Origin: Paludibacteraceae bacterium | Lineage (GTDB): Bacteria; Bacteroidota; Bacteroidia; Bacteroidales; Paludibacteraceae | Length of the DNA stretch: 64,000 nucleotides | Assembly: GCA_024693065.1 (NCBI GenBank) | Contig: JAILLP010000023.1 | Span: 124,001 to 188,000, forward strand | Direction: 5' to 3' | Shown here: piece by piece, positions 1-64,000 of the stretch | Layout: each line of letters begins with the position of its first letter | How positions within the stretch are numbered: the first letter of the stretch is position 1 | Position numbers and translations under genes: made by a program | The notes under the pieces: model-generated | What the model was told of the DNA's origin: nothing | Seen by the model: only the letters and a program-made list of their open reading frames with translations | The model's database searches: none

Positions 1-953
1 AGCGAGAGCCCTATGATGGTCAGGATGAAGGCGGCGAACGGGAATGCATAACGCTTCTCGTACTCCAGCTCGAAGTTCTTGATGTTGCCGATGCCTCGTG
101 TCCTTTGCCGTTCTATGTAGACCTTCAACTCTTTGTTGTTCATCTGTTCTTGCATACCTGGGAAGATGAAGAAATCGTCGGGTATGATGTTGAGGGTCAC
201 GTTCATGGTGTCTCCTTTCGTGATGGATTCGTACAATCCGTCGAAGTCACGTTTGGTGTAATTGACGTAATGCCAGGAGTGTTCTCCATCCCAGAAAATG
301 TTTTGGGCCGTGATGCGGGAGACGATGGATTTATCTTTATAGACATCCATGGAGACGCGGTGCCCCTTGTTCAATTCCCTGTCAAAATAGTCGATGTAGA
401 GGATTTCGTTAGGTGAGACCTCCATTTGTACTTTCAGGACGTTGTCCTTCTTCTTTTTCTTTATATATTCCTCTTGGAAATCTATACGTTCCACATTTGC
501 GGGAGGAATGATATAACCGCTTAGAATGAAGGTCATCAAAGCGATGATTCCAGCGGATATCATGTATGGCCTTGTGATGCGGTAGAAACTGATGCCGGAT
601 GCGTATGTGGCGATGATTTCCGAGTTGTTCGCCAATTTGGAGGTGAAGAAAATCACAGCGATGAAGGTGAACAACGGGCTGAATAGGTTAGCGTAATAAG
701 GGATGAAGTTGAGGTAATAGTTGAATATGATGGCTTTTAGTGGGGCTTCGTGCTCCATGAAGTCATCGATTTTCTCGGAGATGTCAAACACGACCGCGAT
801 GCTGATGATCAGTATGATGGCGAGGAAGAATGCGCCTAGAAATTTTTTGATGATATACCAGTCGTATCGTTTTAGGCGTATGTCATCCCATGAGAACCCT
901 TCTGCTCTGAATTTTTGTTTTATTTCGTTCTCTTGTGTTTCTTGATGCTTCAT
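1..953 (-). CDS. LptF/LptG-family permease (YjgP/YjgQ), partial
   Basis: About 317 codons of the 5' part lie in the window; the 3' end is beyond the left edge. The protein starts MKHQETQENE and has a hydrophobic segment near residues 37-55 (FLGAFFLAIILIISIAVVF), a second near 85-105 and a third near 140-160. A long soluble region with beta-type sequence follows, and another hydrophobic stretch begins at the very edge. This is the layout of LptF/LptG, the inner-membrane parts of the LptB2FG transporter that extracts lipopolysaccharide for export. LptF and LptG cannot be told apart here. The start codon overlaps the tgt stop (ATGA at 950-953), so translation is probably coupled. Pairing of tgt with this permease is common in Bacteroidota, from general knowledge. 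Confidence 0.88.
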   Translation of the reverse strand, partial: MKHQETQENEIKQKFRAEGFSWDDIRLKRYDWYIIKKFLGAFFLAIILIISIAVVFDISEKIDDFMEHEAPLKAIIFNYYLNFIPYYANLFSPLFTFIAVIFFTSKLANNSEIIATYASGISFYRITRPYMISAGIIALMTFILSGYIIPPANVERIDFQEEYIKKKKKDNVLKVQMEVSPNEILYIDYFDRELNKGHRVSMDVYKDKSIVSRITAQNIFWDGEHSWHYVNYTKRDFDGLYESITKGDTMNVTLNIIPDDFFIFPGMQEQMNNKELKVYIERQRTRGIGNIKNFELEYEKRYAFPFAAFILTIIGLS

Positions 954-2080
954 AATCTTACGCTAAGTTGTTTTACCATGGATGCTTTCCAAGAGGAGAA
1001 GTCATCCTCTAAAATATGTTTCCTTGCCTCTTTTACCAGCCAGAGGTAGAAGGCGAGGTTGTGGATGGAGGCTATTTGCAGGGCCAATAGTTCCTCCGCG
1101 ATGAAGAGGTGTCGGAGGTAGGCTCTGCTGTAGGCGGTGTCCACGTAGGAGGCGCCGTCCGCTTCGATAGGGGAGAAGTCGTTCGCCCATTTCAGGTTCC
1201 TCATGTTCATGATTCCCTGTTTGGTGAAAAGCATGCCGTTACGTCCGTTGCGGGTAGGCATGACGCAGTCGAACATATCCACGCCTCTCTCGATGCCCTC
1301 CAGTATGTTGACGGGTGTTCCCACTCCCATTAGGTAACGTGGTTTGTCCGTCGGTAGTATCTCGTTCACCACTTCGATCATTTCGTACATCACTTCGGCA
1401 GGTTCCCCCACCGCCAGTCCGCCGATGGCATTCCCCTCGCGCCCTTGTTCGGCGATGAATTCGGCCGAGCGTTGACGGAGGTCCTTGTAGGTGCATCCCT
1501 GTACGATAGGGAAGAAGGTTTGGCTATAGCCATATTTCGGCTCCGTCTCGTCGAAATGCTTGAGTCCGCGCACCAACCATCGTTGGGTGCGTTCCCAAGA
1601 CTTTTTCGCGTAGTTGTAGTCGGCCGTTCCCGGAGTACATTCGTCGAGCGCCATGATGATGTCCGCCCCGATGATGCGTTGCGTGTCCACCACGTTTTCC
1701 GGTGTGAAGATATGCTTGGAACCGTCGATGTGGGAGCGGAAGGTGCACCCCTCTTCCGTGAGTTTCCTGTTGTCGGATAGGGAGAAGACTTGGAATCCGC
1801 CGCTGTCCGTCAGGATGGGTTTGTCCCACCCGTTGAACTTGTGCAGTCCGCCTGCCTGCTCGAGTATTTTCAGGCCCGGACGGAGGTATAGGTGATAGGT
1901 GTTGCCCAAGATGATCTGGGCTTTTATGTCTTCCTTGATTTCCCTGGTATGGACACCTTTGACAGAGCCTAGGGTGCCGACCGGCATGAATATGGGGGTC
2001 TCGATCTCTCCATGGTCAGTTGTGATGAGACCAGCTCTGGCGTGGCATTTGGCGTCCGTATGTTGTAATTCAAACTTCAT
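950..2080 (-). CDS. tgt: tRNA-guanine transglycosylase
   Basis: A protein of 376 residues, the normal length for bacterial Tgt, which exchanges guanine 34 of GU(N) tRNAs for a queuosine precursor. The general-base aspartate is D92 in TDSGGFQVFS, the substrate pocket GGLAVGE is at 220-226 and the nucleophile is D271 in MFDCVMPTR. The C-terminal zinc site is odd. The family normally has a Cys-x-Cys-x2-Cys cluster plus a histidine, but here the aligned residues are G309, S311 and D314, and only H340 in SIHNL remains. The enzyme therefore probably lacks the structural zinc, while its catalytic residues are intact. The gene lies 13 bp after the LolC/E-type permease and overlaps the LptF/G start. 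Confidence 0.96.
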   Translation of the reverse strand: MKFELQHTDAKCHARAGLITTDHGEIETPIFMPVGTLGSVKGVHTREIKEDIKAQIILGNTYHLYLRPGLKILEQAGGLHKFNGWDKPILTDSGGFQVFSLSDNRKLTEEGCTFRSHIDGSKHIFTPENVVDTQRIIGADIIMALDECTPGTADYNYAKKSWERTQRWLVRGLKHFDETEPKYGYSQTFFPIVQGCTYKDLRQRSAEFIAEQGREGNAIGGLAVGEPAEVMYEMIEVVNEILPTDKPRYLMGVGTPVNILEGIERGVDMFDCVMPTRNGRNGMLFTKQGIMNMRNLKWANDFSPIEADGASYVDTAYSRAYLRHLFIAEELLALQIASIHNLAFYLWLVKEARKHILEDDFSSWKASMVKQLSVRL

Positions 2081-2093
2081 GTCTAGTGTCCTT

Positions 2094-3341
2094 TTAGTCG
2101 AATTTGATCGATTTGATGGGTGATATTTTTGCGATAATATTGGTCGGGATGTGGAGGATGGCCGCGGAGACGAGAATCGTGCAGATGTTCACGATGATGA
2201 TGTGTGTCAGTTCCAGGCGGGCTGGGACGAAACTCACATAGTAGTCGTCCGCATTGAGGGGAAGTATTTGGTGCTCCTGGAGCAGATAGCAGACCGTGAT
2301 GCCGATCACGTTGCCGATCAGAACGCCTTTCCCTATCAGGAAGAATGTGTGATAGAAGAAAATCTTCCAGATGCTTTTGTTGGTCGCCCCCATGGCTTTC
2401 ATCATGCCGATCATGTTGGTGCGCTCGAGGATGAGGATCAGCAGGCCTGAGATGATGGTGAAGCCGGCGACGAGGGTCATGAGTACCAGTATGATGACCA
2501 CGTTCGTGTTCAGCAAGTCTAGCCAGCTGAAGATTTGCGGGTTGATCTGCCTGATGGTCTTCATCAGGTAATAGTTGCCGTTGTTGTCGTATTGGTTGCC
2601 GACGACGTCGAACACTTGTTCCTGTGCGATGTCCAGTCGGTTGAAGTCGTTGATAAGGACTTCAACGCCACTGCATTGGTCGTCTTCCCATCCGTTCAGT
2701 TTCCGCACATGCTTGATGTCGCCTATGATGAAGAGTTTGTCATAGTCCAGGAATCCTGTCTCATAGATACCGCTCACGGTCAGTTGCCTAGCCCGTACTT
2801 TCCCGCCGATGATGAAATAGGTGAGGTATTTGTCGCCCACCTTCAACTCGAGGAGGTTGGCGATCTTCTTTGAAATGATTGTCTGGTTGGTCGTGGCGGT
2901 GTCGTTGACCATGAAAAGTTCTCCTTCCTTCAGGTTGTTGCGGAAGAAGTTCCATTCGTAGTTCTTGTCGATGCCCTTGAGCACGCATCCATGGATGATG
3001 TCGCCCGCCTTCAGGATGCAAGGCTGTGTGGCAAAGTATTGCGCATGCTTGACGTCAGGGAGAGCGTTTAGGGAGTCTATGATGTCCTGCCCGATTTGAA
3101 TGGGCTGGGTTTCATAGGTCTGGTTGCTGACGGAGGAGGAGATTTGTATATGGCTGCCGAAACCGATTAGCTTTTCTCTCACTTCGGCCTTGAATCCGTT
3201 TAGGATGCCGACGGAGATTAGCATGATCATGATGCTCACCGCTATTCCGTTCATCACAATACGCACAATAGGACGAGGAACATTTTTCTCGCCTCTTTTT
3301 TCGAAATGGATGCGTTTCGCGATGAACAGTTCTAAATTCAT
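2094..3341 (-). CDS. FtsX-like ABC permease of the LolC/LolE lipoprotein-release family
   Basis: A protein of 415 residues with the MacB/FtsX layout. One membrane helix lies near residues 27-48, a periplasmic domain covers about 50-270, and three helices near 275-300, 318-345 and 375-400 end the protein. The N-terminal EL-FIAKRIHF motif and the first helix followed by GILNGFKAEVREKL are typical of LolC/LolE, which release lipoproteins from the inner membrane together with the LolD ATPase. No ATPase gene is next to it, which is usual for Bacteroidota. Gaps to the aminotransferase upstream (6 bp) and tgt downstream (13 bp) indicate one operon. Another FtsX-type transporter function cannot be excluded. 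Confidence 0.85.
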   Translation of the reverse strand: MNLELFIAKRIHFEKRGEKNVPRPIVRIVMNGIAVSIMIMLISVGILNGFKAEVREKLIGFGSHIQISSSVSNQTYETQPIQIGQDIIDSLNALPDVKHAQYFATQPCILKAGDIIHGCVLKGIDKNYEWNFFRNNLKEGELFMVNDTATTNQTIISKKIANLLELKVGDKYLTYFIIGGKVRARQLTVSGIYETGFLDYDKLFIIGDIKHVRKLNGWEDDQCSGVEVLINDFNRLDIAQEQVFDVVGNQYDNNGNYYLMKTIRQINPQIFSWLDLLNTNVVIILVLMTLVAGFTIISGLLILILERTNMIGMMKAMGATNKSIWKIFFYHTFFLIGKGVLIGNVIGITVCYLLQEHQILPLNADDYYVSFVPARLELTHIIIVNICTILVSAAILHIPTNIIAKISPIKSIKFD

Positions 3342-3347
3342 GCCATG

Positions 3348-4547
3348 TTAGATAGTTCGACCTGGATAAACTTCCAATGCTTTCTTTAATACGTTCAATG
3401 CCTTTGCCAATTCCTCCTTCTCCAACACGTATGCTACGCGGACTTCGTTCTTCCCTTTGTCTTTTTCTGTGTAGAAGCCTGTCGCAGGAGCCATCATGAC
3501 GGTTTGCCCCTCATATTCGAACTCGTTCAGCAACCAGGCGCAGAACTTGTCGCAGTCGTCAATCGGTAGTCTGGCCACGGTGTAGAAGGCGCCCATCGGT
3601 ATCGGCGTATATACGCCTGGTATTCTATTGAGCCCGTCGATGAGGTATTTGCGTCGCTCCACGTATTCGTTGTACATCTCCAGCATGTATTCCTCCGGTG
3701 TGTCCATGGAAGCCTCCGCTACGATCTGTCCGATCAACGGCGGACTCAGTCTGGCTTGGCAGAACTTCATCACGGCCTTCCTTACCGCTTCGTTCTTGGT
3801 CACGAGGGCGCCGACACGGATGCCACATTCACTGTAACGTTTTGATACAGAATCGAATAGTATAATGTTATCCTCGATACCTTTCAGATGGAAAGCTGAG
3901 ATGTAAGGCGCACCCGTGTAGCAGAACTCACGGTATACCTCGTCGGAGAATAGATACAAATCGTACTTCTTGACGAGGTCGCGGATCTTGTTCATCTCCT
4001 TCTGGTTGTAGAGGTAACCCGTTGGGTTGTTCGGGTTGCAGATGAGGATACCTTTGGTCTTCGGGGTGATCATCTCTTCGAAACGCTCGATGTGGGGTAG
4101 GGCGAAACCTTCCTCAATGGTGGATACGATTGGTTTGACAATCGCTCCGGCGCCTATCGCGAAGGCCGTGTAGTTGGCGTAGGCTGGCTCTGGCACGATG
4201 ATCTCGTCGCCTGGATCCAGACAGGACATGAAGGCGAAGTTCACCGCTTCCGAACCACCACTTGTGATGATGATGTCCTTCTCGTCAACATCTATGTTGA
4301 ATTTCTTATAGTATTCAGCCAATTTGAGACGAAGACTCTTGAATCCGTTGCTTGGACTATATTCAAGGATCTTCCGGTCAATCTTCTTCAGCGTGTCAAG
4401 CGCAATCTGTGGCGTTTTCAAATCGGGTTGTCCGATGTTGAGATGGTACACTTTTACGCCTCTCTCTTTCGCTTTGTCTGCCAGAGGAACTAATTTCCTG
4501 ATTGGTGACTCTGGCATAATCTGACCTCGGTTCGATGTCTGTGGCAT
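3348..4547 (-). CDS. Class I/II PLP-dependent aminotransferase (aspartate-aminotransferase type)
   Basis: A protein of 399 residues with the fold type I aminotransferase signatures. These are NIGQPDLKTP near the N-terminus, the NPNNPTG loop, SDEVYREF with the cofactor-binding aspartate and tyrosine, and the Schiff-base lysine K236 in DSVSKRYSECGIRVG. It should be a cytosolic enzyme moving an amino group between an amino acid and a 2-oxo acid. The exact substrate (aspartate, alanine or aromatic) cannot be read from the sequence. It is the first gene of the minus-strand run aminotransferase, LolC/E-like permease, tgt, LptF/G-like. A TATCTTTG promoter element lies about 70 bp upstream. Confidence 0.93.
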   Translation of the reverse strand: MPQTSNRGQIMPESPIRKLVPLADKAKERGVKVYHLNIGQPDLKTPQIALDTLKKIDRKILEYSPSNGFKSLRLKLAEYYKKFNIDVDEKDIIITSGGSEAVNFAFMSCLDPGDEIIVPEPAYANYTAFAIGAGAIVKPIVSTIEEGFALPHIERFEEMITPKTKGILICNPNNPTGYLYNQKEMNKIRDLVKKYDLYLFSDEVYREFCYTGAPYISAFHLKGIEDNIILFDSVSKRYSECGIRVGALVTKNEAVRKAVMKFCQARLSPPLIGQIVAEASMDTPEEYMLEMYNEYVERRKYLIDGLNRIPGVYTPIPMGAFYTVARLPIDDCDKFCAWLLNEFEYEGQTVMMAPATGFYTEKDKGKNEVRVAYVLEKEELAKALNVLKKALEVYPGRTI

Positions 4548-4615
4548 ATCGTCTTAAATATTACTAGTTTATTCATTCGTCATCGAAGAAATTCAATCCT
4601 TCTTCTTCAGAAGTG

Positions 4616-4623
4616 CAAAGATA
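4616..4623 (-). promoter_or_regulatory. Candidate -7 promoter element for the aminotransferase-tgt operon
   Basis: On the minus strand this octamer reads TATCTTTG, a full match to the Bacteroidota TAnnTTTG element. It lies 69 bp before the aminotransferase start codon. I see no TTTG at the usual -33 distance, so the call rests on the -7 element and its position. Confidence 0.45.
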
Positions 4624-4756
4624 GTAAATCTAATTGCTTTTTGTGATATGGGCGTTTAATTTTTTCTTGTGGAAGAGAGATATTCTAATTAAGGGTTATG
4701 AATTATGAATTGAGAGTTGGCTAAGGATTTTTACACTTGGGGTGATGAATAGGGGG

Positions 4757-5593
4757 CTATTCTTCGATGAGTCCGCCGGTTATGAGAATGCTCTTGGCTC
4801 CCTTGATTCCGCATTTCTGATAGGTGGCATAGGCATTGATGGCTCTCTCCAATATCTTTTGGTTGGACTCTTTCTTGATATACCCTGTGATGGCGTCATG
4901 GATCGTATAGGCTTCGGGCGCCATGAAATGTTTTGTCCAAACTATCGGGTTGACATTGGCCGGCTCCAAATAGGGTGAGAAGTATGTCCTGCTTTTGCAT
5001 GCGAGGATAATCACGTCACGTTTCTTCCCGTCCGTGTTGGTAAATCTGTCGTTTAGGATGTGCTCCATCAAACCGTCGTGCCCGATATAGCTTATTAATT
5101 GCGAGTTGCCGCAGCATCCGATCGTCAGATTGTCGTTGACGTGGACGGTGTCTTTCCATCTTCCGCATGAGCTGGAAAGAAAGTCGGAGATGCATTGCGC
5201 GATGTACTTCCCGTTGTAGGCATCCGCCACCAAGTAATACTTTTGACTGGTGTGCTTGAAAACGAGCCTCTCCATAATCGTGTCGTTGATGGTGTTGGTT
5301 TTCAGTAGTTTCCATTCCGCACTTTTCTTGAAGAAGGTTTTTATTCCATAGCCGCAGCCCCAATAGAGGTTGGTGGAAGGCTTTTGTCCGTTCCCTATGC
5401 TTGCGGGAACTTTCACAATCCCTTGGTTCTCGTTGTCGCAAAGGGCTACGAAGATATGGATGGACTTGTAGGTCGAATCGAATTGGATGTGTTGCTCCCT
5501 CCTTTCCGTAACGGGTGTGCCTGCGAAGGGGTATTGACAGGTGCAGACGAGGAGGAATATGCTGCAGAATAGTAGTCGGATGATTTTGTCCAT
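4757..5593 (-). CDS. Secreted protein of unknown function with caspase-like His and Cys motifs
   Basis: Taken from the ATG at 5593 it has 278 residues and a clean signal peptide (MDKIIRLLFCSIFLLVC). The ATG at 5605 is also possible, and starts at 5623 or 5629 would sit on the promoter element at 5627-5634. The mature part begins with a beta-strand-like IHIFVALCDN, then TNLYWGCGYGIKTFF. Further on come SYIGHDGLMEH and, 27 residues after that histidine, DVIILACKSRTYF. A hydrophobic run ending in His-(x)-Gly, then one ending in Ala-Cys, is the arrangement of clan CD cysteine peptidases (caspases, gingipains, clostripain). The extra residue between H and G and the missing propeptide keep this tentative. 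It is alone between groEL and the aminotransferase operon. I do not recognise a named family. Confidence 0.7.
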   Translation of the reverse strand: MDKIIRLLFCSIFLLVCTCQYPFAGTPVTERREQHIQFDSTYKSIHIFVALCDNENQGIVKVPASIGNGQKPSTNLYWGCGYGIKTFFKKSAEWKLLKTNTINDTIMERLVFKHTSQKYYLVADAYNGKYIAQCISDFLSSSCGRWKDTVHVNDNLTIGCCGNSQLISYIGHDGLMEHILNDRFTNTDGKKRDVIILACKSRTYFSPYLEPANVNPIVWTKHFMAPEAYTIHDAITGYIKKESNQKILERAINAYATYQKCGIKGAKSILITGGLIEE

Positions 5594-5626
5594 ATAGCTT
5601 GCCATGAAAGAGTGAAACAACATCCC

Positions 5627-5634
5627 CAAATATA
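5627..5634 (-). promoter_or_regulatory. Candidate -7 promoter element of the caspase-like gene
   Basis: On the minus strand it reads TATATTTG, matching TAnnTTTG. A transcript starting six or seven bases downstream would begin near 5620, which supports a start codon at 5605 or 5593 rather than at 5623 or 5629. No clear -33 TTTG is visible. Confidence 0.4.
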
Positions 5635-5672
5635 TGAATAAACTCTAAACTTTAAATCCTTAATCCTTGATT

Positions 5673-5732
5673 TTAACTCTTAATTGACTTCGTCGAACTA
5701 TCGTTTCTTAACTCTTAATTCTTAACTCTTAA
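5673..5732. repeat. Three copies of the 11-mer TTAACTCTTAA
   Basis: Perfect copies lie at 5673-5683, 5708-5718 and 5722-5732, the last two only 14 bp apart. They sit between the groEL terminator and the promoter of the next minus-strand gene. No function can be assigned; they may be a slipped A+T-rich repeat or a binding site. Confidence 0.6.
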
Positions 5733-5735
5733 CTT

Positions 5736-5769
5736 AAAAAAGAAAAGGGCCATCCGATTCGGACGACCC
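5736..5769 (-). terminator. Intrinsic terminator of groES-groEL
   Basis: The minus-strand RNA forms an 11-bp stem (GGGUCGUCCGA with UCGGAUGGCCC, loop of one base, so the top pair probably opens), followed by a U-rich tract, complement of 5736-5746. Two pairs are G-U and exist only in the minus-strand RNA, so the element is directional. It lies 28 bp after the groEL stop. Confidence 0.8.
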
Positions 5770-5796
5770 TTCCCGTATGAGATATAATGTGGTGGA

Positions 5797-7479
<1,683 letters not shown>

Positions 7480-7749
7480 TTAGATGATTGCGAGGATGTC
7501 GCTTTGGCGCATGATGAGGTATTTCTCACCGTCCAACTCCAATTCAGTGCCAGCGTACTTGCCGTACAATACGGTGTCGCCCACCTTCACGACCATCTCT
7601 TCGTCTTTCGTGCCATTTCCGATGGCAAGGATTTCGCCTCTCAAAGGTTTCTCTTTCGCGGAGTCTGGAATGATGATTCCACTTGCCGTTTTCTCTTCTG
7701 CTGCAGCTGGTTTTACCAAAACTCTGTCTGCCAATGGTTTAATGTTCAT
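7480..7749 (-). CDS. groES: Co-chaperonin GroES (Hsp10)
   Basis: A protein of 89 residues beginning [20 protein letters not shown], the usual GroES start and slightly short of the typical 95 residues. I chose the ATG at 7749. The longer reading frame adds 15 residues encoded by A+T-rich leader DNA that look unlike any GroES. The mobile-loop region ([18 protein letters not shown]) and the [15 protein letters not shown] core are present. It forms the heptameric lid of the GroEL chamber. The leader contains a perfect inverted repeat (7788-7804) and a TTTGGCAC box (7828-7835) rather than the usual TAnnTTTG promoter. Confidence 0.98.
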
Positions 7750-7787
7750 GATAATTATATTTTTTAGTTTGTTTATATTAATGCTCT

Positions 7788-7804
7788 GACGCATTCGATG
7801 CGTC
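7788..7804. promoter_or_regulatory. Perfect inverted repeat in the groES leader, candidate operator
   Basis: GACGCAT and ATGCGTC are 7-bp arms separated by TCG. The repeat lies 38 bp upstream of the groES start codon and downstream of the TTTGGCAC box. It does not match CIRCE, the HrcA site. It could be a repressor site or a short RNA hairpin. Confidence 0.5.
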
Positions 7805-7817
7805 TCACTTATTCCTT

Positions 7818-7835
7818 ATCATAATCTGTGCCAAA
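7818..7835 (-). promoter_or_regulatory. TTTGGCAC box, possible alternative sigma-factor promoter of groES
   Basis: On the minus strand TTTGGCAC is followed after four bases by ATGAT. The first half matches the -24 half of a sigma-54 promoter (TGGCAC). The second half resembles TTGCW only partly and lacks the C at -12. No TAnnTTTG element is seen before groES, so an alternative factor is plausible but unproven. Confidence 0.35.
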
Positions 7836-7932
7836 GTGTCGTCCGCCTTGCTTTGCTGACAAAATCGGTAGTGAGTGGCAGATGTTTCCCTTCCTTGTGT
7901 GTCAATTTGGCAGAGTGGGGTGGACTTGTGCG

Positions 7933-7965
7933 AAAAAAAGGAGGCAACCCGGATGGATTGTCTCC
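7933..7965 (-). terminator. Intrinsic terminator downstream of the DUF2147 gene
   Basis: The minus-strand RNA pairs GGAGACAAUCC with GGGUUGCCUCC across a 4-base loop, with one mismatch, and continues into seven U residues. It lies 32 bp after the DUF2147 stop and separates that gene from groES. Confidence 0.75.
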
Positions 7966-7996
7966 TCGTCTCTGTTATAGGACATGTCGCCTCTGC

Positions 7997-8443
7997 CTAT
8001 TCCAATTTCTTCCAATACACTTTTTCGCTGAAGGGTCCGAACGAGCCTTTCACGCAGAGCGTCTTGGCGTCGCTGAACCAAATGTTGACGGTGAAGGATT
8101 TGCCTCGGGTGGGGTCATATATTTCTCCGTCCGTCCATTTCCCATCCTTGTAGGAGACTTTCTTCACCAGGACGATCTCGCCGGCGGGTGTTTGTCGTTT
8201 CGTTTTGTCGGGGTTCTTCATGTCCGTGCGGAGGTTGCCCTTCTCGTCTTTAGCCTTCTCTATCCAAATGATCTGGGCTTTGTAGGTGTTAGCGCCTGTT
8301 TTGCTGAACCTCACTTTTGATTTGTCACCGTCTTGTTCCACCCAATATGTGCCAATGATTTTGTCGCCTGCGAAATTCTGGGCGATGGATGGTGCGACCA
8401 TCGTGAAGAGACATGCTAATGTAATGATAGTCTGTTTCATCAT
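7997..8443 (-). CDS. Secreted DUF2147-family protein
   Basis: A protein of 148 residues with a signal peptide (MMKQTIITLACLFTMVAPSIAQ) and a single small beta-rich domain. The pattern DKIIGTYWVEQDG ... KVRFSKTGANTYKAQIIW ... NPDKTKRQTPAGEIVL ... DGKWTDGEIYDPTRGKSF is that of DUF2147. The family is exported, widespread in Gram-negative bacteria, and has no established biochemical role. The last residues (GPFSEKVYWKKLE) complete the domain, so the gene is intact. It stands alone, with its own terminator, divergent from pyrF. The second methionine is an equally good start. Confidence 0.88.
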   Translation of the reverse strand: MMKQTIITLACLFTMVAPSIAQNFAGDKIIGTYWVEQDGDKSKVRFSKTGANTYKAQIIWIEKAKDEKGNLRTDMKNPDKTKRQTPAGEIVLVKKVSYKDGKWTDGEIYDPTRGKSFTVNIWFSDAKTLCVKGSFGPFSEKVYWKKLE

Positions 8444-8604
8444 ATTGCTAAAGTTTGATTTTAGTTGCTTACGAATCGCAAATTTAGGCTTTCCGATGGA
8501 TTTCGAACGCTTCGAGAGGTGCTCTATGCTTAAAAAATATTAATGGATTGAATGTTTTGACGTTTGGGAGGTTCCCATTACTTTGAAATAAGGCGGCGAC
8601 CTAA

Positions 8605-8634
8605 TTGTAAATTCACAAATTAGCCTTATTTTTG
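8605..8634 (+). promoter_or_regulatory. Bacteroidota-type promoter of pyrF
   Basis: TTG at 8605-8607, a 19-bp spacer, then TATTTTTG at 8627-8634, matching the -33/-7 consensus with ideal spacing. It lies 41 bp before the pyrF start codon. Confidence 0.7.
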
Positions 8635-8675
8635 CAAAGCAATATTTAAAAACATTTTTAGACTTAACAATAGAG

Positions 8676-9512
8676 ATGACAAGAGAAGAATTGTTTGAGA
8701 ATATCATGCGCAAAAGATCGTTCCTTTGCGTTGGTTTGGATACGGACGTGAATAAGATTCCGGAGTTCCTGTTCGACAGGGAAGGTGATTTGGACCCTAT
8801 TTTTGAGTTCAACAAGTCCATCATCGACGCCACAGCCGAGTATTGCGTGGCCTACAAACCTAATTTGGCATTCTACGAGAGCCTCGGGTTGCAGGGATGG
8901 GATGTCTTGGAACGTACGGTCGACTACATCCGTGAGAAGTACCCAGACCAATTCTTGATCGCCGATGCCAAGCGTGGGGATATCGGTAACACCTCCACGA
9001 TGTACGCGAGGACTTTCTTCGGGGCTTTGGATTTCGATTCCGTGACGGTGGCTCCTTATATGGGAGAGGACTCCGTCTCACCTTTCCTTACTTACGAAAA
9101 CAAGTGGGTGACGTTGTTGGCCCTCACCTCCAACAAGGGTGCGTTCGATTTCCAGTTCATGGAGGACAAAGAGACCGGCGACCGCCTTTTCGAGAAAGTT
9201 TTGAAGACCTCCCTGAAGTGGGGCAACGAAGATAACATGATGTATGTGGTCGGCGCCACGAAGGCGGAGATGTTGGCGGATATCCGTAAGATCATTCCGA
9301 ACCACTTCCTTTTGGTGCCAGGTATCGGTGCGCAGGGAGGAAGTCTCGCCGATGTTGTTAAGCATGGTATGAACAAGCAGTGCGGACTGTTGGTGAACTC
9401 TTCTCGCGCGATACTCTACGCCTCCAATGGTGAGGACTATGCCCAAGCTGCGGCAGCCGAGGCGAAGAAGGTGCAACAACAGATGAGCGAGTTCCTGAAG
9501 TCTTTGGAATAA
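8676..9512 (+). CDS. pyrF: Orotidine 5'-phosphate decarboxylase
   Basis: A protein of 278 residues, the longer bacterial form of this enzyme, which converts OMP to UMP in the last step of pyrimidine synthesis. The catalytic array is present as D97, K99 and D102 in [13 protein letters not shown], preceded by [10 protein letters not shown] phosphate-binding loop follows in [17 protein letters not shown]. The start codon is supported by the promoter at 8605-8634. It is followed 10 bp later by the HD hydrolase gene and is probably cotranscribed with it. Confidence 0.97.
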
Positions 9513-9522
9513 TCCCTTAGGA

Positions 9523-10758
9523 ATGTACAACAAGAGGAAGATCATCAATGATCCTGTGCATGGTTTCATCTCGATTCCCAGCGAGCTGCACTATGATTTG
9601 ATCCAACATCCCTATTTTCAGCGTTTAGGGCGAATCAAACAATTGGGTATGAGCTACTTGGTCTATCCGGGGGCTCAGCATACCCGTTTCCAACACTCCT
9701 TGGGAGCCATGTTCCTGATGGAGGAGGCGATCGCCCAGTTGCGGTCGAGGGGGCAGGAGATTACGGACGAGGAAGCGGATGCGGCTTTGGCGGCCATCTT
9801 GCTGCATGACATCGGACATGCTCCCTTCTCCCATGTTTTGGAGAATACGCTGACGCAGGAGATTTCCCACGAGGATATTTCCCTGCTGATGATGGAGCAT
9901 ATCAACAAGGAGATGGGCGGGGCGCTGGATCTGGCATTGCAAATATTCAAGAACCAATATCCGAAGAAATTTCTCCACCAGCTTGTCTCCAGCCAATTGG
10001 ACATGGACCGGTTGGACTATCTGATACGCGACAGTTTCTTTACGGGTGTTGTGGAGGGTGCCGTGGGCGCCGCGCGTATCATCAAGATGCTCAATGTGCA
10101 CGACGACCAATTGGTTGTCGAGGCGAAGGGAATCTACTCCGTCGAGAAGTTCCTAATCGCCAGAAGAATGATGTATTGGCAAGTTTATTACCATAAAACG
10201 TCTGTCGCCGCTGAACAAGTGTTAATCAAGACGTTAGCTCGCGCAAAGGAGCTTACTATGAAGGGGAAGAAGCTGTTCGCAGCCCCTCAGTTCGCCTATT
10301 TCCTGGAAAATAAAATCACGGGGAAGGATTTCCTCCATTCCGATGAGGCATTGTCCAATTACGCGAAATTCGACGACTCGGATGTCATTAGTGCGGTGAA
10401 GACCTGGTCGTCTTGTGACGACAAGGTGCTTTCGACCATGTGCCGTAATCTGATGAACAGGAAACTCTTCAAAATAGAGGTGCGCGAGAAAAAGCCCCAG
10501 GCGGGTGAGGTGCGGGATCTTGCTAAGCGTATTGCCGCAAAACTGGGGCTTACGGAGGCGGAGGCGCGTTATTTCGTGACGATACATCCCGTCTCTTCCT
10601 ACACATACCGGCCCAAGAACGATAGCATTAAGATCCTTTATGCGGATGGGGAGTTGAAGGACATCACGGACGCTTCCGATTTGTTGAACCTATCCCTCAT
10701 CAGTAAACACGAAAAAAAATATTACTTCGGTTATGTGAAAGAATCGGATTTGTATTAG
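9523..10758 (+). CDS. HD-domain phosphohydrolase (SAMHD1/dGTPase-like)
   Basis: A protein of 411 residues opening with NDPVHGFISIP, typical of HD-superfamily hydrolases related to dGTPases and SAMHD1. The predicted metal ligands are H58 in RFQHSLG, H95-D96 in LLHDIGHAPFSH, and D162 in SQLDMDRLDYL. These enzymes remove phosphates from nucleotides; the substrate here is unknown. The C-terminal third has no recognised motif. The gene follows pyrF by 10 bp and precedes lpxD, which has its own promoter. Position before lpxD is common in Bacteroidales, from general knowledge. Confidence 0.88.
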   Translation: MYNKRKIINDPVHGFISIPSELHYDLIQHPYFQRLGRIKQLGMSYLVYPGAQHTRFQHSLGAMFLMEEAIAQLRSRGQEITDEEADAALAAILLHDIGHAPFSHVLENTLTQEISHEDISLLMMEHINKEMGGALDLALQIFKNQYPKKFLHQLVSSQLDMDRLDYLIRDSFFTGVVEGAVGAARIIKMLNVHDDQLVVEAKGIYSVEKFLIARRMMYWQVYYHKTSVAAEQVLIKTLARAKELTMKGKKLFAAPQFAYFLENKITGKDFLHSDEALSNYAKFDDSDVISAVKTWSSCDDKVLSTMCRNLMNRKLFKIEVREKKPQAGEVRDLAKRIAAKLGLTEAEARYFVTIHPVSSYTYRPKNDSIKILYADGELKDITDASDLLNLSLISKHEKKYYFGYVKESDLY

Positions 10759-10807
10759 CGGGTGTCACACCTTGGTACGATATTTCTGCAAATTTTATAC
10801 GAACAAA

Positions 10808-10838
10808 TTTTCATACTGACCGATTTTCCTTATTTTTG
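10808..10838 (+). promoter_or_regulatory. Bacteroidota-type promoter of the lpxD operon
   Basis: TATTTTTG at 10831-10838 matches the -7 element. A TTTT at 10808-10811 lies 19 bp upstream as a weak -33 element. The lpxD start codon is 20 bp downstream, so the leader is short. Confidence 0.6.
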
Positions 10839-10857
10839 CAAAAAAAATTATAGTAAC

Positions 10858-11907
10858 ATGGAGTTTTCAGCGCAACAGATCGCCGATTACCTAAAAGGTA
10901 AGGTGGTTGGAAATCCAGAAATCAAGGTTTCTAATTTTTCCAAGATAGAGGAGGGTGTTCCAGGAACATTGACTTTCTTGTCAAACCCCAAGTACACCGA
11001 ATATATATACACCACGCAAGCGAGTATTGTGTTGGTGAACGATACATTTGAGCCGAAGAAAGAATTGAAGCCGACCCTGATCAAGGTGAAGAATTCATAC
11101 GACGCTTTGGCTTCTTTGTTGTCGCTGGTGGATAGTTACAAGCAGAAGAAGAGCGGAATTTCTTCGAAGGCTTGTGTGTCGGAGAAGGCTAAGATAGGTG
11201 AGAATGCCTATGTTGGTGCCTATACGTGTATCGAGGATGGGGCGGTCATAGGTAAGAATGCTCAGATTTATCCTCAGGTTTATATTGGTGACAACGTGCG
11301 TATCGGTGATAATGTGACGCTCTATCCGGGCGTGAAGATCTATAATGATTGTGTCATCGGCAACAATTGCATGGTGCATGCGGGTACGGTCATCGGTTCT
11401 GACGGTTTCGGTTTCGCGCCTACGGCAGACGGAAAGTACGATAAGATTCCGCAGATCGGCATTGTTGTCATCGAAGACGATGTGGAGATCGGAGCGAACA
11501 CGACCATTGACCGTTCGACGATGGGTGCGACAATTATCAGACGAGGTGTCAAGATAGATAACTTGGTTCAGATCGCCCATAACGTGGAGATCGGCGAGGA
11601 TACGGTGATGGCTGCTCAGTCAGGTTTCGCGGGCTCTGCGAAGATTGGTAAGCATTGTATGTTTGGTGGTCAGTCTGGTGTCGTAGGACATTTGACGGTT
11701 GCGGACGGCACGATGCTCGCCGCGAAGTGTGGCGTCTCCAATAACATCAAGGAACCGAACCACATGTATCATGGTTTCCCTCACGTGGAGGCGAAGACCT
11801 TCCAGCGCGCGTTTGTGTGCTTCCGTAATTTCCCGGCCATCAGGAACCAGATACTGGAGTTGGAGAAAGAGGTGGCTGAATTGAAGAAAAAGATAGAACA
11901 TAACTAA
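10858..11907 (+). CDS. lpxD: UDP-3-O-acylglucosamine N-acyltransferase
   Basis: A protein of 349 residues from the ATG at 10858 ([14 protein letters not shown]). The 32 codons upstream in frame are mostly promoter DNA and were excluded. An N-terminal uridine-binding domain (about residues 1-100) is followed by a left-handed beta-helix of hexapeptide repeats ([20 protein letters not shown] and so on) and a C-terminal helical tail. It contains the LpxD motif [20 protein letters not shown]. It adds the second acyl chain to UDP-3-O-acylglucosamine in lipid A synthesis. Only 5 bp separate it from lpxC/fabZ. Confidence 0.98.
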
Positions 11908-11912
11908 AGAAT

Positions 11913-13298
11913 ATGGCCAAACAGAAAACATTGAAGGAAGCATTTTCGCTTCAAGGAAAAGGTTTGCACACGGGATTGCCCGTTACAATCACATTTAATC
12001 CGGCCCCGGCGAACCATGGATACAAGATCCAGAGAGTAGATCTGGAGAATCAACCGATTATCGAGGCTGTTGCGCAAAACGTTGTTGAAACGTCGCGTGG
12101 CACTGTTGTCGCCGATGGTGAAGTGAGAGTTAGCACGATAGAACATGCGATGTCTGCTTTATATGCGTATGAGATAGACAACTGTTTGATTCAGGTGGAT
12201 CAGCCTGAATTTCCTATTTTGGATGGTAGTGCTATCTCTTATGTGAAGGAGATAGAGCGTGTAGGAATTGAGGAACAACCTTATGACAAGGAGTATTTCG
12301 TTGTGACGAAGAAGGTTGAGTACAAGGATCCGAACACGGGTTCTTCCATCGTTCTGCTTCCGGATGAGGAGTTCAGCATAAATGTGTTAGTCTCTTATCC
12401 TTCCTGTATTTTGTCCAATCAATACGCTACATTGAATTCGCTGTCCGAATATTCGAAGGAGATCGCCGCTTCTCGCACATTCGTTTTTGTGCGCGAGATT
12501 GAGGAACTTTTGAGGAACAACCTGATTAAGGGCGGGGATTTGGACAATGCGATAGTTATATACGACAAGGAGATGAGACAGGCGGATATAGACCATCTGA
12601 CCTCATTGTTGGGCATGGACCCGATTTCAGTCTCCAGTCTGGGCTATTTGCAGAAACGTCCGTTGGCGTTCGACAATGAGCCAGCGCGACACAAACTTTT
12701 GGATGTGATGGGTGATTTGGCCTTGATCGGTAAGCCAATCAAGGGACGTGTGATCGCACAGTGTCCTGGACATAAATTGAATACGGATTTCGCGAAGAGG
12801 GTTTATAAGAACCTGAAGCGTCAGGAGGTGATCATCCCTCATTATGATCCGACGGTTCCTCCGCTGATGGATATAAACAAGATCAAGCAACTTTTGCCTC
12901 ATCGTTGGCCTATGCTCTTGATAGATAGGATCATCGAGGTGAAGGAACGTGGTGTTGTGGGTGTGAAGAATGTATCTGGCAATGAGAACTTCTTCTGCGG
13001 ACACTTCCCTGAGGAGCCAGTTATGCCGGGTGTGCTTTTGGTTGAGGCTATGGCGCAGACGGGTGGTATTTTGGTGTTAAGCAAATTAGACGACCCTGAT
13101 CGGTACTCCACATACTTCCTTTCTATAGATAAGGTGAAGTTCAGAAACAAGGTGGTGCCGGGAGATACAGTTATTTTCAAATTGGATTTGTTGACAGACA
13201 TAAGAAGAGGATGCGCCTACATGAAGGGGTATGCTATCGTCGCCGAGAAAATCGTGGCGGAAGCAGAGTTCCTTGCACAGGTAGTGAAGAATAAGTAA
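11913..13298 (+). CDS. lpxC/fabZ: Fusion of LpxC deacetylase and FabZ dehydratase
   Basis: A protein of 461 residues with two enzymes in one chain. Residues 1-310 are LpxC, the zinc deacetylase that commits UDP-3-O-acyl-GlcNAc to lipid A, with zinc ligands H78 (STIEHAMSA), H260 and D264 (HKLLDVMGD) and catalytic H287 (GHKLN). Residues 320-461 are FabZ, the 3-hydroxyacyl-ACP dehydratase, with H364 (FCGHFPEEPVMPG) and E378 (LVEAMAQTGG). The fusion is characteristic of Bacteroidota. Both parts compete for 3-hydroxyacyl-ACP, so joining them fixes their ratio. It is the middle gene of the lpxD, lpxC/fabZ, lpxA run. Confidence 0.98.
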   Translation: MAKQKTLKEAFSLQGKGLHTGLPVTITFNPAPANHGYKIQRVDLENQPIIEAVAQNVVETSRGTVVADGEVRVSTIEHAMSALYAYEIDNCLIQVDQPEFPILDGSAISYVKEIERVGIEEQPYDKEYFVVTKKVEYKDPNTGSSIVLLPDEEFSINVLVSYPSCILSNQYATLNSLSEYSKEIAASRTFVFVREIEELLRNNLIKGGDLDNAIVIYDKEMRQADIDHLTSLLGMDPISVSSLGYLQKRPLAFDNEPARHKLLDVMGDLALIGKPIKGRVIAQCPGHKLNTDFAKRVYKNLKRQEVIIPHYDPTVPPLMDINKIKQLLPHRWPMLLIDRIIEVKERGVVGVKNVSGNENFFCGHFPEEPVMPGVLLVEAMAQTGGILVLSKLDDPDRYSTYFLSIDKVKFRNKVVPGDTVIFKLDLLTDIRRGCAYMKGYAIVAEKIVAEAEFLAQVVKNK

Positions 13299-13311
13299 AA
13301 GATAGTTTTTT

Positions 13312-14091
13312 ATGATACAAGAAATGTCATTTGTCCATCCCGAGGCTAAAATCGGAAAGGATGTTGAGATAGGCCCGTTCGTATACATTGATAGGAATGT
13401 TGAGATTGGTGATGGATGCCAGATTATGGCGCATGCGACAGTTTTGAGCGGTGCGCGAATCGGCAAGAATGTGAAGATTTTCCCAAATGCGGTCATTTCC
13501 GCTATCCCTCAGGATTTAAAGTTTAAGGGGGAGGAGACCACGGCTGTCATTGGCGATAATACGACTATCCGAGAGTGTGCGACGGTGAATCGCGGAACTG
13601 CTTCTAAGGGAACGACTATCGTCGGTTCTAATTGCCTCATTATGGCGTATGCACATATTGCGCATGATTGCAGGTTAGCGAATAATATCATCATAGGAAA
13701 CGCATCCCAGATCGCAGGCGAAGTATTGATCGACGATTGGGCGATTCTTTCTGGTAGTGTGTTGGTGCACCAATTCTCCCATATTGGTGCGCATGTGATC
13801 ATACAGGGAGGTTCCCGTGTCGGGAAGGATGTGCCTCCATACGTTACTGCAGGTAGAGACCCGTTGAGTTATGCGGGTTTGAACCTTGTCGGGTTGCGCC
13901 GCCGTGGATTTACGAACGACCAAATCCGCGAGATTCAGGAGATTTACCGTATCTTGTACCAGTCTGGTTTGAACATGACGCAGGCGACGGAGAAGATATA
14001 TTCGGAGATTCCTGATTCTAACGAGAAAGAAACGGTGGTTTCTTTCTTGAAATCGGCAGAACGTGGTATTATCCGTGGCTATTTCGATTAA
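13312..14091 (+). CDS. lpxA: UDP-N-acetylglucosamine acyltransferase
   Basis: A protein of 259 residues, the normal length, made of hexapeptide repeats that form a left-handed beta-helix trimer, then a helical C-terminal part (FTNDQIREIQEIYRILYQ). The catalytic histidine is H118 in MAYAHIAHDC, and the pyrophosphate-binding NRGT motif is at 93-96. It carries out the first step of lipid A synthesis, acylating UDP-GlcNAc at O3. The start may be the first ATG or the one four codons later. It lies 13 bp after lpxC/fabZ and 27 bp before nqrA. Confidence 0.98.
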   Translation: MIQEMSFVHPEAKIGKDVEIGPFVYIDRNVEIGDGCQIMAHATVLSGARIGKNVKIFPNAVISAIPQDLKFKGEETTAVIGDNTTIRECATVNRGTASKGTTIVGSNCLIMAYAHIAHDCRLANNIIIGNASQIAGEVLIDDWAILSGSVLVHQFSHIGAHVIIQGGSRVGKDVPPYVTAGRDPLSYAGLNLVGLRRRGFTNDQIREIQEIYRILYQSGLNMTQATEKIYSEIPDSNEKETVVSFLKSAERGIIRGYFD

Positions 14092-14118
14092 GAAAAACAC
14101 AAAATAAATTAATGTTTT

Positions 14119-15474
14119 ATGTCAGAAGTTATTAGAATTAAAAAAGGTCTTGACATCAACTTGAAGGGGAGGGCAAAGGAAGTGTTCTCGAAAGCACAGT
14201 TGCCTGATATCTTCGCAGTCAGACCTGACGATTTTCATGGCATCAAACCGAAAACCGTGGTCAAAGAGGGGGATCCAGTGAAGGTCGGAAGCGTTTTGTT
14301 CTATGACAAAGCAAATCCTGACTTGAAGGTTGTCTCTCCGGTCAGTGGAGAGGTGATAGCCGTGAACAGAGGTGAGAGACGTAAGGTGCTCGATATCCGT
14401 GTCAAATCGGATGGCAACTTCGACTCTGTGCCGTTTGTGAAGGGCAAACCATCTTCCATGAGCCAGGAAGAGGTGAGGGAGGCTATCCTTAACGCAGGTT
14501 TCTTCGCTTTCATCAAGCAACGTCCGTTTGATGTGATCGCCAATCCGAATGACAAGCCAAAGGCTATTTTCATCTCGGGGTTTGATACTGCACCTTTGGC
14601 GCCGAACTATGATTTCATCATGGTAGGCCGCGAGGAGGAGTTTCAAGCGGGTGTCGATGCGTTGACGAAGCTTTCGGGTGTGAAGGTGCATGTTGATGTT
14701 AATGTGGATACCGCCTCCAAGTTGTTCAGAATGACGAAGGGCGTTGAGCTGCATGAGTTCCAGGGACCTCATCCTGCGGGAAATGTAGGAGTGCAAATCC
14801 ATCATGTTGACCCAATCAACAAGGGAGATATTGTTTGGACAATCAATGCCCAGGATGTGGCTATGATCGGAAAGGCTTTCGTGACAGGAGCTATTAGTTT
14901 CTCACGGTCCATCGTTTTGGCGGGGTCTTCCGTGAAGAACCCTTCTTATTGTAAGATGATTTATGGCGCTTCTATCTCCAATATCGTTGCGAACAATATC
15001 GAGGGCGACAATGTGCGTTACATCAGCGGTAATCCGTTGACGGGCACGCAGATCCCTGCCGACGGTTTCTTGGGCGCTTTCGATTCACAGGTGACGGTTA
15101 TCCCTGAGGGAGACAAGAACGACGAGTTCTTGGGTTGGATCATGCCTCGTCTGAAGAAGTTCAGCGTGAGCCGTTCATATTTTTCTTGGTTGCTTGGTAG
15201 CAGCAGGGAGTATGAGATCGATACGAACGTGAACGGTGGCGAGCGTGCCTTCATCATGTCGGGTGAGTATGACAAAGTCTTCCCGATGGATATCTATCCT
15301 GAGTTCCTCGTGAAGGCCATCATCGCACGTGACATCGATAAGATGGAGCAATTGGGCATCTATGAGGTCGCACCGGAGGATTTCGCTCTGTGCGAGTTCG
15401 TATGTACTTCTAAGATTGAGACGCAACGTATCGTGCGTGAGGGATTGGATTACCTGCGCAAGGAGTTGGCTTAG
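14119..15474 (+). CDS. nqrA: Na+-translocating NADH:quinone reductase subunit A
   Basis: A protein of 451 residues, full length for NqrA, the peripheral subunit of the sodium-pumping NADH dehydrogenase. It begins with the typical RIKKGLDINLKGRAKE and contains HPAGNVGVQIHHVDP, the family pattern near the middle. It has no membrane helices, as expected. It is the first gene of nqrABCDEF and lies 27 bp after lpxA with no promoter visible between them, so readthrough from the lpx genes is possible. Confidence 0.97.
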   Translation: MSEVIRIKKGLDINLKGRAKEVFSKAQLPDIFAVRPDDFHGIKPKTVVKEGDPVKVGSVLFYDKANPDLKVVSPVSGEVIAVNRGERRKVLDIRVKSDGNFDSVPFVKGKPSSMSQEEVREAILNAGFFAFIKQRPFDVIANPNDKPKAIFISGFDTAPLAPNYDFIMVGREEEFQAGVDALTKLSGVKVHVDVNVDTASKLFRMTKGVELHEFQGPHPAGNVGVQIHHVDPINKGDIVWTINAQDVAMIGKAFVTGAISFSRSIVLAGSSVKNPSYCKMIYGASISNIVANNIEGDNVRYISGNPLTGTQIPADGFLGAFDSQVTVIPEGDKNDEFLGWIMPRLKKFSVSRSYFSWLLGSSREYEIDTNVNGGERAFIMSGEYDKVFPMDIYPEFLVKAIIARDIDKMEQLGIYEVAPEDFALCEFVCTSKIETQRIVREGLDYLRKELA

Positions 15475-15505
15475 TGAATGTGTAATAAATTAAAATGATA
15501 TAAAA

Positions 15506-16693
15506 TTGAAAGCGTTAAGAAATTTTCTCGACAAAGTGAAACCGTCTTTTGAGGAAGGCGGAAAATTTCACGCATTTCGCTCTGTGTTCGACGGATTCGA
15601 GACCTTCTTGTTCGTCCCTAACACAACAGCGAAGAGAGGAAGCCACATTCATGACTGCATCGACTCCAAGCGTGCGATGTCCATGGTCGTGATTGCGTTG
15701 ATACCAGCTCTTTTGTTTGGTATGTACAACGTTGGTTTCCAACACTATTTAGTGCATGGTGAGGAGGCCTCTTTCTGGGCGACGTTCTTGTTCGGCTTTT
15801 TGGCTGTGTTGCCTAAGATCGTCGTTGCGTACGCCGTCGGTTTGGGTATCGAGTTCGTCGTTGCCCAATGGAGAGGAGAGGAAATCCAAGAGGGTTTCCT
15901 GGTTTCCGGTATGTTGATCCCTTTGATTGTTCCAGTAGAGTGCCCTTTGTGGATCCTTGCGGTTGCAACAGCTTTCGCGGTGATTTTTGCGAAGGAGGTG
16001 TTCGGCGGTACGGGATATAATATCTTCAATGTGGCGCTGATCACGCGTGCCTTCTTGTTCTTCGCTTACCCTGTCAAGATGTCTGGTGACGCTGTATGGG
16101 TGGCAAAGGATGCGTTGTGTGGCTTGGGCAGCGAGAATGCGTTGTTGGATGGTGTGACGGGTGCGACTCCTCTCGGTCAGGTCTCCACGGGAGCTACCGA
16201 GATCACGAATGCGCTCGGTTCCGCTATGTCTCCGATGGATATGGTCATGGGTTTCTACCCGGGTTCTATCGGTGAGACCAGCGTGATTGCCATCGGCATC
16301 GGTGCCATCATCCTTTTGTGGACGGGCATCGCGAGCTGGAAGACGATGTTGTCTGTCTTCGCGGGTGGTATTTTGACGGCCATGATGTTTAACTCAATTG
16401 GCGCGAACGATGTGATGAACTTGCCTTGGTACGAGCACATCCTCTTGGGCGGTTTCTGCTTCGGCGCAGTCTTCATGGCTACTGACCCTGTCACTTCCCC
16501 GAGGACGGAGTGCGGTAAGTACATCTATGGATTCCTGATCGGTTTCGTCGCCATCGTTATCCGTTGCTTGAACCCAGGTTATCCGGAGGGTATGATGTTG
16601 GCTATTCTGCTGATGAACCTCTTCGCTCCGTTGATCGACCACTGCTTCGTTCAGGCTAATATCAAGAGAAGGTTAAAACGTGCTGATAGATAA
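15506..16693 (+). CDS. nqrB: Na+-translocating NADH:quinone reductase subunit B
   Basis: A membrane protein of 395 residues with about ten hydrophobic segments. The start appears to be TTG at 15506 (MKALRNFLDKVKPSFEEGG); the only nearby ATG, at 15494, is followed at once by a stop. The covalent FMN site is T221 in DGVTGATPLGQ, matching the S/T-G-A-T motif. NqrB carries FMN and riboflavin and forms part of the sodium channel. It lies between nqrA and nqrC in the operon. Confidence 0.97.
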   Translation: MKALRNFLDKVKPSFEEGGKFHAFRSVFDGFETFLFVPNTTAKRGSHIHDCIDSKRAMSMVVIALIPALLFGMYNVGFQHYLVHGEEASFWATFLFGFLAVLPKIVVAYAVGLGIEFVVAQWRGEEIQEGFLVSGMLIPLIVPVECPLWILAVATAFAVIFAKEVFGGTGYNIFNVALITRAFLFFAYPVKMSGDAVWVAKDALCGLGSENALLDGVTGATPLGQVSTGATEITNALGSAMSPMDMVMGFYPGSIGETSVIAIGIGAIILLWTGIASWKTMLSVFAGGILTAMMFNSIGANDVMNLPWYEHILLGGFCFGAVFMATDPVTSPRTECGKYIYGFLIGFVAIVIRCLNPGYPEGMMLAILLMNLFAPLIDHCFVQANIKRRLKRADR

Positions 16694-16713
16694 TCATTAA
16701 TATCGAATAAGTC

Positions 16714-17400
16714 ATGAATACAAATAGTAATAGTTATACTATCATCTATGCTTCGGTAATGGTGATTATCGTTGCATTCCTATTGGCCTTTGTCTCTTCT
16801 TCCTTGAAGGAAAGACAGGACACTAACGTGAAATTGGATAAGATGAAACAAATTCTTTCATCTTTGAATATTTCCGAGGATGAGTTGAAACAAGACGCTG
16901 AGGCCGCTTATAACAAGTATGTTGTGGCGGATCAAATCATTGACCTTAATGGCAATGTGGTTGCGGAGAATGGTGGATTTGAGGTTTCTTCCAAAAGCCT
17001 GAAGGATGCTGATTTGAACCAGGTTCCTTTGTATGTCTGCAAGGTGAATGGTGAGACCAAATATGTCGCACCGTTGTATGGCGCAGGTCTTTGGGGTCCG
17101 ATTTGGGGCTACATCAGTTTTAACAGCGACAAGAAGACCGTATATGGTACCTACTTCTCCCACGAGGGCGAGACTCCGGGTCTGGGTGCTGAAATCACGA
17201 CGGAGGCTTTCCAATCCAGTTTCGAGGGCAAGCAATTGCAAGAGGGTGGTGACGTGAAGATCTCTGTGGTGAAGAACGGTAAGGTGGCCAATTCCTCATG
17301 TGAGGTGGATGGTATCTCTGGTGGTACGATCACCTCTAAGGGGGTTGACGCGATGTTGCATGATTGCTTGAAAAGGTACGCTAATTTTTTCAATAAATAA
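16714..17400 (+). CDS. nqrC: Na+-translocating NADH:quinone reductase subunit C
   Basis: A protein of 228 residues with one N-terminal membrane helix (YTIIYASVMVIIVAFLLAFV) and an extracytoplasmic FMN-binding domain. The flavin is attached to threonine T206 in the C-terminal motif SGGTIT (residues 201-206). The usual motif is SGATxT, so alanine is replaced by glycine. This subunit moves electrons from NqrD/E to NqrB. A run of GGAGG lies just after the stop, before nqrD. Confidence 0.97.
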   Translation: MNTNSNSYTIIYASVMVIIVAFLLAFVSSSLKERQDTNVKLDKMKQILSSLNISEDELKQDAEAAYNKYVVADQIIDLNGNVVAENGGFEVSSKSLKDADLNQVPLYVCKVNGETKYVAPLYGAGLWGPIWGYISFNSDKKTVYGTYFSHEGETPGLGAEITTEAFQSSFEGKQLQEGGDVKISVVKNGKVANSSCEVDGISGGTITSKGVDAMLHDCLKRYANFFNK

Positions 17401-17412
17401 GGAGGATACGGT

Positions 17413-18057
17413 ATGGATTTATTTTCAAAGAAAAATAAGGAAACGTTCTTTACCCCTCTTTGGGTAAACAACCCAGTTGCCACGCAGGTGTTGGGTATTT
17501 GTTCCGCATTGGCCGTGACTTCCAAGTTGGAGCCAGCTTTGGTGATGGGTATTTCCGTGACCATCATTGTGGCTTTGGCGAATGTGGTGATTTCATTGTT
17601 GCGTAATACGATTCCGAATCGTATCCGTATCATCGTTCAGTTGGTGGTTGTGGCTACGTTGGTGACCATCGTGAGCCAGGTGTTGAAGGCATTCGCATAC
17701 GATGTGAGCGTGCAGCTCTCCGTTTATGTGGGCTTGATCATCACGAACTGTATCTTGATGGGCCGTTTGGAGGCTTTCGCTATGCAGAACAAACCATGGG
17801 AGTCATTCCTTGATGGTGTCGGAAGCGGATTGGGTTATGCCTTGATCCTCGTAATCGTGGGATTCTTCAGAGAGCTTCTCGGTTCTGGTACATTGTTGAA
17901 CTTCCGCGTGATTCCTGAATGTCTGTACGTGAAGGAAGGCGGTTTCTATATGAACAATGGCTTGATGGTGTTGCCTCCGATGGCGCTCATCATCTTGGCT
18001 TGCGTCATCTGGTTCCAGCGTGCGAAGAACCCTGATTTGCAGGAAAAGAACAATTAA
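17413..18057 (+). CDS. nqrD: Na+-translocating NADH:quinone reductase subunit D
   Basis: An integral membrane protein of 214 residues with six hydrophobic segments, beginning with the family-typical FFTPLWVNNPVATQVLGICSA-type start. It pairs with NqrE around a membrane iron centre; conserved cysteines are seen in GICSALAV and TNCILMGR. A GGAGGA sequence at 17401-17406 lies 7 bases before the ATG, a rare Shine-Dalgarno-like site in this window. Confidence 0.96.
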   Translation: MDLFSKKNKETFFTPLWVNNPVATQVLGICSALAVTSKLEPALVMGISVTIIVALANVVISLLRNTIPNRIRIIVQLVVVATLVTIVSQVLKAFAYDVSVQLSVYVGLIITNCILMGRLEAFAMQNKPWESFLDGVGSGLGYALILVIVGFFRELLGSGTLLNFRVIPECLYVKEGGFYMNNGLMVLPPMALIILACVIWFQRAKNPDLQEKNN

Positions 18058-18077
18058 TTCCCTAAAAGAGTATTGAA

Positions 18078-18674
18078 ATGGAATATTTAAGTTTATTTGT
18101 AAAGTCCATTTTTGTGGACAATATGATTTTCGCCTACTTCTTGGGAATGTGTTCCTATTTGGCGGTGTCGAAGAATGTGAAGACCGCATTGGGATTGGGT
18201 GTGGCCGTTACGTTCGTGTTGTTGGTGACTGTTCCTGTCAACTACTGTTTGGAGAACTATGTATTGGCTCCTAATGCGATTGTCGAGGGCGTTGATTTGA
18301 GCTTCTTGAGCTTCATCCTCTTCATCGCGGTCATCGCCGGTATCGTTCAGATCGTGGAGATGGCGGTGGAGAAATTCAGTCCGTCGTTGTACGCTTCATT
18401 GGGTATATTCTTGCCGTTGATCGCTGTGAACTGCGCCATCATGGGTGCCAGCCTCTTCATGCAACAGAGACATTTCGAGGGTATCGGTGAGGCGACGGTT
18501 TATGCGTTCGGTTCCGGTATCGGTTGGTTGATAGCGATCGTGGCTTTGGCCGCTATCCGTGAGAAGTTGTCTTACTCGAATGTCCCTGCGCCTCTTCGCG
18601 GTTTGGGCATCACCTTCATCACGGTGGGTCTGATGGCCATGGCATTTATGTGTTTCTCTGGTTTAACCATTTAA
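18078..18674 (+). CDS. nqrE: Na+-translocating NADH:quinone reductase subunit E
   Basis: An integral membrane protein of 198 residues with six hydrophobic segments, opening [20 protein letters not shown]. It is the partner of NqrD, to which it is distantly related. Cysteines in [10 protein letters not shown] and VNCAIMGA match the positions that bind the membrane iron centre. It lies 20 bp after nqrD and 18 bp before nqrF. Confidence 0.96.
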
Positions 18675-18692
18675 TAGTAAGGAATATTTACG

Positions 18693-19961
18693 ATGGATGT
18701 AACTTTAATTTTAACAAGTATTGGAGTATTCCTTGTCATTATTTTGGCTTTGGTTATACTCTTGCTCGTCGCCAAGAGATTCTTGGTCTCTTCCGGCGCG
18801 GCTAAGATTACTATCAACGGTGATAATGAGGTGGAGGTCGAGACGGGTTCTTCCTTGCTCAACACGTTGGCTGTGAATGGTGTGCACTTGCCTTCCGCTT
18901 GCGGCGGTAAGGGCTCCTGCGGTCAATGTAAATGCCAAGTCTTGGAGGGTGGAGGAGAGATCCTCGATTCCGAGAAGGGACATTTCTCCCGCAAAGAACA
19001 AATGAACCACTGGCGTTTGGGTTGCCAAACGAAGGTGAAGGGTGATATGACCATCAAGGTTCCTGAGTCTGTCATGGGCGTCAAGGAGTGGGAGTGCACC
19101 GTTATTGGCAACAGGAATGTCGCCAGCTTCATCAAGGAGTTCAAGGTGGCTCTTCCTAAGGGCGAACACATGGACTTCATCCCTGGTTCGTACGCACAGA
19201 TCCGTATCCCTGAGTATGATATCAACTACAACGATTTCGACCGTGATCTGATCGGCGACCTTTATGTGCCTACATGGGAGAAGTTCGGTATCTTCGGTCT
19301 TCACCAAAAGAATACGGAGCCTACTATCCGTGCTTACTCCATGGCGAACTACCCGGATGAGGGTGATATCATCACATTGACTGTCCGTATCGCTACGCCT
19401 CCGTTCAAACCGAAACCGGAAGTGGGCTTCATGGATGTGCCTTGCGGTATCGCTTCAACCTATATCTTCAGCTTGAAGCCTGGAGATAAGGTGATGATGT
19501 CTGGTCCTTATGGTGATTTCCACCCGATCTTCGACTCTAAGCGTGAGATGATCTGGGTCGGTGGTGGTGCCGGTATGGCTCCTCTCCGCGCGCAAATTAT
19601 GCACATGCTGAAGACGCTCCACACTACGGATCGTGAGATGCATTACTTCTACGGCGCCCGTGCCATCGACGAGGTCTTCTTCATGGAGGACTTCCTGGAG
19701 ATGGAGAAGGAGTTCCCTAACTTCCATTTCCACTTGGCGCTTGACCGTCCTGATCCTAAGGCTGATAGCCTTGGCGTGAAGTACACTGCCGGATTCATCG
19801 CTCCTGTGATGGGTGACACTTACCTCAAGCAGCACGATGCGCCAGAGGACATCGAATACTACTTGTGCGGTCCGCCGATGATGGCGAAGACGGTGCTCGA
19901 TTTGCTTCATAGTCTCGGCGTCGAGGATGATATGATCCACTTCGATAACTTCGGTGCTTAA
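18693..19961 (+). CDS. nqrF: Na+-translocating NADH:quinone reductase subunit F
   Basis: A protein of 422 residues and the electron entry point of the complex. One N-terminal helix (residues 5-27) anchors it. A ferredoxin domain with a [2Fe-2S] cluster follows, with ligands C70, C76, C79 and C111. Then comes a ferredoxin-reductase module that binds FAD (RAYSMANYP) and NADH (VGGGAGMAPLRAQ). The C-terminal EDDMIHFDNFGA is typical. It is the last nqr gene and is followed 26 bp later by a strong terminator. Confidence 0.98.
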   Translation: MDVTLILTSIGVFLVIILALVILLLVAKRFLVSSGAAKITINGDNEVEVETGSSLLNTLAVNGVHLPSACGGKGSCGQCKCQVLEGGGEILDSEKGHFSRKEQMNHWRLGCQTKVKGDMTIKVPESVMGVKEWECTVIGNRNVASFIKEFKVALPKGEHMDFIPGSYAQIRIPEYDINYNDFDRDLIGDLYVPTWEKFGIFGLHQKNTEPTIRAYSMANYPDEGDIITLTVRIATPPFKPKPEVGFMDVPCGIASTYIFSLKPGDKVMMSGPYGDFHPIFDSKREMIWVGGGAGMAPLRAQIMHMLKTLHTTDREMHYFYGARAIDEVFFMEDFLEMEKEFPNFHFHLALDRPDPKADSLGVKYTAGFIAPVMGDTYLKQHDAPEDIEYYLCGPPMMAKTVLDLLHSLGVEDDMIHFDNFGA

Positions 19962-19986
19962 TTCCTTCGGGAATCTAAATAGTTAG

Positions 19987-20018
19987 GGGCATGTCTCAGC
20001 GGACATGCCCTTTTTTTT
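19987..20018 (+). terminator. Strong intrinsic terminator of the nqr operon
   Basis: A perfect 9-bp stem, GGGCATGTC with GACATGCCC, closes a 6-base loop and is followed by eight T residues at 20011-20018. Confidence 0.92.
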
Positions 20019-20199
20019 ATCTCGTGGAGAATGCCGTATATGGTGGTCGACGAAGGGAACGGCTTGAAATTTGTTACGGAAATGCTTGCTCGTTTGCGTG
20101 AATTTTCATAAATTCGATAATATGTGTGACAATGCAGCATGAAGTGCGCATGAAAAATGAATTGAAGAATTGTATATGTTTAACTTAATTTTGATGCCT

Positions 20200-20889
20200 A
20201 TGAGAAGGTTATGGTTTACATTTTTGTGTTTGATGGGTGTGTTGATGTTCTCTGCTTGCGGAGACGATGACGATTCGAATGGTAATGGATCCCAAGGTGA
20301 TTCGAATGGCTCTTATGAGAATTTGTTGCAAAATCCCCAAGTGGTAGCTGAGGAGAATGAGATCCAAAGTGGCAAATTTTTTACTGTCGAAAGTGGAAGT
20401 GTGACCTACAACGATGGTACGGTGCTTTCATTTGTGGAATATGGGAAAAAGTATCGCTTGGATTTGCCGGCGGAATCCTCATCCCTGATTTGGGACGGTT
20501 CCTGTTTGTATACGTTGTACCATGATAGTAAAACTTATATGGTGACCAATGGCACTGGTGTACTTACACTTGCGACTAACGCAGTGAGAACGTATGTGTT
20601 CAATGAAGTTCTTTGGGAATTATCATACAAAGAAGCGTTGAAATATGTGGCAGAGGACATTGTTCTCAAGACGGAGACAATTGCGGGAAAGAATGTGAAA
20701 CTTTACGGAGATAAGGATGAAGAAGGCAACCAACAATTCACGGGTGGCTGGAGTAGAATCTTGGTTTATCAAGGTAATGGTGATGTTAGCAGCACTGATG
20801 CTATTGTCGCTGTCTCCATCAAAGATTCGTATTCAGGTTCGTTCACTGTTCCGAGCGACTATACTACTGCACTATCTTTTGGTGTCTGA
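20200..20889 (+). CDS. Small outer-surface lipoprotein of unknown function
   Basis: A protein of 229 residues from the ATG at 20200, giving a lipoprotein signal peptide (MRRLWFTFLCLMGVLMFSAC) with Cys20 as the lipid site. Starts at 20176 or 20194 are possible but lengthen the signal without need. The residues after the cysteine are GDDDDS, an acidic run of the kind that sends lipoproteins to the cell surface in Bacteroidota. The rest is beta-rich, low in cysteine, and matches no family I recognise. It is monocistronic, between the nqr terminator and a shared terminator with cysK. Confidence 0.8.
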   Translation: MRRLWFTFLCLMGVLMFSACGDDDDSNGNGSQGDSNGSYENLLQNPQVVAEENEIQSGKFFTVESGSVTYNDGTVLSFVEYGKKYRLDLPAESSSLIWDGSCLYTLYHDSKTYMVTNGTGVLTLATNAVRTYVFNEVLWELSYKEALKYVAEDIVLKTETIAGKNVKLYGDKDEEGNQQFTGGWSRILVYQGNGDVSSTDAIVAVSIKDSYSGSFTVPSDYTTALSFGV

Positions 20890-20915
20890 CTTTAGAGGTT
20901 TGATGATATAAAGAG

Positions 20916-20940
20916 AAAGGAGGGTTAATTGCCCTCCTTT
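20916..20940. terminator. Bidirectional terminator between the lipoprotein gene and cysK
   Basis: AAAGGAGGG and CCCTCCTTT form a perfect 9-bp stem with a 7-base loop, flanked by A residues on one side and T residues on the other. It can serve the lipoprotein gene (plus) and cysK (minus), which converge here. Confidence 0.85.
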
Positions 20941-20994
20941 TCTGTTGTGTGGTCCGTGGTACTGCCAACGGATCGTTATGTCCTGATGTGGGAT

Positions 20995-21900
20995 TTAATC
21001 AGCGAACTGATCAAACATTTTTGTGCTGAGGTACTTCTCCGCTCTGTCCGGGAAGACCACCACGATGTTTCCTTTGTCTATCTTTTCAGCGGTTTTAAGG
21101 GCCGCCAACATGGCCGCACCGCTACTCATGCCTGCGAAGATACCCTCTTCCGCGATGATTCGGCGTGCCATGGAAATGGCCTCCTCACTTTCCACCATGA
21201 TTTGCACGTCGATGCGGGAAGGATTGTAGATGGCGGGCACGATGGCCTCTTCCATGTTTTTTAATCCTTGGATATAATGTCCCTTGATAGGATGTGCGCA
21301 AACCACTTTGATGTCGGGTTTGTGTTGCTTCAGGAACTTGGATATGCCCATGATGGTGCCTGATGTGCCTAACGCGCAGACCAGATAGTCTATCTTGCCC
21401 TCCATTTGGTTCCATATCTCGGTGGCGGTTCCTTCGTAATGCGCTTGGTAATTGGCCGCATTGGAGAACTGGTCGGGCATGAAGTATTTGTCCGGGTTCT
21501 CGTTGACTAATTTATGGGCCAGGCGAATCGCTCCGTCCGTTCCCTCTTCCGCAGGCGTTAGGATCACTTTGCCACCATAGGAGCGGATGATTTTGCGTCG
21601 TTCGATGGAGACGGCTGAACTCATCACGATTTCCACTTTATAGCCTTTCACGATACCTGCGATGGCCAGACCTATACCTGTATTACCGGAGGTGGGCTCG
21701 ATGATTACTTTCCCTGGTGTCAACTTGCCTTCTTTCTCCGCTTGCTCGACCATTTGGATGGCGATGCGGTCTTTGATACTTCCTGTCGGGTTGAACCCTT
21801 CCACCTTGGCGAAAATATTCACGTTAGGGTTCGGACACAATCGATTGATCTTAACCAACGGTGTGTTACCGATGGCTTCTAATATATTGTTACACGTCAT
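20995..21900 (-). CDS. cysK: Cysteine synthase (O-acetylserine sulfhydrylase)
   Basis: A protein of 301 residues with the PLP lysine K43 in FNPTGSIKDR, the substrate loop EPTSGNTGIGLA and the phosphate-binding GTSGTIMG. It makes cysteine from O-acetylserine and sulfide. The C-terminus ends ...STKMFDQFAD and the whole fold is present. It follows prfA by 23 bp on the minus strand and ends at the shared terminator. CysM-type substrate preference cannot be ruled out by sequence alone. Confidence 0.95.
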   Translation of the reverse strand: MTCNNILEAIGNTPLVKINRLCPNPNVNIFAKVEGFNPTGSIKDRIAIQMVEQAEKEGKLTPGKVIIEPTSGNTGIGLAIAGIVKGYKVEIVMSSAVSIERRKIIRSYGGKVILTPAEEGTDGAIRLAHKLVNENPDKYFMPDQFSNAANYQAHYEGTATEIWNQMEGKIDYLVCALGTSGTIMGISKFLKQHKPDIKVVCAHPIKGHYIQGLKNMEEAIVPAIYNPSRIDVQIMVESEEAISMARRIIAEEGIFAGMSSGAAMLAALKTAEKIDKGNIVVVFPDRAEKYLSTKMFDQFAD

Positions 21901-21923
21901 AAAATTGCTTAATAATTGGTTGT

Positions 21924-23033
21924 CTATAATTCACTTTCTTTTAGTCGTTCCGCATTCTCGGCCACGATCAGTTTGTCGATGATCTCCTGGATGTCTCCCC
22001 CTACAATGGCTTGTAGGTTATAGAGCGTGAGGTTGATGCGGTGGTCGGTCACACGTCCTTGCGGGTAGTTGTAGGTGCGGATCTTCGCCGAACGGTCGCC
22101 TGTGGAGACCATGGTCTTCCTCCTTGCTGCGATGTCGTCGATATATTTTTGATGTTCCCTGTCGTAAATCATCGTACGTAAGCGGGAGAGGGCTCTTTCC
22201 TTGTTCTTCGGCTGGTCACGAGTCTCGGTGCACTCGATGAGGATCTCCTCGGAAACGCCTGTGATCGGGTTCTTCCAGATGTAACGGAGACGTACGCCTG
22301 ACTCCACCTTGTTGACGTTCTGTCCGCCGGCACCACCTGAACGGAAGGTGTCCCACTTGATTTCTCCCTCGTTGATCTGCACGTCGAATTCGTCCGCCTC
22401 TGGCAGTACGGCCACGGTTGCGGCGGAAGTGTGCACACGTCCTTGGGTCTCTGTGGCAGGTACGCGTTGCACACGGTGTACGCCAGACTCGTATTTCAGC
22501 GTTCCGTAGACGTTCTCGCCCGTGACGTTGAAGATGATCTCCTTGTAGCCACCAACGGTTCCTTCGTTGAAACTGGAGATGCTCACTTGCCAACCCTTCA
22601 TTTCGCAGTATTTTGCGTACATTTTGAAGAGGTCTCCGGCGAACAGCGCAGCCTCGTCGCCTCCGGTTCCTCCACGGATTTCCACGACAGCGTTCTTGCA
22701 GTCCTCAGGATCCGATGGAATAAGAAGCAGCTTGATGTTCTCCTCCATGCCCGGAATCTTCGGCTCCAATTCGTCCAGCTCCATCTTGGCCATATCCCTC
22801 ATCTCATTGTCTGTCTCCGTCTCAAGGATCTCCTTCGCCTGCTGGATGTTGGATAATGCGCTCTGGTATTCTTTCTTGGCGTTCATAATCAACTCCAAAT
22901 CGTGGTACTCCTTGTTGAGTTTCACGTATCTTTTCATGTCCGCGATGACGGCGGGGTCGGTTATGAGTGTGGATATTTCCTGGAATTTATGTTCCAATCC
23001 CTCCAATTTTTCCAACAAAGAATTTTCAGCCAT
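21924..23033 (-). CDS. prfA: Peptide chain release factor 1
   Basis: A protein of 369 residues, normal for RF1. The stop-codon recognition tripeptide is P192-A-T194 in [11 protein letters not shown], which reads UAA and UAG. The GGQ motif that triggers peptide release is at 236-238 in [11 protein letters not shown]. It lies upstream of cysK, with 23 bp between, and is divergent from the SMP-30-type gene. Confidence 0.98.
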
Positions 23034-23233
23034 AAATGTTTTTTATCGTTATGATTCATAAAATCAAGGAGATACAACTTGATATCATCGTCCTGCTCGG
23101 CTCGATACATGCCCCTTTATTATGGCGCGAATTTAATGCTTATTCTTTAATTTGTCAAGTGGTGTTTGAATGGAGGATGGAGGATTCTTGGCATATTTTA
23201 GGCTATTGTTGTGTCGAAATTTCTGGTTTTTCT

Positions 23234-23241
23234 TATTTTTG
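23234..23241 (+). promoter_or_regulatory. Candidate -7 element of the SMP-30-type gene
   Basis: TATTTTTG matches TAnnTTTG and lies 53 bp before the ATG at 23295. The nearest upstream TTG ends at 23211, a 22-bp spacing, slightly long. The rest of the 23034-23294 gap shows no other feature. Confidence 0.45.
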
Positions 23242-23294
23242 TGTGAGTTTTAAAGTTTATGTTTCCTTAAATGGGTGTATTACCCTTTGTTTTT

Positions 23295-24290
23295 ATGAGA
23301 AAGAAAAATTTATTTTATGCTTCGTTGTTGGCTTGTGGACTTCTTTCCGCATGCGATTCCGGCAATGTCGGTACTACTAATCAATGTGATGTTATGAAAG
23401 ATTCAACGGCAGGGGTGACTTGCAAGGTGGCGGTCGATTCAATTGTGCGGGTGGGCGAGGGCCCGATATGGGACTATAAGTTTAATCGTTTGCTATGGAT
23501 TGACACGCAAGGAAGCCTGATGATCTATACGCCAAGTGACGGAAAGAACCGTGAGATCAAATTGCCGAAGATGATTGGTACGGTGGTGCCTTATCTTGAG
23601 GATACCGTGGTGGTCGGCCTAGAGGATGGTATCTACGAACTGGCATTATCCTCTGGCGTGTTGAAGTTTCTCTGCGACCCTGAAGGCAGGGAAGCGGGCA
23701 ATCGTTACAATGACGGAAAATGCGATGAAAACGGCCATCTGTGGATCGGTTCGATGGATAAGGACTGCACTCCGCTGAAGGCTTCGTTTTTCCGTGTGGA
23801 CTCGAACGGGTCGGGTAGGAAAGTGCTGGGCGACGTCACCATCTCGAATGGTGTGGCATGGTCGTTGGATGGCAAGACGATGTATTACCAGGATACTCCT
23901 ACACGCAAGGTGTCGGCTTTCGATTTCGACGTGGAGGCAGGTGAGATCTCCAACCGAAGGGAGGCCATCTCTCTCTCGGAAGATCTTGGTACGCCTGATG
24001 GCAATACGATCGATGCGGAGGGTATGCTATGGGTGGCCAATTGGGGCGCCGCATGTGTGACCCGCTGGAATCCGCAGACGGGCGAGCTCCTGCAACGGAT
24101 CGATGTGCCTGCGTTGAATGTCACGGCGATGGCCTTTGGTGGCGAAAATCTGGACGAACTATACATCACGACGGCATCGTTGTATATGCCTGATAGTTGC
24201 GCCGCTCAATACCCTGAGGCGGGAAAGATGTTCGTGGTTAAACCAGGTGTGAAGGGTATAAAGAGTAATTATTGGAAGCAGGAACGATAA
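23295..24290 (+). CDS. SMP-30/gluconolactonase-type lipoprotein
   Basis: A protein of 331 residues from the ATG at 23295. A lipoprotein signal (MRKKNLFYASLLACGLLSAC) has Cys20 as the lipid site, followed by DSG. The body is a six-bladed beta-propeller of the SMP-30/LRE family. Predicted metal ligands are the glutamate in RVGEGPIWD, the asparagine in TISNGVAWS and the aspartate in GTPDGNTID. Relatives hydrolyse sugar lactones such as gluconolactone. The substrate here is unknown, and surface or periplasmic location suggests a role in sugar use. A hairpin terminator follows at 24315-24349. Confidence 0.87.
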   Translation: MRKKNLFYASLLACGLLSACDSGNVGTTNQCDVMKDSTAGVTCKVAVDSIVRVGEGPIWDYKFNRLLWIDTQGSLMIYTPSDGKNREIKLPKMIGTVVPYLEDTVVVGLEDGIYELALSSGVLKFLCDPEGREAGNRYNDGKCDENGHLWIGSMDKDCTPLKASFFRVDSNGSGRKVLGDVTISNGVAWSLDGKTMYYQDTPTRKVSAFDFDVEAGEISNRREAISLSEDLGTPDGNTIDAEGMLWVANWGAACVTRWNPQTGELLQRIDVPALNVTAMAFGGENLDELYITTASLYMPDSCAAQYPEAGKMFVVKPGVKGIKSNYWKQER

Positions 24291-24314
24291 AGACATCGGT
24301 TCGGCGGATAGTGT

Positions 24315-24349
24315 ATGCGCCCGACCTTCTTCGGCCGGGCGCATCTTTT
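24315..24349 (+). terminator. Terminator of the SMP-30-type gene
   Basis: ATGCGCCCGACC (24315-24326) pairs with GGCCGGGCGCAT (24333-24344) with one A-C mismatch, followed by CTTTT. A second hairpin with related arms (GATGCGC at 24363-24369 and GCGCATC at 24382-24388) lies just beyond, between this gene and the converging CotH gene. Confidence 0.75.
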
Positions 24350-24476
24350 AGAGTGATAAACGGATGCGCCTTGGTAGCTTTGCGCATCTCCTTTCATGTT
24401 GAAGAGTAATTATTGTTTATTAGATGGTTATTAGGATTATACTTGCAAAATATGTCTGGTTGTTGTTTGTCATTTT

Positions 24477-27344
24477 TTAGAGGGCTGGTGAGCTTTGTGC
24501 TCCTGCCTTGATTATTTTTTTCGTCTGAATAGTTCCTGCCGTATAGATTGTCACGTAATAGATGCCTGCCGGAAGTGCGCTGAGGTCTTTCCGATAATGA
24601 TTGCTGTTGACCTGCTCCTCAAGCATGGTGATACCGTTGAGGGAGACGATTCTAACGCTTTCGATTCTCTCGTCGCTACGTATTCCCACTATGTCTGATA
24701 CGATGCTAGGATATAGTATGATCGTATTGGATTGAGTTAATGCCTCTCCTGTCATTTCTTTTACGTCTTTTCTTTGGTCACCTATGAATTCCCTAAGCTG
24801 TTCTTTGATGACCTCCGGACGGTTCATTGCATACTCCTTGATGGATTTGGCCGCGCTTGTGGCTGTTTGTCCTTTGGTGGCACAGAACTCCTCGTCGATC
24901 ATGGTGGTGATGCTGTCGAATACGGTAGCGATTCTCTCCTGAGAGAATGTTGTTTCGAGTTGTTCCATGAAGCGGTTGTAGAACTTTATCTTAAATTCCG
25001 AATTCTTGCACAGATTGGTGAATATCTTCGTCATCCAGTCTTTCTTGGTAGCCCAGTTGTAGGAAGCGTCTTCTCCTTGACACCACTTGATCATATTGGT
25101 TTTGTAGCTTTTGAAGTTGAATAATCCCAGTCCATAGTCCATGTCGAATAGAATCCAACGGAATTTAGAACCTTCTTTCCTTTCCCTCCATATCTTGGTG
25201 TTATTGCCTGGCCAATCCATATTCACCATGAATTGTTGGATGATTTGATAGTCTATGTATTCGTCCATATCCATTCTTTCGCATGCTCCCGCGAAATAGT
25301 TCTCGTCTTTGGGATTGCTGCTGGAGAGGTAGCCCACCAACTCATTGTATGCTTCCAGGTCTCCTTTGCTGGAGTAGATGCCTTTTTGGTCGGAGATGAC
25401 CACCAAATCGATGTTGTCCTCGTCGATGCCGTAGTTGGAGGTGACGTAGTCCGCATTGGTGCGCTCGTTCAGGTTCATCAGTCCCATGTATTTGCCGTTG
25501 AGGTAGTAGGCGACAGGCTGATAGGCTTGGTAATCTATGTTCATGCCGATGGCGAAGGTCTGCATGATACCATCCCTGAATCGGATTCCCTTGTGGTCGC
25601 TTCCTCCGTTGCGCAAATGAATGGTCTTGTGGTTGATGTCCGGCTTGGAGGCGAAGAAGGCATAGTCGTAGTATTCCTTGCCTGTCTGCTTGGATGTCTT
25701 CAGTGAGAGGGATTTGATGGTCTCCGTGATGGAGCATCCGCCGACGATGGAGGATTCCACCTCGCGAGACACCTCTTGCTTCCCGTCCACGATATACTCG
25801 AAGTTGAGCGGACGTTGCCAATCCTGGTTGTAGTTGCCGTATCCGCTACAGTCCTTGTCTCCTTGTATACCGTTCTTTCCTGTGGTGTATATGCCTATCA
25901 TGTCATCGTAGAAATAATCATTGTCGACTGTGAGGGAGACGATAGGAATGTTGAATCCACCGCACTTTTCATGCTTTTCGTCACTGAAGATGTATGAATG
26001 GGTGGTGATGGAACTTCTGATTTTGTTTGCGTGGTATGCGCAAGCTCTGACGCAGGTGGTTTTCTCGATTTGGATCGGTTCGGTGTAGAGCGTGCCGGAG
26101 GATAGGGTAGGCTCTTTACCGTCTATGGTGTAATAGATTTCCGCATCTTGGGTCCAGCAGGATAGGGAGAGTGTGAATCCGTTTTCTTTGATTCCTCCTT
26201 GTTCGCTGAATTCCACAGGTTCGCAGCGGTCTTCCTCCGTCAATGAAGGGTAGGCTTTGTCGTTTTCTTTGTAGGGTGACGGGTCCATGTAACCGATTTC
26301 ACCGGACTCGTCACGTCCGAATGAGACGTGGGCGTCCATTTTGCCATAGGCGATGGAGTCGATGATGACGCCCTCTTTGCTGATGAGGATGTATCCTCCG
26401 TCCGCATCCAGTTTGTAAGGTGAGTGTGCGTTTTTGCTATTCTTGTCTGCCTTGCCCGTGTATTGTCCGTCGAACCAGAGCAGGTTGCGGCTTTCGGGTT
26501 CCACGTAGTAGTCTTGCTGGATTTCCCATTCCCATTTGAGGGAGTATTTCCCTTTCTTTTTCAGTTTGTAGTGGGTGATGGTGTAGGATTTCAGGTTCTC
26601 CCGGCATGTTCCGCTGTTCGCGAACTCCATATAGCCTGAGAAGTTATAGTAGTCGCTATCCATGTAGGTGGATAGGTTGCATGGCATGATTTCGCTGATG
26701 CTGATTGCAGGAACGTAGTCGCTCTCTTTCTCGAACACGGCGGTGAAGGAATGGTCTTCCGTGACGCCATTCATGCGAATCGTGTTACCCTCCGTCACGT
26801 CCGCCTCGTCACCCTCCCAGTGGGAGAAATGGTAGCCGCAGTTAGGTGTCGCCGTGAATGTTACCGTGTCGGACGGAACGAATTGGTTGCCTTGTTTGTT
26901 GGACGAAATGGAACCTCCGTTCTCATCGCTCACGCTCACGTTGATGGTGTAGGTGATGAGCTCGAAGATGGCGGTCAGGCGAAGCTCGCGCGGAAGTCCC
27001 TCGATCGTTATGGTCGCCTGGTCGGAGTAGTCCCTGTCACCGCTTCTCCATTTGACGAACCGGTATCCCTCGTTCGCCGTGGCTACGAAGGTGGCGGTGT
27101 CGTTCCGCTTCAGCTCCTCTTTGTCGCAAGTGACGCTACCTCCCGAAGTGGGAGATATGGTGAGGTTTAGACGTACGTTCTCCTCTTTCCCTGGCTCCTC
27201 TTTGCCGGGTTCTTCTTTCCCTGGTTCTCTTCCTGGTCCTCCACCTTCTGGTCCACCGTCAGGTTGCTGTGCGAAGATCGTTGTGCATTGAATGCAAAAC
27301 ACAACCATAAGAAACATTCTGATGATGCTCATTCCCCTATTCAT
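24477..27344 (-). CDS. CotH-domain protein secreted by the type 9 system
   Basis: A multidomain exported protein of 955 residues. A signal peptide (MSIIRMFLMVVFCIQCTTIFAQ) is followed by a linker of PGKEE repeats (about 38-55). Two InlB-type beta repeats follow (about 57-127 and 128-205, each ending in an F-x-AVFE-like strand), then a lamin-tail-like domain (about 210-370) and a chitobiase C-terminal-type domain (EIYYTIDGKEPTLSSGTLY). The CotH kinase-like domain (about 460-800) has YLNGKYMGLMNLNER and RWILFDMDYGLGLF. The last 85 residues (ILYPSIVSD ... LSALPAGIYYVTI ... TKKIIKA) form a type A sorting domain for T9SS. CotH proteins in other bacteria phosphorylate proteins; activity here is inferred. 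Monocistronic. Confidence 0.88.
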   Translation of the reverse strand: MNRGMSIIRMFLMVVFCIQCTTIFAQQPDGGPEGGGPGREPGKEEPGKEEPGKEENVRLNLTISPTSGGSVTCDKEELKRNDTATFVATANEGYRFVKWRSGDRDYSDQATITIEGLPRELRLTAIFELITYTINVSVSDENGGSISSNKQGNQFVPSDTVTFTATPNCGYHFSHWEGDEADVTEGNTIRMNGVTEDHSFTAVFEKESDYVPAISISEIMPCNLSTYMDSDYYNFSGYMEFANSGTCRENLKSYTITHYKLKKKGKYSLKWEWEIQQDYYVEPESRNLLWFDGQYTGKADKNSKNAHSPYKLDADGGYILISKEGVIIDSIAYGKMDAHVSFGRDESGEIGYMDPSPYKENDKAYPSLTEEDRCEPVEFSEQGGIKENGFTLSLSCWTQDAEIYYTIDGKEPTLSSGTLYTEPIQIEKTTCVRACAYHANKIRSSITTHSYIFSDEKHEKCGGFNIPIVSLTVDNDYFYDDMIGIYTTGKNGIQGDKDCSGYGNYNQDWQRPLNFEYIVDGKQEVSREVESSIVGGCSITETIKSLSLKTSKQTGKEYYDYAFFASKPDINHKTIHLRNGGSDHKGIRFRDGIMQTFAIGMNIDYQAYQPVAYYLNGKYMGLMNLNERTNADYVTSNYGIDEDNIDLVVISDQKGIYSSKGDLEAYNELVGYLSSSNPKDENYFAGACERMDMDEYIDYQIIQQFMVNMDWPGNNTKIWRERKEGSKFRWILFDMDYGLGLFNFKSYKTNMIKWCQGEDASYNWATKKDWMTKIFTNLCKNSEFKIKFYNRFMEQLETTFSQERIATVFDSITTMIDEEFCATKGQTATSAAKSIKEYAMNRPEVIKEQLREFIGDQRKDVKEMTGEALTQSNTIILYPSIVSDIVGIRSDERIESVRIVSLNGITMLEEQVNSNHYRKDLSALPAGIYYVTIYTAGTIQTKKIIKAGAQSSPAL

Positions 27345-27686
27345 GATATAAATATTACTATAAGTTTATGGCTTAAATATATGCCCACACTATCCATGTT
27401 TGGTGGATAATGTTCTTCTCCCTATTATAAAAATATACGATATGCAATCAGTTGATTCACATCATATTAGTCCGTCATTTATAAAATGTCATATGAAACA
27501 AACACACACACATCCTATAGATTATAGACGGAGCAAATGTAAAAAATCCCACCATCAACTGAAACTATTTTTCAATGATTATGTGGCTTATTTCAGTGAA
27601 GGAGTAATTCTTTGAGGCGAATGATACTTGTCCACTTTGTGAGCCTATCGATTGCTTCCTAATTTCCTTCACCTCCGCATAGTGTG
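27345..27686. other. Intergenic region between the CotH gene and the 771-residue secreted protein
   Basis: This 342-bp A+T-rich stretch holds the upstream region of the CotH gene and the downstream region of the gene that ends at 27687. On the minus strand a TATATTTA, one base off the -7 consensus, lies near 27380. A 71-codon open frame at 27400-27615 on the plus strand looks unlike a protein (many His, Lys and Cys, no leader) and I do not call it. No RNA gene or clear terminator is seen. Confidence 0.5.
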
Positions 27687-30002
27687 TTAGTTGTTAAGAT
27701 ATAATTCGAAATATTTGCATTTCGATACCACCTCCTTATAGTACTTTGTATTCTCCATATCTGACAGAAGTTCATAATAATCAATATCAGATGTTACGTC
27801 ATCCACATGGTAATATGGTCCATAATCCAAGTGGAAGTATTCCCCCAGATAATGTTGGATGCCTTGATGTGTGGTTTTCGCCAATGCGAAAGTGAGTCGG
27901 GCTTTCAGTTCCTTGTCTTTTGCTAAAGAGAATCCTTTTAAGTAATATGAATAAGCGTCATATACGGAAGATGCAAAAATACTTCTATCTCGATAATATC
28001 CTTCATCACTTAAATTGAAATAGAAGTTGCCCAACAAGAATGCGGCTTTCGCAGCTTTGTTTTTGTTGGGAGATTGTTGTACCGTCTTGTTTAATTCCTT
28101 TATGTATTCCAAATAAGTTAAAAGAGGAGTTTTCTCTGCAGGTAATGTACCTAATATCTCTTTGATATAATCGTAATGGAAGTCGTTTTGCTCCTCCTTG
28201 TCATAGTAATTGAATCCTCGTATATTGCTGCAAAAGGCGCATTTCCATTCGACTTCTGATTTGTTCTTCAACTCTTTCAGTAGATGGTAGGCACTGTCGA
28301 TAGAGGCGATATCAACTAGATTATCGCTTCCCCTTCTTTCGTTCAGGAACAAGATCGCTTTTTTGAACTTCAATTCATTCAACTGTAAGTTCTGAACCCA
28401 GATGACCCATTTCTCGAAATCGTTTTTGTCCTTTTTATTGACAAAATCTATGAGGCGATTGCATAAGTCCAGATCGTATACCTCATCATCTCCATAGTAG
28501 TACATAACATGTCCAATGATAGAGTCTCCTGACATGTAGAAGCGTTTTCCCCATAATTTCGAGATCCAATCAAATTCGAGGAATTCGGGTGTTTGGTTGG
28601 TGGTGAATCCATTTTTTGACAAAATCGTGTCCGCCACTTCTCTTGTCATCACATCGGGCTCTTCTATATCGACCAACAGTTGCAGTGTTTTTTTGATGGA
28701 TTTGACTTTGGGATTGTCTTCCTCCACTTTAGATAGTGCATCTCTTGCTGCTTCATAAGAATGGGAATATGCAAGGAGAGTGGCAACGGCTAAATTCCAA
28801 AATGTTTTCTTTTGTGAACTCTGTGACATCTTTTTCGCCCAATTTATCACATCGATTTCATACTCGGAAGGACCTTCCTTTTTGCCAAAAATGGGGTAAT
28901 CATAATTGCCATAATCATGTATGGATCTTTCTATATCGTTAATGTAACGTGCCATCAACACTCTTGCTTCTATTGCGTTGGGATCGATTTTTGCAATCTC
29001 CTTTGCTTCGCTGATGGGATCGTTGAAATATCGGTATCCTTGCAAAAAATGGTAGCTCATTTTCCCTTCTTTATCTATTCGATCCTTTGCCTGAAAGAGG
29101 AATTCGAGCTCGTCCATAATCTTCAAAGAGTTGACGACTGATTTTTTCATGTCTTGCGATGATTTGAAAACTTTCAAAAAATCGTTCAGGTAGGATAACC
29201 TATCTTTGTCGGACACCTTTTCCCCTGAGCTGAACAACATGCCTCTCAGGGCGCCCGCTTTTTGATTCAAGGCGTAGTAATATATTTCTGGCTGATATCT
29301 CAACTTCTTCACGTACTTGTCGAAGTATTTCACCGCATCCGAATAACGCCTCGTGTAATGGGCCAAACGGACGATCTGATAACCATATCGCAGCTTTAAT
29401 TCTTTGTCTGATAGATTTTTGTATTTCTTCTTTAAATGGGACATAATATCCTCGTAGGGTAGTACGTCCGCCGTAAAATCTTTTCTATCCCGCCAGTTTC
29501 CTTCCCAGAAAATTTGTGTAAAGTCATAATATCCTTCCAATACTTCTTCCGATAGTGAGATGCACATGTATGGTTCAAGGTATTTGGCATACGAGAGGTA
29601 TTCCAGGGCTTCGTGGTTCTTCTCGCAAAAACCCTTATCCGCAAAAGTTAAATACTTATTAGCGCACATGTGGTTCCTCAACAAAGTGTCTATTTCATTT
29701 TTTGAGGCTTCCATTACAAGATAATTGGCTTCTTCGACTTTAATTTTCAAATAGGAGGCCCACTCTTTCACGTTGCCGCTATATGGTTTTCTATATATAT
29801 TATGTGCTTCGTCATAGTATAAGTAATAGTATCCCCCATCTGTTCTGAGAAATGGTAGGTAGTCACATGAATCCGCTAATTCCTGATTAAATAGATTGAT
29901 GAAATACTCGTCGATGACTGGATCACCAGTACAGGCGGATGCTTTCTGAACTGGAGAAAGAACAGCCCATATCAAAATGAATAATATACCTAGTTTCTTC
30001 AT
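27687..30002 (-). CDS. Large secreted helical-repeat protein of unknown function
   Basis: A protein of 771 residues with a signal peptide (MKKLGILFILIWAVLSPVQKASA) directly followed by CTGDPVIDEYFINLFNQEL. The rest is rich in tyrosine, lysine and predicted helix, with irregular helical pairs such as SDAVKYFDKYVKKL and KGFSLAKDKELKARLTFALAKT that resemble tetratricopeptide-like repeats. No catalytic motif is visible. It lies 4 bp after the lipoprotein gene at 30007-31011 and is surely cotranscribed with it. A cysteine right after the signal could be a lipid site, but the sequence before it (QKASA) fits ordinary cleavage better. I do not recognise the family. Confidence 0.75.
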   Translation of the reverse strand: MKKLGILFILIWAVLSPVQKASACTGDPVIDEYFINLFNQELADSCDYLPFLRTDGGYYYLYYDEAHNIYRKPYSGNVKEWASYLKIKVEEANYLVMEASKNEIDTLLRNHMCANKYLTFADKGFCEKNHEALEYLSYAKYLEPYMCISLSEEVLEGYYDFTQIFWEGNWRDRKDFTADVLPYEDIMSHLKKKYKNLSDKELKLRYGYQIVRLAHYTRRYSDAVKYFDKYVKKLRYQPEIYYYALNQKAGALRGMLFSSGEKVSDKDRLSYLNDFLKVFKSSQDMKKSVVNSLKIMDELEFLFQAKDRIDKEGKMSYHFLQGYRYFNDPISEAKEIAKIDPNAIEARVLMARYINDIERSIHDYGNYDYPIFGKKEGPSEYEIDVINWAKKMSQSSQKKTFWNLAVATLLAYSHSYEAARDALSKVEEDNPKVKSIKKTLQLLVDIEEPDVMTREVADTILSKNGFTTNQTPEFLEFDWISKLWGKRFYMSGDSIIGHVMYYYGDDEVYDLDLCNRLIDFVNKKDKNDFEKWVIWVQNLQLNELKFKKAILFLNERRGSDNLVDIASIDSAYHLLKELKNKSEVEWKCAFCSNIRGFNYYDKEEQNDFHYDYIKEILGTLPAEKTPLLTYLEYIKELNKTVQQSPNKNKAAKAAFLLGNFYFNLSDEGYYRDRSIFASSVYDAYSYYLKGFSLAKDKELKARLTFALAKTTHQGIQHYLGEYFHLDYGPYYHVDDVTSDIDYYELLSDMENTKYYKEVVSKCKYFELYLNN

Positions 30003-30006
30003 AATC

Positions 30007-31011
30007 TTACCTTAAATCTTCTGATGTATAACGATTTAAATATCCATTGCTTAAATGATAATATACTATCGTGTAAGAATGTCCTATTTTGCTGTCTAAG
30101 TATAGTTTCGCTTCCCGCAACAGGGAGGGGGATATCTCCTCCAATTCGATGGTGAAGCCTTTGCTTACATAGAATCCGTTCAGGAAACATGCCTCTAAAG
30201 CTTTGTATTTATTTCCCTCCAAATGGGTGAACTGGGCACTCTCCAAATCATCTCTGGAGACACCATTGATCAGTCTCACCTTGCCCAAGTGATTGGTTAC
30301 GATTCCCCATGAGAAGAGGGGCAGTGCGTAGTCCAAAGGGAGCGGGTACTTGTTGAGGCTTTTAGTATAGTTCTTCAGTAGGTCAATGTCGAGGATAGAG
30401 TTCGAATTTTGACCATCCGTCGGATCGGAGGTGGCGTAGCACATCAAATATCCTTTCTCTGCGGGAGGAATGCCTATTTCATCGGCATCTTTTATCTGAT
30501 GGAGACGGATGGTGCAGGAGATTTTTGCCCCTGATATCTTCTTCAACGCTCTCAGGAAAGCGAAGTATTTCTCCTTGGTGCCGCGGGTCCAATCGCAGTC
30601 TATCTGAATCTCTTCGTCGCATTTGCCGAGTACCTTGTTGTATGCAGCCATGCCCTGGATCTGTTTGGCCACGCTCTCCGCCAAATCCTCCATCTTATGG
30701 GTGGCCGCGAATACCTCGTTGGTGATGAAGACGACGGGAACTATCTTCACGGAGTCCTCCATCAGTGGATTTTCTTTGACGGGGGATAGCACCGCTATTG
30801 GTTGTGTCCTCCCATTTCCCCTCACTACATCGAAGAAGCGGAGATATACTTTCTTGCAACCTAAAGCCTTGACCTTGCCCCGCAATGCGTCATCCACTTG
30901 GTATTGGTTCTTCCAGTAGTAGAAGCTGATGTCATGCTCCACTTTGGTGCATGAAAACAAACTCAGTACCAATAGGTTAATGGATAATATTTTTATAATC
31001 TTATTGTGCAT
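30007..31011 (-). CDS. Lipoprotein of unknown function, possible TIM-barrel fold
   Basis: A protein of 334 residues from the ATG at 31011, with a lipoprotein signal (MHNKIIKILSINLLVLSLFSC, Cys21). The longer frame adds 13 residues that would weaken the signal. Alternating strand and helix patterns run through KKVYLRFFDVV, KIVPVVFITNEVF, EIQIDCDWTRGTKEKYFAFL, AKISCTIRLHQIK, KGYLMCYATSD and DYALPLFSWG, and look like the successive strands of a TIM barrel. Acidic residues in DCDW would sit at a strand end, as in glycoside hydrolases, but this is inference. It is the first gene of a two-gene operon with the 771-residue secreted protein and has its own promoter. Confidence 0.75.
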   Translation of the reverse strand: MHNKIIKILSINLLVLSLFSCTKVEHDISFYYWKNQYQVDDALRGKVKALGCKKVYLRFFDVVRGNGRTQPIAVLSPVKENPLMEDSVKIVPVVFITNEVFAATHKMEDLAESVAKQIQGMAAYNKVLGKCDEEIQIDCDWTRGTKEKYFAFLRALKKISGAKISCTIRLHQIKDADEIGIPPAEKGYLMCYATSDPTDGQNSNSILDIDLLKNYTKSLNKYPLPLDYALPLFSWGIVTNHLGKVRLINGVSRDDLESAQFTHLEGNKYKALEACFLNGFYVSKGFTIELEEISPSLLREAKLYLDSKIGHSYTIVYYHLSNGYLNRYTSEDLR

Positions 31012-31047
31012 CCGAACTTTCTTGTTTGTCCTTTTCGGGGTGTGCCA

Positions 31048-31076
31048 CAAATTTAATGATTTATTTCTCTCTCAAA
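31048..31076 (-). promoter_or_regulatory. Bacteroidota-type promoter of the two-gene exported-protein operon
   Basis: On the minus strand TTTG (31073-31076), a 17-bp spacer and TAAATTTG (31048-31055) match both promoter elements. The start codon at 31011 is 37 bp downstream. Confidence 0.6.
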
Positions 31077-31078
31077 TG

Positions 31079-31113
31079 AAAAAAGCGGGGAAACATAGCA
31101 ATTGTTTCCTCGC
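31079..31113 (-). terminator. Terminator downstream of purM
   Basis: GCGGGGAAACA (31085-31095) and TGTTTCCTCGC (31103-31113) form an 11-bp stem with a 7-base loop and one imperfect pair. The minus-strand RNA continues into six U residues. It lies 74 bp after the purM stop and abuts the promoter of the next operon. Confidence 0.75.
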
Positions 31114-31186
31114 CTTTATTTTTAGTGGTTAAGACTTGATCTCCCTTTTTCGGTCCGGACACGAATGTCCTTCCCCCTTCGGGGAT

Positions 31187-32353
31187 TTAGTATTCGAACC
31201 TTCCGAATTCGCTCTCGATGACCAGTTGCGTTTTGTCGGACTTCTCCACGAAGCCTACGATTTGTGCGTCGATGCCGAAGGATTGGGAGATGCGGATGAT
31301 ATCCTCCGCCTTCTCTTTCGGCAAATAGATTTCGAAGCGATGACCCATGTTGAACACCTTGTACATCTCTTGCCAGTCTGTGCCGGACTGCTCCTGGATG
31401 GTTTTGAACAATGGAGGAACAGGGAACATATTGTTCTTCGTGATCTTCACGTTCTCCACGAAATGGAGCACCTTGGTCTGTGCACCGCCGGAGCAGTGGA
31501 TCATGCCGTGGATGGAAGAACGGTGGGTGTCGAGGATTTTCTTGATGACCGGCGCATAGGTGCGGGTAGGGGAAAGAACCATCTTTCCTGCGTTGACAGG
31601 GCAGTTCTCAACCGCATCCGTCAGTTTCAGTTTACCTGAGTAGACCAGTTCGTCCGGAACCGCCGCATCGAAGCTTTCCGGGTATTTCTTAGCCAGGTAT
31701 TTGGCGAATACATCGTGGCGGGCGGAGGTCAGTCCGTTGCTGCCCATACCCCCGTTGTACTCCTTCTCGTAGGTGGCTTGTCCGTAGGAGGCGAGTCCCA
31801 CGATGACGTCACCCGCCTGGATATTGGCGTTGTCGATCACGTCGGCGCGTTTCATGCGGCAAGTGACGGTGCTGTCCACGATGATGGTGCGGACCAAGTC
31901 GCCCACGTCAGCGGTCTCACCGCCTGTCGCGTAGACGCCCACGCCCATCTCGCGGAGTTCCGCTAAGAGCTCGTCCGTTCCGTTGATGATGGCCGAGATG
32001 ACCTCACCGGGCACCAGCAACTTGTTGCGTCCGATGGTGGAGGAGACCAGGATGTTGTCCGTCGCACCCACGCAAAGCAGGTCGTCGATGTTCATGATCA
32101 GTGCGTCTTGGGCGATTCCCTTCCATACGGAGAGGTCTCCCGTCTCTTTCCAATAGAGGTAGGCGAGGGATGATTTCGTGCCTGCCCCGTCCGCATGCAT
32201 GATGTTGCAGTACTCCGGGTCACCCCCTAAGATATCAGGGATAATTTTGCAGAACGCTTTAGGGAAAATACCTTTGTCGATGTTTTTGATCGCGTTGTGT
32301 ACATCCTCCTTGCTGGCCGACACTCCACGCAGATTGTAACGTTGATCGCTCAT
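31187..32353 (-). CDS. purM: Phosphoribosylformylglycinamidine cyclo-ligase (AIR synthase)
   Basis: A protein of 388 residues of the PurM/ATP-grasp-like AIR synthase family. It carries HADGAGTKSSLAYLYW, the ATP-binding loop of the family, MNIDDLLCVGATDN with the paired aspartates, and YATGGETADVGD. It closes the imidazole ring in purine synthesis. It is longer than the E. coli enzyme (about 345 residues), as is usual for Bacteroidota. The gene is monocistronic, with a -7 element at 32434-32441 and a terminator at 31079-31113. An AIR-synthase-related paralogue with another role cannot be fully excluded. Confidence 0.9.
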   Translation of the reverse strand: MSDQRYNLRGVSASKEDVHNAIKNIDKGIFPKAFCKIIPDILGGDPEYCNIMHADGAGTKSSLAYLYWKETGDLSVWKGIAQDALIMNIDDLLCVGATDNILVSSTIGRNKLLVPGEVISAIINGTDELLAELREMGVGVYATGGETADVGDLVRTIIVDSTVTCRMKRADVIDNANIQAGDVIVGLASYGQATYEKEYNGGMGSNGLTSARHDVFAKYLAKKYPESFDAAVPDELVYSGKLKLTDAVENCPVNAGKMVLSPTRTYAPVIKKILDTHRSSIHGMIHCSGGAQTKVLHFVENVKITKNNMFPVPPLFKTIQEQSGTDWQEMYKVFNMGHRFEIYLPKEKAEDIIRISQSFGIDAQIVGFVEKSDKTQLVIESEFGRFEY

Positions 32354-32433
32354 AATATATTGTGTATTACGTTTTTATAGTACTATATGCCTTCTGACGG
32401 GGAAAGCTCTCCTCCTTTCAGAAAGGAACGGTG

Positions 32434-32441
32434 CAAAATTA
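32434..32441 (-). promoter_or_regulatory. Candidate -7 element of purM
   Basis: Reads TAATTTTG on the minus strand, a full match to TAnnTTTG, 80 bp before the purM start codon. No TTTG is found at the expected -33 position. Confidence 0.45.
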
Positions 32442-32703
32442 GGCAAAAAAATTAAGACGGAGTTCCCTTCTCGGTCCCATTTATCCATGAATCTTTCAGA
32501 ATGTTTCTGTTTGTTATTGTATATTGTTGAAAATGAATATTTTACAATGTATAAGGTGTATGTTTACTCCGCATGGGAGAAAATGAGGAGTGCCACGTCC
32601 CTACGCAATCTATGCTGTGGGCGTTTCTTTTTTGGACGGATGAATTTTATTTTACCCAATGAGTTTATGGAAATTTTTTGCGTGTTATTTGGAATTTGGT
32701 ATT

Positions 32704-32711
32704 ACTTTTGC
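32704..32711 (+). promoter_or_regulatory. Candidate -7 element of paaK
   Basis: Reads TACTTTTG, matching TAnnTTTG, 28 bp before the paaK start codon. A TTTTG ends at 32680, 23 bp upstream, slightly farther than usual. Confidence 0.5.
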
Positions 32712-32739
32712 ATAGTCTAACAAGTATAATGTGTAAGAA

Positions 32740-34044
32740 ATGATCTGGAACGAGACGGTAGAATGTATGGACCGGCAGCGCCTAAGGGATTTGCAGAGTG
32801 TCCGATTAAAGAGAGTGGTCGAAAGGGTGTATCACAATTGTGAGCCTTATCGCAAGCGAATGCAGGAGGCTGGTGTGTCTCCAAGTGATATCAACGGTAT
32901 CGAGGACATCCACAAGTTGCCTTTTACATCCAAGCAGGATTTGCGCGACTACTATCCTTACGGTTTGTTATCCTCCCCGTTGTCTGAAATCGTACGAATC
33001 CACGCCTCTTCCGGTACGACAGGAAAGCCGATCGTGGTCGGTCTGACGCGTAATGACCTCTCCGTATGGTCGGAGGTCGGTGCCCGTTGCCTGACAGCCT
33101 TCGGGTTGGGAAAGAACGATACGGTGCAGGTGGCCTATGGCTACGGATTGTTCACCGGTGGTTTGGGTGCCCATGCGGCGGTGGAGAACATCGGCGGTAC
33201 GGTGATTCCTATCTCCAGCGGTAACACGCAGAAGCAGATCATGATGATGCGCGACCTCGGTGCGAAAGCCCTTGCCTGCACACCTTCTTATGCGATGTAC
33301 TTGGCGGAGGCATTGGAGGCGTCCGGTTATCCTAGGGAGGACTTCCAACTGCGTGTCGGAGTCTTCGGCGCGGAGCCTTGGACGGAGGAGATGCGCCACA
33401 CCATCGAGGCGAAATTGAACATTAAAGCATACGATATATATGGCTTGACGGAGATCATGGGTCCGGGCGTGGGCTACGAGTGCGAATGCCAGCATGGTAC
33501 GCACTTGAACGAAGACCACTTCTTCCCAGAGATCGTGGATCCTGATACGGGCGAACCGTTGCCGGAAGGCTCTCACGGTGAGTTGGTGTTCACCACCCTG
33601 ACGAAGGAGGGTATGCCTCTGATCCGTTTCCGTACGCATGACCTTACCGCCCTGCACTACGAGAAGTGCGCCTGCGGACGTACGTTGGTGCGCATGGACA
33701 AAATCATGGGACGATGCGATGATATGTTAATCATAAGGGGTGTGAACGTCTTCCCTTCACAGATCGAGTCTGTCCTTTGCGAGGCGGAGGAGTTCGAGCC
33801 GCATTTCTTCATCACGGTAGACCGTGTCAACAATACGGATACCTTCGAGGTGAAGGTGGAGGTGAAGCCTGAGTATTACAAGGATGATATGAAGGGTATG
33901 TTGGAGTTGAAGAAGTCCATCACCCATAAGATCCAGAACGTGATAGGCATCATGCCAGACGTCAAACTGGTGGAGCCTCGTTCCATCGAGAGAAGCGAGG
34001 GCAAGGTGAAACGTGTGCTCGACAAACGTGTGTTTAAAAACTAA
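32740..34044 (+). CDS. paaK: Phenylacetate-CoA ligase-family enzyme
   Basis: A protein of 434 residues of the ANL adenylating superfamily. The AMP-binding motif ASSGTTGKP is at 89-97. The core YDIYGLTEIMGPGVGYEC contains the E that contacts AMP, and the hinge motif GRCDDMLIIRGVNVFPSQIE precedes the C-terminal lid, which ends with a conserved GKVKRVLD. It joins an aryl acid such as phenylacetate to CoA with ATP. In anaerobic Bacteroidales, relatives work with indolepyruvate oxidoreductase in aromatic amino acid use, from general knowledge; no ior genes lie in this window. The ACT-domain gene follows 25 bp later. Confidence 0.93.
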   Translation: MIWNETVECMDRQRLRDLQSVRLKRVVERVYHNCEPYRKRMQEAGVSPSDINGIEDIHKLPFTSKQDLRDYYPYGLLSSPLSEIVRIHASSGTTGKPIVVGLTRNDLSVWSEVGARCLTAFGLGKNDTVQVAYGYGLFTGGLGAHAAVENIGGTVIPISSGNTQKQIMMMRDLGAKALACTPSYAMYLAEALEASGYPREDFQLRVGVFGAEPWTEEMRHTIEAKLNIKAYDIYGLTEIMGPGVGYECECQHGTHLNEDHFFPEIVDPDTGEPLPEGSHGELVFTTLTKEGMPLIRFRTHDLTALHYEKCACGRTLVRMDKIMGRCDDMLIIRGVNVFPSQIESVLCEAEEFEPHFFITVDRVNNTDTFEVKVEVKPEYYKDDMKGMLELKKSITHKIQNVIGIMPDVKLVEPRSIERSEGKVKRVLDKRVFKN

Positions 34045-34069
34045 TGGTATTATTAATTCTATTTTGAAT

Positions 34070-34504
34070 ATGGCTAACGATAATATGATAGTGAAGCAAT
34101 TGTCCGTGTTCTTGGAGAACAAGACGGGACGATTGAATCATGTGGCTGAGATATTAGGTAAGGAAGGTATTAACATGACGGCTTTCAGCGTGGCTGACAA
34201 CTCCGACTTCGGCATCCTCCGTGTGATTGTGCACGAGCCGGAACGTGCCGCCAAAATCCTTCGTGATCACCTTTTTGCGGTCTCCCTTACAGATGTTATT
34301 TGCTTGAAGATCAGCAATAAGGCTGGTTCCCTTTCCTCTGTACTCTCCATCTTGGAGAAGGAGGATATCTACATCGAGTATATGTACGCCTTTTCCGAGG
34401 GCGACGACGCGAATGTGGTGATCCGTCCGGACAAGTTCGAGGAGTGCTTGGATGCTCTGAAGCGGAATAACATCGTGATGTGGAATCGCGAGCAGATTGT
34501 CTAA
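34070..34504 (+). CDS. ACT-domain amino-acid-binding protein
   Basis: A protein of 144 residues with two ACT domains in tandem. The first runs KQLSVFLENKTGRLNHVAEILGKEGINM and the second KISNKAGSLSSVLSILEKEDI. Each is a beta-alpha-beta-beta-alpha-beta ligand-binding module with the glycine turn (NKTGRL, NKAGSL). It has no catalytic domain, so it should be a small amino-acid sensor, probably for the PaaK pathway it follows. I use the ATG at 34070; the ATG at 34085 (MIVKQL) is equally likely and matches the core more tightly. Confidence 0.88.
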   Translation: MANDNMIVKQLSVFLENKTGRLNHVAEILGKEGINMTAFSVADNSDFGILRVIVHEPERAAKILRDHLFAVSLTDVICLKISNKAGSLSSVLSILEKEDIYIEYMYAFSEGDDANVVIRPDKFEECLDALKRNNIVMWNREQIV

Positions 34505-34513
34505 TAGGATGGT

Positions 34514-34548
34514 GGAGGGTGTCCATTCACCCTCTCCAACCTGTTTTT
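34514..34548 (+). terminator. Candidate terminator after the paaK-ACT pair
   Basis: GGAGGGTG (34514-34521) pairs with CACCCTCTCC (34528-34537) with one bulged base, and five T residues follow at 34544-34548. Confidence 0.55.
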
Positions 34549-34562
34549 GTATCCTCTAAGGG

Positions 34563-35205
34563 ATGATGGTTTTTACGGTGGAATCGAGTGTATTAAAGGA
34601 CAAGGACTTCCGCATGTATTTGTGGGTCTTGTTGTTATGCGTGCTAACTGTTTTCGGCTCGTATGATCCTACAGTGTGGCTTTTGGAGGTCGCTCCCGCC
34701 TTGCTGGGTATCCTCGCTATTCTTATTTTGATAGCCAGAGGGGTGCATTTCCCACCGTTTCTGAATGCCATCTTTATCATTCATGCGTTCATCCTTACGG
34801 TGGGTGGCTATTTCTCGTATGCCCGGGTGCCGTTGTTTAATCCTGACGATTTCTTGGGGCAAACATTGGGGTGGACCCGCAACAATTATGACAAATTGGG
34901 CCATTTCATGCAGGGTTTTACCCCTTATTTGGCTTGTAGGCAACTGCTTGCCGTGAGGGGTGTTAGGCAGACAGGATTCTTCCCTATCTTCCTTGCGGTG
35001 AGTGTCTCCCTTGCTGTGAGTGCGCTTTATGAGTTGATCGAGTATTCCACTTGTGTCTTCTCCGTGGATGGCGCTGATGATTTTGTAGGGTCGCAAGGGG
35101 ATCCGTTCGATACGCAGACAGACATGTTGGGCGCTTTCATCGGGGCTTTGGCCGCTGTCTTTATTTTCCTGAAATTCCGTTGGAGGACAAACTTAAATTC
35201 ATGTG

Positions 35206-35222
<17 letters not shown>
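34563..35222 (+). CDS. DUF2238 (YjdF-like) inner-membrane protein
   Basis: A protein of 219 residues with about six hydrophobic segments. The family signature is clear. NNYDKLGHFMQGF lies after the third segment, ALYELIEY follows, and the loop VGSQGDPFDTQTDML precedes the last helix. These DUF2238/YjdF proteins sit in the inner membrane and have no established function. The gene overlaps the porin gene by 17 bp, so the two are probably translated together. Either of the first two ATG codons could be the start. Confidence 0.9.
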
Positions 35223-39430
<4,208 letters not shown>

Positions 39431-39467
39431 CAAGTCCGTTGTTGCGGATGTACTAATTTTAGGACTC

Positions 39468-40001
39468 ATGTTTTTTGAACTTAAAAGAAAATACATCGAT
39501 AGTTGCGCTAAATCTTTTGTCAAAAAGTCCAAGGCGCAGCGGGAGAAACGGTTCATCAATTGGAACGATGTGAAAAGCGTTGTCATTCTGATGAATGCCG
39601 ACCATATCAATCACACCAAGTTGGCCAATCTGTATAAGATGGTCTCCGATAAAAAGGCGAAGATTTGGTGCATGATACCTAAGTATGACCCGCGTACGGG
39701 CGATTCGGAGAAGGTCTTCTTCTTCGATGCTAAATCTATTTCCTTCTTGGAGAAACCCAATAATATTATTACGGGAAAGTTCGTCTCCAATTCGTTCGAC
39801 GTCTTGATCGATTTGACGAGGAAGGAGTATTTACCCCTGAAATATTTGGCTTCCATCTCTGTCGCCCATTGCAAGTGTGGTTTGGATAAGCCGTTTTTCG
39901 ATTTCTATGATTTGAAAATGTCCATGCAAGGCAATCCTTCTGAGGAACAATTGCTGGAACAAATATTATTTTACCTTAAGACGATAGGGACAAAGGCATA
40001 A
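39468..40001 (+). CDS. Small DUF6913-like protein of unknown function
   Basis: A protein of 177 residues from the ATG at 39468 (MFFELKRKYIDSCAKSF). The earlier in-frame codons overlap ligA and the promoter. It has no signal peptide or membrane segment and is rich in lysine at the N-terminus. The pattern NWNDVKSVVILMNAD ... IWCMIPKYDPR ... VLIDLTRKEYLPLKYLASISVAHCKCG looks like an alternating alpha/beta fold. I believe it belongs to the Bacteroidota family DUF6913, often found between ligA and dapA, but this is from memory. No function is known. dapA starts 43 bp later. Confidence 0.78.
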   Translation: MFFELKRKYIDSCAKSFVKKSKAQREKRFINWNDVKSVVILMNADHINHTKLANLYKMVSDKKAKIWCMIPKYDPRTGDSEKVFFFDAKSISFLEKPNNIITGKFVSNSFDVLIDLTRKEYLPLKYLASISVAHCKCGLDKPFFDFYDLKMSMQGNPSEEQLLEQILFYLKTIGTKA

Positions 40002-40044
40002 TTTTTGTTATCTTCGCGCCTGAAAGATAGTTTTAAGATAGTCT

Positions 40045-40938
40045 ATGGTACAGACGAAATTTACAGGGTTGGGAATCGCTTTGATAACCCCATTCAAGGA
40101 TGATGAGAGTGTCGATTACGATGCGCTGGGTAGGTTGTTGGACTATCAGTTGCAGAACGGAATCGACTATTTGGTTGTGTTGGGTACTACGGCTGAAACG
40201 CCGACTTTGTCCGAGGACGAGAAAAATTCTATCATTCGGTTCGTTAAGAATAAGGTGAAGGGCTCCGTGCCTATCGTTTTGGGACTGGGCGGTAACTGCA
40301 CTAGAGCGGTTGTTGAAAAGCTCAAAAACGACGATTTCACCGGAATTGACGCTATCCTTTCCGTTGTGCCTTATTACAATAAACCATCCCAAGAGGGTAT
40401 TTATCAGCACTATAAGGCGATCGCCGAAGCATCTCCCGTCCCTGTCATCATGTATAATATACCGGGTAGGACGGGCGTTAATATGCAAGTCGATACCACC
40501 ATCCGTCTGGCCCGTGAGTTCGATAAGATCATAGCCATCAAGGAGGCGAGCGGCAATATGGACCAAATCAACGATATCATCAAACGGAAACCGAAGGATT
40601 TCATGGTCATTTCGGGCGATGACGGTATCACTTATCCGTTGATCACTATGGGTGCACAGGGTGTTATATCTGTTATCGGAAACGCTTTCCCTAAGGAGTT
40701 CGGCCGTATGGTACGACTTTCATTACAAGGTGATTACGAATCAGCCAGACAGATACACCAAAAATTCACGGACCTTTTTGACCTCTTGTTCGTGGATGGA
40801 AACCCGGCGGGAGCGAAGTGTATGCTTTCCTTGATGGGGTATATCCAGAATAAACTCCGTTTGCCACTTGTGCCGACGCGTATGGTGACCTACGATAAGA
40901 TTCGCGAGGTGTTGAATGGCCTGAATATCAAATGTTAG
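40045..40938 (+). CDS. dapA: 4-Hydroxy-tetrahydrodipicolinate synthase
   Basis: A protein of 297 residues with the TIM-barrel aldolase pattern. The Schiff-base lysine is K166 in AIKEASG, the tyrosine is Y137 in MYNIPGRTG, and the paired threonines T48-T49 lie in LGTTAETPTL. It condenses pyruvate with aspartate semialdehyde at the start of lysine and diaminopimelate synthesis. NanA-like lyases are related, but the GTTAE motif and gene setting fit DapA. It lies between the DUF6913-like gene and truA (21 bp). Confidence 0.95.
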   Translation: MVQTKFTGLGIALITPFKDDESVDYDALGRLLDYQLQNGIDYLVVLGTTAETPTLSEDEKNSIIRFVKNKVKGSVPIVLGLGGNCTRAVVEKLKNDDFTGIDAILSVVPYYNKPSQEGIYQHYKAIAEASPVPVIMYNIPGRTGVNMQVDTTIRLAREFDKIIAIKEASGNMDQINDIIKRKPKDFMVISGDDGITYPLITMGAQGVISVIGNAFPKEFGRMVRLSLQGDYESARQIHQKFTDLFDLLFVDGNPAGAKCMLSLMGYIQNKLRLPLVPTRMVTYDKIREVLNGLNIKC

Positions 40939-40959
40939 CGTTTCCATCGGATTTTTTCC

Positions 40960-41688
40960 ATGCGTTACTTGATATGTTTTTCATATAAGGGAACTAATTA
41001 TCATGGGTGGCAAATACAGCCTAATGAGGTGACCGTCCAGTCGGTCCTCACATCTTCTCTTTCATTGGTTTTGCGTGAGGAAATCGAGCTGGTGGGGGCG
41101 GGTAGGACCGATGCGGGTGTCCACGCCAAACGGATGTTTGCCCACTTCGATTTTGACGGTGAAATCGCTGATTTTGAATCACTCTCGAATAAATTGAATA
41201 GTCTTTTGCCTTCCGATATCTCTGTCTTTGGTATAGAAAGGGTGGCGGATGATTTCCACGCTCGTTTCGACGCTAAGTCGAGGACGTATAGGTATTACAT
41301 ATCCAGGAGGAAAAATCCGTTTTTGGGCGATTTATCCGCAAAAATGACCTTCCCCCTTGATGTGGAGAGGATGAATGAGGCGGCTAAAACGCTCTTCGAT
41401 TATACAGATTTCACCAGCTTCAGCAAGGTCCATACGGACGTGAAGACGAATAATTGTAGGATCATGCATGCTGAGTGGGCTTATGAGGAGGATTGCCTCG
41501 TTTTCACGATTCGGGCTGACCGCTTCCTCCGAAATATGGTGCGGGCTATTGTCGGTACCATGCTGGAGGTGGGAAAAGGTAAACTGAGCGTGGAAGGTTT
41601 CAGGAAGATCATCGAACAGAAAAATAGATGTTTGGCTGGTACTTCCGCTCCGGCGGAGGGCCTCTTCTTATGTGACGTGGAATATTAA
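40960..41688 (+). CDS. truA: tRNA pseudouridine(38-40) synthase
   Basis: A protein of 242 residues with the catalytic aspartate D51 in [11 protein letters not shown] and the typical start [17 protein letters not shown]. The C-terminal part ([21 protein letters not shown]) completes the fold. It isomerises uridines 38-40 in the anticodon arm. It is the last housekeeping gene before the polysaccharide locus, which starts 11 bp later, so the first sugar genes may be read from the same transcript. Confidence 0.97.
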
Positions 41689-41699
41689 ATGCTTCGGTT

Positions 41700-42833
41700 A
41701 TGAATCAGATTCCCATGGTTGACTTGAAAAGTCAGTACTTGAACGTGAAGGACGAAATGGACGCCGCGATCCAAGGCGTGCTGGATTCGTCCGCTTTCGT
41801 GAAAGGGGAGGCTGTCTCTTCGTTCCAACATCACTTCGAGTCGTATTTGGGTGTGAAGCATGTCATCCCGGTGGGGAATGGCACGGATGCCTTGCAGATT
41901 GCCCTGATGGCGCTAGGACTAAAGCCTGGCGACGAGGTCATCACGCCTGTTTTCACTTTTATCGCTACGGCGGAGGTGGTCGCCTTGCTTGGACTTACGC
42001 CTCGCTTCGTGGATGTCGATCCTTATACTTTCTGCATGACGGCGGAGGACGTGGAAAAGGCCATTACACCGAGAACGAAGGCGATTGTGCCGGTCCATCT
42101 GTTCGGACAGAATGTGGAGATGGAGTCCATTCTGAAAATCGCGGAAAAACATCATATTTTTGTCGTTGAGGATGCTTGCCAATCCATTGGCTCTGAATAC
42201 AAATTCTCCGATGGAATGGTGAAAAAAACAGGTTGTATGGGTCATTTCGGATGTACCTCCTTCTTCCCTTCCAAGAATTTGGGATGCTATGGAGATGGAG
42301 GGGCTTTGTTCACCGATGATGATGCTTTGGCGGAGACCGCCCGTTGTATCGCGAACCATGGTATGACTGTGCGTTATCATCATGACAGAATAGGCGTGAA
42401 CTCTCGGCTGGACAGCCTGCAAGCCGCTATATTGGACGTGAAATTGAGGCATTTGGATGACTATATCGCGAACCGTCGCGCCGCCGCGGCTTTTTATGAT
42501 GAGGCGTTGGCGGACATCCCCGCGCTTCTCACACCTCGCAAAAATGCCCATTCCACCCATTCTTATCACCAGTATACGATCCAGGTGCCGGCGGAAAAAA
42601 GAGATGCCCTTCAACTTTTTTTGAAAGAGAATGGCATCGCCTCTATGATATATTATCCGATTCCATTACATTTGCAGAAAGCTTATGGTATTTATGGCTA
42701 TAAAGAGGGTGCCTTCCCTGTGGCTGAACGTTTGTCCCGGGTGGTATTGTCTTTGCCGATGCATTCGGAGCTTTGCGATGATGTTTTAGCCTATATATCG
42801 CAAAAGATTCACGCTTTTTTGCGTGAGTGGTGA
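41700..42833 (+). CDS. DegT/DnrJ/EryC1/StrS sugar aminotransferase
   Basis: A protein of 377 residues with the DegT-family PLP pattern. The cofactor lysine is K192 in FFPSKNLGCYGDGG and EDACQSIGS lies near 157. Members transaminate nucleotide-linked keto sugars. With the WlbA-like and WlbB-like genes downstream it probably makes the 3-amino group of a UDP-2,3-diamino uronic acid, acting as WlbC/WbpE does. It starts 11 bp after truA and is followed by rfbB. The substrate is inferred from neighbours only. Confidence 0.92.
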   Translation: MNQIPMVDLKSQYLNVKDEMDAAIQGVLDSSAFVKGEAVSSFQHHFESYLGVKHVIPVGNGTDALQIALMALGLKPGDEVITPVFTFIATAEVVALLGLTPRFVDVDPYTFCMTAEDVEKAITPRTKAIVPVHLFGQNVEMESILKIAEKHHIFVVEDACQSIGSEYKFSDGMVKKTGCMGHFGCTSFFPSKNLGCYGDGGALFTDDDALAETARCIANHGMTVRYHHDRIGVNSRLDSLQAAILDVKLRHLDDYIANRRAAAAFYDEALADIPALLTPRKNAHSTHSYHQYTIQVPAEKRDALQLFLKENGIASMIYYPIPLHLQKAYGIYGYKEGAFPVAERLSRVVLSLPMHSELCDDVLAYISQKIHAFLREW

Positions 42834-42886
42834 CGCTATCAAGGGGTTATCGTTTGGATTTTTATTGTAAATAATATAACATAAAT

Positions 42887-44029
42887 ATGGCAGTGAAGAG
42901 AAGTATTGTGATTACAGGTGGTGCCGGTTTCATCGGTTCCCACGTTGTTCGTTTATTCGTGAACAAGTATCCTGAATATAATATCATCAATTTGGACAAG
43001 CTTACCTATGCGGGTAACCTAGCCAATCTGAAGGATGTGGAGAACAAACCGAATTACAAATTCGTGAAGATGGATATCTGCGATTTTGATGCGTTCTATA
43101 AACTGATGCAGGACGAAAAGATCGATGGAATCATCCATTTGGCGGCTGAAAGCCACGTCGATCGTTCCATAAAGGACCCTTTTACTTTCGCGAAAACCAA
43201 TGTGATGGGTACGCTTTCTCTCTTGCAGGCTGCTAAATTGTATTGGGAATCTTTACCTGAGAAGTATGAGGGGAAACGTTTTTACCACATTTCGACCGAT
43301 GAGGTCTATGGAGCACTCTCTATGACTCACCCGGAAGGTATTGAACCTCCGTTCTCCACCACCGCATCCAGCTCGGAGCACCACTTGGCTTATGGGGAGG
43401 ATTTCTTTTATGAAACCACCAAATATACGCCACACTCACCATATTCCGCGTCGAAGGCTGGTTCCGACCACTTCGTGCGCGCTTTCCACGACACCTATGG
43501 AATGCCTACTATTGTGACGAATTGCTCCAACAATTATGGGCCATATCAGTTCCCTGAAAAGTTGATTCCGTTGTTTATCAATAATATACGTCATAGAAAG
43601 CCATTGCCTGTCTATGGCAAGGGTGAGAATGTGCGCGATTGGCTGTATGTTGAGGACCATGCCCGTGCCATTGATGTCATTTTCCACAAGGGAAAGGTGG
43701 CCGAAACATACAATATTGGCGGTTTCAACGAGTGGAAGAACATTGATATCATCAAGGTGGTGATCAATACAGTTGATCGTTTGTTGGGACGCAAGGAAGG
43801 GGAAGACATGAATTTAATCACCTATGTGACAGATCGTTTGGGACACGATGCCCGTTATGCTATCGATTCCACCAAATTACAGAAGGAATTGGGCTGGGAA
43901 CCTAGCCTTCAATTCGAGGAGGGAATCGAAAAGACGGTGAAGTGGTACCTCGAAAACCAGGAGTGGATGGATAATATCACAAGCGGTGAATACGAAAAGT
44001 ATTACGAGGACATGTACAAGGGTAGATGA
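42887..44029 (+). CDS. rfbB: dTDP-glucose 4,6-dehydratase
   Basis: A protein of 380 residues of the extended short-chain dehydrogenase family. The NAD-binding GGAGFIGSH is at 11-19. The active site is D138-E139 in ISTDEVYG, with Y186 and K190 in PYSASKAGSDH. The segment GENVRDWLYVEDHARAI is typical of RfbB. It makes dTDP-4-keto-6-deoxyglucose, precursor of rhamnose and other deoxysugars. The usual partners rfbA, rfbC and rfbD are absent from the window, so they must lie elsewhere. No terminator is seen after it, but a new promoter begins within 65 bp. Confidence 0.96.
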   Translation: MAVKRSIVITGGAGFIGSHVVRLFVNKYPEYNIINLDKLTYAGNLANLKDVENKPNYKFVKMDICDFDAFYKLMQDEKIDGIIHLAAESHVDRSIKDPFTFAKTNVMGTLSLLQAAKLYWESLPEKYEGKRFYHISTDEVYGALSMTHPEGIEPPFSTTASSSEHHLAYGEDFFYETTKYTPHSPYSASKAGSDHFVRAFHDTYGMPTIVTNCSNNYGPYQFPEKLIPLFINNIRHRKPLPVYGKGENVRDWLYVEDHARAIDVIFHKGKVAETYNIGGFNEWKNIDIIKVVINTVDRLLGRKEGEDMNLITYVTDRLGHDARYAIDSTKLQKELGWEPSLQFEEGIEKTVKWYLENQEWMDNITSGEYEKYYEDMYKGR

Positions 44030-44090
44030 AAGACCTTCGATTTGTTTGAATAGACTTCGCAAAATGGGGGGAAAAAGCATAGTATATGTT

Positions 44091-44120
44091 TTGTAATGTT
44101 ATCGATTTGTAGTAAATTTG
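44091..44120 (+). promoter_or_regulatory. Near-consensus Bacteroidota promoter before the polysaccharide genes
   Basis: TTTTG ending at 44093, a 19-bp spacer and TAAATTTG at 44113-44120. Both elements and the spacing match. Transcription should start near 44127, about 209 nt before the first start codon. Confidence 0.72.
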
Positions 44121-44134
44121 CATAATTCTTCTTA

Positions 44135-44160
44135 GGGTAGGGTGTATTGTCACCCTATCC
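44135..44160 (+). other. RNA hairpin at the start of the leader
   Basis: GGGTAGGGTG pairs with CACCCTATCC across a 6-base loop, 10 pairs with one G-U. No T-run follows directly, so it is not a plain terminator. It begins about 8 nt after the predicted transcript start and could protect or regulate the mRNA. Confidence 0.55.
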
Positions 44161-44335
44161 ATTGAAGTGTTTTATATGGGTATGTGTTCTTTCGTTTCAT
44201 TTTAGTTCTATTTATTAGGGTGAAATTTGGAATTGTATCCGGAAAAATATTTGGAATTGTCTGTAAGTGAGTGATTTGTGTTGATATACATGTTACTCAC
44301 GATAACGAAGTTATTGCCTAAATTTATCCGATAGC

Positions 44336-44905
44336 ATGTCTTTTATTCATGAAACCGCTGTTGTGGACGAGGGTTCCGTGATTGGTGAGAATGTGAAAAT
44401 ATGGCATTTTTCCCATGTCATGTCAGGTGCTTGCATTGGCGACAACTGCAATATTGGGCAAAATGTGGTGGTCTCACCTGATGTGAAAATCGGTAATAAT
44501 GTGAAAATCCAGAATAACGTTTCCGTCTATACGGGCGTTATTTGCGAGGACGATGTCTTTTTGGGGCCTTCCATGGTTTTCACCAACGTCATCAATCCTA
44601 GAAGTTTTGTGAACCGGAAGTCTGAGTTTAAGCAGACCTTGGTGAGAAAAGGGGCTTCGATTGGTGCGAACGCAACAGTCGTTTGTGGCGTTGAAATCGG
44701 CGCTTATGCGATGGTTGGTGCCGGCACGGTGGTGACGAAGGATGTGAAGCCCTTCGCTCTGATGGTCGGGAATCCGGGCAGACAAATTGGCTGGGTGAGC
44801 GAGTATGGCCATCGTTTGAATTTTGACGAAACGGGAAGGGCTGTTTGCCCGGAAACGAATTCCTCCTACGAGTTGAGGAACGGATTGGTTAGTAAAATCG
44901 ATTGA
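44336..44905 (+). CDS. Hexapeptide acetyltransferase, WlbB/WbpD-like
   Basis: A protein of 189 residues built of left-handed beta-helix hexapeptide repeats (VIGENVKIWHFSHVMSGACIG onwards), with the MVGNPGRQIGWVSEYG segment near the C-terminus. This is the pattern of WlbB/WbpD, which N-acetylates the 3-amino group of UDP-2-acetamido-3-amino-glucuronic acid. The conserved NVVVSPDVKIG and VFTNVINPRS segments support it. Placement directly before a WlbA-like dehydrogenase (4 bp) strengthens the call. It is the first gene after the long leader. Confidence 0.87.
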   Translation: MSFIHETAVVDEGSVIGENVKIWHFSHVMSGACIGDNCNIGQNVVVSPDVKIGNNVKIQNNVSVYTGVICEDDVFLGPSMVFTNVINPRSFVNRKSEFKQTLVRKGASIGANATVVCGVEIGAYAMVGAGTVVTKDVKPFALMVGNPGRQIGWVSEYGHRLNFDETGRAVCPETNSSYELRNGLVSKID

Positions 44906-44909
44906 TTTC

Positions 44910-45932
44910 ATGGTTAGATTTGCTGTTGTTGGTTATGGTCACATCGGGAAACGCCATGCGGAGATGATCCGCAGAAATTCTGAGGCGGAGTTGGTGGCGG
45001 TATGCGACGTTTTGCCGAAGGAGAAGGTGGATTTCACGGATGACCTTCCGTATTTCACCTCTATCGAGGATTTGCTGGCTTCTGGACTGCAGATTGACGT
45101 GGTGAACATCTGTACGCCGAATTTCTTCCACGCTCCTTATGCGTTGATGGTCTTGGAATCTAGGCGTCATGTGGTTATCGAAAAGCCTATCGCTTTGAGC
45201 AAGGCGGATGCGGAGAAGTTGGTCTCTAAGTCATTGGAGGTCTCCAAAAAGGTTTTCTGCGTGATGCAGAACCGCTATTCCCCGCCTTCCGTGTGGTTGA
45301 AGCAGATGATGGCGGAGAAGCGTCTGGGCAAGATTTTCATGGTCCAGTTGAATTGCTTCTGGAATCGGGACGAACGTTATTACAAGAAGGGAAATTGGCA
45401 CGGGGATGGACGTCTGGACGGCGGAACTCTCTTCACTCAATTTTCCCATTTCATCGATATCATGTATTGGCTGTTCGGCGATATCACCAACATCGTCGGT
45501 CATTTCAATGATTTCTCCCATAAGGATTTGACCGATTTCGAGGATAGCGGGGTTGTCACGTTCGATTTCATGAACGGTGGCATGGGCTGCTTGAATTATT
45601 CCACCGCGGTGTGGGACACCAACTTGGAGAGCAGCATCACTATCATTGGTGAAAAGGGTACGGTCAAGGTGGCCGGACAATACATGAACGAGGTGGTCTA
45701 TTGTCATGTGCAGGATTACGAGATGCCTGAGTTGGCGCCTAGCAATCCGCCGAACGACTATGGTGCGTATAAGGGTTCTGCCCAAAATCACCATTTGGTC
45801 ATAAAAAATGTGATTGATACTTTACAAAATGATAATTCCATCACAACTAATGTGTTGGAGGGTTTAAAAGTTGTTGACATCATCGAACGGATCTATGCGG
45901 TTCGCGATGGAGTCTGGTCAAAGCGTGTTTAG
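44910..45932 (+). CDS. NAD-dependent sugar dehydrogenase, WlbA/WbpB-like
   Basis: A protein of 340 residues of the GFO/IDH/MocA family. The Rossmann motif is [14 protein letters not shown], followed by [14 protein letters not shown] with the catalytic lysine. A C-terminal beta-sheet domain includes [20 protein letters not shown]. WlbA/WbpB oxidises UDP-GlcNAcA at C3 to give the keto sugar used by the DegT aminotransferase. With the adjacent WlbB-like gene and the DegT gene at 41700, three of the four steps are present. It lies 2 bp before ugd. Confidence 0.88.
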
Positions 45933-45934
45933 TT

Positions 45935-47278
45935 ATGAGAGATTTTAAGGATTTGAGGATTGCTGTCGCAGGTACAGGATATGTGGGATTGAGTATCGCC
46001 ACATTATTGGCCCAGCATCACTCTGTTGTTGCTGTGGATGTGATACCGGAAAAGGTTGATTTGATCAATAATCGCAAGTCGCCGATTCAGGATGATTATA
46101 TCGAAAAGTATTTGGCGGAAAAACCTCTGGATTTGAAAGCCACTTTGGATGGGGCTTCCGCTTATAGGGATGCTGATTTTGTCGTAATCGCCGCACCTAC
46201 GAATTATGACCCTGTGAAGAATTATTTTGACACGAGTCATGTGGAGGAGGTGATAGACCTTGTCCTGAAAGTGAATCCGGATGCGGTGATGGTGATTAAA
46301 TCGACCATCCCGGTTGGTTATACGCGTAATCTGTATGTCCGCTATGCGAAGAAGTTCGCTGAAACGGCTAGCCTTGCGGGGAAGAAGTTCAATTTGTTGT
46401 TTTCTCCTGAGTTCTTGCGTGAAAGCAAGGCGCTCTACGATAACTTGTACCCGTCCCGAATCATTGTGGGATATCCGAAAATCATTGACATCCCGGCTTT
46501 CAAGGAGGAGAATGATGCGATCCGTATGGTGGCTAATGACCATGCGGAGGAGTATGCGAGAACTTTCGCCGCTCTTTTGCAGGAGGGTGCCTTGAAGGAA
46601 AACATCGATACGCTCTTTATGGGTATGAAGGAGGCGGAGGCGGTGAAGCTTTTCGCCAATACGTATTTGGCGCTCCGTGTCAGCTATTTCAACGAGTTGG
46701 ATACTTATGCGGAGGTGAAGGGCTTGGATGCGCAAGCGATCATTCAGGGCGTCGGCTTGGATCCTCGCATTGGTATGCATTACAACAATCCTTCTTTTGG
46801 CTACGGTGGATATTGTTTGCCGAAGGACACGAAACAACTTTTGGCGAACTACACCAATGTGCCGCAAAATATGATGACTGCTATCGTGGAGAGTAACCGT
46901 ACCCGTAAGGATTTCATCGCGGACCAGGTGTTGCGTAAGGCTGGCTATTATGACTACAGCAATCAAAATGGTTATAGCCAAAGCCATGAAAAACCTGTCA
47001 CCATCGGTGTCTATCGCTTGACGATGAAGTCCAATTCCGATAACTTCCGCCAAAGCTCTATCCAGGGCGTAATGAAGCGTGTGAAGGCGAAGGGGGCGAA
47101 TGTCATCATTTATGAGCCGACGCTGGAGGATGGTTCGACTTTCTTCGGAAGCTTGGTGGTGAACGATCTTTCTAAATTCAAGACGCAGTCTCAAGCCATC
47201 ATCGCCAATCGTTATGACAGTTGTTTGGATGATGTCGAGCAGAAAGTATATACGAGGGATTTGTTTAGGAGAGATTGA
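45935..47278 (+). CDS. ugd: UDP-glucose 6-dehydrogenase
   Basis: A protein of 447 residues resembling the short E. coli type Ugd. It has the NAD site [26 protein letters not shown], and the catalytic cysteine C294 in [13 protein letters not shown]. It is some 60 residues longer than E. coli Ugd (388), with insertions near 180-200 (after the SRIIVGYP strand) and near 335-350 ([12 protein letters not shown]). It makes UDP-glucuronic acid. A UDP-N-acetylglucosamine dehydrogenase role, which the WlbA/B genes would call for, cannot be excluded. Confidence 0.92.
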
Positions 47279-47283
47279 TTTAG

Positions 47284-48426
47284 ATGGGTAAGTACGATTA
47301 TTTGATAGTTGGTTCTGGTCTTTTTGGCGCGACATTTGCGTATCGTGCTTTTAAGAAGGGAAAAAGGTGTTTGTTGATCGAGAAACGTCCTAATCTGGGT
47401 GGTAATCTGTATTGCGAGAACATCGAGGGAATTAATGTCCACAAGTATGGAGCTCATATTTTCCATACGAATAATAAAACAGTTTGGGATTTCGTAAACT
47501 CAATCGTTGAGTTTAATCGTTATACGAATTCTCCGGTGGCGAATTATAAGGGGTGTTTGTATAATCTTCCTTTCAATATGAACACCTTCTATCAGATGTG
47601 GGGCGTGAAGACTCCTGAGGAGGCTTCGAAAAAAATCGAAGAGCAAAAACGGGAGGCGCTTCGTAGTCTAAATGGACGTGAGCCTCAGAATCTGGAGGAA
47701 CAGGCATTGTCTTTGGTCGGTAAGGATATTTTTGAAAAGTTAATAAAGGAATATACTGAAAAACAATGGGGTAGGAAGTGTACGGAACTTCCTGCTTTCA
47801 TCATAAAAAGGTTGCCTGTCCGTCTTGTCTTTGATAATAATTATTTCAACGATTCATATCAGGGAATTCCGATTGGCGGATATAACAGACTGATTGATGG
47901 CTTGTTGGAAGGCGTCGAATGTAGAACTGGAGAGGATTTTTTCCAGTCTGTTTGCCCTTCGACCGGAAAGATGTGGAAAGATAGCTGGAGGGAAATCGCG
48001 GATCGTTTGGTTTTTACTGGCCCGATCGACCAGTACTTCAATTATTCATTGGGAAAATTAGATTGGCGTACAGTTAGTTTTGAAACCAGGATAGTCGAAA
48101 CGGCTAACTATCAAGGGAATGCGGTGGTGAACTATACAAGCCATGATGTTCCTTATACGCGTGTGATCGAACACAAGCACTTTGAAATGTTCGGACAACA
48201 AGTGTATGATTGCCCGAAGAGTGTGATCAGTGAGGAATATTCCACTGAATATAAAGAGGGAATGGAGCCTTATTATCCTGTGAACGACGAGAAAAATAAC
48301 GGTTTGGCGGAGTCTTATCGGAAAATGGCGACGCAGGAGACTAACGTTATATTTGGGGGACGTTTGGCAGAGTATAGGTATTATGATATGGCACCAGTGA
48401 TTGAACACGTGTTGCAGATCATCTAA
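47284..48426 (+). CDS. glf: UDP-galactopyranose mutase
   Basis: A protein of 380 residues with the FAD-binding start YDYLIVGSGLFGA and LIEKRPNLGGN. The family pattern GAHIFHTNNKTVWDF is intact, and the substrate region ending GGRLAEYRYYDM contains the conserved tyrosine and arginine. It converts UDP-galactopyranose to UDP-galactofuranose, so the glycan probably contains galactofuranose. It follows ugd by 5 bp. Codon use and A+T content rise from about here. Confidence 0.96.
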   Translation: MGKYDYLIVGSGLFGATFAYRAFKKGKRCLLIEKRPNLGGNLYCENIEGINVHKYGAHIFHTNNKTVWDFVNSIVEFNRYTNSPVANYKGCLYNLPFNMNTFYQMWGVKTPEEASKKIEEQKREALRSLNGREPQNLEEQALSLVGKDIFEKLIKEYTEKQWGRKCTELPAFIIKRLPVRLVFDNNYFNDSYQGIPIGGYNRLIDGLLEGVECRTGEDFFQSVCPSTGKMWKDSWREIADRLVFTGPIDQYFNYSLGKLDWRTVSFETRIVETANYQGNAVVNYTSHDVPYTRVIEHKHFEMFGQQVYDCPKSVISEEYSTEYKEGMEPYYPVNDEKNNGLAESYRKMATQETNVIFGGRLAEYRYYDMAPVIEHVLQII

Positions 48427-48484
48427 TGTGTTCTTTGGTTGGTGTTATGAGTTTCAAGTGTGTTTTATTGAGAAAAGTTTGAAT

Positions 48485-49381
48485 ATGAATTTAGATGAAG
48501 AGATAAGATGCGGATATAAGGTGTCAGCCCAAATGAAGCATATTTGGAATGTGCAGATGAATTTGCTGAAAAAGTTATTGGAAGTCTGTGAAAAGCATAA
48601 TTTGAGGATTTGGGCTTCTAGTGGGACTTTGTTAGGTGCGGTTAGACATGGAGGTTATATTCCGTGGGATGATGATATCGATATGGTGATGATGAGGGAT
48701 GATTATAATAAATTGCTCTCTATCGCATCTGCTGAGTTTAAAGCTCCATATTTCTTCCAGTGTGCTTATACTGAGACGGTTCCATATCATAGAGGCCATG
48801 CTCAACTTCGCATGGATGGGACTACGGCAATCCTTCCGACGGATTATAAGTTGGATTTCCATCATGGAATATTTATTGATATTTTCGTGTTCGATGCTGT
48901 CCCGGAAGACGATAAAGAGGTAACCCGTTTGATTGATAATATCCACTATTGGAAAGGAAAAGTAATGCAATTTGTATCATCTTCCCGCTTTTCTTTCAAT
49001 CCTATTCATGATTTGAAGTTGTTGAGGAGATTGATATATTGTCATACTCATGATTTTATTGAGTGTTACAGAAAATATGAGGATGCTCTCTCAACTTATA
49101 GTATAGCGGATAATACATATGTTGTAAAATTAGGCTTACGATATGACCATGAGTATGTCGTTAAGAAGAAATTAAATAAAAATTTGTATGCTAAGACGAT
49201 ATATATGCCTTTTGAAGATACTCAAATGCCTGTCCCTGAGGAGTATGATGAGGTGTTGACTGTTCTTTATGGCGACTATATGAACCCAAATAGAGAACCA
49301 ACATATCATGGTGGATATCTGGCTATTGATACGGAAAAAACGTATGAACCATATCTGCAGGAACTTAGACGAACTATGTAA
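48485..49381 (+). CDS. LicD-family phosphotransferase
   Basis: A protein of 298 residues from the ATG at 48485. An upstream in-frame extension overlaps glf and is cysteine-rich and unlikely. The canonical signature GTLLGAVRHGGYIPWDDDID is intact, and the C-terminal VPEEYDEVLTVLYGDYMNP is also standard. LicD proteins move phosphocholine or similar groups from a CDP carrier onto surface sugars. No licA, licB or licC gene is adjacent, so the donor is unknown. It is followed 12 bp later by the flippase. Confidence 0.92.
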   Translation: MNLDEEIRCGYKVSAQMKHIWNVQMNLLKKLLEVCEKHNLRIWASSGTLLGAVRHGGYIPWDDDIDMVMMRDDYNKLLSIASAEFKAPYFFQCAYTETVPYHRGHAQLRMDGTTAILPTDYKLDFHHGIFIDIFVFDAVPEDDKEVTRLIDNIHYWKGKVMQFVSSSRFSFNPIHDLKLLRRLIYCHTHDFIECYRKYEDALSTYSIADNTYVVKLGLRYDHEYVVKKKLNKNLYAKTIYMPFEDTQMPVPEEYDEVLTVLYGDYMNPNREPTYHGGYLAIDTEKTYEPYLQELRRTM

Positions 49382-49393
49382 AAAGAGACAGGT

Positions 49394-50845
49394 GTGGGTT
49401 TAAAACAAAGTGTCGTAAGTGGAGCTATATGGACAGGGCTTGAAAAAGTCTTGACCCAGGTAGTCCATTTTGTCATTGGTGTTATATTGGCTCGCATCTT
49501 ATCCCCTGGTGATTATGGTGTGGTTGGAATGTTGACTATTTTTATTGCGATAGCCAATGTTTTTACTGATAGTGGATTGTCTAGTGCATTGATTCAAAAA
49601 AAGGATCGGACCGACACTGATTATTCCACTATTTTTTATTTCAATCTACTGGTGGCTGTCTTCTTTTATTGCTTGTTGTTTGTGACATCTCCGCTCATTG
49701 CGGATTTTTATAACATGCCGATTTTAAAGGATGTGACGAGGATTGTCGCCCTCTCGTTGATAATAACAGGTTTTACAGCCGTACAAAGTACCCGATTACG
49801 TATCAATCTGCAATTTAGGAAATTGTCCGTAATCACAATCTCAGGAATGTTAGTGACGGGAGCGACAGGTCTGGTTCTTGCCTTTAATGGTTTTGGCGTA
49901 TGGGCTTTGGTTATTCAGACGATTGCCGGGAATCTGTTTTGCTCTGTATGCATTTGGTATGTCGCTAAATGGCGGCCAAGTCTTGTGTTCTCGAAGGAAT
50001 CGTTTAAAAGTTTGTGGGGAGTTGGCTCCAAGCTTTTGGGCTCAAGTTTGATTAACACTTTGTACAGTAATATGTATACACTTGTGATAGGAAAGTCTTT
50101 TTCCAAGGAACAGGTGGGATATTATAATAGGGGTAATCAATATGCGTTACTGCCAATGCAGTCTGTGCAGGACATGGCTGTAAAAGTGAATTTCCCTGTT
50201 CTGTCAAAACTTCAGGATGACGACGAACGCTTAATTTCCGCATACAAAAAACTGATGACGGTTCCGTTGTATCTACTTTATCCTATTTTAGTCGGATTGG
50301 CTGTCATCGCTCCCTATCTAATCCCTGTGATGATCGGGGAGAAGTGGATTCCTTGTGTGCCTGTGTTGCAGGTTCTTTGTATCGGATATATGCTAAGCCC
50401 GTTGACAAGTTTGAATCTTAATCTATTGTATGTGAAAGGGCGTACGGATTTGGTTCTGAAACTGGAGTTCTTTAAGAAACCGATCGGTTTCCTCATCCTA
50501 TTCCTGAGTATTCCTTTGGGTTTGATCGGAATGGTGGTGGGAAAGGCCTTCTACGAGTTTGTCGCCTTTTCGTTTAACTGCTATTATACAAAGAAATTTT
50601 ACGATTATGGTGAGTGGAAACAATTGAAGGCTTTGCTGCCGATTGTGGTTAATTGCGTCATCATGGCAGTGCTGGTCTATATTTCCATGTATTTCGTGGA
50701 ATCTTATTTGGTAAAGATTTGTGTGGGTATCCCTGTGGGGATTATTTCATATCTGATGTTGTCCATTGTTTTCGGAGATGAAAATTATAAGGAACTGAAA
50801 AGTATTATTTGGGGGAAATTACATAAGTCGGATTCTGAGAATTGA
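49394..50845 (+). CDS. Polysaccharide flippase (Wzx-type)
   Basis: A membrane protein of 483 residues with about twelve hydrophobic segments. The start appears to be GTG at 49394, just after the LicD stop. The beginning (MGLKQSVVSGAIWTGLEKV) and the segment ILARILSPGDYGVVGMLTIF are typical of the polysaccharide transport (PST) branch near WzxC. It should flip lipid-linked repeat units across the inner membrane. It lies between LicD and an acyltransferase. Confidence 0.93.
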   Translation: MGLKQSVVSGAIWTGLEKVLTQVVHFVIGVILARILSPGDYGVVGMLTIFIAIANVFTDSGLSSALIQKKDRTDTDYSTIFYFNLLVAVFFYCLLFVTSPLIADFYNMPILKDVTRIVALSLIITGFTAVQSTRLRINLQFRKLSVITISGMLVTGATGLVLAFNGFGVWALVIQTIAGNLFCSVCIWYVAKWRPSLVFSKESFKSLWGVGSKLLGSSLINTLYSNMYTLVIGKSFSKEQVGYYNRGNQYALLPMQSVQDMAVKVNFPVLSKLQDDDERLISAYKKLMTVPLYLLYPILVGLAVIAPYLIPVMIGEKWIPCVPVLQVLCIGYMLSPLTSLNLNLLYVKGRTDLVLKLEFFKKPIGFLILFLSIPLGLIGMVVGKAFYEFVAFSFNCYYTKKFYDYGEWKQLKALLPIVVNCVIMAVLVYISMYFVESYLVKICVGIPVGIISYLMLSIVFGDENYKELKSIIWGKLHKSDSEN

Positions 50846-50882
50846 TTTTTAGAATTTGTAATAAGTAATAAGGGTGTAGGTG

Positions 50883-51860
50883 ATGCCGAATGATAGAATC
50901 TTATCGATTGACTTGGTTAAAATCATAGCAATGTATATGGTTTTAATGTTGCATCTTGGCGTCCATAGAAATTTGTGTGCGGACTTCGATTATTCACCCA
51001 AGCCTTTCATGTATTCGATATCGGGCATCGCGATTCCTCTGTTTTTTATGGTCAGTGGGTATTTGCTGTCCGGACGTGCAATTACGTACAGGTACGTTCT
51101 GAAGAAGATCTGGGGAATTATCAGGTTGTGCTTTCTCGTGTGTGTGCTGTGGAACCTAATTAATTATATTAGGTTTGACTCATTCCATTGGGATTTCCCT
51201 TTGTGTTTTATACAAAAGGGTGGTTTCGGACATTTTTGGTATTTCGGGGCAATGATAATATTGTATTTGTTTGTGCCTGGAATATTAACTGTCCTGAAAA
51301 AAAATGCGGTGGTTTGGCTGTCGTTCTGGGGTGTGGTCTGTTTCTTCATGTTTGTCATGGATTATCTGTATGGCATAGAAAAAGACTACATCATACAAAC
51401 GTTTAGGGTTTGGTATTGGGTTTTCTATTTTAGCTTGGGCGTTTATATCCGGCTGAATCCCAATCTGGTGCAACGTGTGAAATGTTGGCATCTGATCTTA
51501 GCCATGGTGCTTTACGTCACTTCTGTCCAGTTGTTGAATACCAAGGGAATCGAATTCCATTTCGGTGATATCACATGCATCGCCTATGCGACAAGCGTGT
51601 TTTGTATGTGCCTTAAAATACAGCAATTCAGATCTGAGTCGGTCATTAAAGTGCTCTCTCGGTGTTTCCTTCCGATTTATGCGCTCCATGAGATACTATT
51701 GGGTATGTTAGTGTATCATGAACCGTTTATCTCGATTGATGGATTGTTGCCTAGCTGGGTGGATTTTGGCGTGGAATATATCCTTGCATGTCTAAGTATA
51801 TCCTTGATTGCTGTCGGAATAATGAAAATCCCTTATGCTGATAGGGTGTTTAGAATTTAG
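50883..51860 (+). CDS. Membrane acyltransferase (Acyl_transf_3), copy 1
   Basis: A protein of 325 residues from the ATG at 50883; GTG at 50880 also fits. It has about ten hydrophobic segments and opens RILSIDLVKIIAMYMVLMLHLGVH, with the family histidine in the first helix. It ends with a further helix. Such proteins O-acetylate or otherwise acylate surface glycans. This is the first of three in the locus (also 54046 and 57931). Confidence 0.88.
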   Translation: MPNDRILSIDLVKIIAMYMVLMLHLGVHRNLCADFDYSPKPFMYSISGIAIPLFFMVSGYLLSGRAITYRYVLKKIWGIIRLCFLVCVLWNLINYIRFDSFHWDFPLCFIQKGGFGHFWYFGAMIILYLFVPGILTVLKKNAVVWLSFWGVVCFFMFVMDYLYGIEKDYIIQTFRVWYWVFYFSLGVYIRLNPNLVQRVKCWHLILAMVLYVTSVQLLNTKGIEFHFGDITCIAYATSVFCMCLKIQQFRSESVIKVLSRCFLPIYALHEILLGMLVYHEPFISIDGLLPSWVDFGVEYILACLSISLIAVGIMKIPYADRVFRI

Positions 51861-51926
51861 GTTTTTCATTCCTATTTATGCGGGATGTATGGTGGCTTTT
51901 AGTAGGCTGAAATGATTTAGTTTTAG

Positions 51927-53150
51927 ATGGTGTCGGAGAAAAAGTACATATTGTTTTATATCGCATTTGTATTATATTGCATAGCTGCTTTTTTTGATGC
52001 TTTGCATAAATCCGCTTTCTCTTTTTTGCCGATTGCGTTGATGTGCAATTATTTACGATTGCTGTCCGCAATGATTGCGTATGTTTCGTATTTTAAGCAG
52101 AATAAAAGTGCGATAAGTTTATTGATCGCAGTCGTTTTTGTTATACTGTTACCTTGGTATTTCAAGACGGCTTATTCTTCGCAAATATATGCCTCATTGG
52201 CGCTTATGTTGGCTGCCAAAGACGTCAAATTCGATGTGATTGTTGATTTGCTTATAAAATATTTATCGACGGCGTTGATTGTGGCAGTCGTATTCTCCGT
52301 CTTGGGTATTGTCCCCAATGAGTTCCAGTATAGGGAAGTCCCTTTGATTGGCGCATGGAAAAGTTATTATTTAGGTTTCCATTATTATTCAACGCCTGCA
52401 TATTACGGTATGACGCTAGTTTTCATGTTGTTATACAAGAAAAGATTAAATTGCTCATACCTTTATTTGACCTTCTTAATCGGTTTGTCTTTGCTGGTAT
52501 ATGTCGTTAGCTTTGCCAGATTGCAGATATTTTTGAATTTTGTTGTTTTTATTGCGTATGTCGTTTCGTACAAGTGGCATTGGATCACTTTTGAAGGGAA
52601 AATATGGAAATATTTCTCCATGACGGCGTTTGCGCTCATGACGATGGTTGTTGTGTTTTTGTCGTTTTCATTGTTGTTGCTGAGTGATTCAAGTTTTTTT
52701 GAATTCGTAAATGAGTGGACTAGTACTCGAATGTTTCTGAATATTCAGGCTTTTCTCACTTATGATATTAATCTTTTCGGCAACTTGATTGAGATTAAAA
52801 CGCGGGATTTGATGCCTGGAGAGAATTATTTTTACATAGATAGCGGTTTCGTTAGTTTCTTGTTGTCCTATGGTGTCGTGTTCTATGTTTTTCTGTTGGT
52901 GATGTATGGACGGGCTTTCTACAAGATATGGAAGTGTAATTGTAAGTATTTGTATATATTGTTTAGTGTCTATTCTATTGCGAATATTTCTAACAATTTC
53001 ATGTTGGGCGCGATCACATGTCCGGTTACATTTTTATTGTTCGCGGATATGGGGATTCAAGATAGTCTGTATGAAGGGAATATGAGAAAATTGAGGAAAC
53101 TGAAGCAGTTGTTAATTCTTAAGTATAAAGGTGAAACGTTTTTGGCATGA
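51927..53150 (+). CDS. Wzy-like O-antigen polymerase / ligase-type membrane protein
   Basis: A protein of 407 residues with ten or more hydrophobic segments and a large loop (about residues 225-320) containing SDSSFFEFVNEWTSTRMF and DLMPGENYFYIDSGFVSFLLSYG. The layout and the DSGFVS-type loop motif are typical of Wzy polymerases and WaaL-like ligases. Its place between flippase, acyltransferase and glycosyltransferase genes supports Wzy. Primary sequence is poorly conserved in this family, so polymerase is the likely role but is not certain. Confidence 0.8.
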   Translation: MVSEKKYILFYIAFVLYCIAAFFDALHKSAFSFLPIALMCNYLRLLSAMIAYVSYFKQNKSAISLLIAVVFVILLPWYFKTAYSSQIYASLALMLAAKDVKFDVIVDLLIKYLSTALIVAVVFSVLGIVPNEFQYREVPLIGAWKSYYLGFHYYSTPAYYGMTLVFMLLYKKRLNCSYLYLTFLIGLSLLVYVVSFARLQIFLNFVVFIAYVVSYKWHWITFEGKIWKYFSMTAFALMTMVVVFLSFSLLLLSDSSFFEFVNEWTSTRMFLNIQAFLTYDINLFGNLIEIKTRDLMPGENYFYIDSGFVSFLLSYGVVFYVFLLVMYGRAFYKIWKCNCKYLYILFSVYSIANISNNFMLGAITCPVTFLLFADMGIQDSLYEGNMRKLRKLKQLLILKYKGETFLA

Positions 53151-54043
53151 ATGATAAAGTAGGTATAGTTGTTGTCACATACAATCGTTTAGCATTGTTG
53201 AAGGAGGTTATTTCATCACTTCGTAACCAAACATATCAGAATAGGGATATTATTGTAATCAATAATGGCTCGACCGACGACACGAAACAATGGTTGGACG
53301 AGCAAAACGATCTTATTGTGTTGACTCAAGACAATTGTGGTGGCGCAGGTGGATTCTTTACCGGTATGAAATATGCCGCAGAGAATGGTTATGATTATTG
53401 TTGGGTGATGGATGATGACGTGATTTGCAATCCGGATGCGTTGGAGCAACTTCAGAATGCGTATCATTTGAAGGATAACATTGGTTTTGTGTGTAGTCAA
53501 GTGCGGGGTATAAACGGTGCTCCGATGAATACGCCTCAAGTGGACCAACGCAAGTCGGAAAATGGTTACGCTTATTTCTATGATATGATTGACAGGAATA
53601 TGATACGGGTTCTATCCTCAACTTTTGTGTCAGTATTCCTTTCCACCGCCATTATCCGTGAAGTGGGGTTGCCGTATAAGGAGTATTTCATATGGGGGGA
53701 TGATGCGGAATATACAATGCGTATCAGTAAAAAGTATGTCTCTTATATGGTTTGCGATAGCATTGTTTTGCATAAAAGGGCGATTCAATCGGACTTGTCT
53801 TTCTATACGGAAACAAACGACGTGAGATTGCGGAATTATTACTATAGATTTAGAAATGAGGGATATAATCTGTTCAAGTATGGTAATATGTCGCAGCTAT
53901 CAAAATTTGTCTATTTTGTAAAACAATACTCTAAGGTGTTGTCTTTGTTTTTAAAAGGAGACACAAAGAGAGCCAGTATTCTATGCAAGGCTACTTCCTC
54001 TCTGATCTCATTTAAACCGATTCTTGAGCACCCAAGCAAATAA
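53147..54043 (+). CDS. Glycosyltransferase family 2
   Basis: A protein of 298 residues overlapping the Wzy gene by an ATGA. The GT-A fold motifs are present: VVTYNRLALLKEVISSLRNQT, NNGSTDDT, and the metal-binding VMDDDVICN near residue 88. The segment GGAGGFFTGMKYA and the later WGDDAEYTMRI resemble galactofuranosyl or rhamnosyl transferases. glf is upstream, so transfer of galactofuranose is possible. Cytoplasmic, membrane-associated. Confidence 0.9.
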   Translation: MNDKVGIVVVTYNRLALLKEVISSLRNQTYQNRDIIVINNGSTDDTKQWLDEQNDLIVLTQDNCGGAGGFFTGMKYAAENGYDYCWVMDDDVICNPDALEQLQNAYHLKDNIGFVCSQVRGINGAPMNTPQVDQRKSENGYAYFYDMIDRNMIRVLSSTFVSVFLSTAIIREVGLPYKEYFIWGDDAEYTMRISKKYVSYMVCDSIVLHKRAIQSDLSFYTETNDVRLRNYYYRFRNEGYNLFKYGNMSQLSKFVYFVKQYSKVLSLFLKGDTKRASILCKATSSLISFKPILEHPSK

Positions 54044-54045
54044 TC

Positions 54046-55047
54046 ATGGCTAAGAGCGAAAGGTTGTCTTATATCGATATCGCAAAAGGTATTCTCATAA
54101 TGCTTGTTGTGTTTCATCATATACCGCATATTGTCAAGAACGCAGGTATGTATGACCCATTTTGCCTATTGTTGGATTCCAAGAGATATATTTATACAAC
54201 TTTCTTTATGCCAGCATTCTTCTTGGTTACAGGTTTTTGCTCAAACTTTGATGTCCCATTCTTTAAGTTTCTAAAAAAGAATGTGAAGACAATATTGATC
54301 CCGGCTTTTTGCCTGGGAGCAATAGCTGAATGGATTAGATTGATAGGCCTTGGAGAAACTCAATTAATAGCATATTGTAAATTGGGATTCTCTACTTTCA
54401 TTAAGTTTGGCGGTCCATATTGGTTCTTGTCATCACTTTTTTTGTCGAAAATAATATATTGGATAGAAAATAGATTTGTAAAATCAACAAAAATCAAATT
54501 CACGATTTCGCTTTTGTTGTTGATTATTGGTATCTGCATTAGTAATAGGTATTCTTTTGTCGAATATTGGTATATTCTTCATGCATTAGTTTTTCCGTTA
54601 TTCTTATTAGTAGGACAGATTGAAAAGAACAAACAATTTCATAGTAATAAGTATGTGTTTGGTTGTTCTCTATTGATTTATGGTATATTAATATTTTTGT
54701 TGAAAGAACATCCTAGTATCACTGCTGTTATTGCCGTCTCAGATGCTTATATTCCTTGCTTCATAATTCTTTCCGTATGCGGTAGTTTTATTCTTCTTTA
54801 TATTTGTAAGAAAATTTCCTCATGCGGTTTTTTGGAGAGATTGGGGAAAGATTCTTTGGTTATATATACATTACATATTGCGATTGCAAGAATAATGGTT
54901 AATATTTTGTCTGGATGTTTCTGTGTTAGTATGATGAAGTCATTCTTGACGTTTCTGTTTATATATTCTGCAACGCTATTGATTTTGATGTCGGTTGCTA
55001 AGTGTATGAACACAAAGTATTTGCAATTTTTAATAGGAAAATTTTAG
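54046..55047 (+). CDS. Membrane acyltransferase (Acyl_transf_3), copy 2
   Basis: A protein of 333 residues with about ten hydrophobic segments. It begins RLSYIDIAKGILIMLVVFHHIPH, the family start with the catalytic histidine pair. The C-terminal LGKDSLVIYTLHIAIARI matches the last conserved block. It differs strongly in sequence from copies 1 and 3. It starts 2 bp after the GT2 gene. Its DNA is very A+T-rich. Confidence 0.88.
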   Translation: MAKSERLSYIDIAKGILIMLVVFHHIPHIVKNAGMYDPFCLLLDSKRYIYTTFFMPAFFLVTGFCSNFDVPFFKFLKKNVKTILIPAFCLGAIAEWIRLIGLGETQLIAYCKLGFSTFIKFGGPYWFLSSLFLSKIIYWIENRFVKSTKIKFTISLLLLIIGICISNRYSFVEYWYILHALVFPLFLLVGQIEKNKQFHSNKYVFGCSLLIYGILIFLLKEHPSITAVIAVSDAYIPCFIILSVCGSFILLYICKKISSCGFLERLGKDSLVIYTLHIAIARIMVNILSGCFCVSMMKSFLTFLFIYSATLLILMSVAKCMNTKYLQFLIGKF

Positions 55048-55053
55048 ATAGCC

Positions 55054-56175
55054 TTGATACCCGTTTTATACATAAATCACGAGACAAACTCGATGGGGGG
55101 ATGCTCATATTCTCTGGAGAATATGTTGCAGTCTGTTCGGGATGTTGTTAAACCATATATCCTATTTCGGGATTATGGTGTTGCCTACGATTATTTTGTC
55201 CAGAAAGGGTATGAATGCATTGTTGTCCCTTTTAAGTTAAACATATTGCCGAAGGACTTCAACTATTTGAAGTACCCTTTCCGTTATCTATACGATAAAT
55301 GGTATAACTATAAAGCTAGTAGAAAAATTGAGCGTTTGGTCTCTTTGTATTCGATTCAGATCATACACTCAAATACGAGCGTTATGACAATAGGCATAGA
55401 GACTGCGTTGAGATGCAATGTCAAACATGTCTGGCATTTCAGGGAGTTCCAGGATTTGGATTTCGGCATGAAACCTTTTTGCGGAATGAAAAAATTCCGT
55501 TCTCTCATGGAGAAGTCGGACCTGAATCTGTCGATCTCTGAATCGGTTCAGATTCATTGGGGATTGGATAAATATCCTAATGCTAGGGTGATTAGAAATG
55601 CTGTGATGGGGATTGACGATGCGTGCTACGTTGAGAATAAAGAGAAATATATATTGTTCTGCTCCGCATTGTTGATAAAGACCAAAGGCGTTGAGTTGGC
55701 GCTTCGTATTTTCGCAGGTTCCCAGATCTACAAAAAAGGATATCGGCTTGTTTTCGTGGGGAAGATCGTGGATGAGGTGTTGATGTCGAGATTGTATGAT
55801 TTCATTCGAGATAATGGTCTGAAGGACTATGTTGATTTTGTCGGATACAAGCGTGATTTGTCCAGCTATGTGAAAAATGCGACCGCCTTTTTGATGTGCT
55901 CGGACAACGAGGCGTTAGGTCGGGTTACTGTAGAGGCGATGTTTTGGGGATGTCCGGTAATCGCAAAAAATTCAGGCGGTTCAAAGGAGTTTATCAAACA
56001 TGGGTATAATGGCTTCCTTTTCAACAATGTTGATGATGGAGTTTCGATGTTGAGTTCTTTGGTCGAAATGGATTGTAGGCAGATCATATTGAATGCGAAC
56101 AAGACAGCAAAGGATTCGTTTTCTATAGAGGGATTCGGTTCAATGATGGTTAAGTTATATCGGGATTTGTTATGA
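55054..56175 (+). CDS. Glycosyltransferase family 4/1
   Basis: A protein of 373 residues. The likely start is TTG at 55054 (MIPVLYINHETNSMGG), 6 bp after the previous stop; no ATG occurs in frame before residue 14. The GT-B C-terminal domain has LFCSALLIKTKGVELAL, CSDNEALGRVTVEAMFWGC with the E-x7-E motif, and the end VKLYRDLL. It should add a sugar in the repeat unit. The next gene overlaps by ATGA. Confidence 0.9.
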   Translation: MIPVLYINHETNSMGGCSYSLENMLQSVRDVVKPYILFRDYGVAYDYFVQKGYECIVVPFKLNILPKDFNYLKYPFRYLYDKWYNYKASRKIERLVSLYSIQIIHSNTSVMTIGIETALRCNVKHVWHFREFQDLDFGMKPFCGMKKFRSLMEKSDLNLSISESVQIHWGLDKYPNARVIRNAVMGIDDACYVENKEKYILFCSALLIKTKGVELALRIFAGSQIYKKGYRLVFVGKIVDEVLMSRLYDFIRDNGLKDYVDFVGYKRDLSSYVKNATAFLMCSDNEALGRVTVEAMFWGCPVIAKNSGGSKEFIKHGYNGFLFNNVDDGVSMLSSLVEMDCRQIILNANKTAKDSFSIEGFGSMMVKLYRDLL

Positions 56176-57947
56176 AGAAAATCTTCCCTATAGTATTCGT
56201 CCTGTCTGTCATTGTCGGAATCTTTTTTGTCTTGAAGATTCAAGCAAAGGAGAGAATCGTGATAGATCCACAGGTGGACTTGCAAAAGCAATTGAGCAAG
56301 AATGGAATGGTTTATGAGATAAAGTCTGACATAGATTTGGAAGGGCAGATGATTGAATTGCCGCTCAATTGTGTGTTGGATTTCAATGGTGGTTCCTTAT
56401 TCAATGGTAGTATCAAGGGTAAGATTGGTAACGAGTATTTATGTCCGGAGTGGTTTGGCGCAAAGGGGGATGGAATAACAGATGACACGGAACCAATTCG
56501 TCAGTGTATCTCTCTGACGAATAAGATAATCTTCAGCAAAAAAAGATATTGCATAAAGAGTCGGACTGTTCACGATGTATTCCTTGTAGACCATGATCTC
56601 GAAGTGGACGGAAATGGTGCGACACTCGTATTGCCAGAGGAATTATACAAAGATTATAATTCCAGTATATGGCTTTTCCATAATGAAGAAAGCAAAAAGG
56701 TTAAGCATAATTATTATCACGATTTTAATATAGAAGTTAAAGTCAATAAAACTCCAGAATTTAAGGGTAACTTTTATATGTTTAATCTATACGCTGAAGA
56801 CATAAATATCTCTAATGTGAATATCTCTAATAAAGGCAAGTATAATAATTTGAACGCATTCACGGTTTGCTATGCCAAGGATATAAAAATCCAGGATTGT
56901 AATGTGGAAAATGAGAGCCTTTCTACTATTGGAGGAGGTGTGTGGGTGATGATGAAGGACAAACCAGACGTGGGTAAAACGAATATACAGCTAAGGAATT
57001 GTCGTTTCTTCCATGATGCGAAGGATGAAACAATCTGTTTCTCTTCCAGTCAGGTTAATAAAACGGATTGTGATATTAGATTTGAGGTGTCGGATTGTGA
57101 GTTCGTTTCTCCTAACAAGGTGAAGGGCTCTGGCTTTTTAATTTTATATGACAATAGGAAAGATTCAGGATGTCACTATCAAGTGGAGGGAACTGTAAGT
57201 AATTGCAGATTCCTGTCGAAGAGGAATGACAGCCTTCCTGATGTGTATAGGCGTGTTTTATCCATTCAAAGGGCAGGAAACACTCCTGCCTCTTGGAAAG
57301 TTGGATTTAAGAATTGCGAGTTTGTTGATATGTCCAGTTATAAACATATTAATGGAGATGATGGCAGGTGGGATTGTAATTATATGTTTGGCCTGCCTTC
57401 TTATAAGGTCGGGAAAGATAATGCTTACAGTATTAAGATCTCTGATTCTAAGATAAAGACGAATAATTCTGTGTTTAATGCTTATACGGGAGGCACTGTG
57501 GCCGATGTTGTGTTGGATAATTGTGATGTGGAATGTAAAGCTCTTCGTTTGTCAAATGCCAATAGTGACGTGTGTGTGGCGAATGTCATGGTGGAAAAAT
57601 GCAGGATAAAGACGGATTTCCCGTATTCGTTTGGAGGAAATGAGGTGTGGCATGATTGTGAAATCACCTCTCCTTCGTATGATTTCTTCCTTGTCCCGTT
57701 TTCGAAAAATCTGAATTTGAAGAAACAATTCACCAAATGCGGTATTAATGGAACTCAGTTGCATGTCGATGTGAAAAATGGGAAAAACGAAATGCATGTC
57801 AGAAAATATTGTTCTTGGAAGCATCCTATTTTTAACCAAAAGACAGAAGTGATAGATGGTATTTTGGCAACGGAAGCCTCTCCTCGTGATGCTAAAGTTT
57901 CCAATGATTTGGTAATTAAGGGGGCGTTGAATGGCATCAAGAAATGA
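56172..57947 (+). CDS. Membrane-anchored or secreted beta-helix protein of the pectate-lyase superfamily
   Basis: A protein of 591 residues. One hydrophobic stretch at the N-terminus (KIFPIVFVLSVIVGIFFVL) could be a signal anchor or a signal peptide. The block EWFGAKGDGITDDTEPIRQC matches the start of the pectate-lyase-3 superfamily. A long region of right-handed beta-helix repeats follows (NISNVNIS, DIKIQDCNVENES, DCDIRFEVSDCEFVS and so on). Cysteine content is high in the repeats. Within a capsule locus such proteins may trim, epimerise or bind the glycan. It overlaps neighbours at both ends. Confidence 0.83.
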   Translation: MKKIFPIVFVLSVIVGIFFVLKIQAKERIVIDPQVDLQKQLSKNGMVYEIKSDIDLEGQMIELPLNCVLDFNGGSLFNGSIKGKIGNEYLCPEWFGAKGDGITDDTEPIRQCISLTNKIIFSKKRYCIKSRTVHDVFLVDHDLEVDGNGATLVLPEELYKDYNSSIWLFHNEESKKVKHNYYHDFNIEVKVNKTPEFKGNFYMFNLYAEDINISNVNISNKGKYNNLNAFTVCYAKDIKIQDCNVENESLSTIGGGVWVMMKDKPDVGKTNIQLRNCRFFHDAKDETICFSSSQVNKTDCDIRFEVSDCEFVSPNKVKGSGFLILYDNRKDSGCHYQVEGTVSNCRFLSKRNDSLPDVYRRVLSIQRAGNTPASWKVGFKNCEFVDMSSYKHINGDDGRWDCNYMFGLPSYKVGKDNAYSIKISDSKIKTNNSVFNAYTGGTVADVVLDNCDVECKALRLSNANSDVCVANVMVEKCRIKTDFPYSFGGNEVWHDCEITSPSYDFFLVPFSKNLNLKKQFTKCGINGTQLHVDVKNGKNEMHVRKYCSWKHPIFNQKTEVIDGILATEASPRDAKVSNDLVIKGALNGIKK

Positions 57948-58887
57948 GTTGATCGATTGTGTGAAGGGTGTGGCCATTTTACTTGTAGTAATTGGACATA
58001 TGTGTGATACGGGGAATTTCCTATTCTCCTTTCATATGCCGTTGTTCTTTATCTTTTCCGGCTATTTTTTTAAGCTTAAGGAGTTAAAGCGAGTTGTTAC
58101 CGACGGGTTTAAAAGGCTGATATATCCATATGTTTTCACCTCATTGATGATATTACTTTTTTGGTTAACGTTTGATATTTTCAGGGGTGGAAATGAGTTT
58201 TCCCGGTATTTGATTCTTGTTTTGTGGGGAAGTGGATCGAATAGTCATACATCAATCTATTTCTCTGATATTCAATCGATAGGGGCCATTTGGTTTTTAT
58301 GGGCACTGTTTTGGTGCAAGATCGCATATAATGAGATCTCCCGATATATATCGAATCGTTTGCCCCAATTTATACTTGTCTTGGTAATTTCCATTGGGGC
58401 TGTTCTTTTAGACAGATATTATGTTAATCTGCCATTTGCGATATTGCCGGGATTATCCGCTCTGATTTTTTATTGGGTGGGGGTGCAATTTAGAAAATAT
58501 AATGAGTCTATTCGCCTTGGGAAATTGGAGCTATTGCTAGTCTGTATCTGGATTGCGGTGGCGATTTTTTCCAGTATGTCCATGGCTCGTTGTTATTATA
58601 AATGTTGGCCGATTGATGTCTTGGGTGCGGTTGGCGGAACAATGCTGCTTTATCGAATCGTGAAGCTTATCTGTGATTGGAAAAGGATTCCTTTCTTAGT
58701 ATGGTTGGGGAATAATAGTTTGGCGATTCTTTGTTTCCATTGCCTAGAGTTTAAAATACAATTGCTCTCAAGAATTAATTGCCCGAGTTATTTGATGTTA
58801 GTGGCGGAGTTGGCTTTTTGCATAGGAATGACTATGTTAAGTGGCATGTTCCCTTTGACGAGAACCATTTTAGGAATTCGCAAATAA
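57931..58887 (+). CDS. Membrane acyltransferase (Acyl_transf_3), copy 3
   Basis: A protein of 318 residues beginning ELIDCVKGVAILLVVIGHM, then FSFHMPLFFIFSGYFF, the pattern of the acyltransferase-3 and OatA families, with about ten hydrophobic segments. It overlaps the beta-helix gene by 17 bp. With copies 1 and 2 it suggests several acyl groups on the repeat unit. Confidence 0.88.
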   Translation: MASRNELIDCVKGVAILLVVIGHMCDTGNFLFSFHMPLFFIFSGYFFKLKELKRVVTDGFKRLIYPYVFTSLMILLFWLTFDIFRGGNEFSRYLILVLWGSGSNSHTSIYFSDIQSIGAIWFLWALFWCKIAYNEISRYISNRLPQFILVLVISIGAVLLDRYYVNLPFAILPGLSALIFYWVGVQFRKYNESIRLGKLELLLVCIWIAVAIFSSMSMARCYYKCWPIDVLGAVGGTMLLYRIVKLICDWKRIPFLVWLGNNSLAILCFHCLEFKIQLLSRINCPSYLMLVAELAFCIGMTMLSGMFPLTRTILGIRK

Positions 58888-58899
58888 ATATTTCATGTT

Positions 58900-59853
58900 A
58901 TGGTCGTATCTATTGTTATAGTATGCATGAATAATCTCAAGAATCTGTATTTGTGCTTAGATAGTATTAAAAAGAATACAAATGTAGATTATGAGGTCTT
59001 TGTTGTTGCATATTTGTTCAGTAAGGAGAATCTCCAAAAAGCGAAATCTGATTATGACTGGGTGAATTTTATAGAGAGTGATGAGATCAGGGGCTTTTCT
59101 GAAAATAACAATTTGGCATTACGACAGGCGAAAGGGGAGTATTGTTTTGTCGTGAATGATGACACGGAGATGCGTATGCCAGTCATTGACCAATTGGTCG
59201 AGACGATTAAGCGACTGCCTGAGGATGTCGCAATTGTCAGCCCGAAATTGATTAATCCGGATGGATCCTCTCAGGTTTGCGGCAGGGCGTATTTGGATTG
59301 GTGGATAAACATGAGGAGCGATTGGGGTTTTAAAGACAAACAAAACATAGCGAAATATTGTAACAAACAGGGTGTGTTCCAATCGTATAATATTGTTGGG
59401 GCTGCCTTCCTGATAAAAACTGAGTTGTTTAGAAAAATAGGTTGGTTTGATGAGACCTATTTCTTTTGCCCTGAGGATATTGCGGTGTCGGATACATTGA
59501 ATAGGTTGGGGTACAAGTGCTATGTGAATGCCGATGTGGAGATCATACATTATGAGGGCATGTCGGGTAAGTCTTTGTCTATGGTGCAAACGGCCACTCG
59601 TCCCGCGCATGCCAAAGGCGGTGTGATTTTCTATTCTCATGGGAATAGATTCCTGTTCTATTTTTTGTCAGTATATTACTTCGTACATTTCTCCTTACGG
59701 TTTATTTATCATAGGATAAAGGGACTTTTAAAGGAAAGGCCTAACGTGGATTATATCCTTTCCATTGGAGACATGAATGTTTGTCGCACTATTTTGACAA
59801 AGAAAACGCCTAAGGAGATTTTCATAGAATGTTATAATAAGTTGAAAAAATAA
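58900..59853 (+). CDS. Glycosyltransferase family 2, rhamnosyltransferase-like
   Basis: A protein of 317 residues with VVSIVIVCMNNLKNLYLCLDSI at the N-terminus, the metal motif VVNDDTEM near residue 85, and FDETYFFCPEDIAVSDTLNRLGY. The tail has a hydrophobic segment (FLFYFLSVYYFVHFSLRF) that could attach it to the membrane. It is the last gene of the run that began at 44336. A promoter element lies 32 bp after its stop. Confidence 0.9.
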   Translation: MVVSIVIVCMNNLKNLYLCLDSIKKNTNVDYEVFVVAYLFSKENLQKAKSDYDWVNFIESDEIRGFSENNNLALRQAKGEYCFVVNDDTEMRMPVIDQLVETIKRLPEDVAIVSPKLINPDGSSQVCGRAYLDWWINMRSDWGFKDKQNIAKYCNKQGVFQSYNIVGAAFLIKTELFRKIGWFDETYFFCPEDIAVSDTLNRLGYKCYVNADVEIIHYEGMSGKSLSMVQTATRPAHAKGGVIFYSHGNRFLFYFLSVYYFVHFSLRFIYHRIKGLLKERPNVDYILSIGDMNVCRTILTKKTPKEIFIECYNKLKK

Positions 59854-59884
59854 GCACATTCTGCTGTGTTTGTAATGTAATTTA

Positions 59885-59892
59885 TATTTTTG
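59885..59892 (+). promoter_or_regulatory. Candidate -7 element of the CDP-precursor block
   Basis: TATTTTTG matches TAnnTTTG and lies 22 bp before the ATG at 59914. The nearest TTTG, at 59869-59872, is only 12 bp upstream, so the -33 part is unclear. Confidence 0.45.
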
Positions 59893-59913
59893 TCTTATAA
59901 TTAATGACAAGTT

Positions 59914-61017
59914 ATGAATAACTGCGATATTATAGGAGACGAACAACTTCTCAAGCAATACTATAGCCGTTATGGTGGCTATTGGCGTTTCCCTGACATG
60001 TTAGATTATTGTTATTTGGTGAATCCTTATTTCAATCAGTCTGCGATTATAAAGGAAATGCAAGATTTTTTCCCTATCTTGGTAAGTGAATATCCGTCCG
60101 GCATGAGAGTGAATGCAGAACTGGCAAGTGAATGTTGGCAGGTAAAACCCGAGCATATTGTTGTGGGCAATGGGGCGGCTGAACTGATTAAGGTCATGAT
60201 GGAATCTCAGGAAGGGAAGGTTGGAGTGGTTCGTCCTACGTTTGAGGAATATCCTAATCGTATGTCGGAGGATAAAGTGATTACTTTTGTGCCTCAAAAC
60301 GCCACTTTCCGTTATGATGCAGACGATCTTATCGGATTTTTTGGCAAGAACCATATCGATACGCTTCTTTTGATTAATCCTGATAATCCATCTGGAAATT
60401 TTATTCAGATGGAGGGTGTACATAAATTGGCATCATGGTGCGAAACAAAAGGAATACGTTTTATCCTTGATGAGAGTTTTGTGGACTTTAGCGTAGGGTA
60501 TGAACAGAATTCGTTTATCCACGAGGAGTTTTTGAAGAAATATCCACACCTATGTGTAATAAAGTCGATTAGTAAGAGCTACGGAGTCCCTGGACTTCGA
60601 CTCGGTATCCTCTGTAGCGCAGATGAAAATCTTGTGGAGCGAATTAAAAAAAGTGTAAGTATATGGAATATCAATTCTTTCGCAGAGTTTTTCATGCAGA
60701 TATATCCGAAGTATCGAGAGGATTACAAACGTGCCTGTGACCAATTTATCCAGGAACGGGAGTGCTTTGAAATAGAACTGAAAAAGATACCATTTATCAA
60801 GGTTATGCCGTCGCAGGCAAACTTTTTTTTCCTCGAAGTATTGCCTCCATATAAGCCAAAGGAATTGTGCGCAATCTTGTTGAAGAAATATAATATTCTT
60901 GCATCTGCATGTCTTGCGAAGAAGGGTATTGAGAAAAATCGTTATATGCGCATCGCTGTCCGTAATCATGAGGATAACACTAAATTTATAAAAGCACTTA
61001 ATGAATTAGAGAGATGA
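59914..61017 (+). CDS. HisC/CobD-like PLP-dependent aminotransferase
   Basis: A protein of 367 residues of fold type I. It has VVGNGAAELIKVM, the NPDNPSG loop (155-161), D187-E188 in ILDESFVDFS, and the cofactor lysine K221 in SISKSYGVPGLRLG. The overall pattern is closest to histidinol-phosphate aminotransferases and threonine-phosphate decarboxylases (CobD), which act on phosphate-bearing substrates. No histidine or cobalamin genes are near. In this block it probably makes an amino phosphate compound used by the cytidylyltransferase. It overlaps the next gene by ATGA. Confidence 0.88.
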   Translation: MNNCDIIGDEQLLKQYYSRYGGYWRFPDMLDYCYLVNPYFNQSAIIKEMQDFFPILVSEYPSGMRVNAELASECWQVKPEHIVVGNGAAELIKVMMESQEGKVGVVRPTFEEYPNRMSEDKVITFVPQNATFRYDADDLIGFFGKNHIDTLLLINPDNPSGNFIQMEGVHKLASWCETKGIRFILDESFVDFSVGYEQNSFIHEEFLKKYPHLCVIKSISKSYGVPGLRLGILCSADENLVERIKKSVSIWNINSFAEFFMQIYPKYREDYKRACDQFIQERECFEIELKKIPFIKVMPSQANFFFLEVLPPYKPKELCAILLKKYNILASACLAKKGIEKNRYMRIAVRNHEDNTKFIKALNELER

Positions 61018-62015
61018 TAAAGGTTTGTATTTGTGGTGGAGGTTCATTAGGTCATGTGTGTGCAGGTGTACTTGCTTCTCAAAATGACGTAGAGGTAAAT
61101 CTTTATACTCAGAAACCAGAGCAATGGTCTCGACAAATAAAAGTTACAGATTTTAATGGCAAGCTTTATTGTGGTACTCTCAATGTTATCAGCAAGAATC
61201 CAGAAGAAGCTTTGCGAGACTGTGATATTGTTTTCCTTTGTCTCCCTGGTTTCGCTATAGAGAGTACGCTCTCAGCAATAAAACCATTTGTGGGTAGGGC
61301 TGTCGTTGGATCTATTGTCAGTAGCACCGGTTTTTTCTTTTTTGCTCATAATATACTTGGGAAGGATGCAAAACTGTTTGGATTTCAGCGTGTTCCATAT
61401 ATCGCACGTACGGACGAATATGGACATTCCGCAAATTTGTTGGGTTATAAATCACAAATAGCTGTTGCTGTTGAAAATGTTGATGATGTCGAGAGTTTTC
61501 GTCTTTTGGTGGAAAAACTATGGATGACGCCGACAAAACTTCTGTCTTCTTTTTTTGAAGCGTCACTTACTAATAGTAATCCAATATTGCATACAGGACG
61601 GTTATACTCTATGTGGAAAGATTGGAACGGTGAGGTATATGACCATTTAATTCTTTTTTACAAAGAGTGGACTGTTGAGGCAAGTCAGATCCTGATAGAT
61701 ATGGATGAAGAATTTATGCGGGTTTTAGATGTCCTTCCTGTAAAAAAAGGAGCGATACCATCTTTGTTGGAATATTATGAAAGCCATGATGCAGAAAGCC
61801 TATGTAAAAAAATAAGTGGTATTCCTGCATTTCAGGGAATTACATCTCCAATGAAAAAAGTCGAAAACGGATGGGTCCCTGATTTCCAATCAAGATATTT
61901 CACAGAAGATTTCCCTTTTGGACTTTATTTTATAAAGCAAACTGCCATGGAAAATGGAGTTTCTACTCCAACAATTGATAAGGTTTTCGCATGGGGAATT
62001 AGTAAATGTAAATAG
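61014..62015 (+). CDS. NAD/NADP octopine/nopaline dehydrogenase-family enzyme
   Basis: A protein of 333 residues. The N-terminal Rossmann motif CICGGGSLGHVCAG (5-18) resembles glycerol-3-phosphate and opine dehydrogenases. The C-terminal domain has SLTNSNPILHTGRLYSMW, with N189 and H193 as the family's N-x3-H catalytic pair. Opine dehydrogenases join an amine to a keto acid by reduction. In this locus the product would be an N-carboxyalkyl amine. The substrate is unknown. It overlaps the PLP enzyme and precedes the cytidylyltransferase by 11 bp. Confidence 0.88.
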   Translation: MIKVCICGGGSLGHVCAGVLASQNDVEVNLYTQKPEQWSRQIKVTDFNGKLYCGTLNVISKNPEEALRDCDIVFLCLPGFAIESTLSAIKPFVGRAVVGSIVSSTGFFFFAHNILGKDAKLFGFQRVPYIARTDEYGHSANLLGYKSQIAVAVENVDDVESFRLLVEKLWMTPTKLLSSFFEASLTNSNPILHTGRLYSMWKDWNGEVYDHLILFYKEWTVEASQILIDMDEEFMRVLDVLPVKKGAIPSLLEYYESHDAESLCKKISGIPAFQGITSPMKKVENGWVPDFQSRYFTEDFPFGLYFIKQTAMENGVSTPTIDKVFAWGISKCK

Positions 62016-62026
62016 TATTTAGCGAT

Positions 62027-63190
62027 ATGTCACATATAAAAACAGCGAAAGGATTTCTTGAGTATAAAAGCGAACTTCTCTACTTCGGTGACAAAGTAAT
62101 AGACAAAGAGAAGATGCTTGATAATCTGCAGGTGCTTTCAGCATATTTAGATAAAATAGATATTAATTGGGGGCCTGCGTTTGGTACGCTCATTGGTATA
62201 GTTCGAAATGATGATTTTCAACCTTGGAAACCCGTATTTGATATCTATATCCTTAAGGAAGACGAGGAACGATTCAAAGATATTCTTTGGCTTTTAAAGG
62301 AGGTCGATTTTGAATTAGTACGCTACGAACGCAGAGGCTTATATTATCTGAAAAGAAATTCTGAATATATTAAAGTTTTTGTGCTTCATAAGATTAGTAG
62401 CGACGTACGTCATACCGGTGGGTCTGATTTTATTCATGAAAAATATCTGCAGAACACAGTCAAATGGGACTTTAAAGGAATAGACTTGAATGTGCCGCAG
62501 GAAGTGGACGAATATTTAACTTTCCAATATGGAGACTGGGAAATTCCTAAGCAGACGGTTAAATATTCAAATAATATTTTCTCATATATCTCTTACTGTT
62601 TGCAAATTAAGTGTCAGGATTTGATGCCAGATAGCCTTTATTATTTATGGCTGTTGATGCACAGACGTAAGGATTTTAAGAAGTTTAAGCTCCGTTGTGA
62701 GAAAGCAGGAATAAAAATGCCGACCAATCTCCAACTTTCAAGCATGAGACCTCGTAAATATAAAAAGGTTTTAACTGTTGGAGTCTACGATCTGTTGCAT
62801 AAGGGGCATGTGGAACTTTACAGAAGAGCCAAAGGTTTAGGCGATTATTTGATTGTGGCAGCACAAGATAGTGATTTCATATTGAAGTATAAACCGACGG
62901 CAAAAGTCCTGAATTCTACGGAAGATCGCAAATATATGATTAAGGCTATACGTTATGTTGATGAAGTTGTGACTTATACTGATGTCGACAAAATAGTCAA
63001 GGAATTAGATTTTGATGTTTTTGTAACAGGTCCGGACCAATGTCATGAAGGATTTCAACGCGCTATCCAATGGTGTGAAGAGCATGGTAAGGAGCATCTT
63101 GTTCTAGGAAGAACAGAAGGGGTTTCTTCTTCTGAGCTGAAAGCTAGGATAGCTGCTAAGACAGGAGAGAATAAGAAAATTTCAAAATAG
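62027..63190 (+). CDS. Degenerate LicD-like domain fused to a TagD-type cytidylyltransferase
   Basis: A protein of 387 residues with two parts. Residues about 25-200 resemble LicD: GPAFGTLIGIVRNDDFQPW at 49-67 and VPQEVDEYLTFQYGDWEIP at 157-174. The catalytic aspartates are largely lost, because the expected DDDID reads KPVFD (68-72). Residues 247-380 are a nucleotidyltransferase with HKGH at 258-261 in VGVYDLLHKGHVELY and RTEGVSSS at 362-369, as in glycerol-3-phosphate and ethanolamine-phosphate cytidylyltransferases. It should attach CMP to a phosphorylated small molecule. The fusion hints that the LicD-like part positions or binds the acceptor or substrate. Confidence 0.88.
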   Translation: MSHIKTAKGFLEYKSELLYFGDKVIDKEKMLDNLQVLSAYLDKIDINWGPAFGTLIGIVRNDDFQPWKPVFDIYILKEDEERFKDILWLLKEVDFELVRYERRGLYYLKRNSEYIKVFVLHKISSDVRHTGGSDFIHEKYLQNTVKWDFKGIDLNVPQEVDEYLTFQYGDWEIPKQTVKYSNNIFSYISYCLQIKCQDLMPDSLYYLWLLMHRRKDFKKFKLRCEKAGIKMPTNLQLSSMRPRKYKKVLTVGVYDLLHKGHVELYRRAKGLGDYLIVAAQDSDFILKYKPTAKVLNSTEDRKYMIKAIRYVDEVVTYTDVDKIVKELDFDVFVTGPDQCHEGFQRAIQWCEEHGKEHLVLGRTEGVSSSELKARIAAKTGENKKISK

Positions 63191-63262
63191 AATATAGGGA
63201 CTAGTTGTATTTCGTTTTTATGTTTGGTTCTATAAATTCTTATGCGTTAAATTATTGAATTT

Positions 63263-64000
63263 ATGAAAGAAATTTCAATAGATGAATCAAAACGTATTCA
63301 GGTGGATATATTAAAGTTGATTCATGAATATTGTTGCAATAACGGTTTAAAGTACACCTTGGCCTATGGGTCTATGCTGGGGGCTGTACGTCATAAGGGT
63401 TTTATTCCGTGGGATGACGATATAGATATCGCAATGTTGAGGTCTGATTATGAGAAACTCATGTCGGGATTTGAGCACGATTATATAAAGATATATGATT
63501 ACAGGAAGGATGAGGAGTATTGCTATGGGTTTGCGAAGGTAATCGATACTCGTACTGTGTTGGAGGAAAATACGACAATGGCAAATTTTGGCATTGGAAT
63601 AGATGTGTTCCCCATCGATGATTTGTATGATGATGAGCAGTCTTGCAAGGACTTCATAAAGTCTATTATCCCGTTGAAAAGGAAGTATAGATACAAATTG
63701 TTGAAACCTTCCCCAAAGAATGTTTGGTGGAAGCGAATCGCAATCCGTCTAGCGGGGTTAACTGTCCTTCCGTATTCTCTGAAGGATCTTGTGGTTAAAA
63801 TCAACGATGCGGTGAAGAGCAATGGCAAGGAAAATTCCAAATATGTTGGTGTCTTGACAGGAACTGCCGTGACAGAGAAGTGTATTATGCCAAGGAAGTG
63901 GTTCGAGGAGTATTGCTCTTTGGATTTTGAATCGAATAAGTTCATGTGCATCAAGGATTTTGACGAATTTCTTACGTTCGAATATGGCGATTATATGCAG
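63263..64000 (+). CDS. LicD-family phosphotransferase, partial at the right edge
   Basis: 246 codons lie in the window and the gene continues beyond. The start ATGAAAGAAATTTCA at 63263 is the only good one. The full signature YGSMLGAVRHKGFIPWDDDIDI is present in two overlapping parts with all three lead aspartates, and FEYGDYMQ at the edge is the second conserved block. It probably uses the CDP-linked product of the preceding genes and passes the phosphorylated group to the glycan. It lies 72 bp after the fused cytidylyltransferase; the gap shows no promoter. Confidence 0.92.
   Translation, partial: MKEISIDESKRIQVDILKLIHEYCCNNGLKYTLAYGSMLGAVRHKGFIPWDDDIDIAMLRSDYEKLMSGFEHDYIKIYDYRKDEEYCYGFAKVIDTRTVLEENTTMANFGIGIDVFPIDDLYDDEQSCKDFIKSIIPLKRKYRYKLLKPSPKNVWWKRIAIRLAGLTVLPYSLKDLVVKINDAVKSNGKENSKYVGVLTGTAVTEKCIMPRKWFEEYCSLDFESNKFMCIKDFDEFLTFEYGDYMQ

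Follow-up and report, generated by a model that had tools for sequence, protein, structure and literature searches.

We analysed a stretch of 64,000 nucleotides (hereafter the window) from a Paludibacteraceae bacterium. Four co-directional genes, A, B, C and D, formed a block at its end, and all four open reading frames were found in frame. A and B shared an ATGA overlap, B and C were separated by 11 bases, and C and D by 72 bases. A sequence-only reading of the window had described four genes joined by an ATGA overlap or short gaps, and the ORF coordinates confirmed all of this. The features were as follows.

49394 to 50845, + strand: Wzx-type polysaccharide export protein (Polysacc_synt_3; context)
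58900 to 59853, + strand: GT2 glycosyltransferase, directly upstream of the block (Pfam context)
59885 to 59892, + strand: weak -7-like element of the Bacteroidetes type, TATTTTTG, TAnnTTTG-like, 5' of A
59914 to 61017, + strand: A, CobD/SMUL_1544-like PLP enzyme, 367 aa (PF00155, PDB match, AlphaFold2/Foldseek, tree)
61014 to 62015, + strand: B, reductase of the octopine-dehydrogenase family, 333 aa (PF02317, 3c7a, residue alignment, QRVP motif)
62027 to 63190, + strand: C as a whole, LicD-like plus cytidylyltransferase, 387 aa (Pfam, PDB matches)
62027 to 62731, + strand: N-terminal part of C, about residues 1-235, LicD-like with an altered acidic motif (PWKPVFDIYI)
62762 to 63154, + strand: C-terminal part of C, residues 246-376, TagD/ECT-type cytidylyltransferase (HKGH and RTEGVSSS motifs)
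63263 to 64000 in the window, + strand: D, canonical LicD phosphotransferase, 265 aa (PWDDDIDI; full gene to 64060)

D was open at the window edge and ended at window-equivalent position 64060 in the genome. The block sits within a surface-polysaccharide locus. It had been credited with its own -7 element, and an element was indeed present at 59885. However, a private promoter was rejected because the TAnnTTTG pattern was too frequent in the window to count (40 copies on the + strand), and the pattern scan at this site gave no paired -33/-7 match 5' of A.

The families first read from the letters (a HisC/CobD-fold PLP enzyme, an opine-dehydrogenase-like reductase, a LicD plus TagD-type protein and a LicD) held in the Pfam and PDB matches. 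In the case of A, PF00155 was matched, and the best NCBIfam model was TIGR01140 CobD with 162 bits, below its equivalog cut-off of 290 bits. The best match in the PDB sequence search was SMUL_1544 (6oux), followed by 3ftb (named HisC, 113.5 bits) and 1lc5 (S. enterica CobD, 99.8 bits). The AlphaFold2 model of A had a mean pLDDT of 89.6, and Foldseek placed this predicted structure closest to the SMUL_1544 decarboxylase (6oux, rank 1), with S. enterica CobD at rank 3. In the tree, A grouped with the serine-phosphate decarboxylase, with weak support (87/77) and a long branch. SMUL_1544 is the suggested source of ethanolamine phosphate in PMC4585668, and a Sulfurospirillum homologue is annotated as a serine-O-phosphate decarboxylase. 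A was similar in fold and sequence family to SMUL_1544 and CobD of the cobamide loop, but differed in its place in a glycan locus and its score below the CobD cut-off. We propose that A is a predicted decarboxylase of O-phosphoserine or a related O-phospho amino acid. Transamination and decarboxylation had both been offered as the source of the amino phosphate; decarboxylation is now the favoured prediction.

The same logic might also operate on a different amine. A could use another O-phospho amino acid or transaminate a keto-phosphate (threonine phosphate giving aminopropanol phosphate, for instance, or dihydroxyacetone phosphate giving serinol phosphate), and the group would then be the N-carboxyalkyl form of another amino-alcohol phosphate. 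The scores of 3ftb and 1lc5 for A were about alike. In addition, the position of CobD R323 held Ser in the window and in the related loci L018 and L020, and Lys or Arg in the other 11 alignment rows, so the substrate of A may differ in this subclade. However, SMUL_1544, the best match of A in both sequence and fold, is tied to ethanolamine phosphate, and the window genes scanned included no threonine-kinase-type gene. We considered a different amine somewhat unlikely.

B matched PF02317 (Octopine_DH) with 112 bits against a cut-off of 30, and the Rossmann and helical domains were both present. Its closest solved relative was octopine dehydrogenase of the scallop Pecten maximus (3c7a, E 5e-39). 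H193, R294 and D299 of B aligned with H212, R324 and D329 of the scallop enzyme and were kept in 82 of 82 sequences. We take D329 to be the dyad Asp of octopine dehydrogenase. The roles of H212 and of R324 (NADH sensing) are given in PMC2924402. B resembled octopine dehydrogenase in family and in its His, Arg and Asp residues, but the guanidinium ligands were absent: E142 of octopine dehydrogenase was replaced by Q125 and W278 by S250. Without equivalents of Glu142 and Trp278, B did not qualify as octopine dehydrogenase proper, which uses arginine and pyruvate. R126 of B stood at the position of Thr143, and Arg was found there in 81 of 82 sequences. We propose that B uses pyruvate to place an N-(1-carboxyethyl) group on the amine. 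The QRVP motif of B was also found in a Paraburkholderia homologue, whose annotated neighbours included no A- or LicC-type gene.

C matched LicD with 32.8 bits (cut-off 22.6) and CTP_transf_like with 56.3 bits, over the general cut-off. The best solved relative of its cytidylyltransferase part was TagD (1coz, E 9.7e-20), and 2b7l and 3elb were also matched. The latter is an ethanolamine-phosphate cytidylyltransferase. C scored 76.5 bits against the TagD equivalog cut-off of 165.4 bits (TIGR01518). D covered the full PF04991 LicD model with 151 bits and carried the acidic motif PWDDDIDI. The corresponding stretch was PWDDDIDIAM in D versus PWKPVFDIYI in C, where the acidic DDDID motif was missing, so the LicD part of C is altered, as had been noted. 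The altered motif was common to C of the window and L018, whose LicD domains were 75.5% identical. We also considered whether the 230-aa LicD-like proteins found 3' of B were degenerate in the same way as the N-terminus of C. This was rejected, since the alignment showed that their acidic residues were kept (SYDPDIDL, PHDNDIDT).

The block was compared with the Lic pathway (LicA-LicB-LicC-LicD, phosphocholine on LPS or teichoic acid). In both, a small amine phosphate would be CDP-activated and transferred by LicD, and both have a LicC-type domain, which was fused to A in most related loci. However, the amine phosphate of the block would come from a PLP enzyme and not from choline import and a kinase, an opine-type reductase is added, and the window has a TagD-type cytidylyltransferase joined to an altered LicD. 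A plain pathway of the Lic or Tag type for phosphocholine or CDP-glycerol, with two unrelated passenger genes, would fit the matches of C to TagD and of D to LicD. It was hard to reconcile with the score of C below the TagD equivalog cut-off and with the recurrence of the A-B pair as a unit. In addition, the Pfam scan gave no choline kinase among the four genes, and the combination of a LicA choline kinase with LicC and LicD was not found in the block. We gave this reading hardly any credence.

A phosphonate pathway was also considered, in which the activated group would be 2-aminoethylphosphonate or a derivative, as in Pnt. The LicC-plus-PLP fusion of the relatives resembles the PntC-AEP transaminase fusion (6pd1; PMC6697681), where a cytidylyltransferase is likewise joined to the PLP enzyme making its amine. 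A Bradyrhizobium plasmid groups PEP mutase, LicC, CDP-alcohol phosphatidyltransferase and a CobD-like gene. However, the PLP domain of the block is CobD-type and not class V, and reductive alkylation would be added. The best PEP mutase match in this genome had 20.7 bits against the Pfam cut-off of 31.5, and none was over it. The phosphonate route was rejected for this reason and is very improbable.

Neighbourhoods were examined in a census of B, in which 80 loci were listed of 422 relatives. In 63 of these 80 loci A immediately preceded B, with a LicC-type cytidylyltransferase fused to A in 59 and without it in 4. A LicC-CobD fusion occurs, for example, in Alloprevotella rava (L073). A and B overlapped or touched in 38 of the 63. 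B was fused to LicD in 10 of the 80 listed loci, and in 55 a LicD domain (fusions counted) was no more than six genes away from B. The next gene downstream of B and the next upstream of A or B on the same strand gave 96 usable neighbour proteins. LicD was the commonest Pfam family among the 83 scanned (29 of 83; 13 upstream ones were omitted). In the order sample of 393 genomes, A was found in 15 and B in 6, all 6 also holding A; A and B were on separate contigs in G763 and G668. Two distant class-level homologues of B were inspected, and neither was beside A. Separation of the homologues in most genomes had been named as evidence against the block, and among the listed loci A and B were mostly adjacent.

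The exact four-gene set is rare, and the conserved core is A-B plus some cytidylyltransferase, often with LicD. Only one of the 80 listed loci, L018, had a LicD-cytidylyltransferase fusion of the C type, and the LicD after this fusion was of another subtype than D. In the tree, A of the window was nested in the LicC-fused clade (100/100), together with L018 and L020. The cytidylyltransferase was located in C in the window and in L018, and none was seen on the 7.7 kb contig of L020. The nested position suggested that A of the window has probably lost its LicC domain and that the cytidylyltransferase of C took over. In a different setting, that of L076, LicC was fused to a kinase. A Rhizobium sp. 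007 cluster with ODH, CobD-like and LicC genes was considered as a cross-phylum match of the same pathway. It was rejected because its reductase has KDAP and not QRVP, and its product may differ for the same reason.

These neighbourhoods also bear on whether B acts elsewhere. A, C and D might attach plain phosphoethanolamine while B carboxyethylates an unrelated amine of the same glycan, for instance that of an amino sugar or an amino acid. Opine-like groups are known on O-antigen sugars, among them alanopine and N-epsilon-carboxyethyl-lysine (PMC10609480). L119, L121 and L123 have LicC-CobD beside LicD and lack any match to B or OCD, and in 7 of the 80 listed loci B was neither directly preceded by A nor directly followed by LicC. 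However, the overlapping or touching A and B genes, the B-LicD fusions and the presence of A in every order-sample genome with B argue for joint action, and we regarded a separate role of B as unlikely.

An exchange of the reductase was observed between two related loci. L096 and L124 were 93% identical in A and 80% in LicD, but the gene between them was ODH in one and an OCD/mu-crystallin-type reductase in the other. The DNA similarity stopped at the end of A and resumed inside LicD. OCD proteins followed A in 3 of 9 stretches with A and without B, whereas no match to them turned up in the 80 listed B loci. Tauropine dehydrogenases couple pyruvate with taurine, which is a 2-aminoethyl acid. 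Those of sponges belong to the OCD superfamily (PMC4113996 and PMC3840593). By gene content, the cytidylyltransferase and the reductase were each exchanged for an unrelated family between relatives. It is conceivable, and we suggest it tentatively, that opine-phosphate tailoring of Bacteroidales and Fibrobacter coats is modular. A constant decarboxylase-cytidylyltransferase core would be joined by ODH or OCD imine reductases swapped in one slot. The swap could give mirror-image (R)- and (S)-carboxyethyl groups or vary the keto-acid arm, and the surface epitopes would then differ. The window would be a further remodelling, with a cytidylyltransferase of unrelated fold.

We propose, with a probability of about 0.6, that the block is a tailoring pathway of the surface glycan. 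A would decarboxylate O-phospho-L-serine to ethanolamine phosphate. B would condense this amine with pyruvate, and reduction of the imine by NAD(P)H would give N-(1-carboxyethyl)ethanolamine phosphate. The cytidylyltransferase domain of C, or LicC fused to A in most relatives seen, would form the CDP derivative, and D would move the phospho-amine from the CDP carrier onto a sugar of the locus polysaccharide. The gene logic is well supported. We infer the substrates (serine phosphate and pyruvate), the stereochemistry, the order of the steps (B before or after CDP activation), the role of the altered LicD in C and the acceptor sugar. The sequence-only reading had cautiously suggested the order of amino phosphate, N-alkylation, CDP activation and LicD transfer. 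This reading gained support from the comparative data, namely the A-B adjacency, the LicC and B-LicD fusions and the OCD swap. It had also known of no pathway with this exact set, and none was described in the open-licence literature searched.

The proposed product would be the same group as N-[(R)-1-carboxyethyl]ethanolamine phosphate (R-Cet-EtnP) of the Proteus mirabilis O-polysaccharide, or its stereoisomer. We take R-Cet-EtnP to belong to serogroup O14. The group appears in a figure legend of the review PMC9630907 for Klebsiella and P. mirabilis polysaccharides. A survey that includes the Proteus O14 gene cluster describes it as relatively simple, and no match to ethanolamine, opine, carboxyethyl or licD was found in the main text of this survey (PMC5560731). 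The decoration is chemically known, and that main text does not tie such genes to it. The plasmid collection held two Proteus records matching B, of which L137 (Proteus mirabilis) was inspected. This stretch had no A, LicC or LicD matches, and its reductase had KDVP instead of QRVP. L137 was rejected as the same pathway, being a different opine-dehydrogenase cluster. A Serratia plasmid cluster that shares the KDVP motif includes a gene for a TonB-dependent siderophore receptor, and both clusters appear to be of the opine-metallophore type.

If the proposed pathway is right, it would provide genes through which the synthesis of N-(1-carboxyethyl)ethanolamine phosphate, which is chemically reported on bacterial polysaccharides, can be tested directly. 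It would link a cobamide-type decarboxylase, an opine dehydrogenase and LicD, families seldom placed together. It would also predict that many Bacteroidales of gut and rumen, and some Fibrobacter, bear a charged amine-acid-phosphate decoration on their coats. The natural exchange of two unrelated reductases would suit tests of stereochemical control of a surface epitope.

Four genes, all on the forward strand, formed the block under study:

59914-61017 (+), A, a CobD/SMUL_1544-like PLP enzyme
61014-62015 (+), B, an octopine-dehydrogenase-family (ODH) reductase
62027-63190 (+), C, a motif-altered LicD fused to a TagD-type cytidylyltransferase
from 63263 (+), D, a canonical LicD ending past the window edge

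The order and spacing claimed for them in the sequence-only reading were as observed in the sequence. Genes for a Wzx-type export protein, a UDP-sugar dehydrogenase, a UDP-galactopyranose mutase and glycosyltransferases were located upstream. A radical-SAM/SPASM protein and a GDP-mannose dehydratase (Pfam), together with glycosyltransferase-like and acyltransferase-like genes (sequences read by eye), were located downstream. The block sits within a surface-polysaccharide locus. The radical-SAM/SPASM gene, also within this locus, lies downstream of the window end, at 4317-5525 of stretch L009 (other L-numbers denote stretches around homologues).

The B alignment was searched against genome contigs of 84,980 species. 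It confirmed 422 relatives, for which 80 loci were listed, and the locus counts in this paragraph refer to those 80 of 422. B was 54-72% identical over the best segment. The sources were mostly gut and rumen Bacteroidales MAGs with some Fibrobacter; Alloprevotella rava DSM 22548 was an isolate, and L038 and L051 came from a single MAG. The neighbourhood of B was conserved, with A immediately upstream in 63/80 loci. A was fused to LicC, a cytidylyltransferase type, in 59 of these 63; the unfused ones were L018, L020, L024 (A frame split) and L052 (contig edge). A and B overlapped or touched in 38/63, by four bases in 30. A free LicC immediately followed B, with A not immediately upstream, in 10/80 loci, and neither gene was directly beside B in those positions in 7/80. 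With fusions counted, a LicD domain was within six genes of B in 55/80 loci and in an unbroken same-strand run with it in 45/80, counts lowered by a contig end close to B in 16/80. B itself was fused to LicD in 10/80. Among 83 same-strand neighbour proteins (next downstream of B or upstream of A/B), Pfam gave LicD in 29, two NTP-transferase families in 14 and 11, and IspD-type cytidylyltransferase in 11.

Co-occurrence was also monitored in genome samples. In the order sample (393 genomes), B was found in 6 (E <=1e-40) and A in 15 (E <=1e-60). All 6 B genomes carried A; the two genes were adjacent in 4 of them (one A frame split) and on separate contigs in the remaining 2. The relatives sample had B in 8/150 genomes (E <=1e-20, own genome counted). 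A lay beside B in 6 of the seven others; it was not adjacent at the weakest match, L017 (24% identity). In the class sample, own genome counted, B was found in 3/395 and A in 2/395. The two non-own B sites had no adjacent A, and the other A site, L148, carried a LicC-CobD fusion adjoining LicD without a proper B.

The sole Pfam match of A was Aminotran_1_2. CobD was its top curated model (162 bits, under the cut-off of 290), followed by HisC (133 bits). Since the own genome held one other A homologue (E <=1e-5, 28% identity), A is probably not the housekeeping HisC copy. The closest solved structure by sequence was 6oux (E 1e-46), the entry for the Sulfurospirillum multivorans decarboxylase SMUL_1544. 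In the structure search with the AlphaFold2 model (mean pLDDT 89.6), 6oux took the first two ranks and S. enterica CobD the third. A SMUL_1544 homologue was annotated as norcobamide biosynthesis serine-O-phosphate decarboxylase, and excerpts of PMC4585668 suggest ethanolamine phosphate supply as the role of SMUL_1544. Window-type A has Ser at the CobD R323 position, where the other aligned relatives have Lys/Arg (read from alignments), so a different amine is possible.

In the case of B, profile alignment placed H193, R294 and D299 on H212, R324 and D329 of scallop octopine dehydrogenase. In that enzyme, according to excerpts of PMC2924402, His212 coordinates the arginine carboxyl group, Arg324 the NADH pyrophosphate, and Glu142 and Trp278 hold the guanidinium group. 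In contrast, B has Q125 and S250 at the guanidinium ligands and R126 at the adjacent Thr143. Among 82 B sequences (the window plus 81 ORFs from the 80 loci listed of 422 relatives), H193, R294 and D299 were found in 82/82, R126 in 81/82 and Q125 in 78/82. An amine pocket that has lost an acid and holds a base would fit a phosphate-bearing amine. This reading of the QRVP motif (including Q125 and R126) was weakened because a Paraburkholderia homologue has QRVP without A- or LicC-type genes among its annotated neighbours.

The cytidylyltransferase half of C carried HKGH and RTEGVSSS motifs and matched TagD and ethanolamine-phosphate cytidylyltransferase, scoring under the TagD equivalog cut-off. 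Its LicD half had no acidic motif. We regard this half as maintained rather than decaying, because the change is common to the window and L018 (75.5% identity across the domain). D has the complete acidic motif; the LicD gene after the C-type fusion in L018 was another subtype, indicating that the transferase varies among relatives.

In a tree of A, the window protein grouped with L018 and L020 (100/100) and nested in the LicC-fused clade (100/100), so the LicC domain was probably lost from A in the window lineage. Gene C of both the window and L018 contains an unrelated cytidylyltransferase. The reductase also differed. A occurred without B in 9/15 order-sample A genomes at the thresholds used. 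In L120, L122 and L124, the gene after A encoded a PF02423 OCD/mu-crystallin protein (47-53% mutual identity). A profile of these three matched nothing in the six remaining A-without-B stretches or among the 80 listed B loci (of 422), so ODH and OCD reductases appeared mutually exclusive in the loci examined. Between L096 (ODH) and L124 (OCD), A was 93% and LicD 80% identical; nucleotide similarity ended with A and returned in LicD. Tauropine dehydrogenases belong to the OCD superfamily (excerpts of PMC4113996, PMC3840593). Of those six stretches, L119, L121 and L123 had LicD adjoining A, and in L125 LicD and reductases alike went unmatched. A and LicC were separate genes in L126 and L127, the former also with CDP-alcohol phosphatidyltransferase.

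Other contexts were observed. L076 (9986-16824) ran from B through free LicC, amidohydrolase, a LicC-choline/ethanolamine-kinase-like fusion and LicD to a cytidylyltransferase-oxidoreductase (GFO/IDH) fusion. The kinase may replace A as the source of amine phosphate, and as a side reading such loci could be a different phospho-amine cassette sharing reductase B; in the group of 10 free-LicC loci (80 listed of 422), the full domain scan covered L076 only. L042 of this group also had a LicC-CobD fusion ~2 kb downstream. In L088 (9980-12986, Muribaculaceae MAG), B had neither A nor LicC as a direct neighbour and adjoined a 667-aa sulfatase-fold protein with weak LtaS likeness (48.8 bits, cut-off 970). 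On Erwinia rhapontici plasmid pERA53 (L136, 7980-16448), a LicC-CobD fusion preceded genes for CDP-alcohol phosphatidyltransferase, two HAD-type proteins, an SDR and an ATP-grasp enzyme; the set resembles a cluster for a small molecule of phosphodiester or phospho-amine type. On a Bradyrhizobium sp. 187 plasmid (L154, 4753-8737), a CobD-like gene adjoined those for PEP mutase, LicC and CDP-alcohol phosphatidyltransferase, possibly a phosphonate pathway employing a CobD-type enzyme. On a Rhizobium sp. 007 plasmid (L135, 942-10003), LicC, CobD-like genes, CDP-alcohol phosphatidyltransferase, opine dehydrogenase (without QRVP) and methyltransferase formed one run with an IS6 transposase in between; this run may make a lipid or phosphodiester that carries an opine modification.

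N-[(R)-1-carboxyethyl]ethanolamine phosphate has been assigned to Proteus serogroup O14. A Proteus/Klebsiella review (PMC9630907) gives the definition of this group in its glossary and a figure legend. Titles and abstract starts of the open-licence literature dealing with the group or with Proteus O-antigen clusters named no genes for it, and octopine dehydrogenase and LicD were found together nowhere in the open-licence literature searched, both absences being weak evidence. The main text of a 60-cluster Proteus survey, O14 included, gave no hit for ethanolamine, opine, carboxyethyl or licD, and termed O14-type clusters "relatively simple" (PMC5560731). P. mirabilis O18 has licABCD for phosphocholine (excerpts of PMC8027243). 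The closest published logic found was the Pnt pathway (excerpts of PMC6697681).

The most economical reading is a route from phosphoserine through ethanolamine phosphate and its carboxyethyl derivative to a CDP form and LicD transfer. A would convert phosphoserine to ethanolamine phosphate, and B, or the OCD protein, would reductively alkylate the amine with pyruvate. The LicC domain or C would provide CDP activation, and LicD would perform the transfer. Alkylation may precede or come after CDP activation; the ODH-LicD fusions would fit late alkylation, on CDP-ethanolamine.
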